From NCBI GenBank assembly GCA_016887505.1, contig CP069393.1, forward strand, positions 744,001-808,000: DNA of 64,000 bases. The letters run 5' to 3'. Source of the stretch: Clostridia bacterium. GTDB lineage: Bacteria; Bacillota; TC1; UBA5767. A model generated the notes under the pieces. That model was not told the DNA's origin, made no database searches, and worked only from the letters and a program-made list of their open reading frames with translations. The translations under genes and the position numbers were made by a program. This document shows positions 1-64,000 of the stretch, one piece after another; the stretch's first letter is position 1, and each line of letters starts with the position of its first letter.

Positions 1-2365
1 TGGGATTAAGCAACAATCCTGTGCTTGTATACAGTACGCCCGCAGCGATGGGTATGCCAATCATATTATAAAAGAATGCCCAAAACAGGTTCTGCTTAAT
101 GTTTCGAATCGTTTTTGACGAAGCCCTCAGGGCCACTAGAATATTCATTGGGTCATCCTGCATCAAAACTACGTCAGCAGATTCAACCGCGACATCAGTG
201 CCACCACCTACCGCCATACCCACATCTGCTTGAACCAAGGCAGGTGCATCATTAATACCATCCCCTACCATCGTAACAACATAGCCTTCCTTTTGAAGGC
301 GTTCTACTTCCTCCACCTTATGCTCAGGCAATACTTCGGCAATGACCGTATCTATTCCCGCTTCTTTCGCAATATGATCGGCTGCAGTCTTATGATCTCC
401 TGTCAGCAATACAGCCCTAATTCCAAGCTCTTTCAGTTGACGAACCATCTGCGGAATACCATCTTTTAGTCGATCTTTTGCCCCTATCAACCCAACTACT
501 TCGTTTTCCAATACCAAAGCCATGATGGTATTGCCTTTGTTCTGTAACTGGTTTACATCTTCCTTAATCTTTTCTTCTTTTAGAAAACCTTTTTCCTCAA
601 GCATCCGAAGTGATCCCATCCAAACATTGTAACCTTTGCCATCTAAAGATACTCTAGCTGCTATGCCTTTGCCTTGGATGGACTTAACGTTTTCGACCAC
701 AGCCTTGGTCCATTTTTGAGATTTTTCTATTTCTTCTGCTCTTTTGATTACAGCATCTGCTAAGGGGTGTTCTGAACGACTTTCCACTAAAGAAGCCAGA
801 GTATATAAATCGCCTACACTATAGCCACCATAAACAAATTCCTGATTGACCGTTGGTTTTCCCTGAGTTATGGTTCCCGTCTTGTCGAATACCATGACTT
901 GCGTGCTATTCAGACGTTCTAAGGGCTCACCGCCCTTAAATAGAATTCCTTTTTCAGCAGCTCTTCCAGTACCCACCATGATGGCAGTAGGTGTAGCCAA
1001 TCCCAAGGCACAAGGGCAAGCAATAACGAGTACTGCGACAAAAATTGTAAGTGAAAACTCGAGATTCTTGCCGTATGCCATCCAAAATATAAAGGCCAAG
1101 ACAGCGATTGACATAACAATTGGAACAAATCGCCCAGCTACTTTATCTGCCAATCTAGCAATGGGGGCCTTACTTCCTTGGGCCTCACGAACCATGCGAA
1201 TAATTTGGAAGAGAATCGTATCCTCTCCTACCTTTGTTGCTTCCATTACCATGGAGCCATTGCCGTTTACGGAAGCACCGGTAAGATGATCTCCAGCAGA
1301 TTTAAATACGGGAATGCTTTCTCCACTAATCATGGACTCATCCACAGACGATTCCCCTGTAAGCACTTTCCCATCCGTCGGAATTGCCGAACCTGGTTTC
1401 ACCAATAGGTGATCTCCGGGTTTTACTTTTTGTATCAATATTTCCTTTTCACTTTGACCTTCTATCAAGAAGGCAGTCTTGGGTCTTAAATCCGTAAGGC
1501 GCTCGATTGCCTTACCCGTTTTGCGCTTGGCACTTCCTTCTAGATACTTACCTAGATTAATCAGTGCAATAATAACGCCCACACTCTCAAAATAGAGAGG
1601 AAATGAAATTCCATTTTGCAGTATTCTCACCGTATTGACGAGACTATATATGAAAGCTGCACTCGTTCCAACTGCCACCAGAGAATCCATGTTGGGCATA
1701 CGGCTAGCAAGAGATTTAAAGCCTATGCGGTAGTGGTCTCTGGCAATAATCAGTATCGGTACCGTTAAGAGTAGCTGCAAAAGAGACATCTGAATCGGAT
1801 ATGTTTGCTGCAGATTTCGAATGAAAGCAATCCCCAACATAGGTCCCATGCTGATTAGGAACAATGGAATGGCAAAGGAAAACAACGAATATAGCTTTCT
1901 TTTGGCTTTTTTTTGCTCTGCTGATTCGTTTAGGTTTTTCTCATCTAGAATAACCTGATACCCCAAGTTTTCGATGCTTTCATAAATCTGTTCAAGCTTA
2001 ATTTGTTCTGGATTGTATTCTATCGTTGCTTGTTCCGTAGTTAGGTTGACAAAAGCCTCGATTATACCTTCTTGGGCTTTTAGGGTCTTTTCGACATTGG
2101 CACTACAAGATGCACAGTGCATACCACCAATTAGAATTCGGGTACGTACTATGCTACCTTTTACGATTCCATATCCCATATGTGAGACAGCCTGCATCAT
2201 AGTTTGTTCAATTTCTTCATTATATTCATGAAAATCTACTTGCAAATTTTCTGTTAGTAGATTTACTTCAGCACTTTTCACTCCTTGAATTTGGCTGGCT
2301 GCATGTTCCACATTGGATGCGCAACTTGCACAATTCATATCCTTTACGGAATAGTTTTTAATCAT
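1..2365 (-). CDS. copA: Copper-translocating P1B-type ATPase, 3' end cut by the window
   Basis: Membrane pump that uses ATP to expel copper (or a similar soft metal). I translated it by hand from ATG at 2365, which is preceded by a strong GGGAAGGAAAG site. Two N-terminal HMA domains carry CxxC pairs at C12/C15 and C84/C87. Next come transmembrane helices, the phosphatase TGES loop, the intramembrane CPC motif (ACPCALG), the phosphorylated aspartate in DKTGT, and the hinge GDGINDAPAL. About 788 codons are visible and the frame runs off the left edge inside the last helices, so only a short tail is missing. It stands alone and is divergent from ychF. No copZ or csoR gene is adjacent on the visible side. 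CPC with CxxC HMA domains favours Cu(I), but silver export would look the same. Confidence 0.95.
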   Translation of the reverse strand, partial: MIKNYSVKDMNCASCASNVEHAASQIQGVKSAEVNLLTENLQVDFHEYNEEIEQTMMQAVSHMGYGIVKGSIVRTRILIGGMHCASCSANVEKTLKAQEGIIEAFVNLTTEQATIEYNPEQIKLEQIYESIENLGYQVILDEKNLNESAEQKKAKRKLYSLFSFAIPLFLISMGPMLGIAFIRNLQQTYPIQMSLLQLLLTVPILIIARDHYRIGFKSLASRMPNMDSLVAVGTSAAFIYSLVNTVRILQNGISFPLYFESVGVIIALINLGKYLEGSAKRKTGKAIERLTDLRPKTAFLIEGQSEKEILIQKVKPGDHLLVKPGSAIPTDGKVLTGESSVDESMISGESIPVFKSAGDHLTGASVNGNGSMVMEATKVGEDTILFQIIRMVREAQGSKAPIARLADKVAGRFVPIVMSIAVLAFIFWMAYGKNLEFSLTIFVAVLVIACPCALGLATPTAIMVGTGRAAEKGILFKGGEPLERLNSTQVMVFDKTGTITQGKPTVNQEFVYGGYSVGDLYTLASLVESRSEHPLADAVIKRAEEIEKSQKWTKAVVENVKSIQGKGIAARVSLDGKGYNVWMGSLRMLEEKGFLKEEKIKEDVNQLQNKGNTIMALVLENEVVGLIGAKDRLKDGIPQMVRQLKELGIRAVLLTGDHKTAADHIAKEAGIDTVIAEVLPEHKVEEVERLQKEGYVVTMVGDGINDAPALVQADVGMAVGGGTDVAVESADVVLMQDDPMNILVALRASSKTIRNIKQNLFWAFFYNMIGIPIAAGVLYTSTGLLLNP

Positions 2366-2438
2366 CGGACAATTCTTTCCTTCCCAATCATTTTAGTTGG
2401 CTTTAGTTTATCACAAGCAATAAGGTATACAAAATTTA

Positions 2439-2467
2439 TTGTCAATACTTGTTCTATCGTATATACT
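2439..2467 (+). promoter_or_regulatory. Sigma-A type promoter of ychF
   Basis: TTGTCA at 2439-2444 and TATACT at 2462-2467 are separated by exactly 17 bases, 43 bases before the ychF start. The complementary strand of the same block holds TTGACA (2440-2445), which may be the -35 of the divergent copper ATPase gene, although its -10 is weak. I saw no clear CopY or CsoR operator. Confidence 0.7.
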
Positions 2468-2510
2468 TTTTGATGAAATCTTTATTGTTAATTAGGAAAG
2501 GAAGTATACT

Positions 2511-3614
2511 ATGGCATTACGCTGCGGCATCGTTGGCCTCCCCAATGTGGGAAAATCAACGCTTTTCAATGCAATTACTCAGGCAGGAGCAGAATCCGCA
2601 AACTATCCATTTTGCACCATTGACCCTAATGTGGGTGTTGTAACCGTTCCAGACGAACGGCTGGATTATCTGACTGATCTATATGAACCCAAAAAGACCA
2701 TTCCTACTGCTTTCGAATTTGTAGACATTGCGGGCCTAGTTGAAGGCGCCAGCAAGGGTGAAGGATTAGGAAATAAATTTCTGTCACATATCCGTGAAGT
2801 TGATGCAATCGCCCATGTGGTACGGTGCTTTGACGATGAAAACATCACCCATGTTTCAGAAACTGTAGATCCTAAAAGAGATATCGAGATTATAAATCTT
2901 GAACTGGCACTAGCTGACCTCGAGTCCATGGATAAACGAATGGCCAAGCTTGAAAGCAAGATAAAATCCAAAGACAAAGAAGCACTCATAGAATACAAAC
3001 TTGTAAAGCGTATCAAGGAAGAAGCACTCGATGAAGGATTGGCTGTTAGAAATTTAGAATTTTCTGATGATGATTTGAAGTTAATAAAAAGTTTCAACTT
3101 GTTGACCATTAAACCCATTATCTATATCGCCAATATTTCTGAAGAAGAAGCGGCAGATCCCACCTCCAACCCGTATTTAGAACAGGTTAGAGAAATTGCT
3201 TCTAATGAGGATGCTAGAGTAATCCCAGTATCTGCCCGTTTGGAATCAGAAATAGCGGAGTTAGATGCAAGCGATAAGAAAGCCTTTTTATTAGAACTGG
3301 GCATTCCACAATCTGGTCTAGATGCAACCATCAAGGCTGCCTATGATTTGTTAGGTCTTATAACCTACTTAACAGCTGGTAAGCCGGAGGTCAGGGCTTG
3401 GACCATTACTCGGGGTATGAAAGCCCCTCAAGCTGCCGGAGTCATCCATACAGATTTCGAGCGAGGCTTCATCAAAGCAGAGGTAATGAGTTTTGATGAC
3501 TTAAAAGAAGCTGGTTCGGAAGCGAAGGTTAAAGAACAAGGAAAGCTAAGAATTGAAGGAAAAGAATATGTTGTAAAAGATGGAGACATCATGCACTTCA
3601 GATTCAATGTATAA
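2511..3614 (+). CDS. ychF: Redox-regulated ATPase / OBG-type P-loop protein YchF
   Basis: Ribosome-associated P-loop NTPase of the Obg family that prefers ATP. At 367 residues it has the usual length. The Walker A motif GLPNVGKSTLF lies at about residues 8-18, switch II DIAGLVEGA follows at about 72, and the C-terminal TGS domain covers roughly the last 85 residues (AWTITRG, RGFIKAEVM, GDIMHFRFNV). The start at 2511 has AGGAAAGGAAG just upstream. It is monocistronic, with its own promoter and a strong terminator. Family members take part in translation and oxidative stress responses; nothing here is unusual. Confidence 0.97.
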   Translation: MALRCGIVGLPNVGKSTLFNAITQAGAESANYPFCTIDPNVGVVTVPDERLDYLTDLYEPKKTIPTAFEFVDIAGLVEGASKGEGLGNKFLSHIREVDAIAHVVRCFDDENITHVSETVDPKRDIEIINLELALADLESMDKRMAKLESKIKSKDKEALIEYKLVKRIKEEALDEGLAVRNLEFSDDDLKLIKSFNLLTIKPIIYIANISEEEAADPTSNPYLEQVREIASNEDARVIPVSARLESEIAELDASDKKAFLLELGIPQSGLDATIKAAYDLLGLITYLTAGKPEVRAWTITRGMKAPQAAGVIHTDFERGFIKAEVMSFDDLKEAGSEAKVKEQGKLRIEGKEYVVKDGDIMHFRFNV

Positions 3615-3624
3615 GTGAAAAAAA

Positions 3625-3665
3625 GCACCAAGGACAGCTTAATCTGTCTCCTTGGTGCTTTTTTA
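3625..3665 (+). terminator. Rho-independent terminator of ychF
   Basis: GCACCAAGGACAG pairs with CTGTCTCCTTGGTGC (one bulged base) around a short loop and is followed by six T. It begins 10 bases after the ychF stop. Confidence 0.9.
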
Positions 3666-3738
3666 AGGGATTATTCTTTGCTTTTTATGTAACATACGGG
3701 TCATATTATATAAATAGAAAAAAAAGTTTAGAGAATCC

Positions 3739-3767
3739 TTTATCCTGAGTGTATTTTAAAGTATAAT
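3739..3767 (+). promoter_or_regulatory. Probable promoter of the rnf operon
   Basis: A perfect TATAAT at 3762-3767 lies 17 bases after a weak -35, TTTATC (3739-3744). The region is AT-rich and sits between the ychF terminator and rnfC (start 3807), leaving a leader of about 35 bases. Confidence 0.5.
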
Positions 3768-3806
3768 CATGTCGGTTATTAAGAATAATAATATAGAGGT
3801 GATCTG

Positions 3807-5129
3807 ATGAAAAAAGTTACTTTCATAGGCGGTACTCATGTAGATTCCTTCAAGGAATTAACGAGCACCTATGAATCCAAAAAAGCCATACCACCAGATT
3901 TTGTTTATATCCCACTATCGCAACACATTGGCGCGCCTTGCGAAGCCAATCTATGTGTGGGTGAAGAAGTTCTGATGGGTCAAGAAATTGGAAAAACCCT
4001 TGGATTTGTTAGCGCACCAATCCACTCAAGCGTCAGTGGAAAAGTCGTTGCCATCGAGAAAAAAGCACATCCGACTGGACGTTTTGTAAACTGCATCGTG
4101 ATTGAAAACGATAAAAAGGATACGTTAGTAGATAACGTTAAACCGGAAGAGAACCCGGAAGCACTTACGGGGGAGCAGATTGTTAAAAAGGTTCTAGATG
4201 CAGGTATTGTAGGTCTTGGTGGTGCAGCATTTCCAACGCACGTTAAATATACTCCACCAGAAAATACCAAAATCGATTACGTTATCCTAAACGGAATTGA
4301 ATGTGAGCCCTTCATTACGGCCGACCACCGTCTTATGCTCGAGTATCCTGAGTCTATTGTTAAAGGACTGGGATATATTCTTAAGGCAACAGGTGCAAAA
4401 CGAGGCATCGTAGCCATTGAAGATAACAAGATGAACGCCATTAAGATTTTAACGGATTGCTGCGAAAAGTATGACAACATCGATGTTGTGGTTTGCGCTG
4501 AAAAATATCCACAAGGTGGCGAAAAACAATTAATTTATGCCACTACACACAGAGAAGTTCCCGTAGGTGGTCTTCCTCTTGACGTTGGTGTTATCGTGAA
4601 CAACGTAGGTACTGCAAAAGCAGTCTGTGATGCCGTAGAAAACAATATGCCCTTGATTGAGCGTATGGTCACAGTTTCCGGAACATCTGTGGATACCCCC
4701 GCAAACTATATTGCTAGAATTGGCACCTTATTCAGTGACTTGATTGAGCAATCTGGTGGCTATACGGAAGAAAACAACAAAATTTTATCCGGTGGTCTTA
4801 TGATGGGTAAATCTATGTATTCTGACGATGTTCCCATTACCAAAGGCACCTCTGCTATTTTGGTTCTTAAGGATGAAGGAATTCAGCCTCCCAAGGAACA
4901 TACTTGTGTTCGTTGTGCAAAATGCATCGACGTATGCCCCGCTTTCCTTGAACCTACTAGATTGGCTGTTTTAACTAAATTAAACGAGTTTACTCGTTTG
5001 GATGAGGAACAAAGCATCATGTCCTGTATTGAATGTGGTTCTTGTTCTTATGTCTGCCCAGCAAATATCCCCTTGCTCGAATACATTCGGTTGGGTAAAC
5101 AGGGTGTAATCAAGAGTAAAAAGAAATAG
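3807..5129 (+). CDS. rnfC: Rnf complex subunit C (ferredoxin:NAD+ oxidoreductase)
   Basis: Peripheral NADH/FMN-binding subunit of the Rnf complex, which couples ferredoxin oxidation and NAD+ reduction to ion export. It has 440 residues. The N-terminal RnfC barrel is followed by a Complex1_51K-like flavin/NADH domain (VGLGGAAFPTHVK at about 133, NGIECEPF at about 162). Two C-terminal 4Fe-4S motifs follow, CVRCAKCIDVCP and CIECGSCSYVCP. The start follows GAGGTGATCTG. It lacks the long alanine-rich tail of proteobacterial RnfC, as is usual in Clostridia. First gene of an nine-gene run in the order C-D-G-E-A-B, typical of Firmicutes. Confidence 0.97.
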   Translation: MKKVTFIGGTHVDSFKELTSTYESKKAIPPDFVYIPLSQHIGAPCEANLCVGEEVLMGQEIGKTLGFVSAPIHSSVSGKVVAIEKKAHPTGRFVNCIVIENDKKDTLVDNVKPEENPEALTGEQIVKKVLDAGIVGLGGAAFPTHVKYTPPENTKIDYVILNGIECEPFITADHRLMLEYPESIVKGLGYILKATGAKRGIVAIEDNKMNAIKILTDCCEKYDNIDVVVCAEKYPQGGEKQLIYATTHREVPVGGLPLDVGVIVNNVGTAKAVCDAVENNMPLIERMVTVSGTSVDTPANYIARIGTLFSDLIEQSGGYTEENNKILSGGLMMGKSMYSDDVPITKGTSAILVLKDEGIQPPKEHTCVRCAKCIDVCPAFLEPTRLAVLTKLNEFTRLDEEQSIMSCIECGSCSYVCPANIPLLEYIRLGKQGVIKSKKK

Positions 5130-5147
5130 GAAAGGAAGGAATCACAT

Positions 5148-6146
5148 ATGAAAAACGAACAACTTTTAAAAGTGTCTTCCTCTCCTCATGTGCATAGCGG
5201 AAACAGCATTCCCGTTGCCATGCGAGATGTGATTATTGCACTTTTACCTGCTACGGTTATGTCTATTTACTTTTTCAGATTGTATGCATTGGCCATTATT
5301 GTCACCTCAATCGCTACGGCCATGCTTGCTGAATATGTTTGTCAAAAAGTCCGTGGTGTCGAGATTACACTAACCGACTATAGCGCAGCTGTTACCGGTT
5401 TACTTTTTGCTTTGGTCATCCCACCAGCTACTCCTTTGTGGTTGACCTTTATCGGTTCAGCCATTTGTATTGTAATTGGAAAACAAGTATTTGGAGGGCT
5501 AGGCAATAACCTCTTCAACCCAGCTTTGGTTGGAAGAGCTATCTTGGTTGCCTCGTGGCCAGTGTATATGACGAGCTTTACCAGTCCTTTTGATGGTCTT
5601 ACTTCTGCTACACCATTAAGCATTATTGGATCTATCAATGCACAAGCTGTTTCTGGTTTGGCCATTGATCCGGAGTTATTCCATTCATTGCCTAATATTT
5701 CACAACTATTTTTAGGCAATATTGCAGGCAGTATGGGTGAAACTTCTGCCCTAGCCTTGTTAATCGGTGGATTATTCTTAATCTATCGCAAACACATTGA
5801 CTGGAAAATTCCTTCAATCTATGTGGGTACCGTATTCATCCTAGCTATCATTCTTCCGGGTCCCTTCTCAGACATTAGAATTTGGTATGCTTTTTACAAT
5901 GTTTTTGCAGGTGGTCTTCTAATTGGTGCCTTCTTTATGGCAACCGACTGGGTAACCAGCCCCACCACCAAGCGCGGTCGTATCCTTTATGCGGTATGCT
6001 TAGGTCTTCTGACTTTCATTATCAGAAAGGGCTCTGGTATGCCTGAAGGCGTAGCCTATTCTATTCTTATTATGAATATGGTTACCCCCCTAATTGACCG
6101 TTACACTAGAGGAAGAGTATTCGGGGAGGTTAAGAAACGTGGATAA
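5148..6146 (+). CDS. rnfD: Rnf complex subunit D, membrane
   Basis: Integral membrane subunit of Rnf with many hydrophobic helices in 332 residues. It carries the segment TSATPLS at about residue 160, which corresponds to the covalent-FMN motif S/T-G-A-T in this family (the threonine is the attachment site). A conserved GNNLFNPALVGR segment precedes it. The start follows AGGAAAGGAAGG. It overlaps rnfG by 8 bases, pointing to translational coupling. Confidence 0.96.
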   Translation: MKNEQLLKVSSSPHVHSGNSIPVAMRDVIIALLPATVMSIYFFRLYALAIIVTSIATAMLAEYVCQKVRGVEITLTDYSAAVTGLLFALVIPPATPLWLTFIGSAICIVIGKQVFGGLGNNLFNPALVGRAILVASWPVYMTSFTSPFDGLTSATPLSIIGSINAQAVSGLAIDPELFHSLPNISQLFLGNIAGSMGETSALALLIGGLFLIYRKHIDWKIPSIYVGTVFILAIILPGPFSDIRIWYAFYNVFAGGLLIGAFFMATDWVTSPTTKRGRILYAVCLGLLTFIIRKGSGMPEGVAYSILIMNMVTPLIDRYTRGRVFGEVKKRG

Positions 6147-6708
6147 GCAAACTTTTAAGCTTGGTCTTTTCCTGATGTTGGTTGCCGCCCTCGCCGCTTT
6201 GGCCTTGGCTTCCATCAATGGCATGACCGCACCAATCATCGCATCAAATGAACAAATTGCTTTGGATGCTGCAATGTCTGAAGTATATCCCAGCTCCTCT
6301 TCCTTCGTTGATTCCTATGCGGATTACAGTGACAGCATACCGGAAAATATCGTGGGATTAGCTATTGCTGAAGTAGACAGTACACCTGCGGGTGTAGTAT
6401 ATATCGTGGAAAATGGGGGCTATGGAGGAACAATCAAACTTATGGTCGCCTTTGATATACAAGACAAAGTAATCACCGGCCTTCGCATACTCACACACAA
6501 TGAGACGCCTGGACTTGGTGCCAATGCTAAAACTTCTTGGTTCAATGAGCGCTACCTTGATGTAGACGCAACCAATGAACTTCGTGTAGTGAAGACGGAA
6601 CCGGTAAATCCAGATGAGATCCAGGCTATAACAGCAGCCACCATTACATCTAGAGCCGTGACCGACGGTGTGAACATTGCTCGCGCCCACTTCCTAGAAA
6701 ACTTTTAG
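6139..6708 (+). CDS. rnfG: Rnf complex subunit G, covalent FMN carrier
   Basis: Membrane-anchored, externally facing flavoprotein subunit. I place the start at GTG 6139 (VDKQTFKLGL...). GGGGAGG lies 9 bases before it, whereas the longer open frame from 6094 lies inside rnfD and lacks a binding site. This gives 189 residues: one N-terminal helix and an FMN-binding domain. The FMN attachment motif is AITAATITSRAVT near the C terminus, with alanine in place of the usual glycine in S/T-G-A-T. ApbE, encoded four genes downstream, is the expected flavin transferase. Confidence 0.95.
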   Translation: MDKQTFKLGLFLMLVAALAALALASINGMTAPIIASNEQIALDAAMSEVYPSSSSFVDSYADYSDSIPENIVGLAIAEVDSTPAGVVYIVENGGYGGTIKLMVAFDIQDKVITGLRILTHNETPGLGANAKTSWFNERYLDVDATNELRVVKTEPVNPDEIQAITAATITSRAVTDGVNIARAHFLENF

Positions 6709-6723
6709 GACGGAGGATAGGAT

Positions 6724-7329
6724 ATGAGTATTAAAAAAGAGTTTACCAAAGGTATTTTTAAAGAAAATCCCATCTTCGTCTTGTTGCTCGGTATGTGCCC
6801 TACTTTAGCGGTTACAACATCGGTCAACAATGCTATCGGTATGGGATTATCCGTTATTGCAGTACTGACTGCCAGCAATATTGTCGTTTCCTTGTTGAGG
6901 AATATCATCCCTGATAGCGTGCGCATTCCCTCCTACATTGTCATCATTGCCACCTTTGTGACCATGATTGAAATGTTGGTACATGCCTTCTTCGTGGAGT
7001 TATACTCATCTTTGGGTATTTTCTTACCACTGATTGTGGTTAACTGTATTATTTTAGGCAGAGCGGAAGCCTTTGCCAATAAGAATACCGTAACAGACTC
7101 CATTTTTGATGCATTGGGCATGGGAATTGGTTTTACCATGGCGCTCATCATATTGTCTACCTTTAGAGAAGTCTTAGGGGCTGGCAGTTTTATGGGACAC
7201 GCCTTGTTTGGTGAAGCATTTCAACCTGCACTCGTTATGATACTTCCACCAGGAGCCTTTTTGACATTAGGTTGTATCCTGGGTGTTATACAATTCCATA
7301 AAAATAAGAAAGCAAAGGAGGCTAAATAA
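6724..7329 (+). CDS. rnfE: Rnf complex subunit E, membrane
   Basis: Integral membrane subunit of Rnf, 201 residues with six predicted hydrophobic helices. It has the hallmark segments ENPIFVLLLGMCPTLAVTTS and VNCIILGRAEAFA, shared with NqrD/RnfE. The conserved cysteines in these half-repeats (C at about 24 and 109) help bind the intramembrane iron-sulfur centre with RnfA. It follows GGACGGAGG. Its stop codon shares one base with the rnfA start (TAATG). Confidence 0.96.
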   Translation: MSIKKEFTKGIFKENPIFVLLLGMCPTLAVTTSVNNAIGMGLSVIAVLTASNIVVSLLRNIIPDSVRIPSYIVIIATFVTMIEMLVHAFFVELYSSLGIFLPLIVVNCIILGRAEAFANKNTVTDSIFDALGMGIGFTMALIILSTFREVLGAGSFMGHALFGEAFQPALVMILPPGAFLTLGCILGVIQFHKNKKAKEAK

Positions 7330-7901
7330 TGAGTTACTTTGCCATGATTATCAGCGCTATGCTGGTATCGAATATTGTACTCTCCCAATTCCTGGGTGTT
7401 TGTCCTTTCCTGGGTGTCTCCAAAAAAGTTGAATCCGCTGTTGGCATGGGTATGGCTGTAGTTTTTGTTATGACCATCGCTTCTGCTATCTCTTGGCTGG
7501 TATATCACTTTATTCTTGTACACTACGGTTTAGAATACCTGAAAACAATTGCCTTCATCCTGGTTATCGCCAGCCTGGTGCAATTCGTTGAAATGGTAAT
7601 TCGTAAGTTCAGCCCTGGACTATATAAGTCTTTGGGCGTTTATCTACCTCTCATTACCACCAACTGTGCCGTTCTTGGTATCGCCCTTTTGAATATTCAA
7701 AACGGGTTCAACTTTTTAGAAACAGTGGTAAATGGTGCCGCCAATGCCCTTGGTTTTACGTTAGCGTTGGTTTTATTCGCCGGATTGAGAGAACGTGTTG
7801 ATGAAATGGATGTACCTGCTGCTTTGGCCGGAACCCCTATTTCATTGATTATCGCCAGTATCATGAGTATCGCCTTTTTAGGCTTTACCGGATTGGTTTA
7901 G
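7329..7901 (+). CDS. rnfA: Rnf complex subunit A, membrane
   Basis: Integral membrane subunit of Rnf, homologous to RnfE but inserted with opposite topology. It has 190 residues, with SQFLGVCPFLGVSKK at about residue 20 and TTNCAVLGIALL at about 108; the cysteines are the paired ligands of the shared Fe-S centre. It overlaps rnfE by one base and rnfB begins 10 bases later with its own GGAGG. Confidence 0.97.
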   Translation: MSYFAMIISAMLVSNIVLSQFLGVCPFLGVSKKVESAVGMGMAVVFVMTIASAISWLVYHFILVHYGLEYLKTIAFILVIASLVQFVEMVIRKFSPGLYKSLGVYLPLITTNCAVLGIALLNIQNGFNFLETVVNGAANALGFTLALVLFAGLRERVDEMDVPAALAGTPISLIIASIMSIAFLGFTGLV

Positions 7902-7910
7902 GAGGTTAGC

Positions 7911-8804
7911 ATGTTAGAAGCGATCATTGCGCTTGCATCCTTAGGTCTCATCTTCGGACTAGTCCTAGGCTTGGCAAGTAAAAAGCTAAAAGTGGAGGTT
8001 GATCCCACAGTAGAAAAACTAATCGAAGTTCTTCCCGGCGCCAATTGCGGCGCCTGTGGATATCCTGGTTGTTCCGGCTTAGCAGAAGCCATTGCAGCCG
8101 GTAAAGCAAACATAGACTCCTGTATCCCCGGTGGTAAAGAAACTGCTGATCATGTTGCGGATATTATGGGAATGTCATCAGGTGATTGCAAAGAGCCCTT
8201 GATTGCAAGGGTTCAATGTCAAGGAACAGTAGATAAATCTAAATATATATATGAGTATGAAGGAATTCCCTCTTGTGATTTGGCTGCTGGCTATTTCAAT
8301 GGTTCAAAAGACTGCCAATTTGGTTGTTTTGGACTTGGTACCTGTGCAGCAAGCTGCCCTTTTGATGCCATCACCATGGGGGAAGACAATCTACCGAAAA
8401 TTGACATGGAAAAATGTACTGGCTGTGGCGTTTGTGTAGAAGCTTGTCCCCAAAATATCATACGCTTGGGACGCGCTACCCAAAGAATATTCGTTAGTTG
8501 CTCCAATACGGACAAGGGCAAAGACTCTCGAAAAGTCTGTACCATTTCATGCATTAAATGCAGAATATGCGAAAAAGGATGTCCCTCTGATGCGATTCAT
8601 GTCATCCAAACGGGGACTGGTACCATTGCCCGCATTGATGAAGAAAAATGTACAAACTGTGGCTGGTGTGCTGACAATTGTCCCACTGGTGCCATACAAA
8701 CCATTGAGCCCCTCGAGGACTTTTTCAAAATGATAAACAATCGAGTTCCTGTTAAGGAGGAAGAATCCAAATCCGGCTGTGCCGCATGCGGATTGTGTAA
8801 ATAA
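7911..8804 (+). CDS. rnfB: Rnf complex subunit B, polyferredoxin entry subunit
   Basis: Accepts electrons from reduced ferredoxin. A single N-terminal helix is followed by the Fe-S domain CGACGYPGCSGLAEA (about residue 44) with its last cysteine in DSCIPGG. Several 4Fe-4S motifs follow: CFGLGTCAASCPFDAI, CTGCGVCVEACP, CIKCRICEKGCPSDAI and CTNCGWCADNCPTGAI. It is 297 residues long and ends in a cysteine-rich tail (CAACGLCK). This many clusters is typical of clostridial RnfB. It is the last structural rnf gene; apbE follows with no gap. Confidence 0.97.
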   Translation: MLEAIIALASLGLIFGLVLGLASKKLKVEVDPTVEKLIEVLPGANCGACGYPGCSGLAEAIAAGKANIDSCIPGGKETADHVADIMGMSSGDCKEPLIARVQCQGTVDKSKYIYEYEGIPSCDLAAGYFNGSKDCQFGCFGLGTCAASCPFDAITMGEDNLPKIDMEKCTGCGVCVEACPQNIIRLGRATQRIFVSCSNTDKGKDSRKVCTISCIKCRICEKGCPSDAIHVIQTGTGTIARIDEEKCTNCGWCADNCPTGAIQTIEPLEDFFKMINNRVPVKEEESKSGCAACGLCK

Positions 8805-8807
8805 TTG

Positions 8808-9833
8808 ATGAAAAGAATATTACTATTGTCTTCCATGATCCTGCTCATTGCATCCGTTTTCTTTTGGCAACAAAACATGTCTAAAGAAGTTTCAGTGGAC
8901 TCTTTTCTCATGGACACGCTTGTTTCCATAAAAGTTATGAGTACTGATGAAGAAGCTGCTGAAGAAGCAATCAATGATGCCCTTAGCGCCATGCAACAAT
9001 TAGACAATCAAGTGGATCGGTATGAAGACAATCCGGACAATGTTATATTTAAAATCAATCAGGCATCAGGCAAAGAGTATATCTCTTTGCCTGATGATGT
9101 ATTATCCTTGATTCAAACCGCCCAGAGCCTGTCAGAGGCCTCAGGCGGGGCGTTTGACATCAGTATAGGGGTTCTTGTCGACCTATGGAAGAAAAGTGAA
9201 TCTGAGGGCCTTTTAGCGCCTCAAGAAGAATTTGCTTCTGCCCTTTCCCTAGTCGACTATAGTGCCATCCTCATTGAAGACAATATGGTAAAACTGGCCA
9301 AGTCTGGTATGTCCTTAGATTTGGGTGCTTTGGCCAAAGGTGCTAGTGCAGATCTTGCACGAGATATTCTAATTGAACATGGAATTAGCCAAGGAATAAT
9401 TGATGCAGGAGGAAATATCGTAGTCATTGGCTCCAAAGATGATGAAACGCCATGGAAAATCGGCATCACGGATCCGAATCAACCAGGAGATACCATGGGC
9501 TATGTTGAAGTTCGTGATACAGCCATCGTTACGGCAGGAATTTATCAGCGCTTTTATACAATTAATGATCAGCAATACCACCACATACTCTCCCCCTTTA
9601 CTGGTTACCCAGCTGAAGGTCTAAAGAGTGTAACTGTGCTTTGTGATTCTAGTACCTTAGCCGATGCCATCAGCACCACCATAGTGGTACTAGGTCCAGA
9701 AAAAGGTCTTGCGTTTATAGAGTCTTTTCCAGAAGCAGAGGCCATCCTGATTACAGATAACGACCAACTCCTCTTTAGTAGTGGAGCAAGATCATATTTC
9801 ACCCTCTTAAAGGAGGATTCTTTCTATGAGTAG
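8808..9833 (+). CDS. apbE: FAD:protein FMN transferase
   Basis: Attaches FMN through a phosphoester bond to threonines in exported flavoproteins such as RnfG and RnfD. It has one N-terminal hydrophobic segment (ILLLSSMILLIASVFF) and no clear lipobox cysteine. Hallmarks are FLMDT at about residue 33, SGGAFDISIGVLVDLW, LDLGALAKG, DAGGNIVVIG, and HHILSPFTGYPA followed by SVTV. Both TTG 8805 and ATG 8808 could serve as start. I chose ATG. Neither has a close ribosome binding site, so translation is probably coupled to rnfB, whose stop is adjacent. Its location right after rnfB fits its job. Confidence 0.94.
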   Translation: MKRILLLSSMILLIASVFFWQQNMSKEVSVDSFLMDTLVSIKVMSTDEEAAEEAINDALSAMQQLDNQVDRYEDNPDNVIFKINQASGKEYISLPDDVLSLIQTAQSLSEASGGAFDISIGVLVDLWKKSESEGLLAPQEEFASALSLVDYSAILIEDNMVKLAKSGMSLDLGALAKGASADLARDILIEHGISQGIIDAGGNIVVIGSKDDETPWKIGITDPNQPGDTMGYVEVRDTAIVTAGIYQRFYTINDQQYHHILSPFTGYPAEGLKSVTVLCDSSTLADAISTTIVVLGPEKGLAFIESFPEAEAILITDNDQLLFSSGARSYFTLLKEDSFYE

Positions 9834-10212
9834 TCTGAAGGCTATCCGGCATATGCTAAACCGTTGGGATTTAGGGCTCATCTTACTTATCTTAGTCGTT
9901 GCCCTCTCCTTGTTTGTTTGGCAGCAAAGGCAACCTGATAATGCTAGCCAAGTTCGAGTTAGTATTGATGGTACCACAAGCTATTTACTCAATCTCTCCC
10001 AAGACCAAGTTCAAAGCTACGATACTATGTTTGGATCGATTACAGTTGAAATCAAAGATGGACAGGTTCGGGTTCTTCAGTCCAGTTGTGATGAGCAGAT
10101 ATGCGTACATCAAGGTTTTATCCATGAGCCGGGGGCCTCTATTGTATGTATTCCCAACCGAACCATCGTTGAATGTTTAGGCACAACACAATATGATGGA
10201 GTAAGCCGATGA
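9826..10212 (+). CDS. NusG domain II-containing membrane-anchored protein
   Basis: 128 residues: a cytoplasmic N-terminal stretch, one transmembrane helix (LGLILLILVVALSLFVW) and an external beta-rich domain of the NusG_II family (VRVSIDGTTSYLL, IKDGQVRVLQSSCDEQICVHQGFI, IVCIPNRTIVE). The two cysteines in SSCDEQIC are conserved in this family. Its function is not established. It is often encoded beside rnf and apbE in Clostridia, suggesting a role in assembling or flavinylating Rnf. It overlaps apbE by 8 bases and the next gene by 4. Confidence 0.85.
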   Translation: MSSLKAIRHMLNRWDLGLILLILVVALSLFVWQQRQPDNASQVRVSIDGTTSYLLNLSQDQVQSYDTMFGSITVEIKDGQVRVLQSSCDEQICVHQGFIHEPGASIVCIPNRTIVECLGTTQYDGVSR

Positions 10213-10715
10213 ATAGTAAAAAAATGATGAGAATGTCCATGCTTCTCGCTGTTTCACTCATACTAGCTTATTTGGAAACCTTGTTGCCCTCTCTTATTCC
10301 AATACCAGGGATGAAACTGGGACTAGCGAATATTGTAGTTTTGTATGTCATCTTGACAGATGGAAAAAAAGAAGCCCTAATGATTAGCATCATGAGGCTT
10401 CTATGTCTTGCACTATTTACCGGTAGATTTCTAACGCCCGGATTCTATATTGGTTTCAGTGGTGCTCTAATGTCTTGGGTTTTCATGGCCCTAGGTTCGA
10501 GTTCACCTTTAAGCATTATTGGACTATCCATTTTTGGTGCGGTAGGCCATAATGTTGGGCAACTATTCGCTGCTGTTTTTCTAGTCGGCAGTACAGGTGT
10601 CTATTTCTTTCTACCTATTTTGCTGGTTACCGGTCTTATTTTCGGTTCTGTAACCGGATTTATCGTTACACTTCTTATTGAAAAACGTAACAAACAGCAA
10701 ATCCCACTTTCTTAG
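10209..10715 (+). CDS. Gx transporter family / heptaprenyl diphosphate synthase component I-like membrane protein
   Basis: 168 residues, almost entirely hydrophobic with five or six helices. It has the family signatures LETLLPSLIPIPGMKLGLANIVVLY and FTGRFLTPGFYIGFSGALMSW, the latter with a GAVGHNVGQL segment after it. Databases name this family either Gx transporter or heptaprenyl diphosphate synthase component I; an ECF-type substrate-binding role has been inferred from its fold. It overlaps the NusG_II gene by 4 bases (ATGA), so it ends the rnf operon. Its last 4 bases overlap the convergent gene on the other strand and no terminator is seen. Confidence 0.82.
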   Translation: MNSKKMMRMSMLLAVSLILAYLETLLPSLIPIPGMKLGLANIVVLYVILTDGKKEALMISIMRLLCLALFTGRFLTPGFYIGFSGALMSWVFMALGSSSPLSIIGLSIFGAVGHNVGQLFAAVFLVGSTGVYFFLPILLVTGLIFGSVTGFIVTLLIEKRNKQQIPLS

Positions 10716-11803
10716 AAATCTCTATTTTCTGCTATTTCATCATACATTCCTTGGTATAAATCCACGATCTCATAACCGTATCCAATCCCTGGGCTTGCCC
10801 AACCCACGCCATTGGGGTTGTCCCCTGCCCCTAGATAAGCATACACGGTTGCGCTTCCTCTCAAATAATTCAGACTTTCATGTAAGAGGTTGAACCTGGG
10901 GTCAAGCACCTCACGATCCTTAGGCAATTCTTTTTTCGTGGCATAGGCATACAAATGTTGCAAGTGTGCTTCCACTCCACAAGCTTGGTCCACAAAGTTG
11001 GCTCCATGATTGCCACAAACCAAGGTCACCATGTTCGGATTGGCCCCATAAATAGATTCCTCGCCTGTCAATCGTACGCCCGTTGCATACAAGCCGCAAA
11101 AATTATTCTGTTCTGGTAGTACAAGATTGCCAAATTTGAAGCAACCCGTTTCTTTAATCGCTTGTGCAATGGCTAAATCAGGCCGAATCCCATAGTATTC
11201 GGCAATTTCATAATATAGAGACGGTAATTCATCAAATCCATCTACATGCTTTGAGAACCACCATTCCATCTCTTCTAATGTCACCATTGGCTCACCCAAT
11301 ATGCTTATTTCTTCAGCATCAAATATTGGACTTCCTAGTGACGGTAGTGCCTGGGTCAATATATCAACTCGACGTTCTTCTCCATTCCAGTTTACCTTAA
11401 AACCAAACGTTTCACTAACAAAGCGAAGTGGCAAGAATGTCGTTTCTTGATGCAATTGAGCCATATGTTGCGTTTCAGTTACTAGGTCATTTATTTTGGC
11501 CTGGTTTTCGCCAAGCTTCATGGAAATATTTTTGTCTCCAAGCTTTAGAACAAAAGGTTCAGATGCCCCATACCAGTCCACCTGCCCATTCAAGGATTCA
11601 ATAAGTGCTCTTATCGGGATATAGGAAACACCTTCTTCAAGGTAAGGGGCCACGGGAGCTTCTACCTCTACTCCATCTTTAAAGATTTGAAAATCTTCTT
11701 CTTCTGTTGTTGCTGTTGCTAATGCTGCCTCGGGAAGCAAAAATAGTATTGCAATTAAAGCAAGCATAATCCATCTAGTCCTATGTTGTATTTCCTTGTT
11801 CAT
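10712..11803 (-). CDS. Exported stalk-domain protein with a C-terminal glucosaminidase-like domain
   Basis: 363 residues. A signal peptide (IMLALIAILFLLPEAALA) is followed by a copper-amine-oxidase N-terminal (stalk) domain at about residues 35-150, marked by GVSYIPIRALIESLNGQVDW and TTFLPLRFVSETFGFKVNW. The C-terminal half (about 170-360) resembles the lysozyme-like beta-N-acetylglucosaminidase fold: ALIAQAIKETG with a plausible catalytic glutamate, then NNFCGLYATG and VEAHLQHLYAYA. It is probably a cell-wall hydrolase displayed on a stalk. The start overlaps the upstream gene by 4 bases (ATGA), so the pair is likely co-transcribed. Confidence 0.75.
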   Translation of the reverse strand: MNKEIQHRTRWIMLALIAILFLLPEAALATATTEEEDFQIFKDGVEVEAPVAPYLEEGVSYIPIRALIESLNGQVDWYGASEPFVLKLGDKNISMKLGENQAKINDLVTETQHMAQLHQETTFLPLRFVSETFGFKVNWNGEERRVDILTQALPSLGSPIFDAEEISILGEPMVTLEEMEWWFSKHVDGFDELPSLYYEIAEYYGIRPDLAIAQAIKETGCFKFGNLVLPEQNNFCGLYATGVRLTGEESIYGANPNMVTLVCGNHGANFVDQACGVEAHLQHLYAYATKKELPKDREVLDPRFNLLHESLNYLRGSATVYAYLGAGDNPNGVGWASPGIGYGYEIVDLYQGMYDEIAENRDF

Positions 11804-12534
11804 ACCATCCTCCCGAGATAATGCAGGGCAATTCCATCATAATTTTCATTTCTCACCTTATTCGTCGAAGTGAAAAGTAAACAGCTAGCCCCATATCCTT
11901 TTTTGTTTATCAGTTCTTCATCAGCAGTTTCTAACTGCATGACCAAGTCTTCATTCCGTTCTATATACTCAATTGTCTCAATAATGCTTTGTCCGTTAAG
12001 AATAATTATCTCATGTATAGAGGGTGACTCTGCCAGCTCCTTCACACAATATAATTTCGCGAGCTCTTTACTATCTAAATTATTGATTTCTTCGGCATGC
12101 TTAGGGTTTCCCAAAGCATAAACATAATCTTTAGATTTGGTAGAATCAATTTTCACTCGATCTTTATATACTGCCCCCGTTGCCATAAGAGCCATTATGG
12201 TCTTCCCATTATCGGCATGGGGATGGAAATGAACTTGCAAAGGAATCTCCGTATCATAGGCAGTAGAAAGCTCGTCATGAATTCCTCGAACGATTTCCTC
12301 TCCCTGAGGAATCATCTCTAGGAATATGGTGGCGCTTAGCACACTAAGTTCCGCATTAACGGACATCAATTCCCCTACTAAACTTCTAGCTTTCATTCGG
12401 CCAAGAAGGTATGGGAATACAATGGTCTCATCATCATGGTTGATGCCAGTGCCAATGGATGACGTTGTCACAGTAACCAGATAGCGGGCTGCGTCCAAGG
12501 TCACAATTTCTAGTTTACGTCCAGTATAATGCAT
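11800..12534 (-). CDS. PurM/AIR-synthase-like protein of unknown function
   Basis: I start it at ATG 12534 (MHYTGRKLEIV), 7 bases after AAGGAGG; an upstream in-frame ATG lacks a site. It has 244 residues. The N-terminal half reads like a degenerate AIR-synthase/PurM fold: SSIGTGINHDDETIVFPYLLGRMKAR, then LMSVNAELSVLSATIFLEMIP where such enzymes have their dimerisation strand and an E-x-x-P turn, and later LMATGAVYKD. Alpha-ribazole kinase (CblS) is one known PurM-like clostridial family it could belong to, but no cobalamin gene is nearby. I cannot assign a function with confidence. It has its own promoter. Confidence 0.6.
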   Translation of the reverse strand: MHYTGRKLEIVTLDAARYLVTVTTSSIGTGINHDDETIVFPYLLGRMKARSLVGELMSVNAELSVLSATIFLEMIPQGEEIVRGIHDELSTAYDTEIPLQVHFHPHADNGKTIMALMATGAVYKDRVKIDSTKSKDYVYALGNPKHAEEINNLDSKELAKLYCVKELAESPSIHEIIILNGQSIIETIEYIERNEDLVMQLETADEELINKKGYGASCLLFTSTNKVRNENYDGIALHYLGRMV

Positions 12535-12554
12535 ACTCGCCTCCTTACCTCTTA

Positions 12555-12582
12555 AGTATAGCAAAAACTATGCAGGTGTCAT
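12555..12582 (-). promoter_or_regulatory. Promoter of the PurM-like gene
   Basis: On the minus strand, ATGACA (12577-12582) and TATACT (12555-12560) are 16 bases apart, each matching five of six consensus positions. The start codon lies 20 bases further on. Confidence 0.6.
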
Positions 12583-12593
12583 ATATTTTCCGT

Positions 12594-12622
12594 AAAAAAA
12601 GGCACCTCACGATGCCTTTTTC
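12594..12622 (-). terminator. Terminator downstream of metK
   Basis: On the minus strand AAAGGCA pairs with TGCCTTT around an 8-base loop, followed by a run of T. It lies 11 bases after the metK stop. Confidence 0.85.
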
Positions 12623-12632
12623 CTATTATTAT

Positions 12633-13826
12633 TTACATTTCTTGGACTTTTTGCTTTAGCTCTGCCACTTTATCTAACTTTTCCCAAGGTAAATCTAAAT
12701 CGTTACGACCAAAATGGCCATAGCTAGCAGTCTGCTTATAGATGGGTTTTTGTAGACCCAGGGTCGCAATAATACCTGCTGGTCTTAATTCAAATGTGTC
12801 TTTTACCAATTCAACTAGCTTTTCTTCCGGTATGGTAGACGTTCCAAAAGTCTCCACCATAACAGATACTGGTCTTGCCACACCAATCGCATACGCGATT
12901 TGAATCTCACAACGCTTAGCCAATCCAGCTCCCACTAAATTTTTAGCCACATAACGAGCAGCATAGGACGCAGAGCGGTCAACCTTAGTAGGATCTTTTC
13001 CCGAAAAAGCACCTCCACCGTGTCTTGCCATTCCGCCATAAGTATCTACTATAATTTTACGACCGGTTACCCCAGCATCTCCTTGAGGACCGCCGATTAC
13101 AAATCGTCCTGTCGGATTTACATAGATTTTGGTATTTTCATCCATATATTCTGCAGGAATTACAGGATTGATCACATTTTCAATGATATCCTTCCGGATT
13201 TTTTCCAAGCTGGTTTTCGCATCGTGTTGAGTTGAAATAACCACTGCCTCAATGCGCTTGGGTATATGGTCCTCATATTCAACCGTAACTTGTGACTTGC
13301 CATCCGGTCTAAGATAAGTCAATTTTTTTTGTTTGCGCACCTCTGTTAATTTTTTAGTTAATTTGTGTGCTAAAGAAATGGTAAGCGGCATATATTCATC
13401 TGTCTCATCGGTTGCGTAGCCAAACATCATGCCTTGGTCTCCAGCGCCTATTTGATCCCATTCTTCTGCATTTCCACAAGAAACTTTCTTTTCCATCGCT
13501 TGGTCAACACCCATCGCGATGTCTGAAGACTGCTCATCTAAACTCACAAGTACTGAACAAGTACTTGCATCAAAGCCAAACTTAGCTCTAGTATATCCGA
13601 TTTCTGCAACTGTCTTTCTTGCAATCTTAGCGATATCTACATAACAATTTGTCGTTACTTCTCCACCTACTAGGACCAAGCCCGTAGTTACCATGGTTTC
13701 GCAAGCAACGCGAGCTTTGGGATCTTTCTCTAAAATGGCATCCAATATACTGTCCGATATTTGATCGCAAATTTTATCGGGATGTCCTTCCGTTACAGAT
13801 TCTGATGTAAATAGCATTTTAGACAT
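12633..13826 (-). CDS. metK: S-adenosylmethionine synthetase
   Basis: Makes S-adenosylmethionine from methionine and ATP in the cytoplasm. The start is set at [18 protein letters not shown] (13826), which has AAGGAG upstream and matches the family N terminus; an open frame 21 codons longer runs into coaBC. It has 397 residues. Hallmarks are [47 protein letters not shown] and [16 protein letters not shown]. It follows coaBC by 16 bases and closes the yicC-remA-gmk-rpoZ-coaBC-metK run. I saw no SAM riboswitch before it. Confidence 0.97.
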
Positions 13827-13842
13827 TTTCTTTATTTTCTCC

Positions 13843-15075
13843 TTATCGTGCCAGCTTGAGATATTTTGGTAACTTGATGATTTCATCAAGTAAGACTCCA
13901 GCTAGTTCTTTTTTTGGCATCTTTTGCAATTGTTTTGCCTTACCATTGCCCCAGTACAAGGTGACCGTATTGTTATCTGACCCAAATGCGCTCTCATCAC
14001 CGTCTACTTGGTTGGCAACAATCATATCCAAATTCTTCTCTTTCAGCTTCTTTTTGGCATTCGCCTCAAGATTTTCCGTCTCTGCAGCAAAGCCAATTAC
14101 AATCTGCTTATCCTTTTTCAAAGATATTTCCTTTAAAATGTCTACTGTTCCTTCCAGATTGATTGTCCACTTCTTTTTACTTAGATTAGAATCATTTGTC
14201 TTTTTAATCTTTTGTTCTTCTACCACTTCAGGTTTAAAATCTGCAACGGCAGCTGCTTTTACTACAATATCCTGGGTGTCAAAATTAGCCATGACTTGTT
14301 CATACATTTCTTGTGCAGTCTCTACACGAATTATATTTACATCCGGTAAATCCGTTAATTCATGGCTTCCAAGAATGAGGGTAACATGAGCACCACGACG
14401 CTTTGCCTCCTCGCAAATCGCCACTCCCATCTTACCGCTACTGCGATTACCGATAAACCGTACAGGGTCAATCGCCTCTCTAGTACCACCAGCTGTTACC
14501 AATACATTAAACCCTTCCAATGCTTGATCTCCAAAAAACATATTTTCAATCTGCATCAGTACCGTTTTATTGGCGGGATAGCGTCCCTTTCCCTTAATAC
14601 CACAAGCTAGCATGCCTTCTTCCGGTTGCATTATCACTGCACCTTGGCTCGCCAAATCTCGTAGGTTTTTTTGGGTTGCTTCATGCTCATACATTTTACT
14701 ATTCATGGCTGGTACGTAAAGAACGGGGCAATCTGCTGCCAGTAGTACCGCACTAAGGAGGTTATCTGCCAAACCGTTTGCACCCTTTGCAATCGTATTG
14801 GCCGTTGCAGGAGCAATGACGATAAGGTCTGCGGTGTCTGCCAATTTTATATGGGGAATAGCACTTTTTTCTAGGCTGTTCTGATCTGTCCATACCTGGT
14901 TTTTGGTAATGACTTCTAACGTCAGAGGAGTCACAAATTTCATTGCTTCAGCAGTTAAGACTACATGGACATCAAAATCCATTTTCGTCAAACTACTCGC
15001 CAAATCAATTGCCTTGTAGGCAGCAATACCACCAGTTATGCCCAGAACGATATTTTTTTTGGTTTTAGTTACCAT
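13843..15075 (-). CDS. coaBC: Bifunctional phosphopantothenoylcysteine decarboxylase / phosphopantothenate-cysteine ligase
   Basis: Performs two CoA steps: couples 4'-phosphopantothenate to cysteine (CoaB), then decarboxylates to phosphopantetheine (CoaC). In 410 residues, the N-terminal flavin domain has [10 protein letters not shown], the catalytic histidine in IPHIKLAD (about 75) and the substrate-clamp cysteine in [12 protein letters not shown] (about 158). The C-terminal CoaB domain has [25 protein letters not shown] and [11 protein letters not shown]. It links with panBCD elsewhere in the window, which makes pantothenate. Confidence 0.97.
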
Positions 15076-15078
15076 TGT

Positions 15079-15270
15079 TTACTCCGGTTTTTTAATTACT
15101 ACATCGCCTGAGGCAATCTCTTCCAATGCTTTCATTATGGGTTTATTGCCATGTTCAAAATCCATATCTGGCATGCTAATCAATTGTCTTGCCCTCTTAG
15201 CGGCAACGATTACCAAGGTGTATTTACTAGGTACTCTTTCTAATAACTTATCTACTGTAGGTGCTTTCAT
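15079..15270 (-). CDS. rpoZ: RNA polymerase omega subunit
   Basis: 63 residues, the usual short Firmicute form. Recognised by LLERVPSKYTLVIVAAKRARQL and KPIMKALEEIASGDV, which hold the conserved YxLVxxAAKRARQ core that clamps the beta-prime subunit. It sits in its classical place between gmk and coaBC, with gaps of 3 bases on each side. Confidence 0.96.
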   Translation of the reverse strand: MKAPTVDKLLERVPSKYTLVIVAAKRARQLISMPDMDFEHGNKPIMKALEEIASGDVVIKKPE

Positions 15271-15273
15271 CTT

Positions 15274-15903
15274 TTACTCCCCTTTCTCTTCAAAGTGTAA
15301 CAAAAGTCTAGTCGATTTGCATTTTTCTGCTGCAATAATGCATCTCATACGTTCTACCGCGTCTTCAATCTTGTCGTTTACGACCACATAGTCATATTCA
15401 CCGATATAAGATAACTCATTTTTAACTTGTTGCAATCTCTTTTCTATCTCCTCCATCGGCTCCCTGTCACGACAGATGATTCTCTCTTTGAGAATCTCTA
15501 AAGAAGGCGGAACTACAAAAAGAAAGACAGCATCTGGATAACTTTTCTTGACCTGCATGGCCCCTTGAATATCAATCTCAAGTATCACATCCACTTCTTT
15601 ATCCAAAGCTTCAAGTACCTTGTCCTTGGGTGTTCCATAATAATTATCATATACAGTTGCATATTCAAGGAAGAGTCCTTGATTTACTTTCTCTAAGAAC
15701 TCTTCCTTATTGATGTAGTAATATGTTTCTCCATCCTTTTCACCTGGACGTATGTCTCTGGTTGTTGCGGATACAGATAGTTCAATACTAGTATATTGTG
15801 AAATCAAGGCCTTTGCCAAAGTTCCTTTGCCTGCGCCTGACGGACCTGAAATCACAAGTAAAATTCCTGGATTCTTCAAAACCTTATTCTCCCTCACTGA
15901 CAT
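15274..15903 (-). CDS. gmk: Guanylate kinase
   Basis: Phosphorylates GMP to GDP. In 209 residues the P-loop [10 protein letters not shown] lies at about 20, followed by the GMP-binding segment [22 protein letters not shown] and the region [25 protein letters not shown]. It overlaps the upstream remA by 20 bases; no better-placed internal start is obvious, although the first 12 residues precede the family core. Confidence 0.97.
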
Positions 15904-16156
15904 CTACGATTGCTTTACTCGTGGATAGACGGTTTGAAACAGTTTCAGGTTGTACTGCAGAGAGAACTATATAGTTAGAATCCGTTACAATGACTGCTCT
16001 AGTCCTTCGACCATATGTGGCATCTACTAGTTCATTCCTATCCCGTGCATCTTGCACTAGGCGTTTAATTGGTGCAGATTCCGGACTCACAATTGCCACG
16101 ATACGATTGGCGTTCACAATATTCCCAAATCCAATATTGACCAATTTTATATCCAT
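15884..16156 (-). CDS. remA: Extracellular matrix regulator RemA homologue (DUF370)
   Basis: 90 residues. Contains the family core [26 protein letters not shown] and [20 protein letters not shown]. In Bacillus subtilis RemA is a DNA-binding ring that activates biofilm matrix genes. In Clostridia it sits, as here, between yicC and gmk and its role is less clear. The start has a GGGAGG site just upstream. Confidence 0.93.
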
Positions 16157-16171
16157 AGTGCCTCCCTAAAT

Positions 16172-17050
16172 TTATTCTATATTCTGAATCTGTTCTCGTA
16201 TTTTCTCCACTTCACTTTTCATTTCAACAACGGTTTGGCTAATTTGAGAAACATGGGATTTTGATCCAATAGTGTTGATTTCTCTATTGATTTCTTGTAC
16301 CAAAAAATCCAATTTTCTACCGACTACACCACCGTCTTCTAAGGTATCCAACATCATCTTAAAGTGGCTATCCAACCGAACTGTTTCCTCCGTAATATCT
16401 GATTTATCAGCATATATTGCAAGCTCAGTAGCCAATCTATCTTCATTAATTGGAACATCATCTAAAATGGTTTCCACACGCTCAAAAAGTTTATTGCGGT
16501 ACTCTACCAAATTTTCCTCACTGTATTGTTTTACCGTTGCCGTAAGACTCTTAAGTATATCTACTCTATCTAAGATATCCTTCTTTAAATTGTACCCTTC
16601 ATCGGCTCTCATGGACTTAACTTCTTTAATGGCATCATAGAAGGCCATCTTGGTTAAAATCCAAAGCGCTTCTAAATCTTCCACTTCGTCATTTGCTACC
16701 ATAACTTCCGGCAACCTAGCGATTTCCATAACAGGTATTTCTTCCGTATTACCCATTTCTACCGCAAGTTCCCTCAAGATAGTATGATATGCCAAGGCCA
16801 AGGTTTTGTCAACTTTGAGTGGTTTTTTAGTAGACTCCATCTCCTTGTAATTCACAAAAACTTCCATATATCCTCTGGCAAATTTTTCCTTCATTTTTCG
16901 ATTGATTTTTTCTTCAAAATTGGAATATTTTCTCGGAATTCTGGTCTTTACTTCACAAAATCTACTATTGACACCTTTAATCTCCACTGTGACAATGTGT
17001 CCGTCACCATTCGCCTCGCCAACGCCAAAACCTGTCATACTGCTAACCAT
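16172..17050 (-). CDS. yicC: YicC-family endoribonuclease
   Basis: YicC proteins are RNA-cleaving enzymes that act on small RNAs and mRNAs. I start at 17050 (MVSSMTGFGVGEA), 8 bases after AAAGGAG; a longer in-frame start lies over the binding site. It has 292 residues: the N-terminal YicC-like domain with SSMTGFG and VEIKGVNSRFCEVKTRIPR, and the C-terminal DUF1732 with GRKLDFLVQEINREINTIGSKS. It is the first gene of the housekeeping operon. Confidence 0.94.
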   Translation of the reverse strand: MVSSMTGFGVGEANGDGHIVTVEIKGVNSRFCEVKTRIPRKYSNFEEKINRKMKEKFARGYMEVFVNYKEMESTKKPLKVDKTLALAYHTILRELAVEMGNTEEIPVMEIARLPEVMVANDEVEDLEALWILTKMAFYDAIKEVKSMRADEGYNLKKDILDRVDILKSLTATVKQYSEENLVEYRNKLFERVETILDDVPINEDRLATELAIYADKSDITEETVRLDSHFKMMLDTLEDGGVVGRKLDFLVQEINREINTIGSKSHVSQISQTVVEMKSEVEKIREQIQNIE

Positions 17051-17099
17051 TTCAACCATCTCCTTTGCCAAATTTGGATTTCATAATTGCTATGTATTT

Positions 17100-17128
17100 A
17101 TTATTACATTCTATAAAGAATGTGTTAA
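17100..17128 (-). promoter_or_regulatory. Promoter of the yicC operon with an inverted repeat in its spacer
   Basis: On the minus strand TTAACA (17123-17128) and AATAAT (17100-17105) are 17 bases apart. The spacer is filled by ACATTCT-TTAT-AGAATGT (17106-17123), a perfect 7-base inverted repeat that touches both elements. This is a natural place for a repressor to bind. Confidence 0.55.
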
Positions 17129-17145
17129 TCCTTTAAGATAATGCA

Positions 17146-17172
17146 GATAAGGCGGCCAACGGCCGCCTTATC
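17146..17172 (-). terminator. Strong hairpin after dapL
   Basis: GATAAGGCGGCC and GGCCGCCTTATC form a perfect 12-base stem with a 3-base loop, starting one base after the dapL stop. No continuous T-run follows on the minus strand, so it may be a weak terminator or a 3' stabilising hairpin. Confidence 0.65.
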
Positions 17173-18345
17173 CTAAAGCTCAATTGTTCCAATCGCATCT
17201 TTCATTCTTTTCAGTGCTTCTTGAATACGATCTTTGCCGATGCACAGAGAAATTCTGAAGTATCCTTCTCCATACTGACCATAACCATTTCCAGGCGTAA
17301 TAATGACACCTGCTTTTTCTAAAACATACTCAGCAAACTCTGCAGAAGTATATCCTTTGGGTACTTTAATCCAAATGTAGAAGGTGCCTTGGGGTTTTTC
17401 CAATTTCCATCCCAACTCGCGCAAGCCCGCTACACAAACATCCATCCGCTCACTATATACTCTTTGTGTTTCTTCGATAACGGCATAATCTCCATCAAGA
17501 CCAGCTTTTGCTGCAAGCTGAACTGCTTGGAATGCTCCTGAGTCAATGTTTGACTTAATTCTTCCCAACGCTTCAACCACATCTTTTCTTCCAACGGCAG
17601 CCGCAATTCTCCAACCAGTCATGTTGAATGGTTTAGACAAGGAGAAAAACTCGATTCCCACATCCTTTGCCCCTTCTGCCTGCATAAAGCTTGGAGCAAC
17701 ATAACCATCAAAGGTTACTTCTGTGTAGGCTGCATCAGAGCACACGATAATATCGTGTTTCTTAGCAAAGGCTACAACTTCTTCATAAAAGGCAAGCGTT
17801 GCCGTCGCACCAGTTGGGTTATTGGGATAATTGATGAACATGAGTTTAGCTTTATCTGCAACATCATCCGGTATTTTTGAAAGGTCAGGAAGAAAACCAT
17901 TTTCTTCGAGTAAAGGCATCAAATAAGGCTCACCACCAGCTAGCAATGTACCGATGCCATATACTGGATATCCGGGATCCGGTACAAGATTAATATCACC
18001 TGGATTAATATAGCAATAGCTGATATTGGCAATACCTTCTTTTGAACCGATCAAGGTTACGACTTCTGATTTGGGGTCAAGATTTACATCGAATCTTCTT
18101 TTATAGAAATCTGCAACACTTTTACGGTATTCCAACATGCCTACAGAACTTGGATACTGATGGTTCGCTGCATCTTCAGACGCCGACTTTAATGCATCGA
18201 CTATATGTGAAGGTGTGGGTTGGTCAGGATCACCAATACCTAAGGATATGATATCAATGCCTTTTTCTTTCGCTTCTGCAACCTTTTGCTCAATCCGAGC
18301 AAACAGGTATGGTGGTAATTTTTGAATTCTTTGTGCTTGTTCCAT
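17173..18345 (-). CDS. dapL: LL-diaminopimelate aminotransferase
   Basis: PLP enzyme making LL-diaminopimelate directly from tetrahydrodipicolinate, for lysine and peptidoglycan. It has 390 residues, with [13 protein letters not shown] near residue 35, [10 protein letters not shown] at about 170, and the PLP lysine in [14 protein letters not shown] at about 237. Adjacency to dapF, which uses its product, supports DapL over other class I aminotransferases. It implies the DapL variant pathway, with no need for succinylated intermediates. Confidence 0.94.
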
Positions 18346-18354
18346 TTTTTCCTC

Positions 18355-19191
18355 CTAGATTATGTAATTGCCTGTAAACACATTGTCTGCAGGTCCCGTC
18401 ATGTATACGTGATTATCTTCTTTATTCCATCGAATATGCAGATCGCCACCAGCAAGATGTACTACTGCATCTCTTTTGGATTTGTTATTTAGTACTGAGG
18501 CAACCAAGGTAGCACAGGCTCCTGTACCGCAAGCCAGTGTTTCCGATGCGCCTCTTTCCCAAACCCGCATCGCAATCTCATTTTTATCCATCACTTCTAC
18601 AAATTCCACATTGGTTTTATTGGGGAAAAATTCGTGTTTTTCCATTATTGGTCCCAATGTAGTAAGTGGAATCTCTTTGATGTCATCCACAAACAGGATG
18701 CAGTGTGGGTTACCCATAGATACGCAGGTAACTTTTTTTTCATCCCCATTTACATCTAACGTATGGTCTACAATCTGCTCCAAGTCAGAATCCACGGGAA
18801 TAATCCTACCAGCCAGTCTTGGTTCATTCATATCGACCGTTACACTGTCTATCTCATTATCTACCATATTGAGGACTGGCACCATAGTTCCGGCCAATGT
18901 TTCAACTGTCATCGTAGTTTTTCTAACCATATTCTCTTCATATACAAATTTGGCAAAGCACCGAATCCCATTGCCACACATTTCGGCTTCGCTTCCATCG
19001 GAATTGATAATCCGCATTTTAATATCTGATTCATCACTGGGGCAGGCAATAATTAAACCATCTGCTCCTACACCGAAATGCCTATCACAAATTGCAATAG
19101 ACAACTTGTCTAGCGCTATATGTGATGGTAGATTATTTTCTTTAACCATTACAAAGTCATTTCCTAGACCATGCATTTTAGTAAATTCCAT
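18355..19191 (-). CDS. dapF: Diaminopimelate epimerase
   Basis: Converts LL- to meso-diaminopimelate with two active-site cysteines and no cofactor. In 278 residues, the first cysteine is in AEMCGNGIRCFAKF (about 72) and the second in ETLACGTGACA (about 221). The N terminus MEFTKMHGLGNDFVMV is typical. First gene of a dapF-dapL operon, 9 bases apart, divergent from rqcH. Confidence 0.97.
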   Translation of the reverse strand: MEFTKMHGLGNDFVMVKENNLPSHIALDKLSIAICDRHFGVGADGLIIACPSDESDIKMRIINSDGSEAEMCGNGIRCFAKFVYEENMVRKTTMTVETLAGTMVPVLNMVDNEIDSVTVDMNEPRLAGRIIPVDSDLEQIVDHTLDVNGDEKKVTCVSMGNPHCILFVDDIKEIPLTTLGPIMEKHEFFPNKTNVEFVEVMDKNEIAMRVWERGASETLACGTGACATLVASVLNNKSKRDAVVHLAGGDLHIRWNKEDNHVYMTGPADNVFTGNYII

Positions 19192-19225
19192 CTATCTTCC
19201 CTCCACTACTATCGAATTACATCAT

Positions 19226-19234
19226 ATTATAACA
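19226..19234 (-). promoter_or_regulatory. Extended -10 promoter of dapF-dapL
   Basis: On the minus strand TGTTATAAT (extended -10, TGnTATAAT) lies 35 bases before dapF. A -35 is poor (TATACC at 17 bases), as expected for an extended -10 promoter. Confidence 0.5.
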
Positions 19235-19338
19235 GAACTACTAAGGCAGGTATAGACTCAGGCAATCTTTTCCCATAAATCTTCAACTACTATCCGCTTG
19301 CAAAACAAGCTATAATGAGACAAAGGAGTTGATATTTT

Positions 19339-21099
19339 ATGCCTACTGATGGCGTACTGCTATATGCCCTTTCGAGGGAACTTAACCAAAAACTAACGCA
19401 AGCCCGAATAGATAAGATTCACGGGCTCAATAAAATGGATGTGCTTTTACGTTTTAGAAGTGCTGGAGGAAATCACCGTCTTTTTTTATCTGCTCATCCA
19501 GTTCATGGCGGGTTATATCTAACTAGCCAAGACTATGAAACCCCAAGCACCCCTTCTTTATTTACGATGGTACTGCGAAAACATCTTTCAGGCGGTCGGT
19601 TGCTTACCGTTCGAACCCACCAAATGGACCGGATCGTCTTTTTGGATTTCGCCGCTCGAAATGATTTAGGTGACTTATGCAAGAAAACCCTAATTCTTGA
19701 GATCATGGGGAAACACTCTAACTTAATTCTTGTGGATGACAAAATGCTTATTATTGATGCCCAGAAGAAGTTCAACCATCTGGTTTCAAGATACCGCGAA
19801 GTATTGCCTAACATTCCCTATGTCTTTCCACCAGATATGGAAAAAAACAATCTGCTTGATTACAATCTAGATGATTTAACAGATGACCTTTTAGCCCAGT
19901 CTGAATTAATTGAAAAAAATGAATTTGTAGAGCTATTGCCCCGCATGTTTAATGGGCTCAGTTTAGCCACTGCCAAACGACTTCTTACGTCTTGCGGACT
20001 AGAAAAAACCAATCTTGAATATGCAGGTCGGCTCGAATACGACCGGCTAAATGATTGTCTTACCAGTTTTCGGGAGCTTCTGCTAGCACAACCAAAAGAA
20101 GGATATGTATTGTACCGTGAAGGCATTCCCAAGGATGTATCCATATTGCCAAGTAGTCTTGAAAAGTCGACCCGTACCTATCCCAGCATTTCCACTGCTC
20201 TCGATACCATGTATGGTGAGAAAAGCAACCTAGAAAAGCTACGCCAAGAGCGCCAAAAACTCACCAAAACTTTGAAACAGCGACTGAAAAAACTACAGAA
20301 AAAGTTAGAAATACATGAATCCAATATTCAGAAAGCACTAGACACAGACATTTATCGAATTAAGGGGGAATTGCTAACAGCCAATCTGCATATGGTACGC
20401 CCAGGTCTTAAAAAGATTATTGTGGAGAATTATTATGACCCTGACTATGCGAAAATGGAGATTGAGTTGAATCCAGCCCTTTCTCCCTCTGCTAATGCCA
20501 CAAAATATTTTAAGAAAGTCTCCAAGATACGAGAGGCAGCCAAAGTATCTCGTGAGATGCTCTATGATTTAAATAAGGATATTAATTACTTGGAATCCGT
20601 CTTACTGTCTCTCGATAACGTCTATACCCTATCTGATTTAGATGAGATTGAAGAAGAAGTTAGACGTATTGGCTTCATTCCTCCACAAAAAGGAAAACAA
20701 AAAAAGAAAAAAGGTAAAAGCAAACCCTTACAATATCTTTCTACAAGTGGTCTTACTATCTTAGTAGGTAAAAACAATAACCAAAATGATAGACTTACCC
20801 GTTCTGCTGAAGATGAAGATATCTGGTTACATGCTAAAAATATACCTGGTTCTCATGTTATCCTCAAGGTGGGTGATAAGGCATACGATGACCTTGCCCT
20901 TAAAGAGGCCGCCACACTCGCTGCCTACTATTCCAAGGGGCGTCAATCTTCTAAAGTGGAGATCGATTATACAGAGAAGAAAAATGTTAAAAAGCCAAAT
21001 GGCGCTAAACCAGGTATGGTCATCTATGAGACCAATAAAACATTTCTAGCCAATCCAGATGAAAATTTGGTTGAACAAATAAAAAAAATGGAAGAATGA
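19339..21099 (+). CDS. rqcH: RqcH / NFACT family ribosome quality control protein
   Basis: Binds stalled large ribosomal subunits and directs alanine tailing of nascent chains; older databases call it fibronectin-binding protein. It has 586 residues: an NFACT-N domain (GVLLYALSRELNQKL, GKHSNLILVD), helix-hairpin-helix and coiled-coil segments (about 295-430), and an NFACT-R domain (about 460-560) with GLTILVGKNNNQND and DIWLHAKNIPGSHVIL. A perfect TATAAT at 19311-19316 sits before the start, which follows AAAGGAG. It stands alone on its strand. Confidence 0.95.
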   Translation: MPTDGVLLYALSRELNQKLTQARIDKIHGLNKMDVLLRFRSAGGNHRLFLSAHPVHGGLYLTSQDYETPSTPSLFTMVLRKHLSGGRLLTVRTHQMDRIVFLDFAARNDLGDLCKKTLILEIMGKHSNLILVDDKMLIIDAQKKFNHLVSRYREVLPNIPYVFPPDMEKNNLLDYNLDDLTDDLLAQSELIEKNEFVELLPRMFNGLSLATAKRLLTSCGLEKTNLEYAGRLEYDRLNDCLTSFRELLLAQPKEGYVLYREGIPKDVSILPSSLEKSTRTYPSISTALDTMYGEKSNLEKLRQERQKLTKTLKQRLKKLQKKLEIHESNIQKALDTDIYRIKGELLTANLHMVRPGLKKIIVENYYDPDYAKMEIELNPALSPSANATKYFKKVSKIREAAKVSREMLYDLNKDINYLESVLLSLDNVYTLSDLDEIEEEVRRIGFIPPQKGKQKKKKGKSKPLQYLSTSGLTILVGKNNNQNDRLTRSAEDEDIWLHAKNIPGSHVILKVGDKAYDDLALKEAATLAAYYSKGRQSSKVEIDYTEKKNVKKPNGAKPGMVIYETNKTFLANPDENLVEQIKKMEE

Positions 21100-21172
21100 A
21101 GTTTAACTCACACAGCACGCAACAACTCTATTTGCATAAAAAACTCAACTTAAGGAAAGACTAGGTGATAAA

Positions 21173-21619
21173 ATGAACTTCAAAAAACTGCATTTTCTTG
21201 TTCCAGGATTAATAAGTGCAATCATTGTGATGATTGGTTATGTCTACATCAATGGGCTTCCCCTGATGCATATGCCTGAGCTTGATCAGGTTTCTTCCGT
21301 AGAAATCACAAGCAATAGGCTAGATATAAATTCAAGGGTTTTCACAGAAACGGAAGATCTTGAAATGGCCTTAAATGTAACGAATCTACTTTTGTACAAA
21401 CCAGGAAAGGTCCACCAACCGTATTCTTTCACTGAGCCTAGTATCAAAATGAATTTTCAACTGAAAGATGGTAGTAGTGTGCTCATAGAGGCGGATAACA
21501 CTATCGTTTCTAAGAATGGAAATAAATACCACCTTAAGGATGACTCAGGCTCCATCTTTACCAAGGTTGCAGAAGGTTTATTCTTCTTCGACGCCTTGGT
21601 TGAATTGGAAGGATATTGA
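21173..21619 (+). CDS. Hypothetical membrane-anchored protein
   Basis: 148 residues. An N-terminal hydrophobic segment (LVPGLISAIIVMIGYVYI) is followed by an external domain rich in beta strands (VSSVEITSNRLDI, SIKMNFQLKDGSSVLIEADNTIVSKNGNKYHL). There is no lipobox. I do not recognise the family; a Firmicute DUF of small exported proteins is likely. It follows rqcH by 73 bases, has AAGGAAAGACTAGGTG upstream and ends in a strong terminator, so it may be co-transcribed with rqcH. Confidence 0.65.
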   Translation: MNFKKLHFLVPGLISAIIVMIGYVYINGLPLMHMPELDQVSSVEITSNRLDINSRVFTETEDLEMALNVTNLLLYKPGKVHQPYSFTEPSIKMNFQLKDGSSVLIEADNTIVSKNGNKYHLKDDSGSIFTKVAEGLFFFDALVELEGY

Positions 21620-21637
21620 ACCAGTAAAACCAATAGC

Positions 21638-21680
21638 AAAAGAGTTGAGTTCTATTCTTAAATAGCTCAACTCTTTTTTT
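21638..21680 (+). terminator. Terminator between convergent genes
   Basis: AAAAGAGTTGAG and CTCAACTCTTTT form a perfect 12-base stem followed by T-run on the plus strand. The A-run on the left is short, so it mainly serves the plus-strand gene but could also act on the converging operon. Confidence 0.88.
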
Positions 21681-21713
21681 CTACTTATTCTATCCCATGT
21701 AGGTAGATCATCC

Positions 21714-22574
21714 TTAGGATTTAAGTCTTTGGGCAAAAGCACCAAAACCTAATTCTTTGAAGAATTCGGGATCATATACTGGTGGCAATTGTTTGTTTAC
21801 CACTGCTTCTACCATGGATTCTTTAAATGGTATCCGAAGCGCAATATCTAATTCGTTATTCTGGCAATAGGCTTCTATCTCCTTAGCACCATTGGCAGAT
21901 AAATCAGATTTATTTAGAACGACCAAGGTATCAATATCAAAACTTGTCACCAATTCGTGCACTCTTTTTAAATCATGTAGGCCGGATATGGTGGGTTCTA
22001 TAACAATAACTACTTTAGAGACGCCTGTTATAGAAGAAATGACATTGCAGGCAATCCCCGGTGAACCATCAATGAGAATCCAATCTCGCATATTTTTTTG
22101 AGCCAGTTCTTTCGCTTTTTTACGCACTTCGGCAACTAGTCTACCCGATGTTTCTTCACCCGGAATCAATCTAGCTCTTGCCATTTCACCTTGCTTGGTC
22201 ACGCTGGTAAAGATTTTACCCACGGTATAATCCTGTAGACTTATAGCATCCACTGGACACACATATTCACAAACACCGCAACCTTCACATTTGGTTAGTT
22301 TGAATTCAATATCGTCCGTAATAGCACCAAAATTACAACTATTAGCACATTTGCCGCATTGTATGCATTTATCTGCATCTAATACAGGTCTTTGCAAGCC
22401 AATAAAGTTCTCAGCTTCAATATCCGTTTCCGTTAACAGAATATGCAAATCTGGTGCGTCTACATCACAATCAGCCAAAACTAGACTATCGAAGTAGGGT
22501 ATCAAGGAAGCGACAATGGAGGTCTTGCCTGTTCCTCCTTTTCCAGAGACTACGGCAATTTCTTTTGCTGCCAT
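21714..22574 (-). CDS. MinD/Mrp-family ATPase with an inserted 2x[4Fe-4S] ferredoxin domain
   Basis: 286 residues. Deviant Walker A GKGGTGKTS at about 11, then an inserted ferredoxin domain at about 60-110 (CIQCGKCANSCNFGAI and CEGCGVCEYVCPVDAI), then DGSPGIACNV and later P-loop ATPase motifs. Proteins of this type are paired in the Desulfovibrio orange-protein (ORP) locus and are thought to load or transfer metal clusters. It overlaps the preceding paralogue by one base (TAATG). Last gene of the four-gene cluster. Confidence 0.88.
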   Translation of the reverse strand: MAAKEIAVVSGKGGTGKTSIVASLIPYFDSLVLADCDVDAPDLHILLTETDIEAENFIGLQRPVLDADKCIQCGKCANSCNFGAITDDIEFKLTKCEGCGVCEYVCPVDAISLQDYTVGKIFTSVTKQGEMARARLIPGEETSGRLVAEVRKKAKELAQKNMRDWILIDGSPGIACNVISSITGVSKVVIVIEPTISGLHDLKRVHELVTSFDIDTLVVLNKSDLSANGAKEIEAYCQNNELDIALRIPFKESMVEAVVNKQLPPVYDPEFFKELGFGAFAQRLKS

Positions 22575-23416
22575 TACACTACCTCCTTTTGGCTCATTAC
22601 TTGCTTTAGAATTCCTTCAATTATGCTTTTGTATTCATCATCTACTTGTGAGATAAGGTTTCCACCTGCATATTTCCTCGCGTATTCCTTCTTGAAGGGT
22701 ATTCTTCCCAATATCTGGATATCTTCTGATTCACAATATTGATAAATATCTTTGTCTCCCAGTCCGTCCTTATTGACAACAACACCCATGGCTATCCCTA
22801 AATCCCGCAGTAGTTCCACAACCATCTTCATATCAGATACTCCGAAGGGAGTAGGCTCAGCAACTAGGATTGCAAAGTCTGCGCTATCGATGGCTGCTAC
22901 CGTACTGCAAGCCGTACCTGGAGGACAATCAATCAAAACCAAATCATCATCCATCGTGATTTCTCGAAGTCTTTCAATAATGGGTACCCCAGATATTTCA
23001 CCTACGGTTAACTCCCCGTAATGCATTTCGTGTCCCGTTATGGTATGTCCTGAATAGACCATGCCAATAGATCTTTCTTTATAGCGTATTGCATCGTTGG
23101 GACAAACCATCTGGCATCCACCACAATCGTGGCATAGCTCTTTAAAAACCAAAACACTTTTTTTGGCAGGTAAAATGGCATTGAAGCGACAAAAATCTCC
23201 ACACGCACCACATAAATCACATAATGATTCATCCACTATGGGATACCTTTTTTTAATAGCCTCTGTCTTTTGAATCTGAGGTTTTAAGAATAGGTGGCTA
23301 TTCGGTTCCTCTACATCTGTATCGATCAGCACACCAGAATCGCTAACAGACAGCAGATTGGTGGCAACTGTTGTTTTGCCAGTACCACCTTTTCCACTTA
23401 GGATTGCTATTTTCAT
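22574..23416 (-). CDS. MinD/Mrp-family ATPase with an inserted ferredoxin domain, paralogue 2
   Basis: 280 residues. Walker A GKGGTGKTT at about 8; inserted ferredoxin domain with CDLCGACGDFCRFNAI and CHDCGGCQMVCPNDAI; Walker B-like VLIDCPPGTACSTVAA. It is a diverged paralogue of the next gene and the two probably form a heterodimer. It lies 6 bases after the NifX-like gene in one operon. Role in cluster assembly is inferred from the family. Confidence 0.88.
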   Translation of the reverse strand: MKIAILSGKGGTGKTTVATNLLSVSDSGVLIDTDVEEPNSHLFLKPQIQKTEAIKKRYPIVDESLCDLCGACGDFCRFNAILPAKKSVLVFKELCHDCGGCQMVCPNDAIRYKERSIGMVYSGHTITGHEMHYGELTVGEISGVPIIERLREITMDDDLVLIDCPPGTACSTVAAIDSADFAILVAEPTPFGVSDMKMVVELLRDLGIAMGVVVNKDGLGDKDIYQYCESEDIQILGRIPFKKEYARKYAGGNLISQVDDEYKSIIEGILKQVMSQKEVV

Positions 23417-23422
23417 ATTCTT

Positions 23423-23794
23423 TTAAGCCTTATACATTCCATGTTTACTAGCTGTAGTACTAGTATCAATCTTACTCAACTTACCATTTTTATAGTCTTC
23501 AATGATTTCACGTACTGACTTTTGTTCTGTGTAGCGATAAGCTGTGATTTCAAATGCCTTGATTGCGTCCATTGCTTTGGGGCCCAATTCCGGTACTAGT
23601 ACCACATCAACCCCATTTTCATTTAACAGTCTAACAGCAGTTCCACCTGCCCCACCTGACTCAAATTTTGCTTTATTTTCGATACTTTGAGGCATATTCT
23701 TTTCTTCGTCAAATAGCACAAAATATTCAGCTCTGCCAAATCTTTCTTCAACGGTGGAATCCAATCCAGGTTGTTTTGCACATACTGCTAACAT
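23423..23794 (-). CDS. NifX/NifB-type iron-molybdenum cluster-binding protein, orange-protein-like
   Basis: 123 residues of the dinitrogenase Fe-Mo cofactor biosynthesis fold: ERFGRAEYFVLFD, GGAGGTAVRLLNENGVDVVLVPELGPKAMDAIKA. Orange protein of Desulfovibrio belongs to this family and holds a Mo-Cu sulfide cluster; NifX carries FeMo-co precursors. No nitrogenase gene is present, so an ORP-like role is more likely. It lies between the fusion regulator and the ATPases. Confidence 0.85.
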   Translation of the reverse strand: MLAVCAKQPGLDSTVEERFGRAEYFVLFDEEKNMPQSIENKAKFESGGAGGTAVRLLNENGVDVVLVPELGPKAMDAIKAFEITAYRYTEQKSVREIIEDYKNGKLSKIDTSTTASKHGMYKA

Positions 23795-23803
23795 ATTATC
23801 CTC

Positions 23804-24478
23804 CTATTCGTGGTGGTGATCACAAGGTGTTCCCTTGGATACCAATTCTCCACCAACATACTCCGCCAATGTTTCATCAATTTTTCCACTTGCACCTAAA
23901 ATTACATCAATATTTTGATCTTTAAACAAACGAATAGCCATTTGACCCATACCACCTGTTATGATGACATCCACTTCATGTTCCCCCAAAAAATTCGGCA
24001 AAACACCAGGTGCATGTGGGGGAGGTGTCAAACTCTTTTGGTCAACAATGTTGTTGCCCTCCATATCATACACTGCGAATGACTTACAATGGCCAAAATG
24101 CTCATCCACTGTAATACCATCCGTTGTAGGCATAGCAATTCTTATTACATCTTTCGATCTCTTATCCATTTTGTTTTCTCCTTTTAATTGTATATTTTTA
24201 ATTTCATTATTAATGGCAATACTTTTATTCTCCAACAATGCTTCCACAATCTTAAACCGTGCGGATACAAGCAAGCGCTGCACTGTGCCTCTTGAGATTT
24301 TCATTTCTTCGCTGGCTTGTATTTGGCTTAAGCCTTCATAATCTACCAAACGCATGGATTCAAATTCGTCTAAACGCAAAGTCACTTCTTCAGGATTTTG
24401 ATCCTGAAATCCTTTCGGCATATAGTACTTTCCACTTATCAGCCTCCTACAGGCTCTCTTCTTGGTTGGTTTGCTCAT
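23804..24478 (-). CDS. DUF134 DNA-binding domain fused to a NifX-like cluster-binding domain
   Basis: 224 residues. The N-terminal DUF134 helix-turn-helix (about 1-95) has CRRLISGKYYMPKG, LRLDEFESMRLVDYEGLSQIQASEEMKISRGTVQRLL. The C-terminal NifX-like domain (about 110-215) has IAMPTTDGITVDEHFGHCKSFAVYD and VIITGGMGQMAIRLFKDQNIDVILGA. The tail CDHHHE could bind metal. The architecture suggests a regulator that senses a metal cluster or its supply. It is the first gene of its operon, behind two palindromes, so autoregulation is likely. Start has GGAGGAAAG directly upstream. Confidence 0.87.
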   Translation of the reverse strand: MSKPTKKRACRRLISGKYYMPKGFQDQNPEEVTLRLDEFESMRLVDYEGLSQIQASEEMKISRGTVQRLLVSARFKIVEALLENKSIAINNEIKNIQLKGENKMDKRSKDVIRIAMPTTDGITVDEHFGHCKSFAVYDMEGNNIVDQKSLTPPPHAPGVLPNFLGEHEVDVIITGGMGQMAIRLFKDQNIDVILGASGKIDETLAEYVGGELVSKGTPCDHHHE

Positions 24479-24491
24479 CTTTCCTCCGTAT

Positions 24492-24505
24492 TGTGCATAT
24501 GCACA
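24492..24505. promoter_or_regulatory. Palindromic operator 1 at the DUF134-NifX promoter
   Basis: TGTGCATATGCACA is a perfect 14-base palindrome. It sits at the predicted transcription start, between the -10 (24511-24516) and the ribosome binding site of the fusion regulator. It shares the core TGCATATGCA with a second site 66 bases away. Confidence 0.65.
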
Positions 24506-24510
24506 TTCAT

Positions 24511-24539
24511 AGTGTATACTCCTTCCGAACTTGTGTCAA
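24511..24539 (-). promoter_or_regulatory. Promoter of the orange-protein-like operon
   Basis: Minus strand: TTGACA (24534-24539) and TACACT (24511-24516), 17 bases apart. Operator 1 lies just downstream and operator 2 (24560-24569) just upstream of the -35. Confidence 0.65.
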
Positions 24540-24559
24540 TGCTATTTCCAATATTTTTG

Positions 24560-24569
24560 TGCATATGCA
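24560..24569. promoter_or_regulatory. Palindromic operator 2 upstream of the same promoter
   Basis: TGCATATGCA, flanked as GTGCATATGCAA, repeats the core of operator 1. The centres are 66 bases apart, about six helical turns, which would allow looping between two bound dimers. Confidence 0.6.
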
Positions 24570-24587
24570 AATTTATTTAATCTTATA

Positions 24588-24619
24588 AAAAAGACTGTCC
24601 TTCCTGCTGGACAGTCTTT
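24588..24619 (-). terminator. Terminator of the molybdoenzyme operon
   Basis: Minus strand: AAGACTGTCC pairs with GGACAGTCTT around an 8-base loop, followed by TTTT. It begins 24 bases after the stop of the large subunit. Confidence 0.88.
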
Positions 24620-24642
24620 CCTGTAACTTATTTATTCTTATT

Positions 24643-26931
24643 CTATTCTTGATTACTTTTCAGTTTCAAAGCCTTGAACATCTTCTCGGGGGTTACTGGT
24701 AATTCCCTAAACCAAATACCAGTCGCTTTATAGATGGCGTGGATTACGGCTGGTGCTGCTGCATTGATGACTACCTCACCGATTGACTTCGCACCAAAAG
24801 GACCACTGGGCTCATAACTATCTGCGAATTCTACATTAATTTTAGGTGCTTCCTTTTTGCAAGGAAGCTTATAGGTCATAAAGCTATCGTTTAGCTCATC
24901 ACCACTTTGAGAATAATTAATTTCTTCAAATAAAGCCATACCAATGCCTTGCAGGACGCCGCCTTGGGTCTGTACTGTAGCCAAATTGGGATTAATAGGC
25001 GTTCCGCAATCTACCACAGCATTAAACTCATTTACCTTTATCTTACCCGTTTCAAGATCGACCTCTACTTTGGCAAATCCAGATTTATAGGGTGGCGCTT
25101 CTTTTGCACATTTATGACTTCTAGTTACGCTTATTTGTTCTGAGTTGAGTTCATAGCTTAGGTGGTTTAAATCAATCTCATTATCTGCACCAGTAAATAC
25201 GCCTTCCCTATAGGAAATTTCCTCCAGGTCTAGCTTCCATAGCTTAGCGACTTCTTCTTTAAGACGTTTTATCATATCAGCAGCTGCTTTTACTACTGCC
25301 GTTCCCGTTACGTAGGTAGTACTAGAAGCATAAGACCCGTCGTCATACGGAGATACATCGGTATCAGCAGAATTTACCACGATAGATTCATAGGGAACTT
25401 CCAAGGCATCCGCGGCCATCTGTGCCAAGATGGTATCACATCCGGTTCCCATATCGGCAGAACCGATTAACAGTGTGAAAAATCCATCACTATTTAATTT
25501 TAGTGTCGCACCGCCAGAGTCAAGATTGATGATTCCAGAGCCTTGAATGGATAAGGCTAAACCAGTTCCTTCAGCCTTGTTGCTGCTAGTCTTTCCAGAT
25601 TCTGAGTTTTTCCAATTGCTCATTTCTGCACCGCGTTTTAGGCAGTAGTCTAATTTACAACTATCTTGTCTCATAACTGCCGCATCATAAATGTGGTCGT
25701 GTCCGATTCTTAATACCTCACCCTCGCGAATAATATTTCTATTTCTTAATTCAACAGGATCAATATTTAGTATTTCAGCTAACTCATTAACGATACATTC
25801 AACCGCAAAGGTATTTTGAGTTTTTCCATATCCCCGAAAGGCACCCGAAGATACTCTATTCGTATACAGTGCTTTGCCATCATATCGGTAGCCTTCTACC
25901 TTGTTGTACAAGGCCATACATTTTTCTGCACCCGCTTCGAGTACAGTCCAGCAATGTTCCCCATAGGCACCAGCATCCGATCTTGCCTTCATATCAAAGC
26001 ACTTAATAATTCCATCCTTGGTAGCCCCCACCGTTAATTCAAACCAAAATGGATGTCGTCTAGTTGCAGCCAAAAATACTTCATTACGGCTAAAATATAT
26101 TTTTGCCGGTCTCCCGGTCTTTAAGGTCACTAGGCTAGGATAAAATTCTGCCCCAGATGTCTGTTTACAGCCAAATCCTCCACCAATCCTGGGTTTTATT
26201 ACTCGGACCTTATGCATTGGGATATTGAGTGCAGTTGCAACCTGTCTTCGAACATGAAATGGAACTTGTGTAGAAGCAACTACAACAAGTCTGCCCACAT
26301 GATCTAGATAAGTATATGCTGTTAAGGGTTCCATCATGGCTGGATGCGTTGCCTGGGTCCTGTACTCCCTCGTTATGACAACGTCAGACTCTTTGAGTCC
26401 TTTTTCATAATCTCCAATGTTCACTTTCAAAGAGCCTGCCACGTTTTCTTTGGGTCTAAAGCCAAAGTCAAAATGAGCAAAGCAGTCTTCTTCCTGGTGT
26501 ACAACCGCCTTATTTCCTTCTGCTTCCATAAAATCAAGAACCGGTTCAAGTACTTCATACTCAACTTCAATTTTTGCCATGGCTTCCACAGCATGTCTTT
26601 GGGTATCTGCAGCGACGATGGCTACATCGTCGCCTTTGAAACGAACGTATTCATCTAGAATCTTCCAATCCTGCGGAGAAGGCTCTGGGTAAGTTTGCCC
26701 AGCCCTGGTGATGGGCTTGGCTGCAATATCTTTATAGGTCAGGATGCAGGCCACGCCCGGCATCTTCAGCGCTTCTTGTGTATCAATTTTCTTAATTCTT
26801 GCATAGTGATGCTCACTATGCATTATCTTGACTACTAATGCATCCGGCGATGCTATATCGTCTGTATAAATGGGAGAACCTGTTACAATTCTTAGTCCAT
26901 CTTGCTTATCTATTCTTTCATTGACCGCCAT
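24643..26931 (-). CDS. Xanthine-dehydrogenase-family molybdopterin-binding subunit
   Basis: Catalytic subunit of a three-subunit molybdenum hydroxylase. It has 762 residues: an aldehyde oxidase/xanthine dehydrogenase a/b hammerhead domain (RIVTGSPIYTDDI, MPGVACILTYKDI) followed by the large Moco domain with RIGGGFGCKQ, FRGYGKTQ, GSADMGTGCDTI and, near the C terminus, GPFGAKSIGEVVINAAAPA whose glutamate is the likely catalytic base. The substrate cannot be told from sequence: xanthine, hypoxanthine, nicotinate and other heterocycles are possible. It follows the ferredoxin subunit without a gap. Confidence 0.9.
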   Translation of the reverse strand: MAVNERIDKQDGLRIVTGSPIYTDDIASPDALVVKIMHSEHHYARIKKIDTQEALKMPGVACILTYKDIAAKPITRAGQTYPEPSPQDWKILDEYVRFKGDDVAIVAADTQRHAVEAMAKIEVEYEVLEPVLDFMEAEGNKAVVHQEEDCFAHFDFGFRPKENVAGSLKVNIGDYEKGLKESDVVITREYRTQATHPAMMEPLTAYTYLDHVGRLVVVASTQVPFHVRRQVATALNIPMHKVRVIKPRIGGGFGCKQTSGAEFYPSLVTLKTGRPAKIYFSRNEVFLAATRRHPFWFELTVGATKDGIIKCFDMKARSDAGAYGEHCWTVLEAGAEKCMALYNKVEGYRYDGKALYTNRVSSGAFRGYGKTQNTFAVECIVNELAEILNIDPVELRNRNIIREGEVLRIGHDHIYDAAVMRQDSCKLDYCLKRGAEMSNWKNSESGKTSSNKAEGTGLALSIQGSGIINLDSGGATLKLNSDGFFTLLIGSADMGTGCDTILAQMAADALEVPYESIVVNSADTDVSPYDDGSYASSTTYVTGTAVVKAAADMIKRLKEEVAKLWKLDLEEISYREGVFTGADNEIDLNHLSYELNSEQISVTRSHKCAKEAPPYKSGFAKVEVDLETGKIKVNEFNAVVDCGTPINPNLATVQTQGGVLQGIGMALFEEINYSQSGDELNDSFMTYKLPCKKEAPKINVEFADSYEPSGPFGAKSIGEVVINAAAPAVIHAIYKATGIWFRELPVTPEKMFKALKLKSNQE

Positions 26932-27381
26932 TTACTCCACCCCCAGATATTTCTTAATGCCATTTAGTTGAGCCACATAGCCGGTACAACGACATAGGTT
27001 TCCGTTGGTGTAATGCTTGATGTCTTCTTCAGTAGGGTTTGCATTTTCCCTTTTCAGGGCAATCGTAGTAAGAATCAGGGAAGGAGTGCAAAATCCGCAC
27101 TGGTCGCCACCTTCTTTGATGATTAAAGAACCTAACTTAATGGCTTCTTCTCGTTCACCTTCCAAGGTTGTTACCTTTTTCCCATTGGCGCGAAAACTTA
27201 AATAGCTGCATGAAAGAATCGGTTTTCCCTCCAACAGGACCGTGCAAGCACCACATGAGCTTTTATCACAACCCCTTTTGATACTTTTATAGCCAGCTGA
27301 GCGTAGGGTATCAGAGAGATATTCATCTGGTTCTACATTAAATGCTTTTTCCTGTCCATTAATAATCATACTAATCTGCAT
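26932..27381 (-). CDS. [2Fe-2S] subunit of the molybdenum hydroxylase
   Basis: 149 residues from ATG 27381, 6 bases after AAGGAGG; an adjacent GTG gives one more residue. The plant-type ferredoxin domain has CDKSSCGACTVLLEGKPILSC and the all-alpha second cluster domain has CGFCTPSLI and CRCTGY. It passes electrons from Moco to FAD. It overlaps the FAD subunit by 11 bases. Confidence 0.93.
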   Translation of the reverse strand: MQISMIINGQEKAFNVEPDEYLSDTLRSAGYKSIKRGCDKSSCGACTVLLEGKPILSCSYLSFRANGKKVTTLEGEREEAIKLGSLIIKEGGDQCGFCTPSLILTTIALKRENANPTEEDIKHYTNGNLCRCTGYVAQLNGIKKYLGVE

Positions 27382-28174
27382 CACGCACCTCCTTCAGTGC
27401 TCTTAGCACCAGAGTGCGGCACATGTCTTTTCGATATTCCGCAGATGCCAATCTATTATCCCCAAATTGAAGTTCTTCCGCAGCAAGCTTTGCCGCCTCT
27501 TCGAGTACTTCATTTGACCAATCACTGTCAATCAACCTATTCATGGCTTTCTTAGCAAGTTCGGCAAACTTTGGTCTTGCTCCCACCGCTATTCTCACAT
27601 CATTGTCTAGCCTAGTTACGCAAACATTAATGAGTGCAAAATCCGTTTCCGAATTTTTAAGTACTTGCCAAGAAGATTTTCGTGCAGTTTTTTTAATGAT
27701 TATATATTTTAAAAGATCTTTTTTTATGCTTCGGTCACGCAAATAGTCTTCCAAAGTTAAGGTTCCCGCATTTTCAAACACAACTGTTGCATCCAATGCC
27801 ACTAGGGCCGTAAGTGGGTCTGAAAAGCCATACCGAACTGCAAGCGGAGCACCAATGGTAGCCATGTTGCGAAACTGTACGCCAAGAATACCCCTGACAG
27901 AATTCTGAATTAGTCCATTGAAATACCGGCTTAGCGGTTCATTTGTTTCCAAATTTCGCAGCGTTACCATGGCACCTATTTGGAAATGGTCGTCGAATTC
28001 TTCAATCTTATCCAATCCAAGGCCAGATAAATCAATGGCTTTGTCAATGCTAAGTCTGTCGGACATTCTTAGAAATAGTCCTCCTGCGATTATTCTAGCA
28101 CCTACTTCATTTTGCAGGATCTGATAGGCTTCTAACGTAGAATCTGGTTGAAGCACTTCTTTTATCGTAAACAT
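27371..28174 (-). CDS. FAD-binding subunit of the molybdenum hydroxylase
   Basis: 267 residues of the CO-dehydrogenase-flavoprotein/xanthine dehydrogenase medium-subunit family. Marked by GARIIAGGLFLR in the FAD site, QFRNMATIGAPLAVRYGFSDPLTALVALDA, and the C-terminal domain EELQFGDNRLASAEYRKDMCRTLVLRAL. First gene of the operon; the 116-base region before it holds an imperfect promoter and a 6-base inverted repeat CTAGAC/GTCTAG (28219-28251). Confidence 0.9.
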   Translation of the reverse strand: MFTIKEVLQPDSTLEAYQILQNEVGARIIAGGLFLRMSDRLSIDKAIDLSGLGLDKIEEFDDHFQIGAMVTLRNLETNEPLSRYFNGLIQNSVRGILGVQFRNMATIGAPLAVRYGFSDPLTALVALDATVVFENAGTLTLEDYLRDRSIKKDLLKYIIIKKTARKSSWQVLKNSETDFALINVCVTRLDNDVRIAVGARPKFAELAKKAMNRLIDSDWSNEVLEEAAKLAAEELQFGDNRLASAEYRKDMCRTLVLRALKEVRDAD

Positions 28175-28290
28175 GTTTCCCCCTTAATTGCCTTTATATC
28201 AAAGCACTTATAAAACATCTAGACCTAAACCCTATACTATCATAAGTCTAGTTACTTGGTTACAGCATATTTTCAAATTCATTTTTCATT

Positions 28291-28608
28291 TTACCCGATT
28301 GTCAAAACTGCTTCTGCAATAAAGACAGTTATGCTTCCTAATAGAGCCACGGTTATAAGGCTCTTTCTATGATAGCCCAGGAAAATGCACACTATGAATC
28401 CAGCCGTTGCAGAAAGCTTACTGGAGGTTGAGTAAATAATAGCTGGGAATGTCATGGCTGCTAAGGTAACGTAAGGCACATAATGCAAAAATGATTTGAT
28501 ATATGTATTGCTTATTTCCTTTTTAATTAGCGTAAGAGGCAGTACGCGGATAAGATAGGTCACAACGGCCATAATAATCATATATATGTAGATGCTATTT
28601 TGTTTCAT
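28291..28608 (-). CDS. azlD: AzlD-family small subunit of branched-chain amino acid exporter
   Basis: 105 residues from ATG 28608, which has GGAGG 9 bases upstream and follows the azlC stop by one base; a longer in-frame ATG lies inside azlC. Four hydrophobic helices, with the family segment TYLIRVLPLTLIKK and FLHYVPYVTLAAMTFPAII. AzlD pairs with AzlC to export branched-chain amino acids and their analogues. Confidence 0.92.
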   Translation of the reverse strand: MKQNSIYIYMIIMAVVTYLIRVLPLTLIKKEISNTYIKSFLHYVPYVTLAAMTFPAIIYSTSSKLSATAGFIVCIFLGYHRKSLITVALLGSITVFIAEAVLTIG

Positions 28609-28609
28609 A

Positions 28610-29311
28610 CTATTGTTCCTCCACGATTGGATGTTTCCAAGCAGCAAATCCAGACACGATTAGTGTTACTAGGATAATTCTAAAGCCAGAAGAAATATGG
28701 TTAAGTATCGGTAGAATGGAAACGAGAAAACTTAGTAGCATAGCGACAACTACTAGTTTCAAGATTACTGGATTATCTCTAGCTGGCGGAACAATAATTG
28801 CAATAAACATGCCATACAAGGCAATGCCCAAGGCCATGACTATGCTTTGAGGCAAAATGTTACCAAAAAATGCTCCTACAAAAGTCCCCATAGTCCAACC
28901 CAATACACCGATTACAATGAGGCCATAGGTATAGGATGGAGTTAGTTTTCCCTTACGCAATGCACATAGAGCAAACACTTCATCACTAATTCCGAAACCC
29001 ATTATGAATCGATGGTAAGGAGGTGTTTCTTTGCTAATCTTTTGCGAAAGGTTCGCGGTCATAAGACAGTAGCGTAAATTTACAATCAACTGCGTTAAGG
29101 CCATTTCAAGGTATGTTCCCGCGCCCACAATCACTGTAAGCCCGGCAAACTGCCCAGCACTCGTGAAGTTGGTGAAGGATATCAAGGTAGCTTGTGCTAC
29201 ACTTAGTCCATTTTTTACTGCCATAATTCCAAAAGCCATGGATACCGCTAAGTATCCTATGAATACTGGAATTCCATCTCTCAATCCTGTTGCAAAGTCT
29301 CTGCTGTTCAT
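28610..29311 (-). CDS. azlC: AzlC-family large subunit of branched-chain amino acid exporter
   Basis: 234 residues from ATG 29311 (MNSRDFATGLRDGIP). A GTG five codons upstream is also possible. Neither has a strong site; AGGTG lies 12 bases before the ATG. Hallmarks: GYLAVSMAFGIMAV, FTSAGQFAGLTVI and GFGISDEVFALC. Helical membrane protein with about eight segments. The leader contains a perfect inverted repeat and a possible leader peptide, see 29327-29362. Confidence 0.92.
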   Translation of the reverse strand: MNSRDFATGLRDGIPVFIGYLAVSMAFGIMAVKNGLSVAQATLISFTNFTSAGQFAGLTVIVGAGTYLEMALTQLIVNLRYCLMTANLSQKISKETPPYHRFIMGFGISDEVFALCALRKGKLTPSYTYGLIVIGVLGWTMGTFVGAFFGNILPQSIVMALGIALYGMFIAIIVPPARDNPVILKLVVVAMLLSFLVSILPILNHISSGFRIILVTLIVSGFAAWKHPIVEEQ

Positions 29312-29326
29312 AGTTAACGTATGCAC

Positions 29327-29362
29327 CTATCTTTTTAAAAGATAGATCGCTTTTCCTTTCAT
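29327..29362 (-). other. Possible leader peptide with an overlapping hairpin before azlC
   Basis: Minus strand ATG 29362 opens an 11-codon frame, MKGKAIYLLKR, with AGGA 5 bases upstream. Its last codons, from the end of Ile to the stop, fall in CTATCTTTTAAAAAGATAG (29327-29345), a 9+1+9 perfect inverted repeat. A perfect TATAAT (29385-29390) precedes it. One Ile and two Leu codons before a branched-chain amino acid exporter suggest attenuation, but the frame is very short and could be chance. Confidence 0.3.
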
Positions 29363-29515
29363 ATTTATCCTATAGTCTCTAAGAATTATAAACTAAAATG
29401 GCAACGAAAAGGAATCAAAATAACTTTTGATTTATTCATTCTTCTTTATTTCAGTTTTCTAACAACCATCTGGTGAATCACTATGTTTTAAGATTAAATG
29501 CCTAAAAATACAACA

Positions 29516-29533
29516 GCTACCCAAGTGGGTAGC
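29516..29533 (-). terminator. Terminator of the nad-tdk operon
   Basis: Minus strand: GCTACCCA pairs with TGGGTAGC, followed by a T-rich stretch TGTTGTATTTTT, 8 bases after the tdk stop. Confidence 0.75.
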
Positions 29534-29540
29534 CATCTTC

Positions 29541-30125
29541 TTATCTATTTTCTTTAAATCGTAAATAACACTCTGGACATAACGGTTCATATTCTACCTT
29601 ATTGTCACCATCGATTGCTACCTGTTTGCCTTCAAATACAAATTTCCCGTTTATCTTTCTTCCATTGATTAGTGCTTTTTTGCCACAAGCACAGATGGTC
29701 TTTAGTTCCTCAATAGAATGTGCAATAAGCAATAAACGTGCACTGCCTGGAAATCCATTCATCAGAAAATCAGTCCTGAGTCCATAGCAAATCACTGGAA
29801 TCCCTTGTTTTACGGCAACCATGAATAGTTGATCTATCTGCTCAGGATTAAAGAATTGGGCTTCATCTACTAGCACGCAATGAAGTTCTGCTTCTTTTCT
29901 GTCTTTTTCCACAATTTCGTAAATATTTTCTTCTTTAGAAACTAGATAGTCCACTTCTTTTTGAATGCCCAATCTTGATTCAATTTTCATACCGGCTTTG
30001 GAGTCTACCTGCGGTTTTAATATGATTGGCCGCATACCTCTTTCAAGATAGTTATGCGCCACTTGCATTAAGGCTGTTGTCTTTCCACAGTTCATCGCTC
30101 CATAGCGAAAATAGAGTTTTGCCAT
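29541..30125 (-). CDS. tdk: Thymidine kinase, type II
   Basis: Salvages thymidine to dTMP. In 194 residues, the P-loop is GAMNCGKTTALMQ (about 9), the Walker B/catalytic region is VLVDEAQFF (about 87), and the zinc site is CACGKKA with CPECY at the C terminus. It is the typical tetrameric bacterial form. It follows nadC by 8 bases, so it appears to ride in the nad operon. Confidence 0.96.
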   Translation of the reverse strand: MAKLYFRYGAMNCGKTTALMQVAHNYLERGMRPIILKPQVDSKAGMKIESRLGIQKEVDYLVSKEENIYEIVEKDRKEAELHCVLVDEAQFFNPEQIDQLFMVAVKQGIPVICYGLRTDFLMNGFPGSARLLLIAHSIEELKTICACGKKALINGRKINGKFVFEGKQVAIDGDNKVEYEPLCPECYLRFKENR

Positions 30126-30133
30126 AGTTCTCC

Positions 30134-30964
30134 CTACTTAAACTTTAAACTGATATCCATTGCCACTACGGAATGGGTTAAAGCACCCACTGATATAATG
30201 TCGATGCCTATGCTTGCAATCTCTGCTACACGTTCTAAGGTCACATTGCCGGAAGCTTCTAGAATAGGCCCATCTTCGTTTTGGTTCACAATTTCTTGCA
30301 TTGCCTCTGTGCTCATATTATCTAGCATAATTATATCGGCCCCATTATCTTTAGCGATTTGATACTCCTCCATATTTGATACTTCAACCTCGATCTTCAT
30401 GGTATGGGGAATATAGGCTCGCACTTTATTTATGGCTTCTTTGATACCACCTGCTGCAGCGATATGGTTATCTTTAATCATGGCTGCATCAGATAGATTA
30501 TAGCGGTGATTATAACAACCGCCTAGGCGGACAGCTTCCTTGTCTAGTTCTCTAAAACCAGGGATTGTCTTACGAGTGTCTACTACTTTTGTACTAGTTC
30601 CCATCAATGCATTTGCATACTTACGACTCATGCTTGCGATTCCAGACATACGCTGCATGATGTTTAGGGCAAGTCGTTCCCCTTTTAGAATGGCACTCGT
30701 CAAGCCTTCTACCGTACCAATGATTTCTCCCTTTTCTAGATAATCTCCATCGCTTGCAGACCACTTGCAGACAGTCTGCTCATCTAGAAGTTCAAAAACA
30801 CGTTTTGCATATTCAAGGCCTGCAACTACGCCAGACTCTTTGGCAATAAAATAACCTTTGGAGTAATCATTGTCTGAAAATATTGAATCTGTGGTCACAT
30901 CACCCATGGGCATATCTTCTTCAAGCCATAGAGATAGTATCCGATCCCATTTAAAGTTATTCAT
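30134..30964 (-). CDS. nadC: Nicotinate-nucleotide pyrophosphorylase (quinolinate phosphoribosyltransferase)
   Basis: Converts quinolinate and PRPP to nicotinate mononucleotide. It has 276 residues, with EDMPMGDVTTD, LNIMQRMSGIASMSRKY, DTRKTIPGFRELDKEAVRLGGCYNHRYNLSD, IKDNHI and IMLDNMS. It overlaps nadB by 8 bases. Confidence 0.97.
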   Translation of the reverse strand: MNNFKWDRILSLWLEEDMPMGDVTTDSIFSDNDYSKGYFIAKESGVVAGLEYAKRVFELLDEQTVCKWSASDGDYLEKGEIIGTVEGLTSAILKGERLALNIMQRMSGIASMSRKYANALMGTSTKVVDTRKTIPGFRELDKEAVRLGGCYNHRYNLSDAAMIKDNHIAAAGGIKEAINKVRAYIPHTMKIEVEVSNMEEYQIAKDNGADIIMLDNMSTEAMQEIVNQNEDGPILEASGNVTLERVAEIASIGIDIISVGALTHSVVAMDISLKFK

Positions 30965-32450
30965 TTGTTTCCTCCACGAAATGTGTTCCTACGCTCTCAT
31001 GTCGTTCAATGGCTGCTTCGAGAATGCATTCACTGACAATAATCATGTTTTGCATTTCCATTGAGGCCCGGTTTTTACCCCTATATTTTTCCCAAACTTT
31101 GCGGATTTCTGCTACCTTTTCAAGACCCAAACGCATACCTTTTGTCGTACGAACGATTCCTGCTTCCTGCGTCATGGTTTCTTGCAACTGTCTTTTTTCT
31201 TCTGCATAATCGTATTTGGCTTCAAGGTTTATTTCCTTCCAGTCAAGCGGTGAAAGTTTAGAATCCACTTCGATGCTGTCTTGGATATCTTTGGCAGCCC
31301 TCTTCGCAAAGACTACTGCTTCTAGAAGTGAGTTGCTTGCCAGTCTATTGGCCCCATGTAGGCCAGTGCAGGAGGATTCACCGCAGGCATATAAATGTTC
31401 AATCGAGGTTCTTCCAAATAGATCCGTTTTGATACCACCAATACAGTAATGCTGGGCTGGAGATACGGGAATCATGTCTGTGCGCATATCTTGGCCGTAT
31501 TCCATACATCTTTCAAAGATATTGGGAAATCTTTTTAGTAGATGCTCCGTCGCAATGCAAGTAGCATCCAAATAAACATAGGGCAGTTTTTGGTGCTTTA
31601 GTTCCTCATAGATTGCTCTAGAGACGATATCCCTAGGGGCAAGTTCTGCTCTTTTATCCAGAGGTGGCATAAAGCGTATGCCCTTTTCATTTCTTAGTAG
31701 TGCACCTTCACCACGTACTGCTTCGGAAATCAGGAACCGTCTTTTTTCGTCTGAGTAGTACACCGTAGGATGGAATTGAATAAATTCCATATCTTTGATG
31801 GTTGCTCCAGCTCGTTTGGCCATGGCGATACCATCGCCAGTGGCTCCGTCAGCATTGGTTGTAATGCCGTAAATGCCGCCTACACCACCAGTGGCAATCA
31901 TTAGTCTTTGGCACCGAATTTCAGCTTCGCCATCAGCGCCCAAAACTCGAATGCCCTTGCAGACACCGTCTTCAAGCACGAGATCCTCGCAAAAGGCTCT
32001 CAGCAATTCAAGGTTTTTTCTTTTTTTCACTTCAACTAGTAATGCTTTAACCAAGCCTCTGCCAGTAGCATCGCCGTCAATATGTAAAATCCGAAAGCGA
32101 CTATGGCCGCCTTCTTTAGTAAGGGCAATTTCTCCTGATTCTCGGTCAAAAGTAACTCCTAGCTCATGAAGCTCATCTATATTTTTTTCCGCTTCATTTA
32201 TAACCGTTTCGACTGCTTCAATCTCATTGATACCAGCGCCAGCCTTCATGGTATCCTGGATATGGTATTTGGTCTTATCTTGTTTTCCAATGGCAGCAGC
32301 TATGCCTCCTTGGGCTAGATAGGAGTTTGAAATATCCAATCTCTCTTTGACCAAAACCAAAACCTTTAGGTTTTTAGGTAGCTCGAGTGCAGCGTATAGA
32401 CCGGCTACGCCGGCTCCCACGATGACTACATCGTAATTGTTTTTATTCAT
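30957..32450 (-). CDS. nadB: L-aspartate oxidase
   Basis: Flavoprotein oxidising L-aspartate to iminoaspartate. It has 497 residues: the dinucleotide fold VVIVGAGVAGLYAALEL at the N terminus, SYLAQGGIAAA, GGHSRFRILHIDGDATG, FHPTVYY, SEAVRGEGA and ESSCTGLHGANRLASNSLLEA. In anaerobes the electrons usually go to fumarate rather than oxygen. It lies 10 bases after nadA. Confidence 0.97.
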   Translation of the reverse strand: MNKNNYDVVIVGAGVAGLYAALELPKNLKVLVLVKERLDISNSYLAQGGIAAAIGKQDKTKYHIQDTMKAGAGINEIEAVETVINEAEKNIDELHELGVTFDRESGEIALTKEGGHSRFRILHIDGDATGRGLVKALLVEVKKRKNLELLRAFCEDLVLEDGVCKGIRVLGADGEAEIRCQRLMIATGGVGGIYGITTNADGATGDGIAMAKRAGATIKDMEFIQFHPTVYYSDEKRRFLISEAVRGEGALLRNEKGIRFMPPLDKRAELAPRDIVSRAIYEELKHQKLPYVYLDATCIATEHLLKRFPNIFERCMEYGQDMRTDMIPVSPAQHYCIGGIKTDLFGRTSIEHLYACGESSCTGLHGANRLASNSLLEAVVFAKRAAKDIQDSIEVDSKLSPLDWKEINLEAKYDYAEEKRQLQETMTQEAGIVRTTKGMRLGLEKVAEIRKVWEKYRGKNRASMEMQNMIIVSECILEAAIERHESVGTHFVEETNE

Positions 32451-32460
32451 TGTCCTCGCC

Positions 32461-33372
32461 TTATGAAAACTGTAGCATTCTTTCCAATGCTACAGACGCT
32501 TTTGCACGAAGCTCTTCCTCAACCGTAATTTCGGGCTCCAATGTCAACATCGACTGGTAGAGGTCTTCCAGTTTGATTCTCTTCATATTTTCGCAGACCA
32601 ATTCATTGGACAGTAAAATGAATTCCTTTTCGGGACTTTCTTTTCTAAGACGGTACAAGGTACCTTCTTCTGTCGCAATGATTAATCTTTTTTCATCCGA
32701 TTCCTTGGCTTCGCTCAAAATTTGTGAAGTACTTCCAATGAAATCCACCAAATCGAGTACTTGTCTTTGGCATTCAGGATGAGCCAATATGCGTACGCCA
32801 GGATAGTCTTTTCTGGCTTGTTCTACATCCTCTATAGACAAGCGATGGTGGGTGGGACAAAAGCCTGAAACAAAATAGAAACTTTTTTCAGGTACTTGTT
32901 GAGCAATGTATGCTCCCAAATTTTTATCTGGTACAAAAATTACTTCTTGTTCCGGAATGTTGCGGCACAAGTTGACTGCATTCGCAGATGTACAGCAATA
33001 ATCTGATACAGCCTTAACTTCAGTCGTTGAATTTACATAACTAACTACAGCAGCACCTGGATGCTTTTTTCTCATCTCGTGGATTTCTTCTTCATTGACC
33101 ATGGCGGCCATGAAGCATAAAGCGTCCATTCTAGGCAAAACAACACGTTTATTGGGTGACAAAATCTTGGCTGTTTCAGCCATGAATTTAACACCACAGA
33201 ACATAATCACGCTCTCTTTTGCTTCTTTAGCCAAGCGGCTAAGTCCCAAAGAGTCCCCTGTATAGTCAGCTACAGCTTGTATTTCATCTGGCTGGTAAAG
33301 GTGAGCCATTATTATTACATTCTTTTCTTGTTTCAACCGTCTGATTTCATTCATCATGGTTGTTGTATCCAT
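32461..33372 (-). CDS. nadA: Quinolinate synthase
   Basis: [4Fe-4S] enzyme condensing iminoaspartate with dihydroxyacetone phosphate. I use ATG 33372, 6 bases after AAGGAG; a GTG just upstream is an alternative. It has 303 residues. The three cluster cysteines are in MFCGVKFMAE, GFCPTHHR and HPECQRQV. First gene of nadABC-tdk; whether it is transcribed with panBCD upstream (43 bases away) is open. Confidence 0.97.
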   Translation of the reverse strand: MDTTTMMNEIRRLKQEKNVIIMAHLYQPDEIQAVADYTGDSLGLSRLAKEAKESVIMFCGVKFMAETAKILSPNKRVVLPRMDALCFMAAMVNEEEIHEMRKKHPGAAVVSYVNSTTEVKAVSDYCCTSANAVNLCRNIPEQEVIFVPDKNLGAYIAQQVPEKSFYFVSGFCPTHHRLSIEDVEQARKDYPGVRILAHPECQRQVLDLVDFIGSTSQILSEAKESDEKRLIIATEEGTLYRLRKESPEKEFILLSNELVCENMKRIKLEDLYQSMLTLEPEITVEEELRAKASVALERMLQFS

Positions 33373-33398
33373 CACTAACTCCTTGTATTAAAATTGAC

Positions 33399-33415
33399 GT
33401 TATACCCATTATAAC
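33399..33415. promoter_or_regulatory. Inverted repeat and possible promoter before nadA
   Basis: GTTATA-CCCAT-TATAAC is a 6-base perfect inverted repeat filling the panD-nadA gap. It contains a minus-strand TATAAT (33408-33413), but the -35 at 17 bases (TCAATA) is weak. It may be a repressor-controlled internal promoter. Confidence 0.35.
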
Positions 33416-33775
33416 CTATATCTCTCCTAATATTGACTCATTTTTTTCATTCAACAGAAGAATCTTAGGTTCATATTCCTTGAGCTCTTTTTCACTAATT
33501 AATCCATAGGATATGATTATAATCCTGTCCCCGGGTGTTACTAGTCGAGCTGCTGCTCCATTAATGCAAATAGTACGGCTACCCCTTTTTCCTGTAATTG
33601 CATAGGTTTCAAATCTCTTGCCATTATTTATATCTACGACTTGTACCTTTTGGTTTTCTAGAATATTGCTTTTTTCCATCATATCCGGGTCTAGGGTGAT
33701 ACTTCCCATATAATGGATATTCGCTTCTGTGATAACCCCTCTATGGATTTTGCCAATCATCATTTCTCTAAGCAT
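33416..33775 (-). CDS. panD: Aspartate 1-decarboxylase proenzyme
   Basis: Makes beta-alanine from aspartate using a pyruvoyl group formed by self-cleavage. In 119 residues the cleavage site is the Gly-Ser pair in YMGSITLDPD (about 24-25). MLREMMIGKIHRGVITEA matches the canonical N terminus, which supports the first ATG. It overlaps panC by 8 bases. Confidence 0.96.
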   Translation of the reverse strand: MLREMMIGKIHRGVITEANIHYMGSITLDPDMMEKSNILENQKVQVVDINNGKRFETYAITGKRGSRTICINGAAARLVTPGDRIIIISYGLISEKELKEYEPKILLLNEKNESILGEI

Positions 33776-34640
33776 GGTCTTCTACCTCCACTTGAATATT
33801 GTCAATAAGTCTAGTCTTGCCGACCTGGGCAGCCATGGCAATGGTAATGGTTCCTTGAAAGCCTTCTAGTTGTTCGATTCTTTCTAAATTATCTGCATTG
33901 ACCCATTCTAGGTACTCTAAAGCAAAGTTATCCTTGCTGTTTTTCATCAGAAAATTCATGGCCGCATCCCGCACTTCTAGCAAAGATAGTGCTTGGTTTT
34001 GCATCATCTTACTTATAAGTTTTAACGTTTTTGAAAGTAACAAGCCTTGGTTTCTTTCTTCCATACTTAGATACCGGTTTCTTGAGCTAAGGGCTAGACC
34101 GTCATGCTCTCTTATGATGGGGCACCCTACTATCTCCAGGTCCATGTTTAGGTCTTCGACCATTTTGCGGATTACTACTAATTGTTGGTAATCTTTGCGG
34201 CCAAAAAAAGCTGTATTGGGTTGGATTAGGTTGAAAAATTTGGCAACTACGGTAGTGACGCCCCGAAAATGTCCCGGTCTGCTTGCACCACACAGTTTAT
34301 CCGTTAGATGCTCGACTTCAATATAGGTTCTGTAACCCTCCCCGTACATACTAGATTCGTCTGGTATAAAGACGGCATCGACTTGTTCTGCTTCTAGTGC
34401 TTTCAGGTCTTTTTCAGTATCTCGCGGATATAGTTCAAAGTCTTCATGGGGACCGAATTGGGTTGGATTTACAAAAATTGACACTACTACTAGATCTGCC
34501 CTTTTTTTTGCATTTCGTATCAAGGAGAGATGTCCTTCATGCAATGCGCCCATGGTGGGTACAAAGCCAATGGTCTTTCCTTCTTTTTTGCTACTTCTGC
34601 TCCATTTCTTTATCTCTTCATTGGCATATATTATTTTCAT
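33768..34640 (-). CDS. panC: Pantothenate synthetase
   Basis: Ligates pantoate to beta-alanine using ATP. It has 290 residues, with FVPTMGALHEGHLSLIRNAKK near residue 28 (HIGH-like), FVNPTQFGPHEDF, FGRKDYQQL and LALSSRNRYLS (KMSKS-equivalent). It overlaps panB by 4 bases (ATGA). Confidence 0.97.
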   Translation of the reverse strand: MKIIYANEEIKKWSRSSKKEGKTIGFVPTMGALHEGHLSLIRNAKKRADLVVVSIFVNPTQFGPHEDFELYPRDTEKDLKALEAEQVDAVFIPDESSMYGEGYRTYIEVEHLTDKLCGASRPGHFRGVTTVVAKFFNLIQPNTAFFGRKDYQQLVVIRKMVEDLNMDLEIVGCPIIREHDGLALSSRNRYLSMEERNQGLLLSKTLKLISKMMQNQALSLLEVRDAAMNFLMKNSKDNFALEYLEWVNADNLERIEQLEGFQGTITIAMAAQVGKTRLIDNIQVEVEDHA

Positions 34641-35392
34641 TTTTTCACATCCTCTACATACCTAGCAAAGGCAGTTATCATCTGTTGTCCTAGTTGGGCA
34701 TATTGGTTAGCAAAGCTGGGCACATAGTCAATGCTTAGTCCCAATAGGTCGTTGGAAACTAGAATCTGTCCGTCCAATCCCCTTCCCGACCCAATTCCAA
34801 TGACGGGAATACTGAGTTGGTCTCGAATCCTAGTGGCAGTTTTTTCGTCTACGCATTCTAGGACTAGGCAAAAAACGCCTAGTCCTTGCAGAAGTTTGGC
34901 TTCTTCTAGGATCCATTCTTTTTGCTTTTCTGTCCTATTTTTGTATAGGTAGCCACCCATGGTATGAATTTGTTGGGGTAAAAGTCCCAAATGTCCCATA
35001 ACGGGTATGCCAGCCTTAAGTAGGGCCTTAATAATTTTCTTTTGTTGACTACCACCTTCAATTTTTACGGCTGAGGCGCCTGCTTGGATGAATTTTCCGG
35101 CAATTTCTACTGCCTTCTTTTTGCCCCTGTTACAGCTAAGGAAGGGCATATCGGCAACTACTAATGCTTTTGTCTTAGAAGAGCAAACAGCTTTTAGGTG
35201 ATGTAAGATGTGTTTGGGTTTTACACTGGTGGTGTTTTGGAAGCCTAGATGTGTCATGCCTACTGAGTCTCCAACTAGTAGGCCGTCTATCCCTGCTTCA
35301 TCTGCATATCTTGCCGTGAAGCTGTCGTAGGCGGTAACGAAGCTTATCTTGGTTACGTCTTTCATTTCTCGAATTGTTTTTACTGTATTCAT
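34637..35392 (-). CDS. panB: 3-methyl-2-oxobutanoate hydroxymethyltransferase
   Basis: Makes ketopantoate from 2-ketoisovalerate. I start at ATG 35392 (MNTVKTIREM), 5 bases after GGGAGG. The longer open frame upstream spans the terminator hairpin and is not real. It has 251 residues, with FVTAYDSFTARYADEAGIDGLLVGDSVG, GGYLYKN after LGLLPQQIHTMGG, and the catalytic glutamate region VLECVDEKTAT. First gene of panBCD, preceded by an attenuator-like leader. Confidence 0.95.
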   Translation of the reverse strand: MNTVKTIREMKDVTKISFVTAYDSFTARYADEAGIDGLLVGDSVGMTHLGFQNTTSVKPKHILHHLKAVCSSKTKALVVADMPFLSCNRGKKKAVEIAGKFIQAGASAVKIEGGSQQKKIIKALLKAGIPVMGHLGLLPQQIHTMGGYLYKNRTEKQKEWILEEAKLLQGLGVFCLVLECVDEKTATRIRDQLSIPVIGIGSGRGLDGQILVSNDLLGLSIDYVPSFANQYAQLGQQMITAFARYVEDVKK

Positions 35393-35402
35393 GGTTCCTC
35401 CC

Positions 35403-35452
35403 AATAAAAAAGCCCTTAGATAGACTAAGGGTAGGGTTGTACCATTTAGTCT
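35403..35452 (-). terminator. Terminator with an alternative antiterminator-like pairing before panB
   Basis: On the minus strand CCCTTAG-TCTAT-CTAAGGG (35413-35431) is followed by CTTTTTTA, directly before the panB ribosome binding site. The upstream AGACTAA (35446-35452) can pair instead with TTAGTCT (35422-35428), which would break the terminator. It may simply end the HAD gene transcript, or act as an attenuator of panBCD. Confidence 0.65.
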
Positions 35453-35487
35453 GTCTCTGTCGCTTAGGATCAAAGCAGGTTCTTAAA

Positions 35488-36159
35488 TTAATCGATTTGT
35501 CTCCAACTTAATTGTTTTCCGGTCAGTGCTAGTACTTCGTCTGGTTCTACCATGACTGGATTGCCGACTCTTTTAAGGAGTTCAACATCCGTAATGCTGT
35601 CGCCATAAGCACATGCCTGTGACCAATCTTGTTCGTTTAGATTGAAATATTTTTCAATTACTTGGACTTTTTGTCTTCCCTCTACTATGGCTAGTCCTGA
35701 ATCTGCTCGGTATACATTATTGACAAAAGAAATCTTTGAACCAATAACATGGTCAATCTCTATATCATATGTGCACGATTTAAGTAGGTGTTCGTATGCT
35801 CCAGATAGAAGCACCGTGGTGAATCCATCTTTTCTTAATCTTCCTATTTCATCTAGCATGGAACTTCTAAGTAGTTTTCGTACTTCTTTTCCAGCTCGCA
35901 CCAAGAAGCTTTCTACCTCTTCTCCATTCATGCCATCGAAGATTCTATTGAATGCTTTTAAAGCGTGTGTTCTAAAGCCTTCTTTTATTTTCCTATTTCC
36001 AAACGATAGCTTATATACTCCATAATATGGCATTATCTGGGCCATGACTAAATAATATTTCACCTTGCTCTGCCCATCTTTCAACCAGAATTCCATCAAA
36101 AAAGGTAGGGTGTCTCTTGGAAACAGTGTCCCGTCAAAGTCTATAATAGCTAATTTCAT
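35488..36159 (-). CDS. HAD-superfamily (IB) phosphatase
   Basis: 223 residues from ATG 36159, with GGGGTGAGG upstream; an upstream in-frame ATG lacks a site and lies over the promoter. Motif I is DFDGTLFPRD at the N terminus, motif II VLLSGAYEHLL, and motif IV YGDSITDVELL. The cap resembles phosphoserine phosphatase-like subfamily IB. The substrate is unknown. It has its own promoter and a terminator before panB. Confidence 0.85.
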   Translation of the reverse strand: MKLAIIDFDGTLFPRDTLPFLMEFWLKDGQSKVKYYLVMAQIMPYYGVYKLSFGNRKIKEGFRTHALKAFNRIFDGMNGEEVESFLVRAGKEVRKLLRSSMLDEIGRLRKDGFTTVLLSGAYEHLLKSCTYDIEIDHVIGSKISFVNNVYRADSGLAIVEGRQKVQVIEKYFNLNEQDWSQACAYGDSITDVELLKRVGNPVMVEPDEVLALTGKQLSWRQID

Positions 36160-36192
36160 GAATGTTATCCTCACCCCATCTCTTATTATTAC

Positions 36193-36240
36193 ATGATAAG
36201 AGGCTACGAGGTTATTGTCAAACATCTTGTTAGGTACCTA
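36193..36240 (-). promoter_or_regulatory. Promoter of the HAD gene with a flanking palindrome
   Basis: Minus strand TTGACA (36216-36221) and TATCAT (36193-36198) are 17 bases apart. TAGGTACCTA (36231-36240), a perfect 10-base palindrome, lies just upstream of the -35. CTCTTAT/ATAAGAG (36180-36202) overlaps the -10 and could form a leader hairpin. Confidence 0.65.
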
Positions 36241-36425
36241 GTTTTACCATTCCTTCTATATTGTGTGTTAGTTGAGATGCGGTTCGCCGTATCATTCATA
36301 ACGGTAAAAATCATGCTCATATACTATATGGTAACTAGATAAAAGCACACAGGATATTGACTTGAATCCATTTTGTTGTTTCAATTCAATATTTCCCATT
36401 TATATTATGAATCCATATAATATCA
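36241..36425. other. AT-rich intergenic stretch without a recognisable gene
   Basis: Between the HAD promoter and the decayed cassette. I see no open frame with a ribosome binding site, no terminator with a T-run and no long repeat. It marks the left border of the GC-richer block. Confidence 0.5.
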
Positions 36426-37055
36426 CTAGCATTGGGTGTTATAACTCCAGAATAGCAGGACCGTGCTGACAAATCTGAACGCACCGAGACGCGTAAGAAG
36501 TATCGCGCGGGATACCGTCATCATGAGGATCATGGTCAGAGTACAGTTCTCAAGCAGTCTCTTACGCCTATCCTTCTTTTTGTTCTTGAACTCAAGTAGT
36601 GCAAACAATGGCTACCACTAGGAACTAGAAGAACAAATGCCAGGAAGACTTGGGCAATCAGGCTACCCAAGACCACATGCTTGACCTCATCCCTGCCCCT
36701 CAGCAATTTCTCACTTGCATCCTGACCAGAAGATGAATATCCTGTAGTGGTCTGAAAACTGAGATCAGCCAACTCGGCAGGACGATTTTCACATCCGATT
36801 CCGCAAGTTTCACATAGAAAAAACCAAACTGAAAGGGCAAGGCCATAAAGGTTAGCCCTTGAAAACCAGCATATCCCGCAGGATAAATACAAGACCCAGG
36901 GCAACAATATAGGCGGCCTTCATCCACCAGTTCCGGTCCATTAGACCCTGTTTTCGCATGGTATAGCCGAACAGCAGCAGTACCTGTTGGATGCGCCCAG
37001 TCCTAATTCAGAGCAACCAGAAAACCAGCAGGCCGCACAAAACAGACAATATCAT
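36426..37055 (-). pseudogene. Frameshifted membrane-protein gene, third gene of the DUF2975 cassette
   Basis: The expected start is ATG 37055, 7 bases after GAGGAGG and overlapping the HTH gene stop (ATGA). Its frame reads MILSVLCGLLVFWLL then meets TGA. The same frame continues with LLLFGYTMRKQGLMDRNWW and YIVALGLVFILRDMLVF, which look like real helices, then stops again. Further downstream the coding signal moves to other frames (FMALPFQFGFFYVKL; VVLGSLIAQVFLAFVLL). I read this as one integral membrane protein broken by several indels. The family is not recognised. Confidence 0.6.
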
Positions 37056-37264
37056 TCTTCATCCTCCTCATATACCAATAGATCTCCAGGCTGACAGTCA
37101 AGCTCCTTGCAGAGCTTCTCCAACGTCTGGAGGCACACAGCTTTGGCCTTATTGTTCTTGAGTATGGAAAGATTAGCATTGGTAATACCACCTCCGCCGC
37201 CAGATCCTTCAATGATTTTTTTCCTGGCCATCATTACATCCAGGTTGATTACGATTTTACCCAT
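37052..37264 (-). CDS. YozG-like HTH regulator with an internal compensated frameshift
   Basis: 70 residues. The ends fit the small Xre/YozG family: MGKIVINLDVMMARKK and GITNANLSILKNNKAKAV, then LEKLCKELDCQPGDLLVYEE. The middle reads IIEGSGGGGG. In another frame the same bases give SLKDLAAEV, the expected helix. Loss of two bases near 37222 and of one G near 37193 would explain this, and together they restore the frame. The HTH helix would be destroyed as it stands, so this is either a sequencing error or a dead gene. Confidence 0.6.
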   Translation of the reverse strand: MGKIVINLDVMMARKKIIEGSGGGGGITNANLSILKNNKAKAVCLQTLEKLCKELDCQPGDLLVYEEDEE

Positions 37265-37273
37265 ATCCGCCTC

Positions 37274-37749
37274 CTAGATGGTCAGGTCGTTTTCCTGCTT
37301 ATACTGGACCGCCCTATCAAAGAGCAAGGTCAGAACATCGACGCCATGAAAAAGGTGAAGACCACAATCATGATCATAATTGAATTAACCACGAACACTT
37401 TGGTCTGAAACAGAGCCGTTACCAGGAAGGTAAAAATGTCCATTCTAAGCAGCCGACGCACATTGTCCAGAATAAACACGTTCTCCATCAGGCAACTCTT
37501 AAAAATTTTCCTCAGTTCATTCAGTATCAGGAAAACCAAGATACCAACAATATAAAGGAAAATCAGGAAATACTTATACAATCCAGCACTATAGATAATG
37601 GGCATGTATCCAGACCCAATATCCACAGTGACAATGCCGCTTATAATCCAGGGCAAACCTGCTAGAACCACCAGGTTCATCAGTATCAGAAAGATGATTA
37701 GTGCATAGGTGATGGTAGAAACCGCCTTCAGTGAGATTCTTTCAATCAT
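37274..37749 (-). pseudogene. DUF2975 membrane protein gene, frameshifted near its 3' end
   Basis: Four hydrophobic segments fit DUF2975: TITYALIIFLILMNLVVLAG, LYKYFLIFLYIVGILVFLIL, IFTFLVTALFQ and SIMIMIVVFTFF. The open frame ends early after FMASMF (37330). With one base added near 37345 the frame continues as VDVLTLLFDRAVQYKQENDL to TAG at 37274, the typical family C terminus, 9 bases before the HTH gene. DUF2975-HTH pairs are common in Firmicutes. No good ribosome binding site precedes ATG 37749. Confidence 0.7.
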
Positions 37750-37826
37750 GGATGATTCACACGCAACACGGGTTGCGTCCCCTTTCGTTTTCTTGTCCTC
37801 ATCCCACCATGTGTATTCCTCTATTT

Positions 37827-37842
37827 CGATAATTTATTATCG
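37827..37842. promoter_or_regulatory. Palindrome upstream of the DUF2975-HTH cassette
   Basis: CGATAATTTATTATCG has perfect 7-base arms around TT. It lies 78 bases before the DUF2975 start and is a likely operator for the HTH protein. A second hairpin, ACGCAAC-ACGG-GTTGCGT (37761-37778), lies in the leader. Confidence 0.5.
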
Positions 37843-37911
37843 TTTAAGCATGTTTCTACCTGATATGCCCTCGTGTACCGCTGCATTGAACGCCGAACTA
37901 AACAAAAAATT

Positions 37912-37933
37912 GGAGGCCTCTTGCGAGACCTCC
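37912..37933 (-). terminator. Terminator of the PTS operon
   Basis: Minus strand GGAGGTCTC-GCAA-GAGGCCTCC: a 9-base stem (one T-G pair) with a GNRA tetraloop, followed by AATTTTTTG. It lies about 30 bases after the ptsI stop. Confidence 0.88.
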
Positions 37934-37964
37934 TAGGGTATATATTGCACGATAGTGCCAATCG

Positions 37965-39677
37965 CTATTTTCTGTTCTTATATTCATCCAATAGTTCAAG
38001 CACCTCATCCTGGTTTTTCATCTGTAGTGCCTTCTTGGCCAATGCTTTGGCATTCTCGTACTTCTGTTCAGATACGAAATGTCTTGCCTTCAACACACCA
38101 GACGCGCTCATACTGAACTCATCCAAGCCTAGTCCCAACAGGAGCGGAATAGACCTAACATCGCCAGCCATCTCGCCACACATGCCAACCCATTTCCCTT
38201 CCTTATGAGCCGCTTCAATAACCATGGAGATGAGTCTTAGGATCGATGGATTACACGTTTGGTACAAGTATGAAACTTTCTCATTCATCCTGTCCGACGC
38301 AAAGGTATATTGAATCAAATCGTTGGAACCGATTGAGAAGAAGTCTACCTCAGGAGCAAATGCATCAGCTAGTATTGCCGCTGAAGGAATCTCTACCATG
38401 ATTCCAGTCTTGTAAGTACTACTTACTTCCTTACCCTCCTCGACGAGTTCCTGCTCCACTTCCTGAAGAAGTCTTTTGGCCTCCCTGAATTCATCGACCG
38501 TAGCTACCATAGGAAACATGATATGCAGATTTCCAAACACGCTAGCACGGAGGAGTGCACGTAGCTGGGTCCGGAAGATATCCGGCATACTCATGCACAG
38601 CCGTAGTGCCCGAACACCTAGAAATGGATTCAATTCCTCATCCATTTTGAGATAATCCAGGTTCTTGTCACCGCCGATATCCAGTGTACGTATTACGACA
38701 GGCTTATTTCCCATCGATTCCAACACCATTCTGTAGGATTTTAGCTGCTCTTCCTCATTGGGCCAGTCACTTCTGCCCATGAACAAAAATTCAGTTCGGT
38801 ACAGTCCGATTCCCTCAGCACCGTGATCAAGCACCCTTTGAATATCTGCCGCCTTGCCAATGTTTGCGCTGATTTCAACCTGCTTATTATCCTTGGTCAG
38901 ACTTTCCTTATCCTTGAAGGTCTCCCAAATGGCTTTATTGCGCTCATGCTCTTCCGCAATAGCCTCGTATTCCTTGATTTCTTCTTCTGTCGGATTAGCA
39001 ACCACTCTACCGGACAGGCCGTCAAGAACAACCATATCTCCATCGTTTAAAGTTTCGAAGGCTACCTTAGTACCCACGACAGCAGGTATTTCCAGAATTC
39101 TTGCCATGATTGCCGTATGGCTCGTTCTTCCTCCAATATCTGTAATGAATCCCTTGACTAAACCTTTTTCCAGTTCAGCCGTATCCGATGGAGTAAGGTC
39201 TCTTGCGACCAATACCACTTCTTCTTCAAGAGAACTGAGACTGACCATCTCCTTGCCTTGGATATACATCAGGACACGTTTAGATACATCCTTCACATCC
39301 AGCGCTCTCTCCCGGAAATACTCATCTTCCATGGCCTCAAACATATCAACAAAGCTATCACTTATGGCCTGGAATGCAAAGTCCGCATTGATGTGCTCAT
39401 TCTCTATTCTACAAATGGTCCCATCCCTAAGTTCCGGATCCTTTAAGATTTCAATATGCGCTCCAAATATGGCCGCAGTATCTGCATCCGCATTCTTCTC
39501 AGTTTTAACTCGGAGCTTTTCCACGTCTGCGACACTTTTCCTAAGAGCCTCATCCAGTTTCTCTATTTCTTTTTTGACATCGGAAATGGTTTCCTTATTG
39601 ATTACCAGTTCAGCCTGGTTATGCTTAAAAACCTTTCCAATTACGATTCCATCACTAACGCCGATCCCTCGTATCAT
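37965..39677 (-). CDS. ptsI: PTS enzyme I (phosphoenolpyruvate-protein phosphotransferase)
   Basis: Starts the PTS phosphate relay by moving phosphate from PEP to HPr. It has 570 residues. The active histidine is in GGRTSHTAIMARILEIPAVVG (about 187), the PEP barrel has GLYRTEFLFM and the signature VDFFSIGSNDLIQYTFASDR, and the catalytic cysteine is in GMCGEMAGD. Last gene of the polyol PTS operon. A housekeeping copy may exist elsewhere. Confidence 0.96.
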   Translation of the reverse strand: MIRGIGVSDGIVIGKVFKHNQAELVINKETISDVKKEIEKLDEALRKSVADVEKLRVKTEKNADADTAAIFGAHIEILKDPELRDGTICRIENEHINADFAFQAISDSFVDMFEAMEDEYFRERALDVKDVSKRVLMYIQGKEMVSLSSLEEEVVLVARDLTPSDTAELEKGLVKGFITDIGGRTSHTAIMARILEIPAVVGTKVAFETLNDGDMVVLDGLSGRVVANPTEEEIKEYEAIAEEHERNKAIWETFKDKESLTKDNKQVEISANIGKAADIQRVLDHGAEGIGLYRTEFLFMGRSDWPNEEEQLKSYRMVLESMGNKPVVIRTLDIGGDKNLDYLKMDEELNPFLGVRALRLCMSMPDIFRTQLRALLRASVFGNLHIMFPMVATVDEFREAKRLLQEVEQELVEEGKEVSSTYKTGIMVEIPSAAILADAFAPEVDFFSIGSNDLIQYTFASDRMNEKVSYLYQTCNPSILRLISMVIEAAHKEGKWVGMCGEMAGDVRSIPLLLGLGLDEFSMSASGVLKARHFVSEQKYENAKALAKKALQMKNQDEVLELLDEYKNRK

Positions 39678-39786
39678 ATACGTTCACTCCAATCGAATCC
39701 AAACAGGGGCAAATTGCTCCCAGACACACTAGCGCAACTTATAGCGCCGCTCCAAGTGCAATGCACCCATAGTTACAGCGATTCAG

Positions 39787-40044
39787 CTAAATGACGTTGC
39801 GAATATAGTTTAAAAGAGTTTCCATGGATTCTTTTTCATTTTCTCCATCTGTGATGATATTGATTACCGTACCTTTGGTAATGGCCAGCGTCAAAATACC
39901 CAAAATGCTTTTGGCACTCACTCTTTTCTCATCCTTCTCAACAAATACTTCGCATGCCTGCTCAGAAGCAAGCTTTACGAATTCAGCTGCCGGTCTAGCA
40001 TGCAAGCCGGTTTCATTCTCAACCTTGATACTCATTATTTCCAT
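39787..40044 (-). CDS. ptsH: HPr phosphocarrier protein
   Basis: 85 residues. The phosphorylated histidine is in ETGLHARPAAEFV (about 18), and the regulatory serine region is SAKSILGILTLAITKG (about 49). It keeps the serine that HPr kinase modifies in Firmicutes. The first ATG has GGAGG 6 bases upstream, giving a slightly longer N terminus than usual. Confidence 0.95.
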   Translation of the reverse strand: MEIMSIKVENETGLHARPAAEFVKLASEQACEVFVEKDEKRVSAKSILGILTLAITKGTVINIITDGENEKESMETLLNYIRNVI

Positions 40045-40089
40045 GACAATCCTCCGATTTACTTATGATTAACAACTTGCGCTTCGTAC

Positions 40090-41013
40090 TTATCTCACTA
40101 CAACCTTTTCGATCATTTCGTCATACTCTTCCTTGCTGAAAATATCTGTTCCCTTTTGCATTACAGCAAGGCTACCGCAAGCAACCGCAATCCTAAAGGC
40201 TTCCATATTGTTTTTTCCTATGCTCTTACCGGTCAGATATCCACCTAAAAACGAATCCCCTGCTCCAACCGTATTGACCACATTTACGTTGATTGGATCA
40301 CTGTGGTAGATGACTTTTTCCGTGATAAATACTGCCCCTTCACCACCCAGGGTCAGCAGAACTGTACTCAGTCTGTTGCCTCTTATCAATTCAGCGCAAA
40401 ACTCCACACATTCCTCATTGTCGGCAAAACGCACATCATACGCCTGCTCCAGTTCTTCCTTATTGGGCTTAATGATGTCCGCACCTGCAGATATACCATC
40501 CTTCAGCTTAGCGCCAGACGTATCCAGTACGACTGTGGTCTTGTCCTTTACAAGCCTAATGATGTCAGCATACCAAGTGTCATCAGCTCCTCTGGGAAGA
40601 CTGCCCCCCAGAACCATATAATCGCTTTCTCCCGCAAGCGTGACCAGCTTGTAGTTGACCCTGTCGATGTCTGCTTCATTTAGCAGGAGTCCCGGCTCAT
40701 TCAAGTCTGTCGTTCGTTGATGCTTCGTTTCGTTTACTTTGACATTGGTTCTCGTCTTTCCTGCCGCTTGGTAAAAGGAATCTTCAATTCCTTTTTCTCG
40801 CAGGTAGGTCGTAAAGAGATCTGCATTGTCTCTTCCCAAGATACCCGTGGCTGTGGTTGCAACACCAAAGAAATTCAACACCTTGGATACGTTGATTCCC
40901 TTGCCGCCTACCGTTTCCACAACTTCCTTAATTCTATGCACTTCTCCCAGTACGACTTCATCCAAAAGGATCGATTTATCGATAGCCGGATTCAAAGTTA
41001 CTGTAGTAATCAT
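40090..41013 (-). CDS. fruK: 1-phosphofructokinase (PfkB family)
   Basis: 307 residues. N terminus ITTVTLNPAIDKSILLDEV with GGKGINVSKVL is typical of the FruK/LacC group; the ATP site and catalytic aspartate are in NTVGAGDSFLGGYL. Fructose-1-phosphate is the best guess for the substrate; tagatose-6-phosphate kinase is the main alternative. It starts 3 bases after the dehydrogenase gene. Confidence 0.87.
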   Translation of the reverse strand: MITTVTLNPAIDKSILLDEVVLGEVHRIKEVVETVGGKGINVSKVLNFFGVATTATGILGRDNADLFTTYLREKGIEDSFYQAAGKTRTNVKVNETKHQRTTDLNEPGLLLNEADIDRVNYKLVTLAGESDYMVLGGSLPRGADDTWYADIIRLVKDKTTVVLDTSGAKLKDGISAGADIIKPNKEELEQAYDVRFADNEECVEFCAELIRGNRLSTVLLTLGGEGAVFITEKVIYHSDPINVNVVNTVGAGDSFLGGYLTGKSIGKNNMEAFRIAVACGSLAVMQKGTDIFSKEEYDEMIEKVVVR

Positions 41014-41016
41014 GGC

Positions 41017-42276
41017 TCACCTGCCAAAATTTTCCAGTACGAACTTCTCTGCTTCGAGAGACCATATCCTATTGCTTTTATCCAATATGCTCTCCAGTTC
41101 CTTGTATCTGGCATCTTCCGCAGCCAGGTCAGAAAAGTCCCTGATGTCGATAAGCGGCATCTCTATGTGAGGATAGATGAGCTTCTTGCCTCCCGGGATC
41201 TTCGGAAGATTGAGAACCGTCTCCGGCACGACTTCCAAGCCTCCCACATGGGTAATCATGACTGCCGGGTTAATAACATCCTTGGCCGTCAGATTTAGCG
41301 ACTCCCTCATGTCATTGGTACTCCCCCCCGTGGTACCAATGACATGGGTGCCGATATAGTGGACATTGTAGAAATTGAATTCTGCCTTGAACTTGGAGTC
41401 CGTCGGGCCTGCAAAGAAATTGAGACAACCATCCTTGCCCAGAATATCGTCAGCCAGCGCGATGACACTTTTTACCGGTGCATACACGTAAGCGTCATCA
41501 AAACCAGTTCCCTCAGTCAAATCCATCAAGTATGCAACCGGATCGTCCAGTTCATTGGAGTTAATGTAAGCCAGTTCAACACCGTTCTTTGCCGCCTCTT
41601 CCACGGTCAGTACTTTCTTGGCCGTAGCCAGTCTTTCCTCATTGATATCCACTACCACGACCCGTCCGGGTCTTCTGTCACTGTGGATGATATAGTCTAT
41701 GGCACCGAGTCCCATGGGGCCAGCCGCTGCCAACAGCGCCAGATTTCCGCCTTCCTTAATGCCCATCAGATGCTGATAGGTATAGGCTTCCATATGGTAG
41801 TTTGCATGGTACGCCCCAATGATGCAGGACATGGGTTCAGCCAGTGATGCATTGGAATATGATTCTCCATCGTATTTTAGCAAACATCCAAACTCAATAA
41901 ATTCCCAGGGAATAATGCAGTATGTGGTATTGCCGCCACAGAATTCGTAAGAATAGCCTGGTGCATGAGGCGTGCCCTGGTAATAGAGTGCGGGTTGGAT
42001 GGTAACCTTCTCGCCAACATCATATTTTTCTTTCCACATATCACCGATTTCCACAATCTCACCAGCAAATTCGTGGCCAGTAATGATTGGCTTCTCAGAT
42101 ATGGTTTCCGGAACCCTTTTATGGTCCTTACCTAGAATTGCCGCTTTGTATGTGGACATGCAGATACTGTTGGATACAACCTTGATCAGTATCTCCTTGT
42201 CAGAAATCTCAGGTAGCTCGAAATCCTCTACCCTGATATCATTTGCTCCATATAGTCTTGCTGCTCTTGCTTTCAT
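41017..42276 (-). CDS. Zinc-dependent alcohol dehydrogenase, sorbose-1-phosphate reductase / YggP-like
   Basis: 419 residues, long for the family and matching the SorE/YggP group. GroES-like N-terminal domain with GHEFAGEIVEIG, and a Rossmann domain with LLAAAGPMGLGAIDYI. The E. coli homologue yggP also lies next to a mannitol-type PTS. It probably oxidises or reduces a phosphorylated polyol or ketose delivered by the PTS genes around it. It overlaps the IIA gene by 4 bases. Confidence 0.82.
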   Translation of the reverse strand: MKARAARLYGANDIRVEDFELPEISDKEILIKVVSNSICMSTYKAAILGKDHKRVPETISEKPIITGHEFAGEIVEIGDMWKEKYDVGEKVTIQPALYYQGTPHAPGYSYEFCGGNTTYCIIPWEFIEFGCLLKYDGESYSNASLAEPMSCIIGAYHANYHMEAYTYQHLMGIKEGGNLALLAAAGPMGLGAIDYIIHSDRRPGRVVVVDINEERLATAKKVLTVEEAAKNGVELAYINSNELDDPVAYLMDLTEGTGFDDAYVYAPVKSVIALADDILGKDGCLNFFAGPTDSKFKAEFNFYNVHYIGTHVIGTTGGSTNDMRESLNLTAKDVINPAVMITHVGGLEVVPETVLNLPKIPGGKKLIYPHIEMPLIDIRDFSDLAAEDARYKELESILDKSNRIWSLEAEKFVLENFGR

Positions 42277-42809
42277 TTCAATACCCCCACATTTGTAAAC
42301 AGATTATAAATTTCCTCTGCATCCTCTATTGTAGCTATTTCCTTCGCTTTTTCTGCATCCTGGAAGATACCTGCTATGCTGCCCAATATGGTCATGTGTT
42401 CATCGCCCTTACCAGCGATACCAATTACGATATACGCTACATTTCCTTCACCGAAATCAACACCTTCCGGATACTGCAGAACCACGATTCCAGTTTCTTT
42501 GATGAAACCGGCTGCTTCGCCGATACCATGAGGAATCGCAAGATGGTTGCCTATATAGGTAGTAATCAGCTCTTCTCTTTCTGCCATGGCTGGAATGTAA
42601 CCTTCTTCAACGTAGCCGCTATTCATTAGGAGCTCACCCGCTCTTTTTATGGCATCCCATTTGCCTTCAGAAGAAAGTCCAGTTATCACATTCTGGGTTA
42701 GCAACACTGAGTTCTCTTTTACTTCCTCTACTCCTGCCGATTCCACCTGGTCTTTTCCACTAAAGGCATTACCGATCTTTTTTAGTTTTCCTCCAAATAT
42801 GCTAGCCAT
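42273..42809 (-). CDS. PTS mannitol/polyol-type enzyme IIA
   Basis: 178 residues. The phosphorylated histidine is in GNHLAIPHGIGEA (about 91), and ELITTYIGN and VAYIVIGIAGKGDEHM are typical of the mannitol-fructose IIA family. It has about 25 more N-terminal residues than stand-alone MtlF. It lies 13 bases after the PRD regulator. Confidence 0.9.
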   Translation of the reverse strand: MASIFGGKLKKIGNAFSGKDQVESAGVEEVKENSVLLTQNVITGLSSEGKWDAIKRAGELLMNSGYVEEGYIPAMAEREELITTYIGNHLAIPHGIGEAAGFIKETGIVVLQYPEGVDFGEGNVAYIVIGIAGKGDEHMTILGSIAGIFQDAEKAKEIATIEDAEEIYNLFTNVGVLK

Positions 42810-42822
42810 TTCAAATCTCCCT

Positions 42823-44931
42823 CTAAATTCTCTCCAACAGTCTTCTGTAAATCTCTGACAAAGTATCCTTCAGCTCTGTTTCTTCCCCATTCAAGATTGC
42901 ATGAACCAATTCCTTAGACTGCACTAACTGCCTGCTGAATTCACTAACCACATCAATCTCAATGGCACTTGCTTCCTGCGGGGCAATCAGAACCACAACA
43001 GTTCTGACGTCTTTCCCCTGATGTGTAAGCGGTAGCTCTACACTCACCGTTCCACAATACAAGCCTGTTACTTCTTCAGCCTTGCAATGTAAGAAGGCTA
43101 GTTCGTGATCTTCCAGTATGATGCTGCCCAGTTCTTCCCGTCTCATCAGGCTTAAATACACGTTCTCTCTTTTTTCTTCCTCAAAATACCTTTCAATGTA
43201 TTCCCGTAACACTCCTTCCACTGAAGCCTCTCTCGAGTAGTCTTTCGTAGCGTGTTCCAGGAAGTTTATGATTGCTTGACCGTACTCGGTCCTACGCTTT
43301 ATGCTTTCAATCAGGTCCTCTTGTGATATGGCCTTGTCATCACTTTTTGCAATTCCCTTACTATCGCTCTCCAGATAATCCTCAATGGGAAGCGTAACAA
43401 TTGCGTTCTTCAGTCGGTTGGCATCCTTTTCAGAAAGCATCGGTGATACTACAATCACCGGCAATTCTTTGTACTCCAGATCGACTGTCGATATGATCAG
43501 GTCTGCTCCGCTTACTTTAACCTTTTCCTCATTGATTTCGATTACTGAAAGAATGTCTACTACATCGATTTCCGGCACTTCCTTTTCCAAGCGAATAGCC
43601 AACATTTTCGATGTTCCTATTCCCGTTGTACAGGTCACGATGGCCCTGGGTCTTCTTCTCGTAAGCCCCCTGATTCTCTCAACTGCTGCACCAATGTGCA
43701 TGCATATGTAGCCGGTTTCTTCCTCAGGGATTGGCTGCCCTAAATAGTCTTCCAGCGGTTTTTGTGACGTAAGTGCAAATTCGAAATAGGCCGGATACCT
43801 CTTCTTTATGTCCTCTAACAGTGGGTTTCTTATTTCCAAACCCATTTTCATCCTGGCCAGCATGGGTCTCAGATGGACAATCAGCCCATTGTACAGCTGT
43901 CCGTCTTCGTTCAGACTAAGTCCCGTCAATTCTTCTGCTTTGCCAATAATTGTATTGGTAATCCTTATGGCATCAATGTTCGGCAATTCGTTTTCGAAAT
44001 TGTTACTCTCCACATCCTTCATCCGAGAACCCTTGATATGCATGGTGATGTATCCACCTTCATCCTCCGGCATATCCAGTCCGTATTCTTTTTCGATTTC
44101 CTTTAAGATAAGATCTGCTAATGTATATTCATCACTCTGTTTCAGTTCCTTAAATACATCCTCATTGATAGTAATTTTCTCATCATTTTTTACACGTTCA
44201 ACAGCCAGTACCAGGTGAACGATGAGCCCCAGCTTAGAGCTGTCCGCTATGGGATAGTCATGTTCATCGATTACCTTGTTCACAATGGTTTCCAGGTCCA
44301 TGAGCTTATCCGGACTGATCAGGTAGAGCAGTCTTTGGATGGCCTGGCTTTTAGCACTAATATTCTGCTTTCTTCCATATAGTTCTTTGCGGATGATGTT
44401 CAGGACCTGCTTTTTCGATAAGTGGTCATAAAAGACATTGAGGAGCAGCTGCCGTTTGGCTGTTTCGGATCCTACGAGCTTAATGCCTGACCCAGGTTTT
44501 CTTTGGATCGAAACATCCTGTTCCTTAAGTCGTTCCTCAAGTTTATGCAGGTCCTGACTGATGGTCGCATCAGATACATCCAGCAGGGAGGAATAGTAAT
44601 ACTGCTTCGATTCCTCCTCCGATTGAATCAGGTCCAGCAGCATTATATCCTGCCGTTCCTTTGAAGTGTATGCCTTGTACACCGTTACGTTACCAAGCTC
44701 ACTGATCAGATCATTCTTTTCTTCCTGGTTCCCCTCAATCCGAATACCGTATCTACTCTTCTTAATGAGTTCCAAGTTTCTATCTGATAGCCACTCCTCG
44801 ACTGTATCCATTTCTCTAAGGACTGTTCTGCCACTTACCCCGATTTGTTTCCCAATTTCCTCATATGTGACATAGTCAGCCTGTTGAGCCAGAAAAGCTA
44901 TGATTTGTTTACTTCGTGAGCTTAGCAACAT
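42823..44931 (-). CDS. PRD-containing PTS-controlled transcriptional activator (MtlR-like)
   Basis: 702 residues. Order: DeoR-like and Mga-like helix-turn-helix domains (ITYEEIGKQIGVSGRTVLREM), PRD1 (about 175-280), PRD2 (about 290-395), an IIB-like domain with IVTCTTGIGTSKMLAIRLEKE (about 410), and a C-terminal IIA-like domain (about 555-695). Phosphorylation of PRD and PTS-like domains couples its activity to sugar flux. It very likely controls this operon. Confidence 0.92.
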   Translation of the reverse strand: MLLSSRSKQIIAFLAQQADYVTYEEIGKQIGVSGRTVLREMDTVEEWLSDRNLELIKKSRYGIRIEGNQEEKNDLISELGNVTVYKAYTSKERQDIMLLDLIQSEEESKQYYYSSLLDVSDATISQDLHKLEERLKEQDVSIQRKPGSGIKLVGSETAKRQLLLNVFYDHLSKKQVLNIIRKELYGRKQNISAKSQAIQRLLYLISPDKLMDLETIVNKVIDEHDYPIADSSKLGLIVHLVLAVERVKNDEKITINEDVFKELKQSDEYTLADLILKEIEKEYGLDMPEDEGGYITMHIKGSRMKDVESNNFENELPNIDAIRITNTIIGKAEELTGLSLNEDGQLYNGLIVHLRPMLARMKMGLEIRNPLLEDIKKRYPAYFEFALTSQKPLEDYLGQPIPEEETGYICMHIGAAVERIRGLTRRRPRAIVTCTTGIGTSKMLAIRLEKEVPEIDVVDILSVIEINEEKVKVSGADLIISTVDLEYKELPVIVVSPMLSEKDANRLKNAIVTLPIEDYLESDSKGIAKSDDKAISQEDLIESIKRRTEYGQAIINFLEHATKDYSREASVEGVLREYIERYFEEEKRENVYLSLMRREELGSIILEDHELAFLHCKAEEVTGLYCGTVSVELPLTHQGKDVRTVVVLIAPQEASAIEIDVVSEFSRQLVQSKELVHAILNGEETELKDTLSEIYRRLLERI

Positions 44932-44963
44932 AAGGTACTCCCTCTACTAGTAGTTTCTTCTTA

Positions 44964-45002
44964 CGTTAAATTTTATACCTTACAAGTTAATACGTTAAAT
45001 AT
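44964..45002. repeat. Two direct copies of TACGTTAAAT before the PRD regulator
   Basis: TACGTTAAAT occurs at 44964-44973 and 44993-45002, 29 bases apart. The 103-base gap between mtlA and the regulator also holds a minus-strand TATAAA between the copies, so they flank a possible internal promoter. Confidence 0.5.
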
Positions 45003-45034
45003 TTCAGGGCAAATGTGTAACTCAATACAGATTA

Positions 45035-46420
45035 TTACTTTTTCAGGCGCTCCACCAATTCATCATATAATGGGGTTCCCATGAAGTTGTCAATAGAGAT
45101 ATGCTCTGCATTCTTGGCTGCTTCCCGAGCTCTTGCCGTCAGAACTTCCTGAGTGATTACAATATCTGCATCCTGCGGGATGTTTTCAATAGAAGTATTG
45201 ATTACTTCAATATCCAAGCCGGCTGCCTTCACCTTGTTTCTAAGTATCGTAGCGCCCATCGCACTTGAACCCATACCTGCATCACAGGCTACAACGATTT
45301 TCTTTACAGAAGAGGTCTTAATTACGGAAGATTCCTTGCCCTTCATATCTACTGCGGTCTTCTTGGCATCGTCTAATTCCTCTTTATCGAAATCTGCTTT
45401 TCTTAGGAATAAGCCAGCTACCAAGAATGAAACAACGGTTGAAACAACAACACCTGCCAATACTGGGAACAATCCACCCTTGGGAGTCATAGCAATCAAT
45501 GCGAAAATACTTCCTGGTGCCGGAGTCGCTACAAGGCCAGCGCCCAGCAGACTAAATGTTGCTACACCACTTGCTCCACCAGCGATAACAGCCAGAACCA
45601 GAATCGGCTTCATCAGTACGTATGGGAAATAGATTTCGTGGATACCACCAAGGAAGTGAATGATGATGGCACCAGGAGCACTGCTCTTGATCATGCCTTT
45701 GCTGAATACCCAGTAAGCGAGCAGGATACCTAGACCAGGACCAGGGTTGGTTTCCAACAAGAAGAATATTGACTTGCCTGCATCCGCAACCTCTACAACA
45801 CCAAGTGGACCAAATATTCCGTGGTTCAGTGCGTTATTAAGGAATAGAACCTTGGCGGGTTCAACAATCAGGGATACGATTGGCAAGAGGCCTCTGGATA
45901 CGATGCCTTCAACACCTGCATTTATTACTCCTGTTAATCTTAATACTGCAGGACCGAATGCTTTCAGGGACAGGATCGCCAGGATTACAGCAATGATGCC
46001 ATGTCCAAAGTTATTAACCAGCATTTCAAATCCGGGCTTGATTTTTCCATGTACTGCTTCATCAAACTTCTTGGCACATAGTCCGCCGAGTGGTCCAACA
46101 ATCATGGCGCCCATGAACATCGGAATACTCGCTGAAACGATAACACCCATGGTAGCAACGGCACCAACTACACCACCGCTTACTCCGCCAACTATCTTAC
46201 CGCCGGTATAACCAATCAACAGCGGCAACAGATAGACGATCATCGGTCCAACCATTTCTGCTAATGATGCATTTGGCAGCCACCCAGTTTCAATAAATAA
46301 AGCCGTGATAAATCCCCAAGCGATAAATGCACCGATGTTCGGCATAACCATTCCGCTTAGCGCTCTTCCGAAGTTTTGAATCCTTTCGCTGCTGCTTCCC
46401 TTATTAGTATCAGTAGACAT
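45035..46420 (-). CDS. mtlA: PTS mannitol/polyol-type enzyme IICB
   Basis: 461 residues. The IIC membrane domain (about 1-335) has PNIGAFIAWGFITALF, LVNNFGHGIIA and GGIHEIYFPYVLMKP. The IIB domain (about 375-461) has the phosphorylated cysteine in VVACDAGMGSSAMGATIL. IIA is encoded separately two genes down. Mannitol is the best guess, but the SorE-like dehydrogenase leaves other hexitols open. First gene of the operon. Confidence 0.92.
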   Translation of the reverse strand: MSTDTNKGSSSERIQNFGRALSGMVMPNIGAFIAWGFITALFIETGWLPNASLAEMVGPMIVYLLPLLIGYTGGKIVGGVSGGVVGAVATMGVIVSASIPMFMGAMIVGPLGGLCAKKFDEAVHGKIKPGFEMLVNNFGHGIIAVILAILSLKAFGPAVLRLTGVINAGVEGIVSRGLLPIVSLIVEPAKVLFLNNALNHGIFGPLGVVEVADAGKSIFFLLETNPGPGLGILLAYWVFSKGMIKSSAPGAIIIHFLGGIHEIYFPYVLMKPILVLAVIAGGASGVATFSLLGAGLVATPAPGSIFALIAMTPKGGLFPVLAGVVVSTVVSFLVAGLFLRKADFDKEELDDAKKTAVDMKGKESSVIKTSSVKKIVVACDAGMGSSAMGATILRNKVKAAGLDIEVINTSIENIPQDADIVITQEVLTARAREAAKNAEHISIDNFMGTPLYDELVERLKK

Positions 46421-46504
46421 GATAACCTCCGAATAAAGTATTTAACCAAATACCATAACTGGCTATATCTAATTATGAGGCCGAGCAGGGTTACTTTTCA
46501 ATTC

Positions 46505-46556
46505 AAACTAGTTGCAAGTATGTCCGATGTCAATAATGACATTTTAAAAAATGACA
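46505..46556 (-). promoter_or_regulatory. Candidate promoter and TGTCA half-sites before mtlA
   Basis: Minus strand TTGACA (46528-46533) lies 17 bases from a poor -10, TAGTTT (46505-46510), as expected for an activator-dependent promoter. Upstream, TGTCA half-sites occur at 46552-46556 and 46537-46541, and inverted at 46528-46532 inside the -35. I saw no convincing catabolite-response element. The rest of the 336-base gap (46421-46756) holds no gene. Confidence 0.45.
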
Positions 46557-46697
46557 GGACAAAACATCTTGCATATAGTATCCTTTGCGTCAAAAACCCT
46601 TGAAATAACAAGTGGTGCTTTGTGCAATAATGCATGCTTTCTTTAACAAAAAGAGGAACTGTTCCCTATTACAGGGTTCACCGCACTATATCTAAAC

Positions 46698-46738
46698 CAA
46701 AAAAAATTCGACTCCCTCAGCCATGAGAAAATCGAATT
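46698..46738 (-). terminator. Terminator after the histidine kinase gene
   Basis: Minus strand AATTCGA pairs with TCGAATT around an inner partly paired stem (CTCATGG...CTGAG), followed by eight T. It lies 18 bases after the kinase stop. Confidence 0.85.
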
Positions 46739-46756
46739 CATGTTATTCAGGGATCT

Positions 46757-47935
46757 TTACAAGACCACTTTAATTGTAAATATACCTTCTCCGTAGTCTG
46801 CACTGACTGTGCCACCGTGCTTCTGTACGATTCTTTTAACCACGGAAAGACCAATGCCAAACCCTGGAACCTGTGCTGACCTTGAAGAATCTAATCTATA
46901 GAAACCATCGAATATTCTTTGGCACTCATCCTTAGTCATTTCACTTGATTCATTACTAATAGTTAGAATCTTCTCCTTACCACTAAGCTTGAAAGCAACA
47001 ATGATATCACTTCGTTCAGTACTATACTTTATTGCATTATCAACCAATGCATCCACCATCGTAACAAAGTCTTTTTGAATACCTTTATACATGATATTTT
47101 CTTCGATATCATATTTCAGTTCTCTATCATGTTCATAGGCAACAAGTTCTAATTGCAATAATGACCGTGAAATCGTCTTACTTATATCGAATTCTTGAAA
47201 CGCTTCCTTTTCCCCTTGGTTTTCAAGTTTAGCAAGCACCAACAATTCATTGACAAGCTCTGACATTCGATTGACTTGTATATCAATTTCCTTTAAGTGT
47301 TCAGAATCCATTGGGTTATTTTTTAGTAATGTACTATTTATTTTTATAATGGATAACGGTGTTTTAAGTTCATGAGAAGCATCCGATATGAAGTCCCTTT
47401 GTTTTCTTACTGCCATCTCAAGTGGCTTAGTAATGAATTTAGAAAAATAATAAGAAAGAAGTACAATTATAAGTGTACCAATCAGTGCAATCCGAATAGA
47501 TTTCTCCCGTAACGTCTTTAACATGATATTGTCTGTTTGCGTATTCACAAAAGCAATGACACTACCGCCTTGATATTTTTTGACAAGATACCGGTACTCT
47601 GCAATTTCACCACGTTTGACGTTTTGCAACTTCACTTGTTCTCTATACGTTTCAATCATTTCTTTTGATACTGCCTCTTGACCAAAAATTACATCTTCAA
47701 TTCTATCCTGCTCATCAACTATAACAATTAAGTACTCATAAGCATTCGTCACTTTTAAGGGAATATCCGTATTGTAAGTCATAACCAGGATATCCAAGGT
47801 TTCATTAATATTTCTATCTCTCGTTTGATCCATCGTGACATTCAAATTGATAAGAAGTGCTGCCAACAAACTCATTAGGGATAACACGATAACAATCGCA
47901 AACTTGATTCTAGTTTTTTTAATCACGACAATCAC
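46757..47935 (-). CDS. Two-component sensor histidine kinase
   Basis: 392 residues with a GTG start overlapping the regulator gene by 17 bases; no ATG is available nearby. Two membrane helices (about 10-32 and 147-166) flank an external sensor of about 115 residues. The phosphorylated histidine is in FISDASHELKTPLSII (about 191), then VDNAIKYS (N box), FDGFYRLDSS and GFGIGLSVVKRI (G boxes). The signal is unknown. It is the last gene of an operon led by the lipoprotein at 48630-50825. Confidence 0.93.
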   Translation of the reverse strand: MIVVIKKTRIKFAIVIVLSLMSLLAALLINLNVTMDQTRDRNINETLDILVMTYNTDIPLKVTNAYEYLIVIVDEQDRIEDVIFGQEAVSKEMIETYREQVKLQNVKRGEIAEYRYLVKKYQGGSVIAFVNTQTDNIMLKTLREKSIRIALIGTLIIVLLSYYFSKFITKPLEMAVRKQRDFISDASHELKTPLSIIKINSTLLKNNPMDSEHLKEIDIQVNRMSELVNELLVLAKLENQGEKEAFQEFDISKTISRSLLQLELVAYEHDRELKYDIEENIMYKGIQKDFVTMVDALVDNAIKYSTERSDIIVAFKLSGKEKILTISNESSEMTKDECQRIFDGFYRLDSSRSAQVPGFGIGLSVVKRIVQKHGGTVSADYGEGIFTIKVVL

Positions 47936-48596
47936 CTACAGAATAACCAATATTTCTGTGCACTTTTATTTTCACTTCTGAGCCAATGGATTTCAGTTTT
48001 TTTCTAATAAAGGAAATATATACCTCTACTTGGTTATATTCACCATTGTAATCATAACCACATATGTTTTCCCTAATTCTTTCCTTAGAAATAATCTGGT
48101 TCTTATTTTGAATAAACATTTCCATAATTAGAAATTCTTTTGCATTCACCCTGATTGATTCTTCACCAACTGAAAAAGTATGATGGTCTCGATCTATCGT
48201 TAAATCCAAAAAGGTTTGTCTATCCGGAATATACACTCTTTTTCTTCTTGCCACTGCTTTAATCCTTACTAACAATTCCTCAGGTTCAAAAGGCTTTGTT
48301 AAATAATCATCTGCTCCAACCTTAAAACCTTTTAATTTATCACCTAATTCTGACTTTGCTGTAAGCATAATAACGGGCACAAAGTTCTCTTGACTCCTAA
48401 GTTTTCTTAAAACCTCATACCCATTCATTTTGGGCATCATCACATCTAATATAACCGCATCATACTCCACTTGTTCCAAGAAATATAATGCCTCTATTCC
48501 ATCATGGACAACATCCGCTATATAACCACTTTGAACAACTAGCTTTTCTATCGCTTTCGCAAGGGCTAATTCATCTTCTACTATTAATATTTTCAT
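47919..48596 (-). CDS. OmpR-family response regulator
   Basis: 225 residues. Receiver domain with the phospho-acceptor in VILDVMMPKMNG (about 51), TAK at about 78-80 and KPF at about 101-103. The C-terminal winged helix has RVNAKEFLIMEMFIQN and EYNQVEVYISFIRKKL. It starts 34 bases after the lipoprotein gene and has AGGAGGGCTAGGT just upstream. Confidence 0.95.
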   Translation of the reverse strand: MKILIVEDELALAKAIEKLVVQSGYIADVVHDGIEALYFLEQVEYDAVILDVMMPKMNGYEVLRKLRSQENFVPVIMLTAKSELGDKLKGFKVGADDYLTKPFEPEELLVRIKAVARRKRVYIPDRQTFLDLTIDRDHHTFSVGEESIRVNAKEFLIMEMFIQNKNQIISKERIRENICGYDYNGEYNQVEVYISFIRKKLKSIGSEVKIKVHRNIGYSVGDCRD

Positions 48597-48629
48597 ACCT
48601 AGCCCTCCTTTTTTTTATTGTATCATAAG

Positions 48630-50825
48630 CTAATCATTTCTTACGCAACGAACGTAATTATAGACCATTCTAATATCGCCTTGCGGACCAAATGTTGATG
48701 GATAATCACTTTCATCTCCACTTTTAGGATCACTTCTTTGCGCTCCAGCTCCATGAACATCCATTAAAGTATCATTCATCACACCTAGGGCCTCACCAAA
48801 AGCAAAATATACCCCGTATGAATATGGATTTACACCATCAAGATGTGACGTTGAAGTCCAAAAATAAGGATAATTGGTATTGCCGTTTATATCCAAAATC
48901 GAACTTGTATTAAACAATTCATCAATGGCTGCTGAATCTGTTGTTTGTAAACTACGGGTATAATCTACAATACTTTGAAGTTCTTTCGCATTCGGTAATC
49001 TCCAATCATCGTAACCTGCATAATCCAGGTTTTCTGCGTAATCTAGAGCTGCTCCCCAGTCCATACCATAGCCACTATCATTTTGCTGCCAGGTAAGACC
49101 CGTTGCCAAGTCTGTAATCGTGCCATCTCCATTGTCAACAAAGTTGTTTTCACCATAAGCTGTATTGCCTCTGACAAGTCTAAAATACATAGCGTTATCC
49201 GTACTAGTTCTTTTTATATATGTAGGATATCCTTTAATTCTTCCATCAACAAAATTAACACCAAAAATTGTTTCATCTCCTCGCATGGTCGTTCCAACAT
49301 ACTTTGTACTTGACCAGGTTTGAGCGTCTATTTCTCGTTCACCACTCGATGTATCACCTAACGGTTGATTAAAATAATCCGTATCAATAAACAAATTCTC
49401 CGTCGCTTTTTCCCCCATAACACGTCCGTCAAATTGAATTAAAGAATAGAGTTCTTTAATTGTAGGAATCCTCCAATCGTCATAGCCACCCAAATTACTA
49501 TTATTGGCAAATACAACGGCTTCATCGTATGACATTTTCTCACCCATGTCCTGCGCCCACATAAGACCGGTTATCTTATCAGAAATAGTGCCATCTTTGT
49601 TATCTGTATAAGCTGGCGTATTACCGGTATAACTTGCATCTTGTCCATAAAATTCTTCTCCAATAGAAGGCGATTCTATTTTATTTTGATCACTATAAAA
49701 CTCTACTTGATTTGTATCCACGATATTATATGAATTCGTTACCATGCTGATATCTTTTGGCGTATCTTCAGTAATGTTAATTGTTTCCTCCGCTTCTATC
49801 CCTATTTCTAGCATATCCCGTGCATAGATTACTTCACCATCAAACGTTTCCTTAATTTTATTAATGCTTCTACTAATCCGGTCTTGGTCTGTTGAATTAT
49901 AATGTGTAACAACTAAGGTTGATACATTAGACTTAACTGCTATCTCGACCATTTCATCAAACGTCAAGTGTGCTTCCACATCGAAATTACCGCCGTACTC
50001 ATAGAAGGGTTCCATGTTATTTCTAGCTGTAGTGTTATCTTTTTCTGTATACAGAGCACCATCAATCACTAGAATATCTGCATCTTTTGCAAACTCAATT
50101 AAATTTTCATCATATGAAACATCCCCACTAACTACTATGGACTTATCGTCGGCTTCAAACCTATAGGCTAGGTTGTACATGGTATGCGTCATTTCTGCCG
50201 CTTCTATATCCAGACCATCGATTACAAAATGTCCTGCATCTATTACTTCACTAGTATTCGCATAGTTAAGGATGACATCCTTGTACGATTCGTCTATTTC
50301 TTTAATGTTCGACTTACGATACAGCAAATCGTCTAAATAGACATCGCTTAAAAAGCTAACAAATTTCTCCGTTCTTGGCGGTCCAATAATATCAATGGGT
50401 GCATCATTCGATAAAAAGCTCTTACTATAAATATCAAAAAAATCCGTCGTATGATCAATGTGATGGTGTGTAAACAGTATCGCTCTTAAATCCTTAAAGC
50501 TAAAATCCGATGCTAATAAATTACGATTGCTGCCATCACCACAATCCACTAAATAGTATCCACCATTATACTGGATTAGTGTACTTGCACTCGCTTGAGA
50601 ATCCGAGTATTTAGGTGTTCCAGTACCTACAGTAATAACACTAAAGCTTTCTTTACCTGCATCCAAGGTCGTTTCAATTTCCGATTTATCATTCGGTTTC
50701 ATATCTTCCAAACTTGTCTTTGCATCTACAGTTATAACTTCGCTTACCTTTTGCTCTACTTCATTTGTTTTGCATCCGGAAATAAGAAGCATTCCGATTA
50801 GCAGTATTACGATTGCTTTTTTCAT
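48630..50825 (-). CDS. Lipoprotein with metallo-beta-lactamase domain fused to two DUF1566 domains
   Basis: 731 residues from ATG 50825 (MKKAIVILLIGMLLISGC), 6 bases after GGGGAG; ten extra upstream codons lack a site. The lipobox cysteine is C18. The metallo-beta-lactamase domain (about 60-345) has the metal motif HHHIDH (H120, H122, D124, H125), H214, D235 and H308, closest in style to RNase Z/arylsulfatase-like hydrolases. Two DUF1566 (Lcl C-terminal-like) domains follow at about 404-552 and 560-728, each with DNxDGTIxD, TGLxW and GYDDWRxP. It is thus an exposed enzyme with binding domains. It leads an operon with a two-component system. Substrate unknown. Confidence 0.88.
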   Translation of the reverse strand: MKKAIVILLIGMLLISGCKTNEVEQKVSEVITVDAKTSLEDMKPNDKSEIETTLDAGKESFSVITVGTGTPKYSDSQASASTLIQYNGGYYLVDCGDGSNRNLLASDFSFKDLRAILFTHHHIDHTTDFFDIYSKSFLSNDAPIDIIGPPRTEKFVSFLSDVYLDDLLYRKSNIKEIDESYKDVILNYANTSEVIDAGHFVIDGLDIEAAEMTHTMYNLAYRFEADDKSIVVSGDVSYDENLIEFAKDADILVIDGALYTEKDNTTARNNMEPFYEYGGNFDVEAHLTFDEMVEIAVKSNVSTLVVTHYNSTDQDRISRSINKIKETFDGEVIYARDMLEIGIEAEETINITEDTPKDISMVTNSYNIVDTNQVEFYSDQNKIESPSIGEEFYGQDASYTGNTPAYTDNKDGTISDKITGLMWAQDMGEKMSYDEAVVFANNSNLGGYDDWRIPTIKELYSLIQFDGRVMGEKATENLFIDTDYFNQPLGDTSSGEREIDAQTWSSTKYVGTTMRGDETIFGVNFVDGRIKGYPTYIKRTSTDNAMYFRLVRGNTAYGENNFVDNGDGTITDLATGLTWQQNDSGYGMDWGAALDYAENLDYAGYDDWRLPNAKELQSIVDYTRSLQTTDSAAIDELFNTSSILDINGNTNYPYFWTSTSHLDGVNPYSYGVYFAFGEALGVMNDTLMDVHGAGAQRSDPKSGDESDYPSTFGPQGDIRMVYNYVRCVRND

Positions 50826-50910
50826 TCTATTCTCCCCATATTTTTCTTTTGCCACCTTACATATTCCCTATTCTACAGGTGAAGATTGAACGAACCTTAA
50901 AAACAAAAAA

Positions 50911-50928
50911 AGAGAAGTTTCCTTCTCT
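50911..50928 (-). terminator. Terminator upstream of the lipoprotein operon
   Basis: Minus strand AGAGAAG-GAAA-CTTCTCT with a T-run after it. It lies about 210 bases after the ATP-grasp gene stop (51137) and probably ends that transcript. The stretch 50929-51136 shows no gene or repeat on either strand. Confidence 0.75.
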
Positions 50929-51136
50929 TTTCATACATCATATAAGTTATATCGCAAAATAGGTGTTACAACAAAAACCTTGTATGGTGCAAATATCTTA
51001 AAAATATTTTTTTGAATTGCGCATTCGCAGGCTTTCAATTATACTTCACCCATCGCAAAAAAGCACTAGAACATCACTCCTTGGGTATGGATTGCTTTGA
51101 CTATTCTAATCCAAGGAACAACAACTTAGTATCAAG

Positions 51137-52207
51137 CTACTTCAAGAACACCTCACTCAGAACTTCCTCTGTAAGATTTCCAAATAGGGGGCCATTATTC
51201 AGTTGATGCAAACGTGTTGCACCCTCCCTTAAATTCATTTCAATAAGCACGGGATTTCCTTCTTTATCAACAGAAAAATCCCAGGAAATTAGTCGAAAAT
51301 GAGCAAGCTTCATATGTTCTTCCATTATGATTTTTTTGATTTGGTCAAAAGAAGGAACAATACCATCAGCAAATACAAAGCCTTGAGGATGCCTATCGTA
51401 TTTCACTCCAAAAAAAGAATACGCAATATCCTTCAACTGTCCATTTTCCTTAATTCCACAAGCAAGTCCACCAGCTATTAAATTGTCTACTCGCGATTCA
51501 CCCGTTCCCATTCGCAAAACAGAAGACACAATATGTACTTTTTCGCCTAACAATAAAGACATAATTCGAATTGTATTAATCGAATTATGGTGTACCTTTT
51601 CTAGCTCCTCGTGCTGTTCAAGTATTTCTTGAACAGTCAAATCATCCACCCCATCAAAAATAATCCTTTCCAACTCACTAGTACCCTGACTCCTTTTCCA
51701 GAAATCTATACCTTGACCATTTCCACTCCCTATAGCTGGTTTAACAATCAATTCTTCATATCCTTGACAAAGAGCAATAACCTCTACCTGATCCAATAAC
51801 GTAAAACCTTCATCATAATATAACCCGTTAATCTTTCTTACAACAATCCTAGGCTTTTTTATATTCGGAAACCAAAGACTATAATAATTTTTATCATCCA
51901 CTCCCCTAGACAAAGATTTATCGTTATAATACTTATCTATTTTAGCTATATGCAAATCTTCAGGGATATATCTCACATCATAGAGCTTGGTTCGTGATGA
52001 ATAGAACTTGTGCCAATCGGTATTGATTCTAACATTAAACTTTCCCCAGTATTCCTTTATTTCCTTTTTATATGCAGGGGAAATTGTATCCGTGCTCAAC
52101 AACAAGTGTCTATGAAGCGTTCTGTTTCTAATATGTCTAATAACCACATTGACTACATCTTCTTCAATATCTCTAAGTGTCTCTACAATCGTACGCTTTT
52201 TCTTCAT
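51137..52207 (-). CDS. Sugar-transfer-associated ATP-grasp protein
   Basis: 356 residues from ATG 52207 (MKKKRTIVETLRD), with AAGGGGA about 8 bases upstream; an upstream in-frame ATG lacks a site. ATP-grasp features: LIVKPAIGSGNGQGIDFW (lysine and glycine loop), TVQEILEQHEEL, SINTIRIMSLL and, near the C terminus, ISWDFSVDKEGNPVLIEMNLREG, which supplies the metal-binding acidic and asparagine residues. This family is found in capsule and cell-surface polysaccharide loci; the reaction is not established. No glycosyltransferase is nearby. Confidence 0.82.
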   Translation of the reverse strand: MKKKRTIVETLRDIEEDVVNVVIRHIRNRTLHRHLLLSTDTISPAYKKEIKEYWGKFNVRINTDWHKFYSSRTKLYDVRYIPEDLHIAKIDKYYNDKSLSRGVDDKNYYSLWFPNIKKPRIVVRKINGLYYDEGFTLLDQVEVIALCQGYEELIVKPAIGSGNGQGIDFWKRSQGTSELERIIFDGVDDLTVQEILEQHEELEKVHHNSINTIRIMSLLLGEKVHIVSSVLRMGTGESRVDNLIAGGLACGIKENGQLKDIAYSFFGVKYDRHPQGFVFADGIVPSFDQIKKIIMEEHMKLAHFRLISWDFSVDKEGNPVLIEMNLREGATRLHQLNNGPLFGNLTEEVLSEVFLK

Positions 52208-52350
52208 ATCAGTATCCCCTTCACCTTGATAACCTATAGACCAGTAGCTGTAAACCATGCATAGACATTAAATCCCGTCCTACAATTTCATCAAACTCTC
52301 AACTCCACTGTAACAAGAGAATTTTCTTGCTAGAGCACAAGCTTTAACAA

Positions 52351-52779
52351 TCAATTTTGTGCTTCCACCCTATAAAAAGCACCATCTCGAACAATTGTAA
52401 TCGCTGTATTTGCTAATATTGTATTATTCTCACTGTCTACTACCTCTAGTTGTATTTCGAAAGGTTCGTTTATATCAGCGACTTGGTCATCCTCTATCGC
52501 GCCCCAAAGTACGTCCCCACCCTCATTTACAACGTCTTTTACTAAACGATCAAATAGTATAAAGCTTCCTTTTCCAGCAACCCAATGATACTCTACTATA
52601 CCATACTTCCCATCCGAGTTAAAAATAGGAGTCATTGTAATTCCCTGGATAGAAGATGCCAATGGACTATATTCTTCAACATCTGTTGCTATGGTTACTC
52701 CACTTTCAGTTTTTTCACAGGCGGCAAAGGTCATTGTAAAAAGTAAAACCAATCCTAAAAAAATTAATAACTTTCTCAT
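52351..52779 (-). CDS. Small hypothetical lipoprotein
   Basis: 142 residues. Signal LLIFLGLVLLFTMTFAAC gives a lipobox cysteine at about 20. The rest (about 120 residues) has beta-strand character: GIVEYHWVAGKGSFILFD, EPFEIQLEVVDSENNTILANTAITIV. I do not recognise the family. A good AGGTG-type site precedes the ATG. It appears monocistronic and may travel with the ATP-grasp gene downstream. Confidence 0.65.
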   Translation of the reverse strand: MRKLLIFLGLVLLFTMTFAACEKTESGVTIATDVEEYSPLASSIQGITMTPIFNSDGKYGIVEYHWVAGKGSFILFDRLVKDVVNEGGDVLWGAIEDDQVADINEPFEIQLEVVDSENNTILANTAITIVRDGAFYRVEAQN

Positions 52780-53071
52780 CCTATTTCACCTCTTCGTATT
52801 CTTGCTTAAATTATTACAAAATTCCCACTTGTAATAAAGTTGGTACAGAACTTGTTCTCACAATTTTTAGCACTTCTTTTTCTTACCAAGTTATTTTGGC
52901 TTCTGACCCTACATTGTAGGCATACGACTAGCATTTTTAGTGGTTTTACATATTTGAGAATACCGGAAAACATACTTTGCTCTGTTTTTTATAAGCAGAG
53001 GAAGAATAGCAGGCAAAATTATCCGAATTAAATGACTTTCTACTAGTATTCTTGTTGTTTCCTGTTTTTAG
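52780..53071. other. Intergenic region before the GntR gene
   Basis: AT-rich, with no open frame of note. I see only a weak hairpin (CTCTG...CAGAG near 52980). It must hold the promoter of the small lipoprotein on the minus strand, but no convincing -35/-10 pair stands out. Confidence 0.4.
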
Positions 53072-53102
53072 TGTATACATGTATATTGTTATATTATATA
53101 AT
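53072..53102 (+). promoter_or_regulatory. Promoter and operator of the GntR gene
   Basis: TATACA (53074-53079) and TATAAT (53097-53102) are 17 bases apart. The -35 lies inside TGTATACAT (53072-53080), a 9-base word that recurs twice before the MFS gene. A regulator bound there would block its own promoter. Confidence 0.55.
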
Positions 53103-53163
53103 ACTATTATATCTTGAAAATAGATTATTTATCTTATACATATAGAAAAAGGGGGAACAAAAC

Positions 53164-53802
53164 ATGCCTTCAAATGACTCACTTACAAATCAGGTAATCA
53201 AAAAAGTCAAAAAAGACATTCAAGTCAACAATATTGCACCAGACCAAATTATAACCGAAAATCAATTATGCAATGAATTGAATATTAGTAGAACGCCAGT
53301 AAGAGAAGCCCTTATCCATCTTACCTCCGATGGAATTCTTAAAAAAGTTCCACGTAAAGGCTACGCCGTGCAAAAAATTGATACGAAAACCAAATTAGAT
53401 ACGTACACACTGTTTAGCACATTAGAATCTCTTGCTGCAACCTTAGCGGTAGACCATCTCACAGAAGATGATCTTATGAAGATGAGAGAATACATTGACA
53501 GAATTAACATTGCACTAAAATACAAAAACTGTTCAGATTACTATTTCCTAAACGACAAATTCCACAACGTCTACATCAACAAATGTGACAACGAACCACT
53601 CATTAAAATGATTCGGGAATTAGAGGCAAGTCCAATCAACAGATCCTATGTGGGTAGCTGCAGTGAACGCCTGCTCTCTGCCTTCAGTGAATGTAATGAT
53701 GACCATCATCTGCTCGTCGAGCTATTTGAGAAAAAGGATATTGCAGGAATCAATGAATTTCATCGAAAACACTGGGAAACCAAACACGTGGATATGATTT
53801 AA
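53164..53802 (+). CDS. GntR-family transcriptional regulator, FCD type
   Basis: 212 residues. Winged helix at the N terminus with ITENQLCNELNISRTPVREALIHL and DGILKKVPRKGYAV. The C-terminal FCD helical domain has FHNVYINKCD and HHLLVELFEKKDI, with histidines that could hold a metal and carboxylate ligand. FCD regulators often sense organic or keto acids. Start has AAAGGGGG upstream. It converges on the symporter gene and is the likely regulator of the 2-oxoacid module. Confidence 0.92.
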   Translation: MPSNDSLTNQVIKKVKKDIQVNNIAPDQIITENQLCNELNISRTPVREALIHLTSDGILKKVPRKGYAVQKIDTKTKLDTYTLFSTLESLAATLAVDHLTEDDLMKMREYIDRINIALKYKNCSDYYFLNDKFHNVYINKCDNEPLIKMIRELEASPINRSYVGSCSERLLSAFSECNDDHHLLVELFEKKDIAGINEFHRKHWETKHVDMI

Positions 53803-53834
53803 TAGCTTACACAACAATCATAGTACAAAAACAA

Positions 53835-53886
53835 AAAACCTAGAAGAGCAGACAGGCATATAAGCCTATTTGTTCTTCTAGGTTTT
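53835..53886. terminator. Bidirectional terminator between the GntR and symporter genes
   Basis: AAAACCTAGAAGA pairs with TCTTCTAGGTTTT (perfect 13 bases) with an inner AGGC-ATATAA-GCCT stem. A- and T-runs on both sides let it serve both converging genes. Confidence 0.9.
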
Positions 53887-53946
53887 CTTATTTCGCATCT
53901 TTTCTATCACTGTTCTCTATTCACTGTTTGTGGCAAACCACTAGAC

Positions 53947-55395
53947 CTATTCCGGACTGTTTAAAGCATTCATGAATCGCTTGGTATGATCTGATTCACC
54001 TGCTCCTTTATTCCCCTTAAGCGAAAAGTATAGATAACTTACAAATGAAACTGCCAATCCTGGCCAAAGTGGAGGAGCGGAAAATATTCCTGCTAGACCG
54101 AGAGAAGAAGCACCATACCATACTAATACAGTCACAAGAGATAAGGTCATACTTATAAAGGAAGCCCTAGAAGTTCCCTTTTTCCAAAACACACCCAATA
54201 TTGTAGGAACAAATAATCCCGCTGAATTTATGGTAAAGGCGACAAAAAGAATATTAATAATATCCATCATTTTCCACGCCATAATTGCACTGAATGTTCC
54301 AATTACGAGTGAGCTTGCGATGCCCACTTTTAGTAGAACCCGTTGGCTTGCATTCTTATTGATATATCTTTTGTAGATATCGTTCGTAACATTAGCCGAA
54401 GCTGTTAAAATACATATATCTGCTGTCGACATTACAGCAGACAAAATGCCAACCAAAGCCAATCCCTTTATTCCCACTGGATAAGAACGAATAATCAAAG
54501 TTGTTAACAGACTGTTTCCAGCTTCAAAATTAGGCATAAGAACTTTTGCTGCAAGTCCCAAGTAGGTAGTCGATAGAGCAATAATCACAATCCCAATCGC
54601 AGCATATACCGTTCCCTTAACAGCCGTTTTTTCATCTTTTGCTGCAAAACATCTCGTATAACTATCCATCGATGTATAGAAAGTGAAAATTTGAGCTACT
54701 GTCATAGAAATAATCGTTGGCCATCCCCAGGCACCAATATCAAAATATGAATCTGGCAGCGTCCCAATTGCTGAAATGCCACCCATTTGTGATGTTACCA
54801 ATGGTACACCCACAAGAACAACACCTACTATTAATAGAATAAACTGAATCCAATCAGTATAGGTAACTGCTTTGAATCCACCTATTGAAGTATAGACAAC
54901 AATTATTATTGTAGCAATTACAAAAGACCAACCCAAGTCAAGCCCTGTTAGTATATGTAAAATGCTACCAGCTGCTACCAATTGACTAGAAGTATAAGCA
55001 ATATAGGCCACAATTGTCGTAATCGTTGCAATCACTCTACTCCGTGAATCATATCTAGATTCAATAAAATCCGGATAGGTCAATTGATTTAGATTATCAC
55101 CAATTCGCTTAATAATACCTGAAAAGGTAAAAGCAAAAAGCAAACAACCAATTGCATTTGCGCCAACAAACCACATGGCCGTTATTCCCATTTCAAAGGC
55201 TTTGGCTGAGCATCCCATGATTGCCGCCCCGCCAATCCAGGATGACAGCCACAAGCTGGTTATTGAAAATACTCCTGCACTCTTTCCAGCAACATAGTAA
55301 TCTACCATATCGTTTTGTCTCTTGTTTGCGTACACGCCAACACAAAGCAAAACAACTAAATATACAACTATTATTGTTGAATCAATAAATGACAT
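53947..55395 (-). CDS. Sodium:solute symporter family transporter
   Basis: 482 residues, about 13 helices, LeuT-fold SSS family. Typical segments: YYVAGKSAGVFSITSLWLSSWIGGAAIMG, TYTDWIQFILLIVGV, and GLALVGILSAVMSTADICILTASANVTNDIY, which holds the sodium-site serines and threonines. The location next to an acyl-CoA synthetase and VOR complex suggests a carboxylate or keto acid substrate. It starts with AGGAGG directly upstream and has its own promoter region. Confidence 0.9.
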   Translation of the reverse strand: MSFIDSTIIVVYLVVLLCVGVYANKRQNDMVDYYVAGKSAGVFSITSLWLSSWIGGAAIMGCSAKAFEMGITAMWFVGANAIGCLLFAFTFSGIIKRIGDNLNQLTYPDFIESRYDSRSRVIATITTIVAYIAYTSSQLVAAGSILHILTGLDLGWSFVIATIIIVVYTSIGGFKAVTYTDWIQFILLIVGVVLVGVPLVTSQMGGISAIGTLPDSYFDIGAWGWPTIISMTVAQIFTFYTSMDSYTRCFAAKDEKTAVKGTVYAAIGIVIIALSTTYLGLAAKVLMPNFEAGNSLLTTLIIRSYPVGIKGLALVGILSAVMSTADICILTASANVTNDIYKRYINKNASQRVLLKVGIASSLVIGTFSAIMAWKMMDIINILFVAFTINSAGLFVPTILGVFWKKGTSRASFISMTLSLVTVLVWYGASSLGLAGIFSAPPLWPGLAVSFVSYLYFSLKGNKGAGESDHTKRFMNALNSPE

Positions 55396-55473
55396 AATTC
55401 CTCCTGCAAAATCTTTTATACAAATCTGATCATTTATGCAAATTCATTTATGTCAAAATTCTTTAAAGTAAAA

Positions 55474-55533
55474 ATTGGGATATTTCCAGTACCGTGCACT
55501 CCTATCGTCTACAACAATCTGAAATATCCCAAT
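55474..55533 (-). terminator. Large hairpin after the acyl-CoA synthetase gene
   Basis: ATTGGGATATTT (55474-55485) and AAATATCCCAAT (55522-55533) form a perfect 12-base stem closing a 36-base loop. On the minus strand it is followed by TTTTTAC. It most likely ends the VOR-synthetase operon; the loop is longer than usual. Confidence 0.75.
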
Positions 55534-55589
55534 CAATATATAGTACTTGAACTCAATACAATCCCTTTTCGCATTTACTCCAATAGTTT

Positions 55590-57686
55590 TTACTTTTTCA
55601 TTACAACCAATGCATCGGCCACACCAACACCTTGGCCTTCAGGATATACGAATAATGGATTAATATCCAGTTCCATCACACTGTCTTTGTTTTTCTGTGC
55701 AAATTCAGATACCTGAACAATTGTATCTACCAATGTCTGAATATCACAAGGAGCACTTCCTCTATATCCCTTTAGCATCCTATATGAGTTCAAACTTTCA
55801 ACCATCTGAAACGCTTCTTTTTCATTCAAAGGCGCAGGGTATAAAGAAATATCTTCAAATACTTCCACAAAAACTCCCCCTAAACCAATCAACACCATGG
55901 GACCAAACTGGGGATCATTGTTCACCCCTAAAATTACTTCAAGACCTTGGGGCAACATCTTTTGCATCAAAATACCATTGATTTTGGCATTTGGTTTATG
56001 TATTTTTACGTTAGTCATAATTTCTGAGTATGCTTTTTTCACTTCATCAATACTACTAATATTCAGTTTTACACCACCCACATCAGATTTATGTAGGATC
56101 TCAGAAGATTCAATTTTCATCACAATGGGAAAATCCATTGATGCTGCTACTTCTACAGCCTCTTTTTCACTCGTTGCAATATAAGCCTTGTCAACCTTAA
56201 CCCCATATTCACTAAGGAGATTCTTACTTTCAACTTCTGAAAGTGCTTTGCTTGTTGCAAGAGTATTTTCAGCTGGTATAGCAAGCTTAAGTATCTTATC
56301 CTCATACTTGTATTCGATGAAGTCCTTCAAATACCTAAGTATCTTAAATGCATATACAGTTGGAGGCAAGATTGGCACACCTAGGCTAAGTAGTTTCTCC
56401 GAATACGCAAGGTTTCGAGTATTTTCTACAAAAGGAACCATGATGACCGGTTTTGCATTTCCAGCTTGAATGACTTTTTCGATTCCTTCTGCCATATACT
56501 TAATTGCCGGATCTACGACTTCTAATAGCAAAGTATATCCAATCAGGACTATTCCAATATTCTCATCTTCCATTACCGTAGATAAAACTTTTGCATACCG
56601 GTCCGAATCATACGACAGCGATGCTGTCATATCCAATGGATTATGTACAGAAGCATATGAAGGCAATTGTTCTTTCAGTTTGCATACTGTTTCCTTAGAA
56701 AAATCCGGGTATTCCAAACCGTTTAAGGAACCTAGATCAGCACATATACCGGTTTCACCACCGGAAAGATTCATCGAAGCAAACGTTGCCTTTGGAGGAA
56801 AAACATCTATTGCAGAAAACATCAACGAGGTGGCCAATAGTTCTTCCATATCATCTACGCGAATTACCCCAAATTTTTTGAATATGGCGTCATATGTTTT
56901 ATCTGAGCCGGCTAAACTTCCAGTATGAGAGGCTGCCAACTGGCTTCCTTTTTCTGATCTTCCAGCCTTTAGGATGATAACTGGTTTTCGTTTTTTCGCA
57001 GCTTTTTCTAGTGAATTACAAAATTTTTGTGGATCCTTGACACCCTCCATGTAGATGCTGACAACCTTGGTGTTTTCATCATCTACAAGAAAATCGATGT
57101 AGTCTTCCATTGTGACTATACGACTGTTCCCAGCAGAAATTGAATAGGAGAATTTCATGTTAGGACTATCCATCAGCGATAGACAAAATTGTCCACTTTG
57201 AGAAACAAATCCTACACTACCTGTTCGGTCCCTCTTGTCCGATATGAACGCGAAGGCATTGACATTATCAATATAGTTAACGAATCCTGCACAGTTCGGG
57301 CCCATCAAAGCAATATTCAAATCTTGGCACAGCGCCTTTAGTTCTTCCTCTGCCTTTCTACCCTCATCCGTTCCAACTTCAGAGTAGCCACTAGCAAAGA
57401 CAACCGCTCCACCGCACCCCTTACTGGAAGCTTCTTCCAATAAAGGAACAACCAGTTTTTTCGAAGTGCATATGATGACCATATCGATATCACCTGGTAT
57501 TTCAGATAGTGAATGATAACACGGTTGGCCAAAAATCACATCTCTTTTGGGATTCACAAAGAATACACTACTTAAATCCTTTGTGTATTCCATAATGTTC
57601 CTGCATGTATCTCCACCAAAACCTTCTTTTTCACTTGCTCCTACTACTGCAATCCTATTTGGTTTAAGCAACTTTTCCAGATTCAT
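55590..57686 (-). CDS. ADP-forming acyl-CoA synthetase (acetate-CoA ligase family), fused alpha-beta
   Basis: Forms ATP from ADP, phosphate and acyl-CoA. It has 698 residues: a CoA-binding Rossmann domain (IAVVGASEKEGFGG), succinyl-CoA ligase-like domains with GPNCAGFVNY, GFVSQSGQF and the phosphorylated histidine in AASHTGSLAGS (about 254), then a C-terminal ATP-grasp domain (about 475-698) with VMKIESSEILHKSDVGGVKL, LIGLGGVFVEVFED and ELDINPLFV. It lies downstream of the VOR genes and should use their acyl-CoA product. Confidence 0.93.
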   Translation of the reverse strand: MNLEKLLKPNRIAVVGASEKEGFGGDTCRNIMEYTKDLSSVFFVNPKRDVIFGQPCYHSLSEIPGDIDMVIICTSKKLVVPLLEEASSKGCGGAVVFASGYSEVGTDEGRKAEEELKALCQDLNIALMGPNCAGFVNYIDNVNAFAFISDKRDRTGSVGFVSQSGQFCLSLMDSPNMKFSYSISAGNSRIVTMEDYIDFLVDDENTKVVSIYMEGVKDPQKFCNSLEKAAKKRKPVIILKAGRSEKGSQLAASHTGSLAGSDKTYDAIFKKFGVIRVDDMEELLATSLMFSAIDVFPPKATFASMNLSGGETGICADLGSLNGLEYPDFSKETVCKLKEQLPSYASVHNPLDMTASLSYDSDRYAKVLSTVMEDENIGIVLIGYTLLLEVVDPAIKYMAEGIEKVIQAGNAKPVIMVPFVENTRNLAYSEKLLSLGVPILPPTVYAFKILRYLKDFIEYKYEDKILKLAIPAENTLATSKALSEVESKNLLSEYGVKVDKAYIATSEKEAVEVAASMDFPIVMKIESSEILHKSDVGGVKLNISSIDEVKKAYSEIMTNVKIHKPNAKINGILMQKMLPQGLEVILGVNNDPQFGPMVLIGLGGVFVEVFEDISLYPAPLNEKEAFQMVESLNSYRMLKGYRGSAPCDIQTLVDTIVQVSEFAQKNKDSVMELDINPLFVYPEGQGVGVADALVVMKK

Positions 57687-57707
57687 CTATAATCCTCCTA
57701 CCAGAGT

Positions 57708-58244
57708 TTAAACAGCATCGTACCCTATTTCAAACGCCGCAATATTTTTTTGATTGAATTTTCCTTTTCCCTTATTCTCAAAATAGTTGCACATGGCTTT
57801 CACAAATACATCTTTCTTGAAAATTTCGGTTGCCTTAATGACTGCACCCATCATCACAATATTTGAACCTTTAGGATTCTTTACTTTACTGGCACATTCC
57901 GTTGCATCAACTTTTACAACATTTACATCGTTTCGATATGTTCTTTCTGAATTCACCAAGGAACTGTTAACAAATAGGTAGCCGCCTTCTTTAATATCCT
58001 TTTCAAATTTATCGATTGCTGGTTCATTCATGGCAAAGAGAATATCAATCGTTTTGCAATACGGACTGGCAATTTCTCCCTTACTAATTTTCACATTGCA
58101 ATTTGCTGTCCCCCCACGCATTTCAGATCCATATGAAGGGTACCAGGTAAGATTATCACCGTTTTCCATTGCAGCATTTATCATAATCAATCCTGAAGTT
58201 AATATACCTTGGCCACCAAAACCAGCAAAAATTATTTCTTTCAT
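57708..58244 (-). CDS. 2-oxoacid:ferredoxin oxidoreductase, gamma subunit
   Basis: 178 residues. N terminus EIIFAGFGGQGILTSGLIM is the hallmark of the gamma domain, followed by SYGSEMRGGTANCNVKIS. It shares one base with the stop of the beta gene (TAATG). Completes the four-subunit VOR/KOR enzyme. Confidence 0.94.
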   Translation of the reverse strand: MKEIIFAGFGGQGILTSGLIMINAAMENGDNLTWYPSYGSEMRGGTANCNVKISKGEIASPYCKTIDILFAMNEPAIDKFEKDIKEGGYLFVNSSLVNSERTYRNDVNVVKVDATECASKVKNPKGSNIVMMGAVIKATEIFKKDVFVKAMCNYFENKGKGKFNQKNIAAFEIGYDAV

Positions 58245-58981
58245 TATTGGTTACCCCCATTATCAATATACTCACCTGTAGGATATTGATCTCTCATTGC
58301 ATCATCCACTCGTTGTGCACACTGTACTGGAGTCATACCCAAATTGGTCGGACAAGGTGACAGAATTTCGAGTAAGCAATATCCTTCGTTATTCATATGT
58401 TTTTCAAATGCCTTACGGATATATTTCTTCGTTTTGGCAATATCTTTGAAATTGGCGACAGATCCCCTTGCTAAATACGCAATATCAAGTTGACCTATCA
58501 TTTTAGTAATATCAAATGGTTTCCCAGTTTTTTTAACATCTCTTCCCATTACTGTTGTTGAAGTTCTCTGTCCTTCCAAAGAAGTAGGTGCCATTTGGCC
58601 ACCTGTCATACCAAAAACCCCGTTGTTGATAACGATAACCACAACATTATCATTTCTTAACGCACCGTACATGGTCTCAGATATTCCAATAGCATAAGCC
58701 GCTCCATCTCCAAGGTATGCGAGTACAGGATTTTCTTTTCTTACCTTTTTCACGCCTGTTGCTGTTGCAATCGGTCTGCCATGCGCAGCCATAATTGTAT
58801 CAAATTTCCATGTATCAATATTCAAAGAAGCACAGGCTACATCAACGACCGTAAGTAGTTTTTCGGTCATGCCCATCTCTTCCATCACTTCACCAATCAG
58901 TCTTGCAACCAGACCATGTCCACAGCCAGGACAGAATGAGGTCTCTGCAAATGATATGGATTCAGGTGCCTTCAATTTCAT
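58244..58981 (-). CDS. 2-oxoacid:ferredoxin oxidoreductase, beta (TPP) subunit
   Basis: 245 residues from ATG 58981, 7 bases after AAGGAGG. The TPP-binding region has ETSFCPGCGHGLVARL, YLGDGAAYAIG (GDG motif) and VVVIVINNGVFGMTGGQ. The CPGCGH cysteines help bind a 4Fe-4S centre. It begins 2 bases after the alpha gene. Confidence 0.95.
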   Translation of the reverse strand: MKLKAPESISFAETSFCPGCGHGLVARLIGEVMEEMGMTEKLLTVVDVACASLNIDTWKFDTIMAAHGRPIATATGVKKVRKENPVLAYLGDGAAYAIGISETMYGALRNDNVVVIVINNGVFGMTGGQMAPTSLEGQRTSTTVMGRDVKKTGKPFDITKMIGQLDIAYLARGSVANFKDIAKTKKYIRKAFEKHMNNEGYCLLEILSPCPTNLGMTPVQCAQRVDDAMRDQYPTGEYIDNGGNQ

Positions 58982-58983
58982 GA

Positions 58984-60039
58984 TTATGCCTCCTTGCAAG
59001 ACAAAATGTTTTTTGCCTTCTCAATTATTGTTTCCGTTTCAGGAACTTCTTTAACTGTAGTATATGAATAAACAGGATATTTATTAGCCACAGCCAAAAC
59101 TACATCGTCCTTCATCTGACCTAGGATATTCATTTCTACCGTCATCAGTGCTTTGCATTCACTACCAAGTTCTTTAAACGCATTTACTGGGTATGGCCAA
59201 AGTGTAATGGGTCTGATAAGGCCAAGTTTTATTCCTTGTTCTCTTGCCGTCATTACTGCTTCTTTACAAATTCTTGAGCTAATGCCATAGGCAACCAATA
59301 CAAGTTCTGCATCTTCTACTGAAATCGATTCCCAACGTTGTTCATTGTCTTCCATTTGCTGATATTTATTTAATAAATAGTCATCGTAATTTTCCATGTA
59401 ATATAACGTATTGGTAATCTTCTTTTGTACTTCTCCCTTTTTACAACCTTTGATTGACCATTCATAAGTATCAATATCATGATCTTTCATTTCTGGAAAA
59501 GATACCTTCTCAATCATCTGTCCAATGGCAGCATCCGAGCCAATTAATACTGGGTGACGATATTTTTCCGCAAGTTCAAATGCTTCATAGGTGAAATCTG
59601 CATTTTCCTGCACAGAGGATGGTGCTAACACGATTGTGCGGTAGTCTCCATGTCCACCACCTCTGGTCAACTGCCAATAGTCGCCTTGACTTTGGCTTAC
59701 ATCTCCAAGACCATTCCCATACCTCATAACATCAACTATAACTGCCGGTAGATCAGCTGCTACCAAGTATGAAATTCCTTCTTGGTTTAGACTGTACCCT
59801 GGGCCAGATGAACTAGTAAGTACTCTTGCTCCTGCTGCGGAAGCACCAAGTAGCATGTTTATTCCCGATAATTCAGATTCAGTTTGAATAAACTCTCCAC
59901 CAACCTCATCCATTCTCCAAGATAAATATTCTAAGATTTCGCTCTGAGGTGTAATGGGATATCCGCTATAAAATCTACAACCCGCTCTTAAAGCAGCTTC
60001 CGCTAAGGCCTCATTGCCTTTCATCAATACCTGTTTCAT
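58984..60039 (-). CDS. vorB: 2-oxoacid:ferredoxin oxidoreductase, alpha subunit (VorB type)
   Basis: 351 residues. Pyrimidine-binding domain with AALRAGCRFYSGYPITPQSEILEYL, QTESELSGINMLLGASAAGARVLTSSSGPGYSL and, typical of VorB, GDVSQSQGDYWQLTRGGGHGDYRTIVLAP. VorB enzymes act on 2-oxoisovalerate and other branched 2-oxoacids; 2-oxoglutarate or aryl pyruvates remain possible. It produces acyl-CoA, CO2 and reduced ferredoxin. Confidence 0.93.
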   Translation of the reverse strand: MKQVLMKGNEALAEAALRAGCRFYSGYPITPQSEILEYLSWRMDEVGGEFIQTESELSGINMLLGASAAGARVLTSSSGPGYSLNQEGISYLVAADLPAVIVDVMRYGNGLGDVSQSQGDYWQLTRGGGHGDYRTIVLAPSSVQENADFTYEAFELAEKYRHPVLIGSDAAIGQMIEKVSFPEMKDHDIDTYEWSIKGCKKGEVQKKITNTLYYMENYDDYLLNKYQQMEDNEQRWESISVEDAELVLVAYGISSRICKEAVMTAREQGIKLGLIRPITLWPYPVNAFKELGSECKALMTVEMNILGQMKDDVVLAVANKYPVYSYTTVKEVPETETIIEKAKNILSCKEA

Positions 60040-60050
60040 TTCAAATCTCC

Positions 60051-60248
60051 TTATCTAATTTCAAAAACATAGTCTGGACATACTTGATAACAGATTCCAC
60101 AGCCTATACAAATTTCTTCATTTACCTGAATAACTTCATAGCCTTTAGAATTCACATGGTCCGAAACTGATATCGCTTTTTTAGGACAGGCTTCAACACA
60201 GTAATAACAACCCTTACATCGATCTGTATTTGGTTTTGCTTTTTCCAT
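60051..60248 (-). CDS. 2-oxoacid:ferredoxin oxidoreductase, delta (ferredoxin-like) subunit
   Basis: 65 residues from ATG 60248, 5 bases after GGAGG; an ATG four codons upstream lies before that site. Two 4Fe-4S motifs: CKGCYYCVEACPKKAI and CIGCGICYQVCPDYVF. First gene of the four-subunit complex, 11 bases before vorB. Confidence 0.94.
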   Translation of the reverse strand: MEKAKPNTDRCKGCYYCVEACPKKAISVSDHVNSKGYEVIQVNEEICIGCGICYQVCPDYVFEIR

Positions 60249-60304
60249 TTTTACCTCCATTGTTTACTCATTTAATCATTTATCTTTCGTTCAGAATTTG
60301 CCTA

Positions 60305-60386
60305 ATTATATACCTATTTCAAAAGGCCTCAGACTACCAAGAATGCTATTTAAAATGTAAGAAGGTGTTTTATACAGTTCTTGGTA
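60305..60386 (-). promoter_or_regulatory. Promoter region of the VOR operon with an inverted repeat
   Basis: A minus-strand TATAAT (60305-60310) lies 57 bases before the delta subunit gene; no good -35 is seen. Upstream, TACCAAGAA (60335-60343) and TTCTTGGTA (60378-60386) form a 9-base inverted repeat with a 34-base spacer. No T-run follows, so it is more likely regulatory than a terminator of the MFS gene. Confidence 0.4.
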
Positions 60387-60483
60387 ATCGAGGCAGATAA
60401 CTACAAAGGTTCGCTTTATTCCGTTTGGTATTATCCATACTTAGCCAAGATATTTTCAACAACACAATAGTGATTATTTCAAT

Positions 60484-61764
60484 TTACAAATTATTAGCAG
60501 CATTCCTTAGCGTTTTCCATACTTTTCTTGTTTGCCTTAGCATTTTTCTTTTCATTCTGGTAATAAGCATAGTTGCAACGAATGCTGTAACGCACATTCC
60601 CGCCAAATAAGTGAAAATATATTGATAACCAGTATTGCCATAAACATCCAGCCAATTACCAAACATAGTGTGCATAAAGGCATCGGGAAGATATCCAACC
60701 AGAGAAATGAGTCCAACTGCGAGACCGGTAACTTCAGGAGAAATACCAACTTCGTCGATAGTGGCAAACATGGTACCTTTCATCATAAAGTTAACAGTGG
60801 CCAAGATAAGCATCAGGGCTGTCAACAAGCCAACAATAGACGAAGAAGCAGGCATTTTTAAGAAGACCACGAGGAAGATTAAACATACCAGAGCACTTCC
60901 AGCAATCATCTTGGAAACTGATCCTATTTTATCTCCAACAATACCGCCGACTGGTCCTCCAATGAGCTTTAATCCATAGGTCCTTACTACTGCTAGTGAA
61001 CCAGAGAATACAACTGATGCTCCTAGAACATTAGAGAAATACGGAGTCAAGTATGTCTGTCCTGAGTAAATACTGTAAACACTAAAAACAACAATCGCAG
61101 ATAAATAAACACCCGGTTTCTTAAGAAGATTGATGACATCCTGGAAAGATGCTTTCTTTCTTACTTCACCTGTATTGTCTTCCATTTGGTCATCATAGAG
61201 CCACACAATTAATACCGCGCCGATTATAGATAGTACACCCATACCGATAATAGCTGCTTTTAAACCGACATCAGTAGAAGCAAATCTTGAGAAAATAAAT
61301 AGGAGCAAGAAATTGCCAAGAGTTGAAGCCAAGCCACACATTGCTTCAAAAATTCCAAACGTAGTACCCTGTTCTTCACTTGGAGCAGATATTCTAACGG
61401 CTTTCATAATTGCAGCCCAGAATGCTGCACTACCTGTTAGAGCTGCTAAAATCCAAACAAGAATGGCACTATTATATGATTGCAAAGTGAATGCAAAATA
61501 GATACACAGTAGTCCATTGAAGAATGAACAAACAGAAAGAATCTTTTTAGGTGAAACCCGATCTGCGAGCCAGCCACCAGGAATATAGGTAATGATGCAA
61601 GCCAATGCGTAGTAACTTAACAATGCACCCAACTGTTGGTTCGTAACTCCCATTCCTTCAATTAATGCATCATAAAAGATATATTTGATATACGGCAAGT
61701 TGTACATAGAAGCAAATGTAACACCTAATGCGAATAACCCAAGATAATGTTTAGTCTTTTTCAT
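60484..61764 (-). CDS. MFS transporter
   Basis: 426 residues with 12 helices. After helix 2 comes GGWLADRVSPKKIL, the MFS loop signature; the second half has GGIVGDKIGSVSKM. The N-terminal half resembles nitrate/organic-anion porters of the family, but the substrate is unknown. It is followed by the VOR promoter and preceded by a long leader with two TGTATACAT sites, so it is probably part of the GntR-controlled module. Start has GGAGG 6 bases upstream. Confidence 0.88.
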   Translation of the reverse strand: MKKTKHYLGLFALGVTFASMYNLPYIKYIFYDALIEGMGVTNQQLGALLSYYALACIITYIPGGWLADRVSPKKILSVCSFFNGLLCIYFAFTLQSYNSAILVWILAALTGSAAFWAAIMKAVRISAPSEEQGTTFGIFEAMCGLASTLGNFLLLFIFSRFASTDVGLKAAIIGMGVLSIIGAVLIVWLYDDQMEDNTGEVRKKASFQDVINLLKKPGVYLSAIVVFSVYSIYSGQTYLTPYFSNVLGASVVFSGSLAVVRTYGLKLIGGPVGGIVGDKIGSVSKMIAGSALVCLIFLVVFLKMPASSSIVGLLTALMLILATVNFMMKGTMFATIDEVGISPEVTGLAVGLISLVGYLPDAFMHTMFGNWLDVYGNTGYQYIFTYLAGMCVTAFVATMLITRMKRKMLRQTRKVWKTLRNAANNL

Positions 61765-62259
61765 GCTTTCCTCCGATAATAGAATTCGTTTTTCTTCTTA
61801 TTCTTATGAAAGTATAATTTCAAGTTAGTGCCATGATGTAGTAATAATCCTAATTGGTTATTTGAAAAGATCCTCCTTCCACCGTAATTAGATTGGCTAG
61901 TATTCTTTGTGCATCTTCTTGTGTATATTAGCATTCTTTGCCATATTGCGCAATGGTATTTTATCAATTGTATTCTTGTATACATTGTATTTTTAAGCTA
62001 TTTTACTATATTATTGCCGTTTTGTACTCTTTATTTTTCTTTTTTGTTCTTTATGTACTTTTGTATACATTCTATTTTATCTAACAATTTATTCTTCAAA
62101 ATTTAATTTTCCGCATTATTTATTGCATTATCCCTTTGCCTTCAAAAGAATCTTATTGCAACTTTACTTACACATTTTCCCAAGTAATCTTAATTTATTG
62201 AAGGGATGGCTAGTAAATCAATATTATTGATAAGCAATGGATACTAGGTCCACAAAAAA
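61765..62259. other. Long AT-rich region upstream of the MFS gene
   Basis: About 495 bases with no convincing gene. It holds two copies of TTGTATACAT (61976-61985 and 62061-62070), 85 bases apart, matching the word in the GntR promoter. A possible minus-strand promoter is TTGCGC with TAATAT at 17 bases, downstream of both sites. An unused AAGGAGG (61871-61877, minus) has no start codon after it. Confidence 0.5.
61976..62070. promoter_or_regulatory. Two candidate GntR operators before the MFS gene
   Basis: TTGTATACAT occurs at 61976-61985 and 62061-62070. The inner TGTATACA is palindromic. The shared 9-base word TGTATACAT covers the -35 of the GntR gene at 53072-53080. Confidence 0.5.
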
Positions 62260-62309
62260 AGAATCCTCATGGAAAATAACCAGAGATCGGCTCTTTCCAT
62301 GAGGATTCT
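62260..62309 (-). terminator. Strong terminator after the PsuG-like gene
   Basis: AGAATCCTCATGGAAA and TTTCCATGAGGATTCT form a perfect 16-base stem, with seven T following on the minus strand. It lies 68 bases after the stop of the PsuG-like gene. Confidence 0.92.
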
Positions 62310-62376
62310 AAAATTGTATAGTTTAATATTTTCCACAACTAATTAAAAGCATTTTATCAGTTTGGAATACTTTCGA

Positions 62377-63180
62377 CTATAATGTTATATTTTTAGCAAT
62401 GTTGATGTTTTCAATTAAAGCTTTTAATTGAATGAGTGATGAATATCCCTTACTGGATCTATCGAAAAAAGCATTTGCCGCAGGATGATAGGCCTCACCA
62501 ATATTTTCTGCCTTCTTTCCCGCATCAATTCCACCTTCCAATAGTGTTGCATCATTCAATCTTTTATCAGGAAGAATAGGGTTTAGAATTAAATTGCAAC
62601 CAGGAATAATATTCATTAAATCAGCCTCAGTAATTTCTTTTTCCAAGTAAATCGGTTCAAGTTCAAATATATATCCGGTACAGACTTCTGTATTAAACCC
62701 ATACGTATGAACTTGATTTTCATGAAGCCAATTCAACGTGCCCCTGATATCAAGCATGTCTTTAGGAGATGTTGCAACTAGAGTAATACCCATTTCTGAT
62801 AGGGCTGGCAGGTCATAGGAACATTGTTCCTCTTTTATATCCCCTATGCCTCCAATCCCTGCGGTTACGACTACCTGACAATTCATTTTTTGGGCAACAG
62901 CCATTGTACCTGACGCAGTCAAAAAGGCATTTTCACCTTTGTAATCATGCTTTAGTACTGCTTCACCATCAAAGCGTTTCCATAGGTCATATTGCTTTCT
63001 GGCAAGAATAAACTTAGATATAGTATCTATTTTGATTTCACCATTTTCTATCCAGGCTAGCTGAGCATCTTTTGGGAAAAGTGATATTATCAAATCATCT
63101 TCTATAGATACTAAACCATGTCCCAACAAAGCAGTCTCTACTAGAAAATTTATTGTTTTATTCCCATCCGTTAAATTCAT
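62377..63180 (-). CDS. Divergent pseudouridine-5'-phosphate glycosidase (PsuG/IndA) family protein
   Basis: 267 residues from ATG 63180 (MNLTDGNKTINFLVET), with AAGGA 8 bases upstream; an ATG two codons earlier is possible. Family features: glutamate in VETALLGHG, then TASGTMAVAQ, VVVTAGIGGIGDI, YDLPALSEMGITLVATSPKDMLDIRGTLNWL, matching the aspartate and catalytic lysine of PsuG, and GFNTEVCTGYIFE. It is shorter than typical PsuG (about 305 residues). PsuG splits pseudouridine phosphate to uracil and ribose phosphate; here the substrate could be another C-nucleoside or sugar. It overlaps the binding-protein gene. Confidence 0.72.
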   Translation of the reverse strand: MNLTDGNKTINFLVETALLGHGLVSIEDDLIISLFPKDAQLAWIENGEIKIDTISKFILARKQYDLWKRFDGEAVLKHDYKGENAFLTASGTMAVAQKMNCQVVVTAGIGGIGDIKEEQCSYDLPALSEMGITLVATSPKDMLDIRGTLNWLHENQVHTYGFNTEVCTGYIFELEPIYLEKEITEADLMNIIPGCNLILNPILPDKRLNDATLLEGGIDAGKKAENIGEAYHPAANAFFDRSSKGYSSLIQLKALIENINIAKNITL

Positions 63181-64000
63181 TGACATTATCCTTATTTACT
63201 ATAGCTAGTGGACAATAAACAGGATCTGTAATCTCTTGACCTTGAGATATTTTTAAAGCCAAAAGCAATCCAGCTCTAGTATAAACTGCCGGGGAATAAG
63301 TAATAGAGCCATCAAGTCTGCCAGAAATAATCGATTCTTGGGCTTCTCCAGTAAAATCTACACCGTATACAACTACTTGATCGTTTAATCCAGCCGCTTC
63401 TAAAGCCTCTACTGCAGCCAACGCCATTACATCATTACAAGCAAATATACCCTTAATATCAGGATGAGCTTGAATAAGGGCTGTCGTGATTTCATATGCC
63501 TTATTGCGATCCCAATCTCCCGGCTGTATGCTCACAAGATCTATTCCATCCGTATTTTCAAATACCTCTTTTGCACCATTCGTACGGCCCTCGCTTTGTC
63601 CTGCTCCGGCTAGTCCTTGAATTATAGCTACCTTACCACCATCAGGTAAATAGTTAAGCATATCGTTAGCAACCATTTCGCCTTGATTTTCAAAGTCTAC
63701 CGTAATAATACCGTCGAGATGTCCATCTTGTTCTCCTAGGGCTTCTTTATTTACTCCAGGTCCTAAGTTTATAACCGGAATATTAGCCTGGTTTGCTCGA
63801 ATTATTCCCGGAATCAGGTTATTTCCATCTATGGGGGAAAAAATTATGGAATCATAATCTTTAACCGCCATACCATCTAAAGTTTCTAATTGAGAAACAG
63901 TATCTCCTTCCGTCGGTGCTGATAAAACCTCAACATTGATTCCTAACTCTTCACCTGCTTTTTCATATTTTTCCTTCATGTTAGCCCAAAATGGATTCGT
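63158..64000 (-). CDS. Sugar-type ABC transporter substrate-binding protein, 5' end cut by the window
   Basis: The frame is open to the right edge (TNPFWANMKEKYEKAGEE...), so the signal peptide and first residues are missing; about 280 residues are visible. Periplasmic-binding-protein type 1 fold like RbsB: SIIFSPIDGNNLIPGIIRANQANIPVI, GKVAIIQGLAGAGQSEGRTNGAKEVF, HPDIKGIFACNDVMALAAVEAL and GSITYSPAVYTRAGLLLAL. Permease and ATPase genes are probably outside the window. It overlaps the PsuG-like gene by 23 bases. Confidence 0.9.
   Translation of the reverse strand, partial: TNPFWANMKEKYEKAGEELGINVEVLSAPTEGDTVSQLETLDGMAVKDYDSIIFSPIDGNNLIPGIIRANQANIPVINLGPGVNKEALGEQDGHLDGIITVDFENQGEMVANDMLNYLPDGGKVAIIQGLAGAGQSEGRTNGAKEVFENTDGIDLVSIQPGDWDRNKAYEITTALIQAHPDIKGIFACNDVMALAAVEALEAAGLNDQVVVYGVDFTGEAQESIISGRLDGSITYSPAVYTRAGLLLALKISQGQEITDPVYCPLAIVNKDNVNEFNGWE

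Follow-up and report, generated by a model that had tools for sequence, protein, structure and literature searches.

We consider it likely, taking the proposal as a whole, that a DUF134-NifX fusion gene of a Clostridia bacterium (contig CP069393.1) encodes a one-component autorepressor with a cluster-sensing NifX half and an operator formed by the proximal palindrome. The protein joins a helix-turn-helix to a putative sensor domain, and a palindrome lies at -10/+1 of its own promoter, which is the layout of such regulators. The DUF134 half, with its sigma-region-4-like helix-turn-helix, would grip TGTGCATATGCACA as a dimer and block RNA polymerase at its own operon (DUF134-NifX, NifX and two MinD/ferredoxin ATPases), with residue 64 of the recognition helix setting base 4 of the half-site. 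The NifX half would respond to a metal cluster, with Fe-S as the likeliest kind, by switching DNA binding (both the sensing and its sign are what we infer here), and the ORP-like cluster-handling genes would be made to match the cluster supply. The same logic may hold for many other DUF134 genes, with other letters and often with two sites, one of them within the -35 box.

Features of the DUF134-NifX operon and its upstream region (positions in the window, i.e., the whole 64,000-nucleotide stretch analyzed)
Feature	Position	Strand	Basis or remark
Second MinD-like ATPase, two Fer4 motifs	21714..22574	-	Pfam and conserved gene order
MinD-like ATPase, two Fer4 motifs, Orp3/Orp4-like	22574..23416	-	Pfam and conserved gene order
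Second NifX-like protein, 123 aa	23423..23794	-	Pfam, 69.9 bits; kept in operon
DUF134-NifX (Di-Nase) fusion gene, 224 aa	23804..24478	-	Proposed autoregulatory sensor-repressor
C-terminal CDHHHE tail, Cys C219	23807..23824	-	C219 invariant in 29/29 aligned relatives
NifX/Di-Nase (Nitro_FeMo-Co) domain, residues 120-207, DEHFGHC motif	23858..24121	-	Pfam
DUF134 domain, residues 17-90, sigma-region-4-like helix-turn-helix	24209..24430	-	Pfam PF02001
Recognition helix, residues 63-82, putative specificity residues G64 and R68	24233..24292	-	AlphaFold2 and operator-base covariation
Predicted proximal operator TGTGCATATGCACA	24492..24505		5 bp past -10 box; 13 bp before ATG
Promoter TTGACA-17-TACACT, between the two palindromes	24511..24539	-	Promoter reading
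Distal copy, TTTGCATATGCACA as 14-mer, read on - strand	24558..24571		66 bp upstream; not conserved
Hairpin and T-run, stem AAAGACTGTCC/GGACAGTCTTT	24590..24619	-	Read from the sequence

The order of the four genes is kept in all 11 clade loci. In Pfam, both ATPases hit CbiA along with several models of the Fer4 group. The hairpin with its T-run, which is missing from the terminator scan output, probably marks the end of the upstream xdh operon. Control of Mo/xanthine dehydrogenase was considered as the purpose of the operon and rejected, since among the 11 clade loci xdhA adjoins it only in this genome and at locus L148.

The preliminary description of this DNA had pointed to a resemblance with the ORP locus of Desulfovibrio, and this stands for composition while the mode of control is different. 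As in the ORP complex, MinD-like ATPases with ferredoxin motifs (Orp3/Orp4) are clustered with Nitro_FeMo-Co proteins (Orp8, MrpORP), here two such ATPases with NifX-fold proteins, and likewise no nitrogenase gene belongs to the set. The orange protein (ORP) complex is further characterized by a bound S2MoS2CuS2MoS2 cluster. Unlike in the nitrogenase cofactor (NifX) system, nitrogenase components are lacking: the component family PF00148 had no match in the genome studied, whereas 4 of 14 control genomes did match. According to the excerpted text of PMC6345978, the orp operons of Desulfovibrio vulgaris (DVU2103-DVU2109) are divergent and controlled by sigma54 with a cognate regulator; control therefore differs from that of the present locus, which is a single operon with a sigma70-type promoter and the DUF134 fusion as its first gene. 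In addition, the set contains no MrpORP gene.

The fusion itself was read correctly in the preliminary description as a DUF134 domain joined to a NifX-like domain with a CDHHHE tail. Both domains exceed their Pfam cut-offs (PF02001, 60.3 bits against a gathering score of 27; PF02579, 78 bits against 26.3), which makes the protein a member of both families, and it ends in ...GTPCDHHHE. Neither Pfam nor NCBIfam assigns a function to the DUF134/UPF0251 family (PF02001, PRK04217), and a literature search with the terms DUF134, UPF0251 and COG1342 returned no title or passage giving it one. The fold of the DUF134 domain resembles that of sigmaE region 4 on -35 DNA (2h27) with a middling score (Z 6.7, 60 aligned, rmsd 3.9), while the Sigma70_r4 model gives 21.2 bits, below its Pfam cut-off of 24.1. 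Other sigma regions are absent; in particular, Pfam and NCBIfam scans found no region 2 family in the fusion. Since the protein is proposed to bind palindromes, unlike sigma-70 region 4, it is presumably a dimer. Among PDB sequences, the DUF134 profile scores best with 7bhy (E 5.8e-6), the DNA-binding domain of Bacillus subtilis DeoR; the likeness is limited to 38 residues of the helix-turn-helix, and the effector domain of DeoR is not known to be related to NifX. The recognition helix corresponds to residues 62-81 in the numbering of the AlphaFold2 model, which lacks Met1.

The NifX half has the fold of PH0822, TM1816 and the ORP structure 2wfb (2yx6, Z 17.0; 2wfb, Z 14.9). Its best NCBIfam match is MrpORP (NF041136, 110.3 bits over residues 93-211, with a model cut-off of 450), and it shares with the Di-Nase domain of that protein the HFGHC, TPPPHxPGxxP and C-terminal CDH motifs. 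In MrpORP this domain is joined to a P-loop NTPase; here it is joined to a DNA-binding domain, and no P-loop domain was found in the fusion by Pfam and NCBIfam, which places it outside the MrpORP definition. The structural matches listed by VIA/Foldseek include no repressor that combines DNA binding with a NifX domain. The Di-Nase domain of MrpORP binds a [3Fe-4S] cluster at -445 mV, as stated in the excerpted text of PMC6345978, and this homology makes Fe-S likelier than Mo or Cu as the ligand of the fusion. In the fusion, Asp takes the place of the first Cys in the MrpORP motif CXHFGHCE, so the cluster may differ from that of MrpORP. Direct reading of a metal cluster by the fusion, as had been suggested for this gene, is plausible by this analogy. 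Alternatively, the NifX half might be structural or an ordinary cluster carrier, with DNA binding independent of the cluster. We regard this as doubtful while giving it real weight: most DUF134 genes are unfused (fusions make up 35 of 209), so DUF134 can manage without a NifX half, but a NifX-like stretch is present in 112 of 212 DUF134 loci, fusions included, and the DUF134-NifX fusions have all retained DEHFGHC as well as the C-terminal Cys.

The promoter had been described as bracketed by two palindromes. Both are present with TTGACA-17-TACACT between them, and they are the only exact matches of TGCATATGCA in the window (the distal core is at 24560-24569); with up to one mismatch there are nine matches, against a mean of 3.35 in shuffles, none of 100 reaching nine. 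The distal copy is not conserved: it is absent from both same-genus genomes and, for the remaining fusions of the clade, from the 110 bp before the gene. We therefore rejected the bracket as the key feature: the TGCATATGCA pair is peculiar to this genome, and what is conserved before related DUF134 genes is the proximal site. For that site, the refuting condition set in the preliminary description, a lack of conservation at related genes, does not apply. The arrangement TTGACA-17-TANNNT-5-TGWGCATATGCACA precedes the DUF134 gene in 12 of 14 related loci (the exceptions are L201 and L158). Because TGTGCATATGCACA starts 5 bp past the -10 box, it covers the transcription start, and this position suggests repression.

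A second promoter class, common among other DUF134 promoters, consists of two sites 32-40 bp apart, with site 1 over the -35 box TTGACA. Across 23 such tandem promoters, 163 of 184 positions agree between site 2 and the free half of site 1, against a mean of 105.2 after shuffling (0 of 20000 shuffles reached the observed value). Under the rules used, one or the other promoter type was found at 64 of 212 DUF134 genes and none at the remaining 148. The inclusion of the -35 box in site 1, together with the sigma region 4 fold, would fit a role in activation or sigma-like recruitment instead of repression. We find this improbable, as promoters of the window class show TTGACA complete together with a good -10 box, the site lies past the -10 box and over the start, i.e., in a roadblock position, and the fusion has no sigma region 2.

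Exact TGTGCATATGCACA occurs once per genome in all three genus members, each time directly upstream of the fusion gene, and with only one exact match per genus genome a wide regulon was rejected. With up to two mismatches there are 12-15 sites per genus genome, compared with 1-3 for the reversed pattern. The one extra near-match whose context was read (L137) lies inside an ORF. Across the phylum, the exact palindrome is present in 8 of 249 genomes, in five of them at a DUF134 gene. The two extra-genus genomes among these five also have the helix SRGT-QR, and L380, a new SRGTFQR gene from the hold-out set, carries the exact palindrome as well.

DUF134 is present in 165 of the 249 sampled genomes of the phylum, about two thirds, and our comparison set comprised approximately 260 DUF134 relatives; L152 and L157, which share one DUF134 start, were counted once in the gene tables. 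CATATG-centred near-palindromes were found within 120 bp of 37 of 209 DUF134 starts, versus a mean of 0.70 and a maximum of five genes for 63 control cores. Among perfect palindromes of at least 12 bp within 300 bp upstream of DUF134 genes, 24 of 48 have a CATATG core. Genes of the common SRPTF helix class have few sites, and these are imperfect. A literature search for the palindrome letters gave no relevant title.

To relate the operators to the protein, we ranked 94 alignment columns as predictors of the half-site bases, omitting pairs with discordant half-sites (n = 61, 55, 54 and 49 of 64). Residue 64 ranks first for bases 4 and 5, and residue 68 for base 6. T64 goes with A at base 4 and S, A, G or Q with G, except that SRTTF/ARTTF helices have G4, contrary to the T64 rule; Arg68 accompanies G at base 6. 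In the column ranking and one other step, a TATATA core counted as a site only when flanked by GGG; in those few rows the GGG letters are thus partly the analyst's choice. The hold-out set comprised 54 genes, 15 without a site and 39 with one, from which L379 was left out to give 38. Here T64 went with A4 in 29 of 32 cases, S/A/G64 with G4 in 5 of 6, and residues other than R68 lacked G6 in 30 of 30, while R68 went with G6 in 2 of 8 for the right half and in 7 of 8 counting either half. With L379 (helix ARTTFQRV) counted, the values are 29/33 for T64 and, for either half, 8/9 for R68. It should be mentioned that column 45, outside the recognition helix, takes second place for each of bases 4, 5 and 6, so shared ancestry contributes, and that a tree-based independent-pairs test had no power, with only one supported pair per residue (p = 1). 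The covariation lends indirect support to specific DNA binding by DUF134. Together with the promoter spacing and the family-wide enrichment, it strongly supports self-regulation through the palindrome as originally proposed.

The tracking of residues 64 and 68 by operator letters that vary between DUF134 genes also speaks against another, unlinked regulator that would bind the palindrome and have DUF134-NifX merely as a target. Two DUF134 genes of the genome studied have different predicted operators, TGTGCATATGCACA and GGGTATATACCC (the second exact copy of the latter in this genome is inside a coding frame), and sites concentrate at DUF134 operons genome-wide: in 16 chosen genomes, 18 of 20 TGACATATGTCA sites are at DUF134/NifX/MinD operons. 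On the other side, in three genomes the exact palindrome does not lie at a DUF134 gene; in two of them (G030 and G144) the 14-mer adjoins a gene for a GntP-type permease, with no DUF134 gene in the stretch retrieved, so other proteins may use the same letters. We hold an unlinked regulator to be quite improbable. A chance or compositional origin, for which the shortness of CATATG palindromes and the A+T-rich region might speak, is already refuted by the comparison with control cores, the fixed promoter spacing and the reversed control pattern (0 matches in 249 genomes), and its probability is negligible.

Taken together, the sequence comparisons suggest that many DUF134 proteins act as gene switches and that two of their amino acids partly reveal the DNA target. 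To a broader statement we give about even odds, namely that DUF134 (UPF0251) is a family of cluster-responsive autorepressors in which residue 64 reads bases 4-5 and residue 68 reads base 6, with a fixed ATAT centre, one half-site built from the -35 box in many members and a shared NifX/MinD-ATPase regulon. If the DNA target and the target-setting residues are confirmed, DUF134 would become an assigned transcription-factor family, and its target would offer a way into the physiology of MinD/NifX clusters of the ORP-like kind. The natural swaps of one residue and one base (ARTTV/ARSTV with TGAC/TGGC) may serve studies of protein-DNA recognition. If the broader statement is true, the shared NifX/MinD-ATPase regulon would mean that anaerobes can sense Fe-S or other metal clusters by a second, NifX-based route in addition to the Fe-S regulators already known.

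The preliminary description had placed a DUF134-NifX fusion, a NifX-like protein and two MinD/ferredoxin ATPases in one cluster lacking nitrogenase genes. Gene calls and Pfam matches bear this out: the window contains four tightly packed minus-strand genes, and the nitrogenase component family PF00148 has no match in the own genome. Xanthine-dehydrogenase-type genes lie upstream on the same strand, separated from the cluster by a hairpin and T-run. The order fusion, NifX, ATPase, ATPase is kept in all 11 clade loci (own and L148-L157, related loci of which L150 and L153 end with their contigs within the last ATPase); xdhA adjoins the operon in just two of these loci, the own genome's and L148. 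Such fusions make up 35 of 209 DUF134 genes, so this architecture is shared with other genomes.

Features of the cluster, its promoter and the second DUF134 operon of the own genome
Feature	Position	Strand	Details
Four-gene cluster	21714-24478	-	
DUF134-Nitro_FeMo-Co/NifX fusion		-	224 aa; DUF134 residues 17-90, NifX domain 120-207
Separate NifX-like protein	within 21714-24478	-	
Two MinD-like ATPases	within 21714-24478	-	ferredoxin-type motifs in each
Proximal site	24492-24505		TGTGCATATGCACA
Distal copy	24560-24569		TGCATATGCA
Promoter	between the two palindromes		TTGACA-17-TACACT
Second DUF134 operon (L001/L310)	G000:C1, ~903.6-904.3 kb		glycine-rich protein, DUF134, third protein

Both palindromes described around the promoter are present, but only the proximal one is conserved; the distal copy is kept neither in the same-genus genomes nor upstream of the clade fusions. 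The exact proximal 14-mer stands directly 5' of the same gene in both same-genus genomes, with no other copy in either. The layout TTGACA, 17 bp, TANNNT, 5 bp, TGWGCATATGCACA was found in 12 of 14 loci examined, namely the window, L289 and L148-L157, the latter spanning Clostridia, Tissierellales, Mycoplasmatota and Izimaplasma. Of the other two, L201 has only a near-match with different spacing, and in L158 neither DUF134 nor the site was detected. A thirteenth such gene (L380, helix ISRGTFQR) has TTGACA, 17, TATTAT, 5 and the exact palindrome, the spacing being judged by eye.

Of the 249 genomes sampled from the phylum, 165 encode the DUF134 family (PF02001). Among 209 distinct DUF134 genes, 37 carry a CATATG-centred 14-mer, complementary at three or more of its four flanking pairs, no further than 120 bp from the start; 63 other palindromic cores average 0.70 such genes, with a maximum of 5. 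This core also occupies 24 of the 48 perfect palindromes of at least 12 bp found within 300 bp upstream of DUF134 genes, and the outer operator letters vary by subfamily (GTGC, GGGC, GAGC, TGAC, TGGC, GGGT, GAAC).

Two promoter layouts were distinguished. The single-site class, to which the window belongs, has one palindrome directly after the -10 box. In the tandem class the -35 box doubles as the left half of site 1, whose sequence opens with TTGACATAT; site 2 follows the -10 box, 32-40 bp downstream of site 1. In the 1-kb upstream regions of 212 DUF134 genes, TAT follows TTGACA in 53 of 164 cases (next commonest triplet, 7). An ATAT-centred second site lies 28-46 bp on in 29 of the 53 (mirror-image control, 15), and 23 of these 29 are palindromic at three or more of five pairs (control, 2). 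When the free half of site 1 was compared with the two halves of site 2 in these 23 tandem promoters, 163 of 184 positions matched; shuffles matched at 105.2 on average, and 0 of 20000 reached the observed value. In total, 64 of 212 genes show one layout or the other, and 148 show neither by the rules used.

The second DUF134 operon of the own genome is tandem (TTGACATATACCCA and GGGTATATACCC); thus the cell has two DUF134 proteins with different predicted targets. This operon encodes a small glycine-rich protein (MPARDGSGPRGMG...), which we take to be DUF5320-like, then DUF134 and a protein starting MMEISPDCVLCTIKK. It should be added that DUF134 genes with the helix SRQTFGR, mostly Desulfovibrio-type (L180, L189, L196, L200, L224), have long perfect palindromes, TTATGGGCATATGCCCATAA, roughly 43 bp ahead of the gene start; the L180 version is TATGGGCATATGCCCATA.

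Operator bases were compared with protein residues in 64 gene-operator pairs over 94 alignment columns. Residue 64 was the best predictor of half-site bases 4 and 5, and residue 68 of base 6; the two are one turn apart on the third HTH helix in the structure model. With Arg68, G6 occurs in at least one half-site in 42 of 45 pairs, and without it in 0 of 19; Arg-to-G is a textbook protein-DNA contact. Thr64 goes with A4 in 14 of 17 (one further mixed), and Ala, Ser, Gly or Gln64 with G4 in 42 of 43. The runner-up for bases 4, 5 and 6 is column 45, which lies outside the helix and so points to shared ancestry; a tree-based independent-pairs test had no power, with only one supported pair per residue.

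Among 54 new DUF134 genes serving as a hold-out set, 39 had a site, and one of these, whose helix had been misread, was left out. Here Thr64 goes with A4 in 29 of 32 and Ser, Ala or Gly64 with G4 in 5 of 6 (Fisher p 0.0006, only a guide because the genes are mutually related). G6 is absent in 30 of 30 without Arg68; with Arg68 it is in the right half in only 2 of 8 but in either half in 7 of 8, so the ARTTVQR group has lopsided sites. In this subfamily (L346, L351-L353, L355, L356) most sites are of that kind, as in AGGGCATATGTCAA, and combine a GGGC-like with a GTCA-like half; perhaps two DUF134 paralogues share one promoter there. The Arg68-G6 rule is broken in L198, where CCGCCGCATATGCGGCGG lies at -35 from the start of a fusion gene (helix SRATFGR); its flanks look G+C-rich and it may be a chance match.

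Genome-wide, TGTGCATATGCACA occurs exactly in 8 of 249 phylum genomes, in five of them at a DUF134 gene; the two such cases outside the genus (L288, L289) have helices SRGTFQR and SRGTVQR. In G030 (L034) and G144 (L286), at position 1501, it adjoins a GntP-like permease, identified by reading; the surrounding sequence that was retrieved contains no DUF134 gene, and the site is possibly the operator of another regulator. The G176 copy lies, by reading, in a terminator-like hairpin. A regulator-like ORF stands next to the G144 site. In 16 genomes chosen for holding DUF134 genes, mostly of ARTTV/ARSTV/TTVT type, TGACATATGTCA has 20 sites across 11 genomes, 18 of them at DUF134, NifX or MinD operons. 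Fifteen of the 18 lie at DUF134 operons already found in the family-wide scans; the others are L292, L300 and G079:C134, the last of these ahead of NifX-MinD-MinD. The exact matches at G079:C51 (L307) and C91 (L308) have no such operon and are possible extra regulon members or chance. The L307 site is upstream of a lipoprotein-like ORF.

The HTH half resembles the sigma region 4 fold with a middling Z of 6.7 and, by sequence, DeoR. PH0822, TM1816 and the orange protein of D. gigas share the fold predicted for the NifX half, whose best NCBIfam match is MrpORP (110.3 bits, under the full-length cut-off). According to PMC6345978, the Di-Nase domain of MrpORP holds a [3Fe-4S] cluster (-445 mV) and conserves CXHFGHCE, a terminal CDH and a TPPPHXPGXXP stretch, similar to DEHFGHC, CDHHHE and TPPPHAPGVLP in the window fusion; the same paper gives the D. 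vulgaris orp operons as sigma54-controlled. An alignment of 29 relatives shows no variation at HFG, at the HFGHC Cys or at the terminal Cys. Given the likeness to MrpORP and these motifs and cysteines, an Fe-S cluster appears the likeliest ligand.

In the literature searched, mostly outside subscription journals, no assigned function was found for DUF134/UPF0251/COG1342; a mutation table in PMC5886521 mentions the family and assigns none there. Sites that cover the start, as in the window class, or both the -35 box and the start, as in the tandem class, point to DUF134 proteins as putative repressors of their own operons. In the simplest model, the apo or holo fusion would block the operon until the cluster status changes. 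We rate the system as a probable one-component autorepressor type, which would combine a new DNA-binding family with a new sensor domain.
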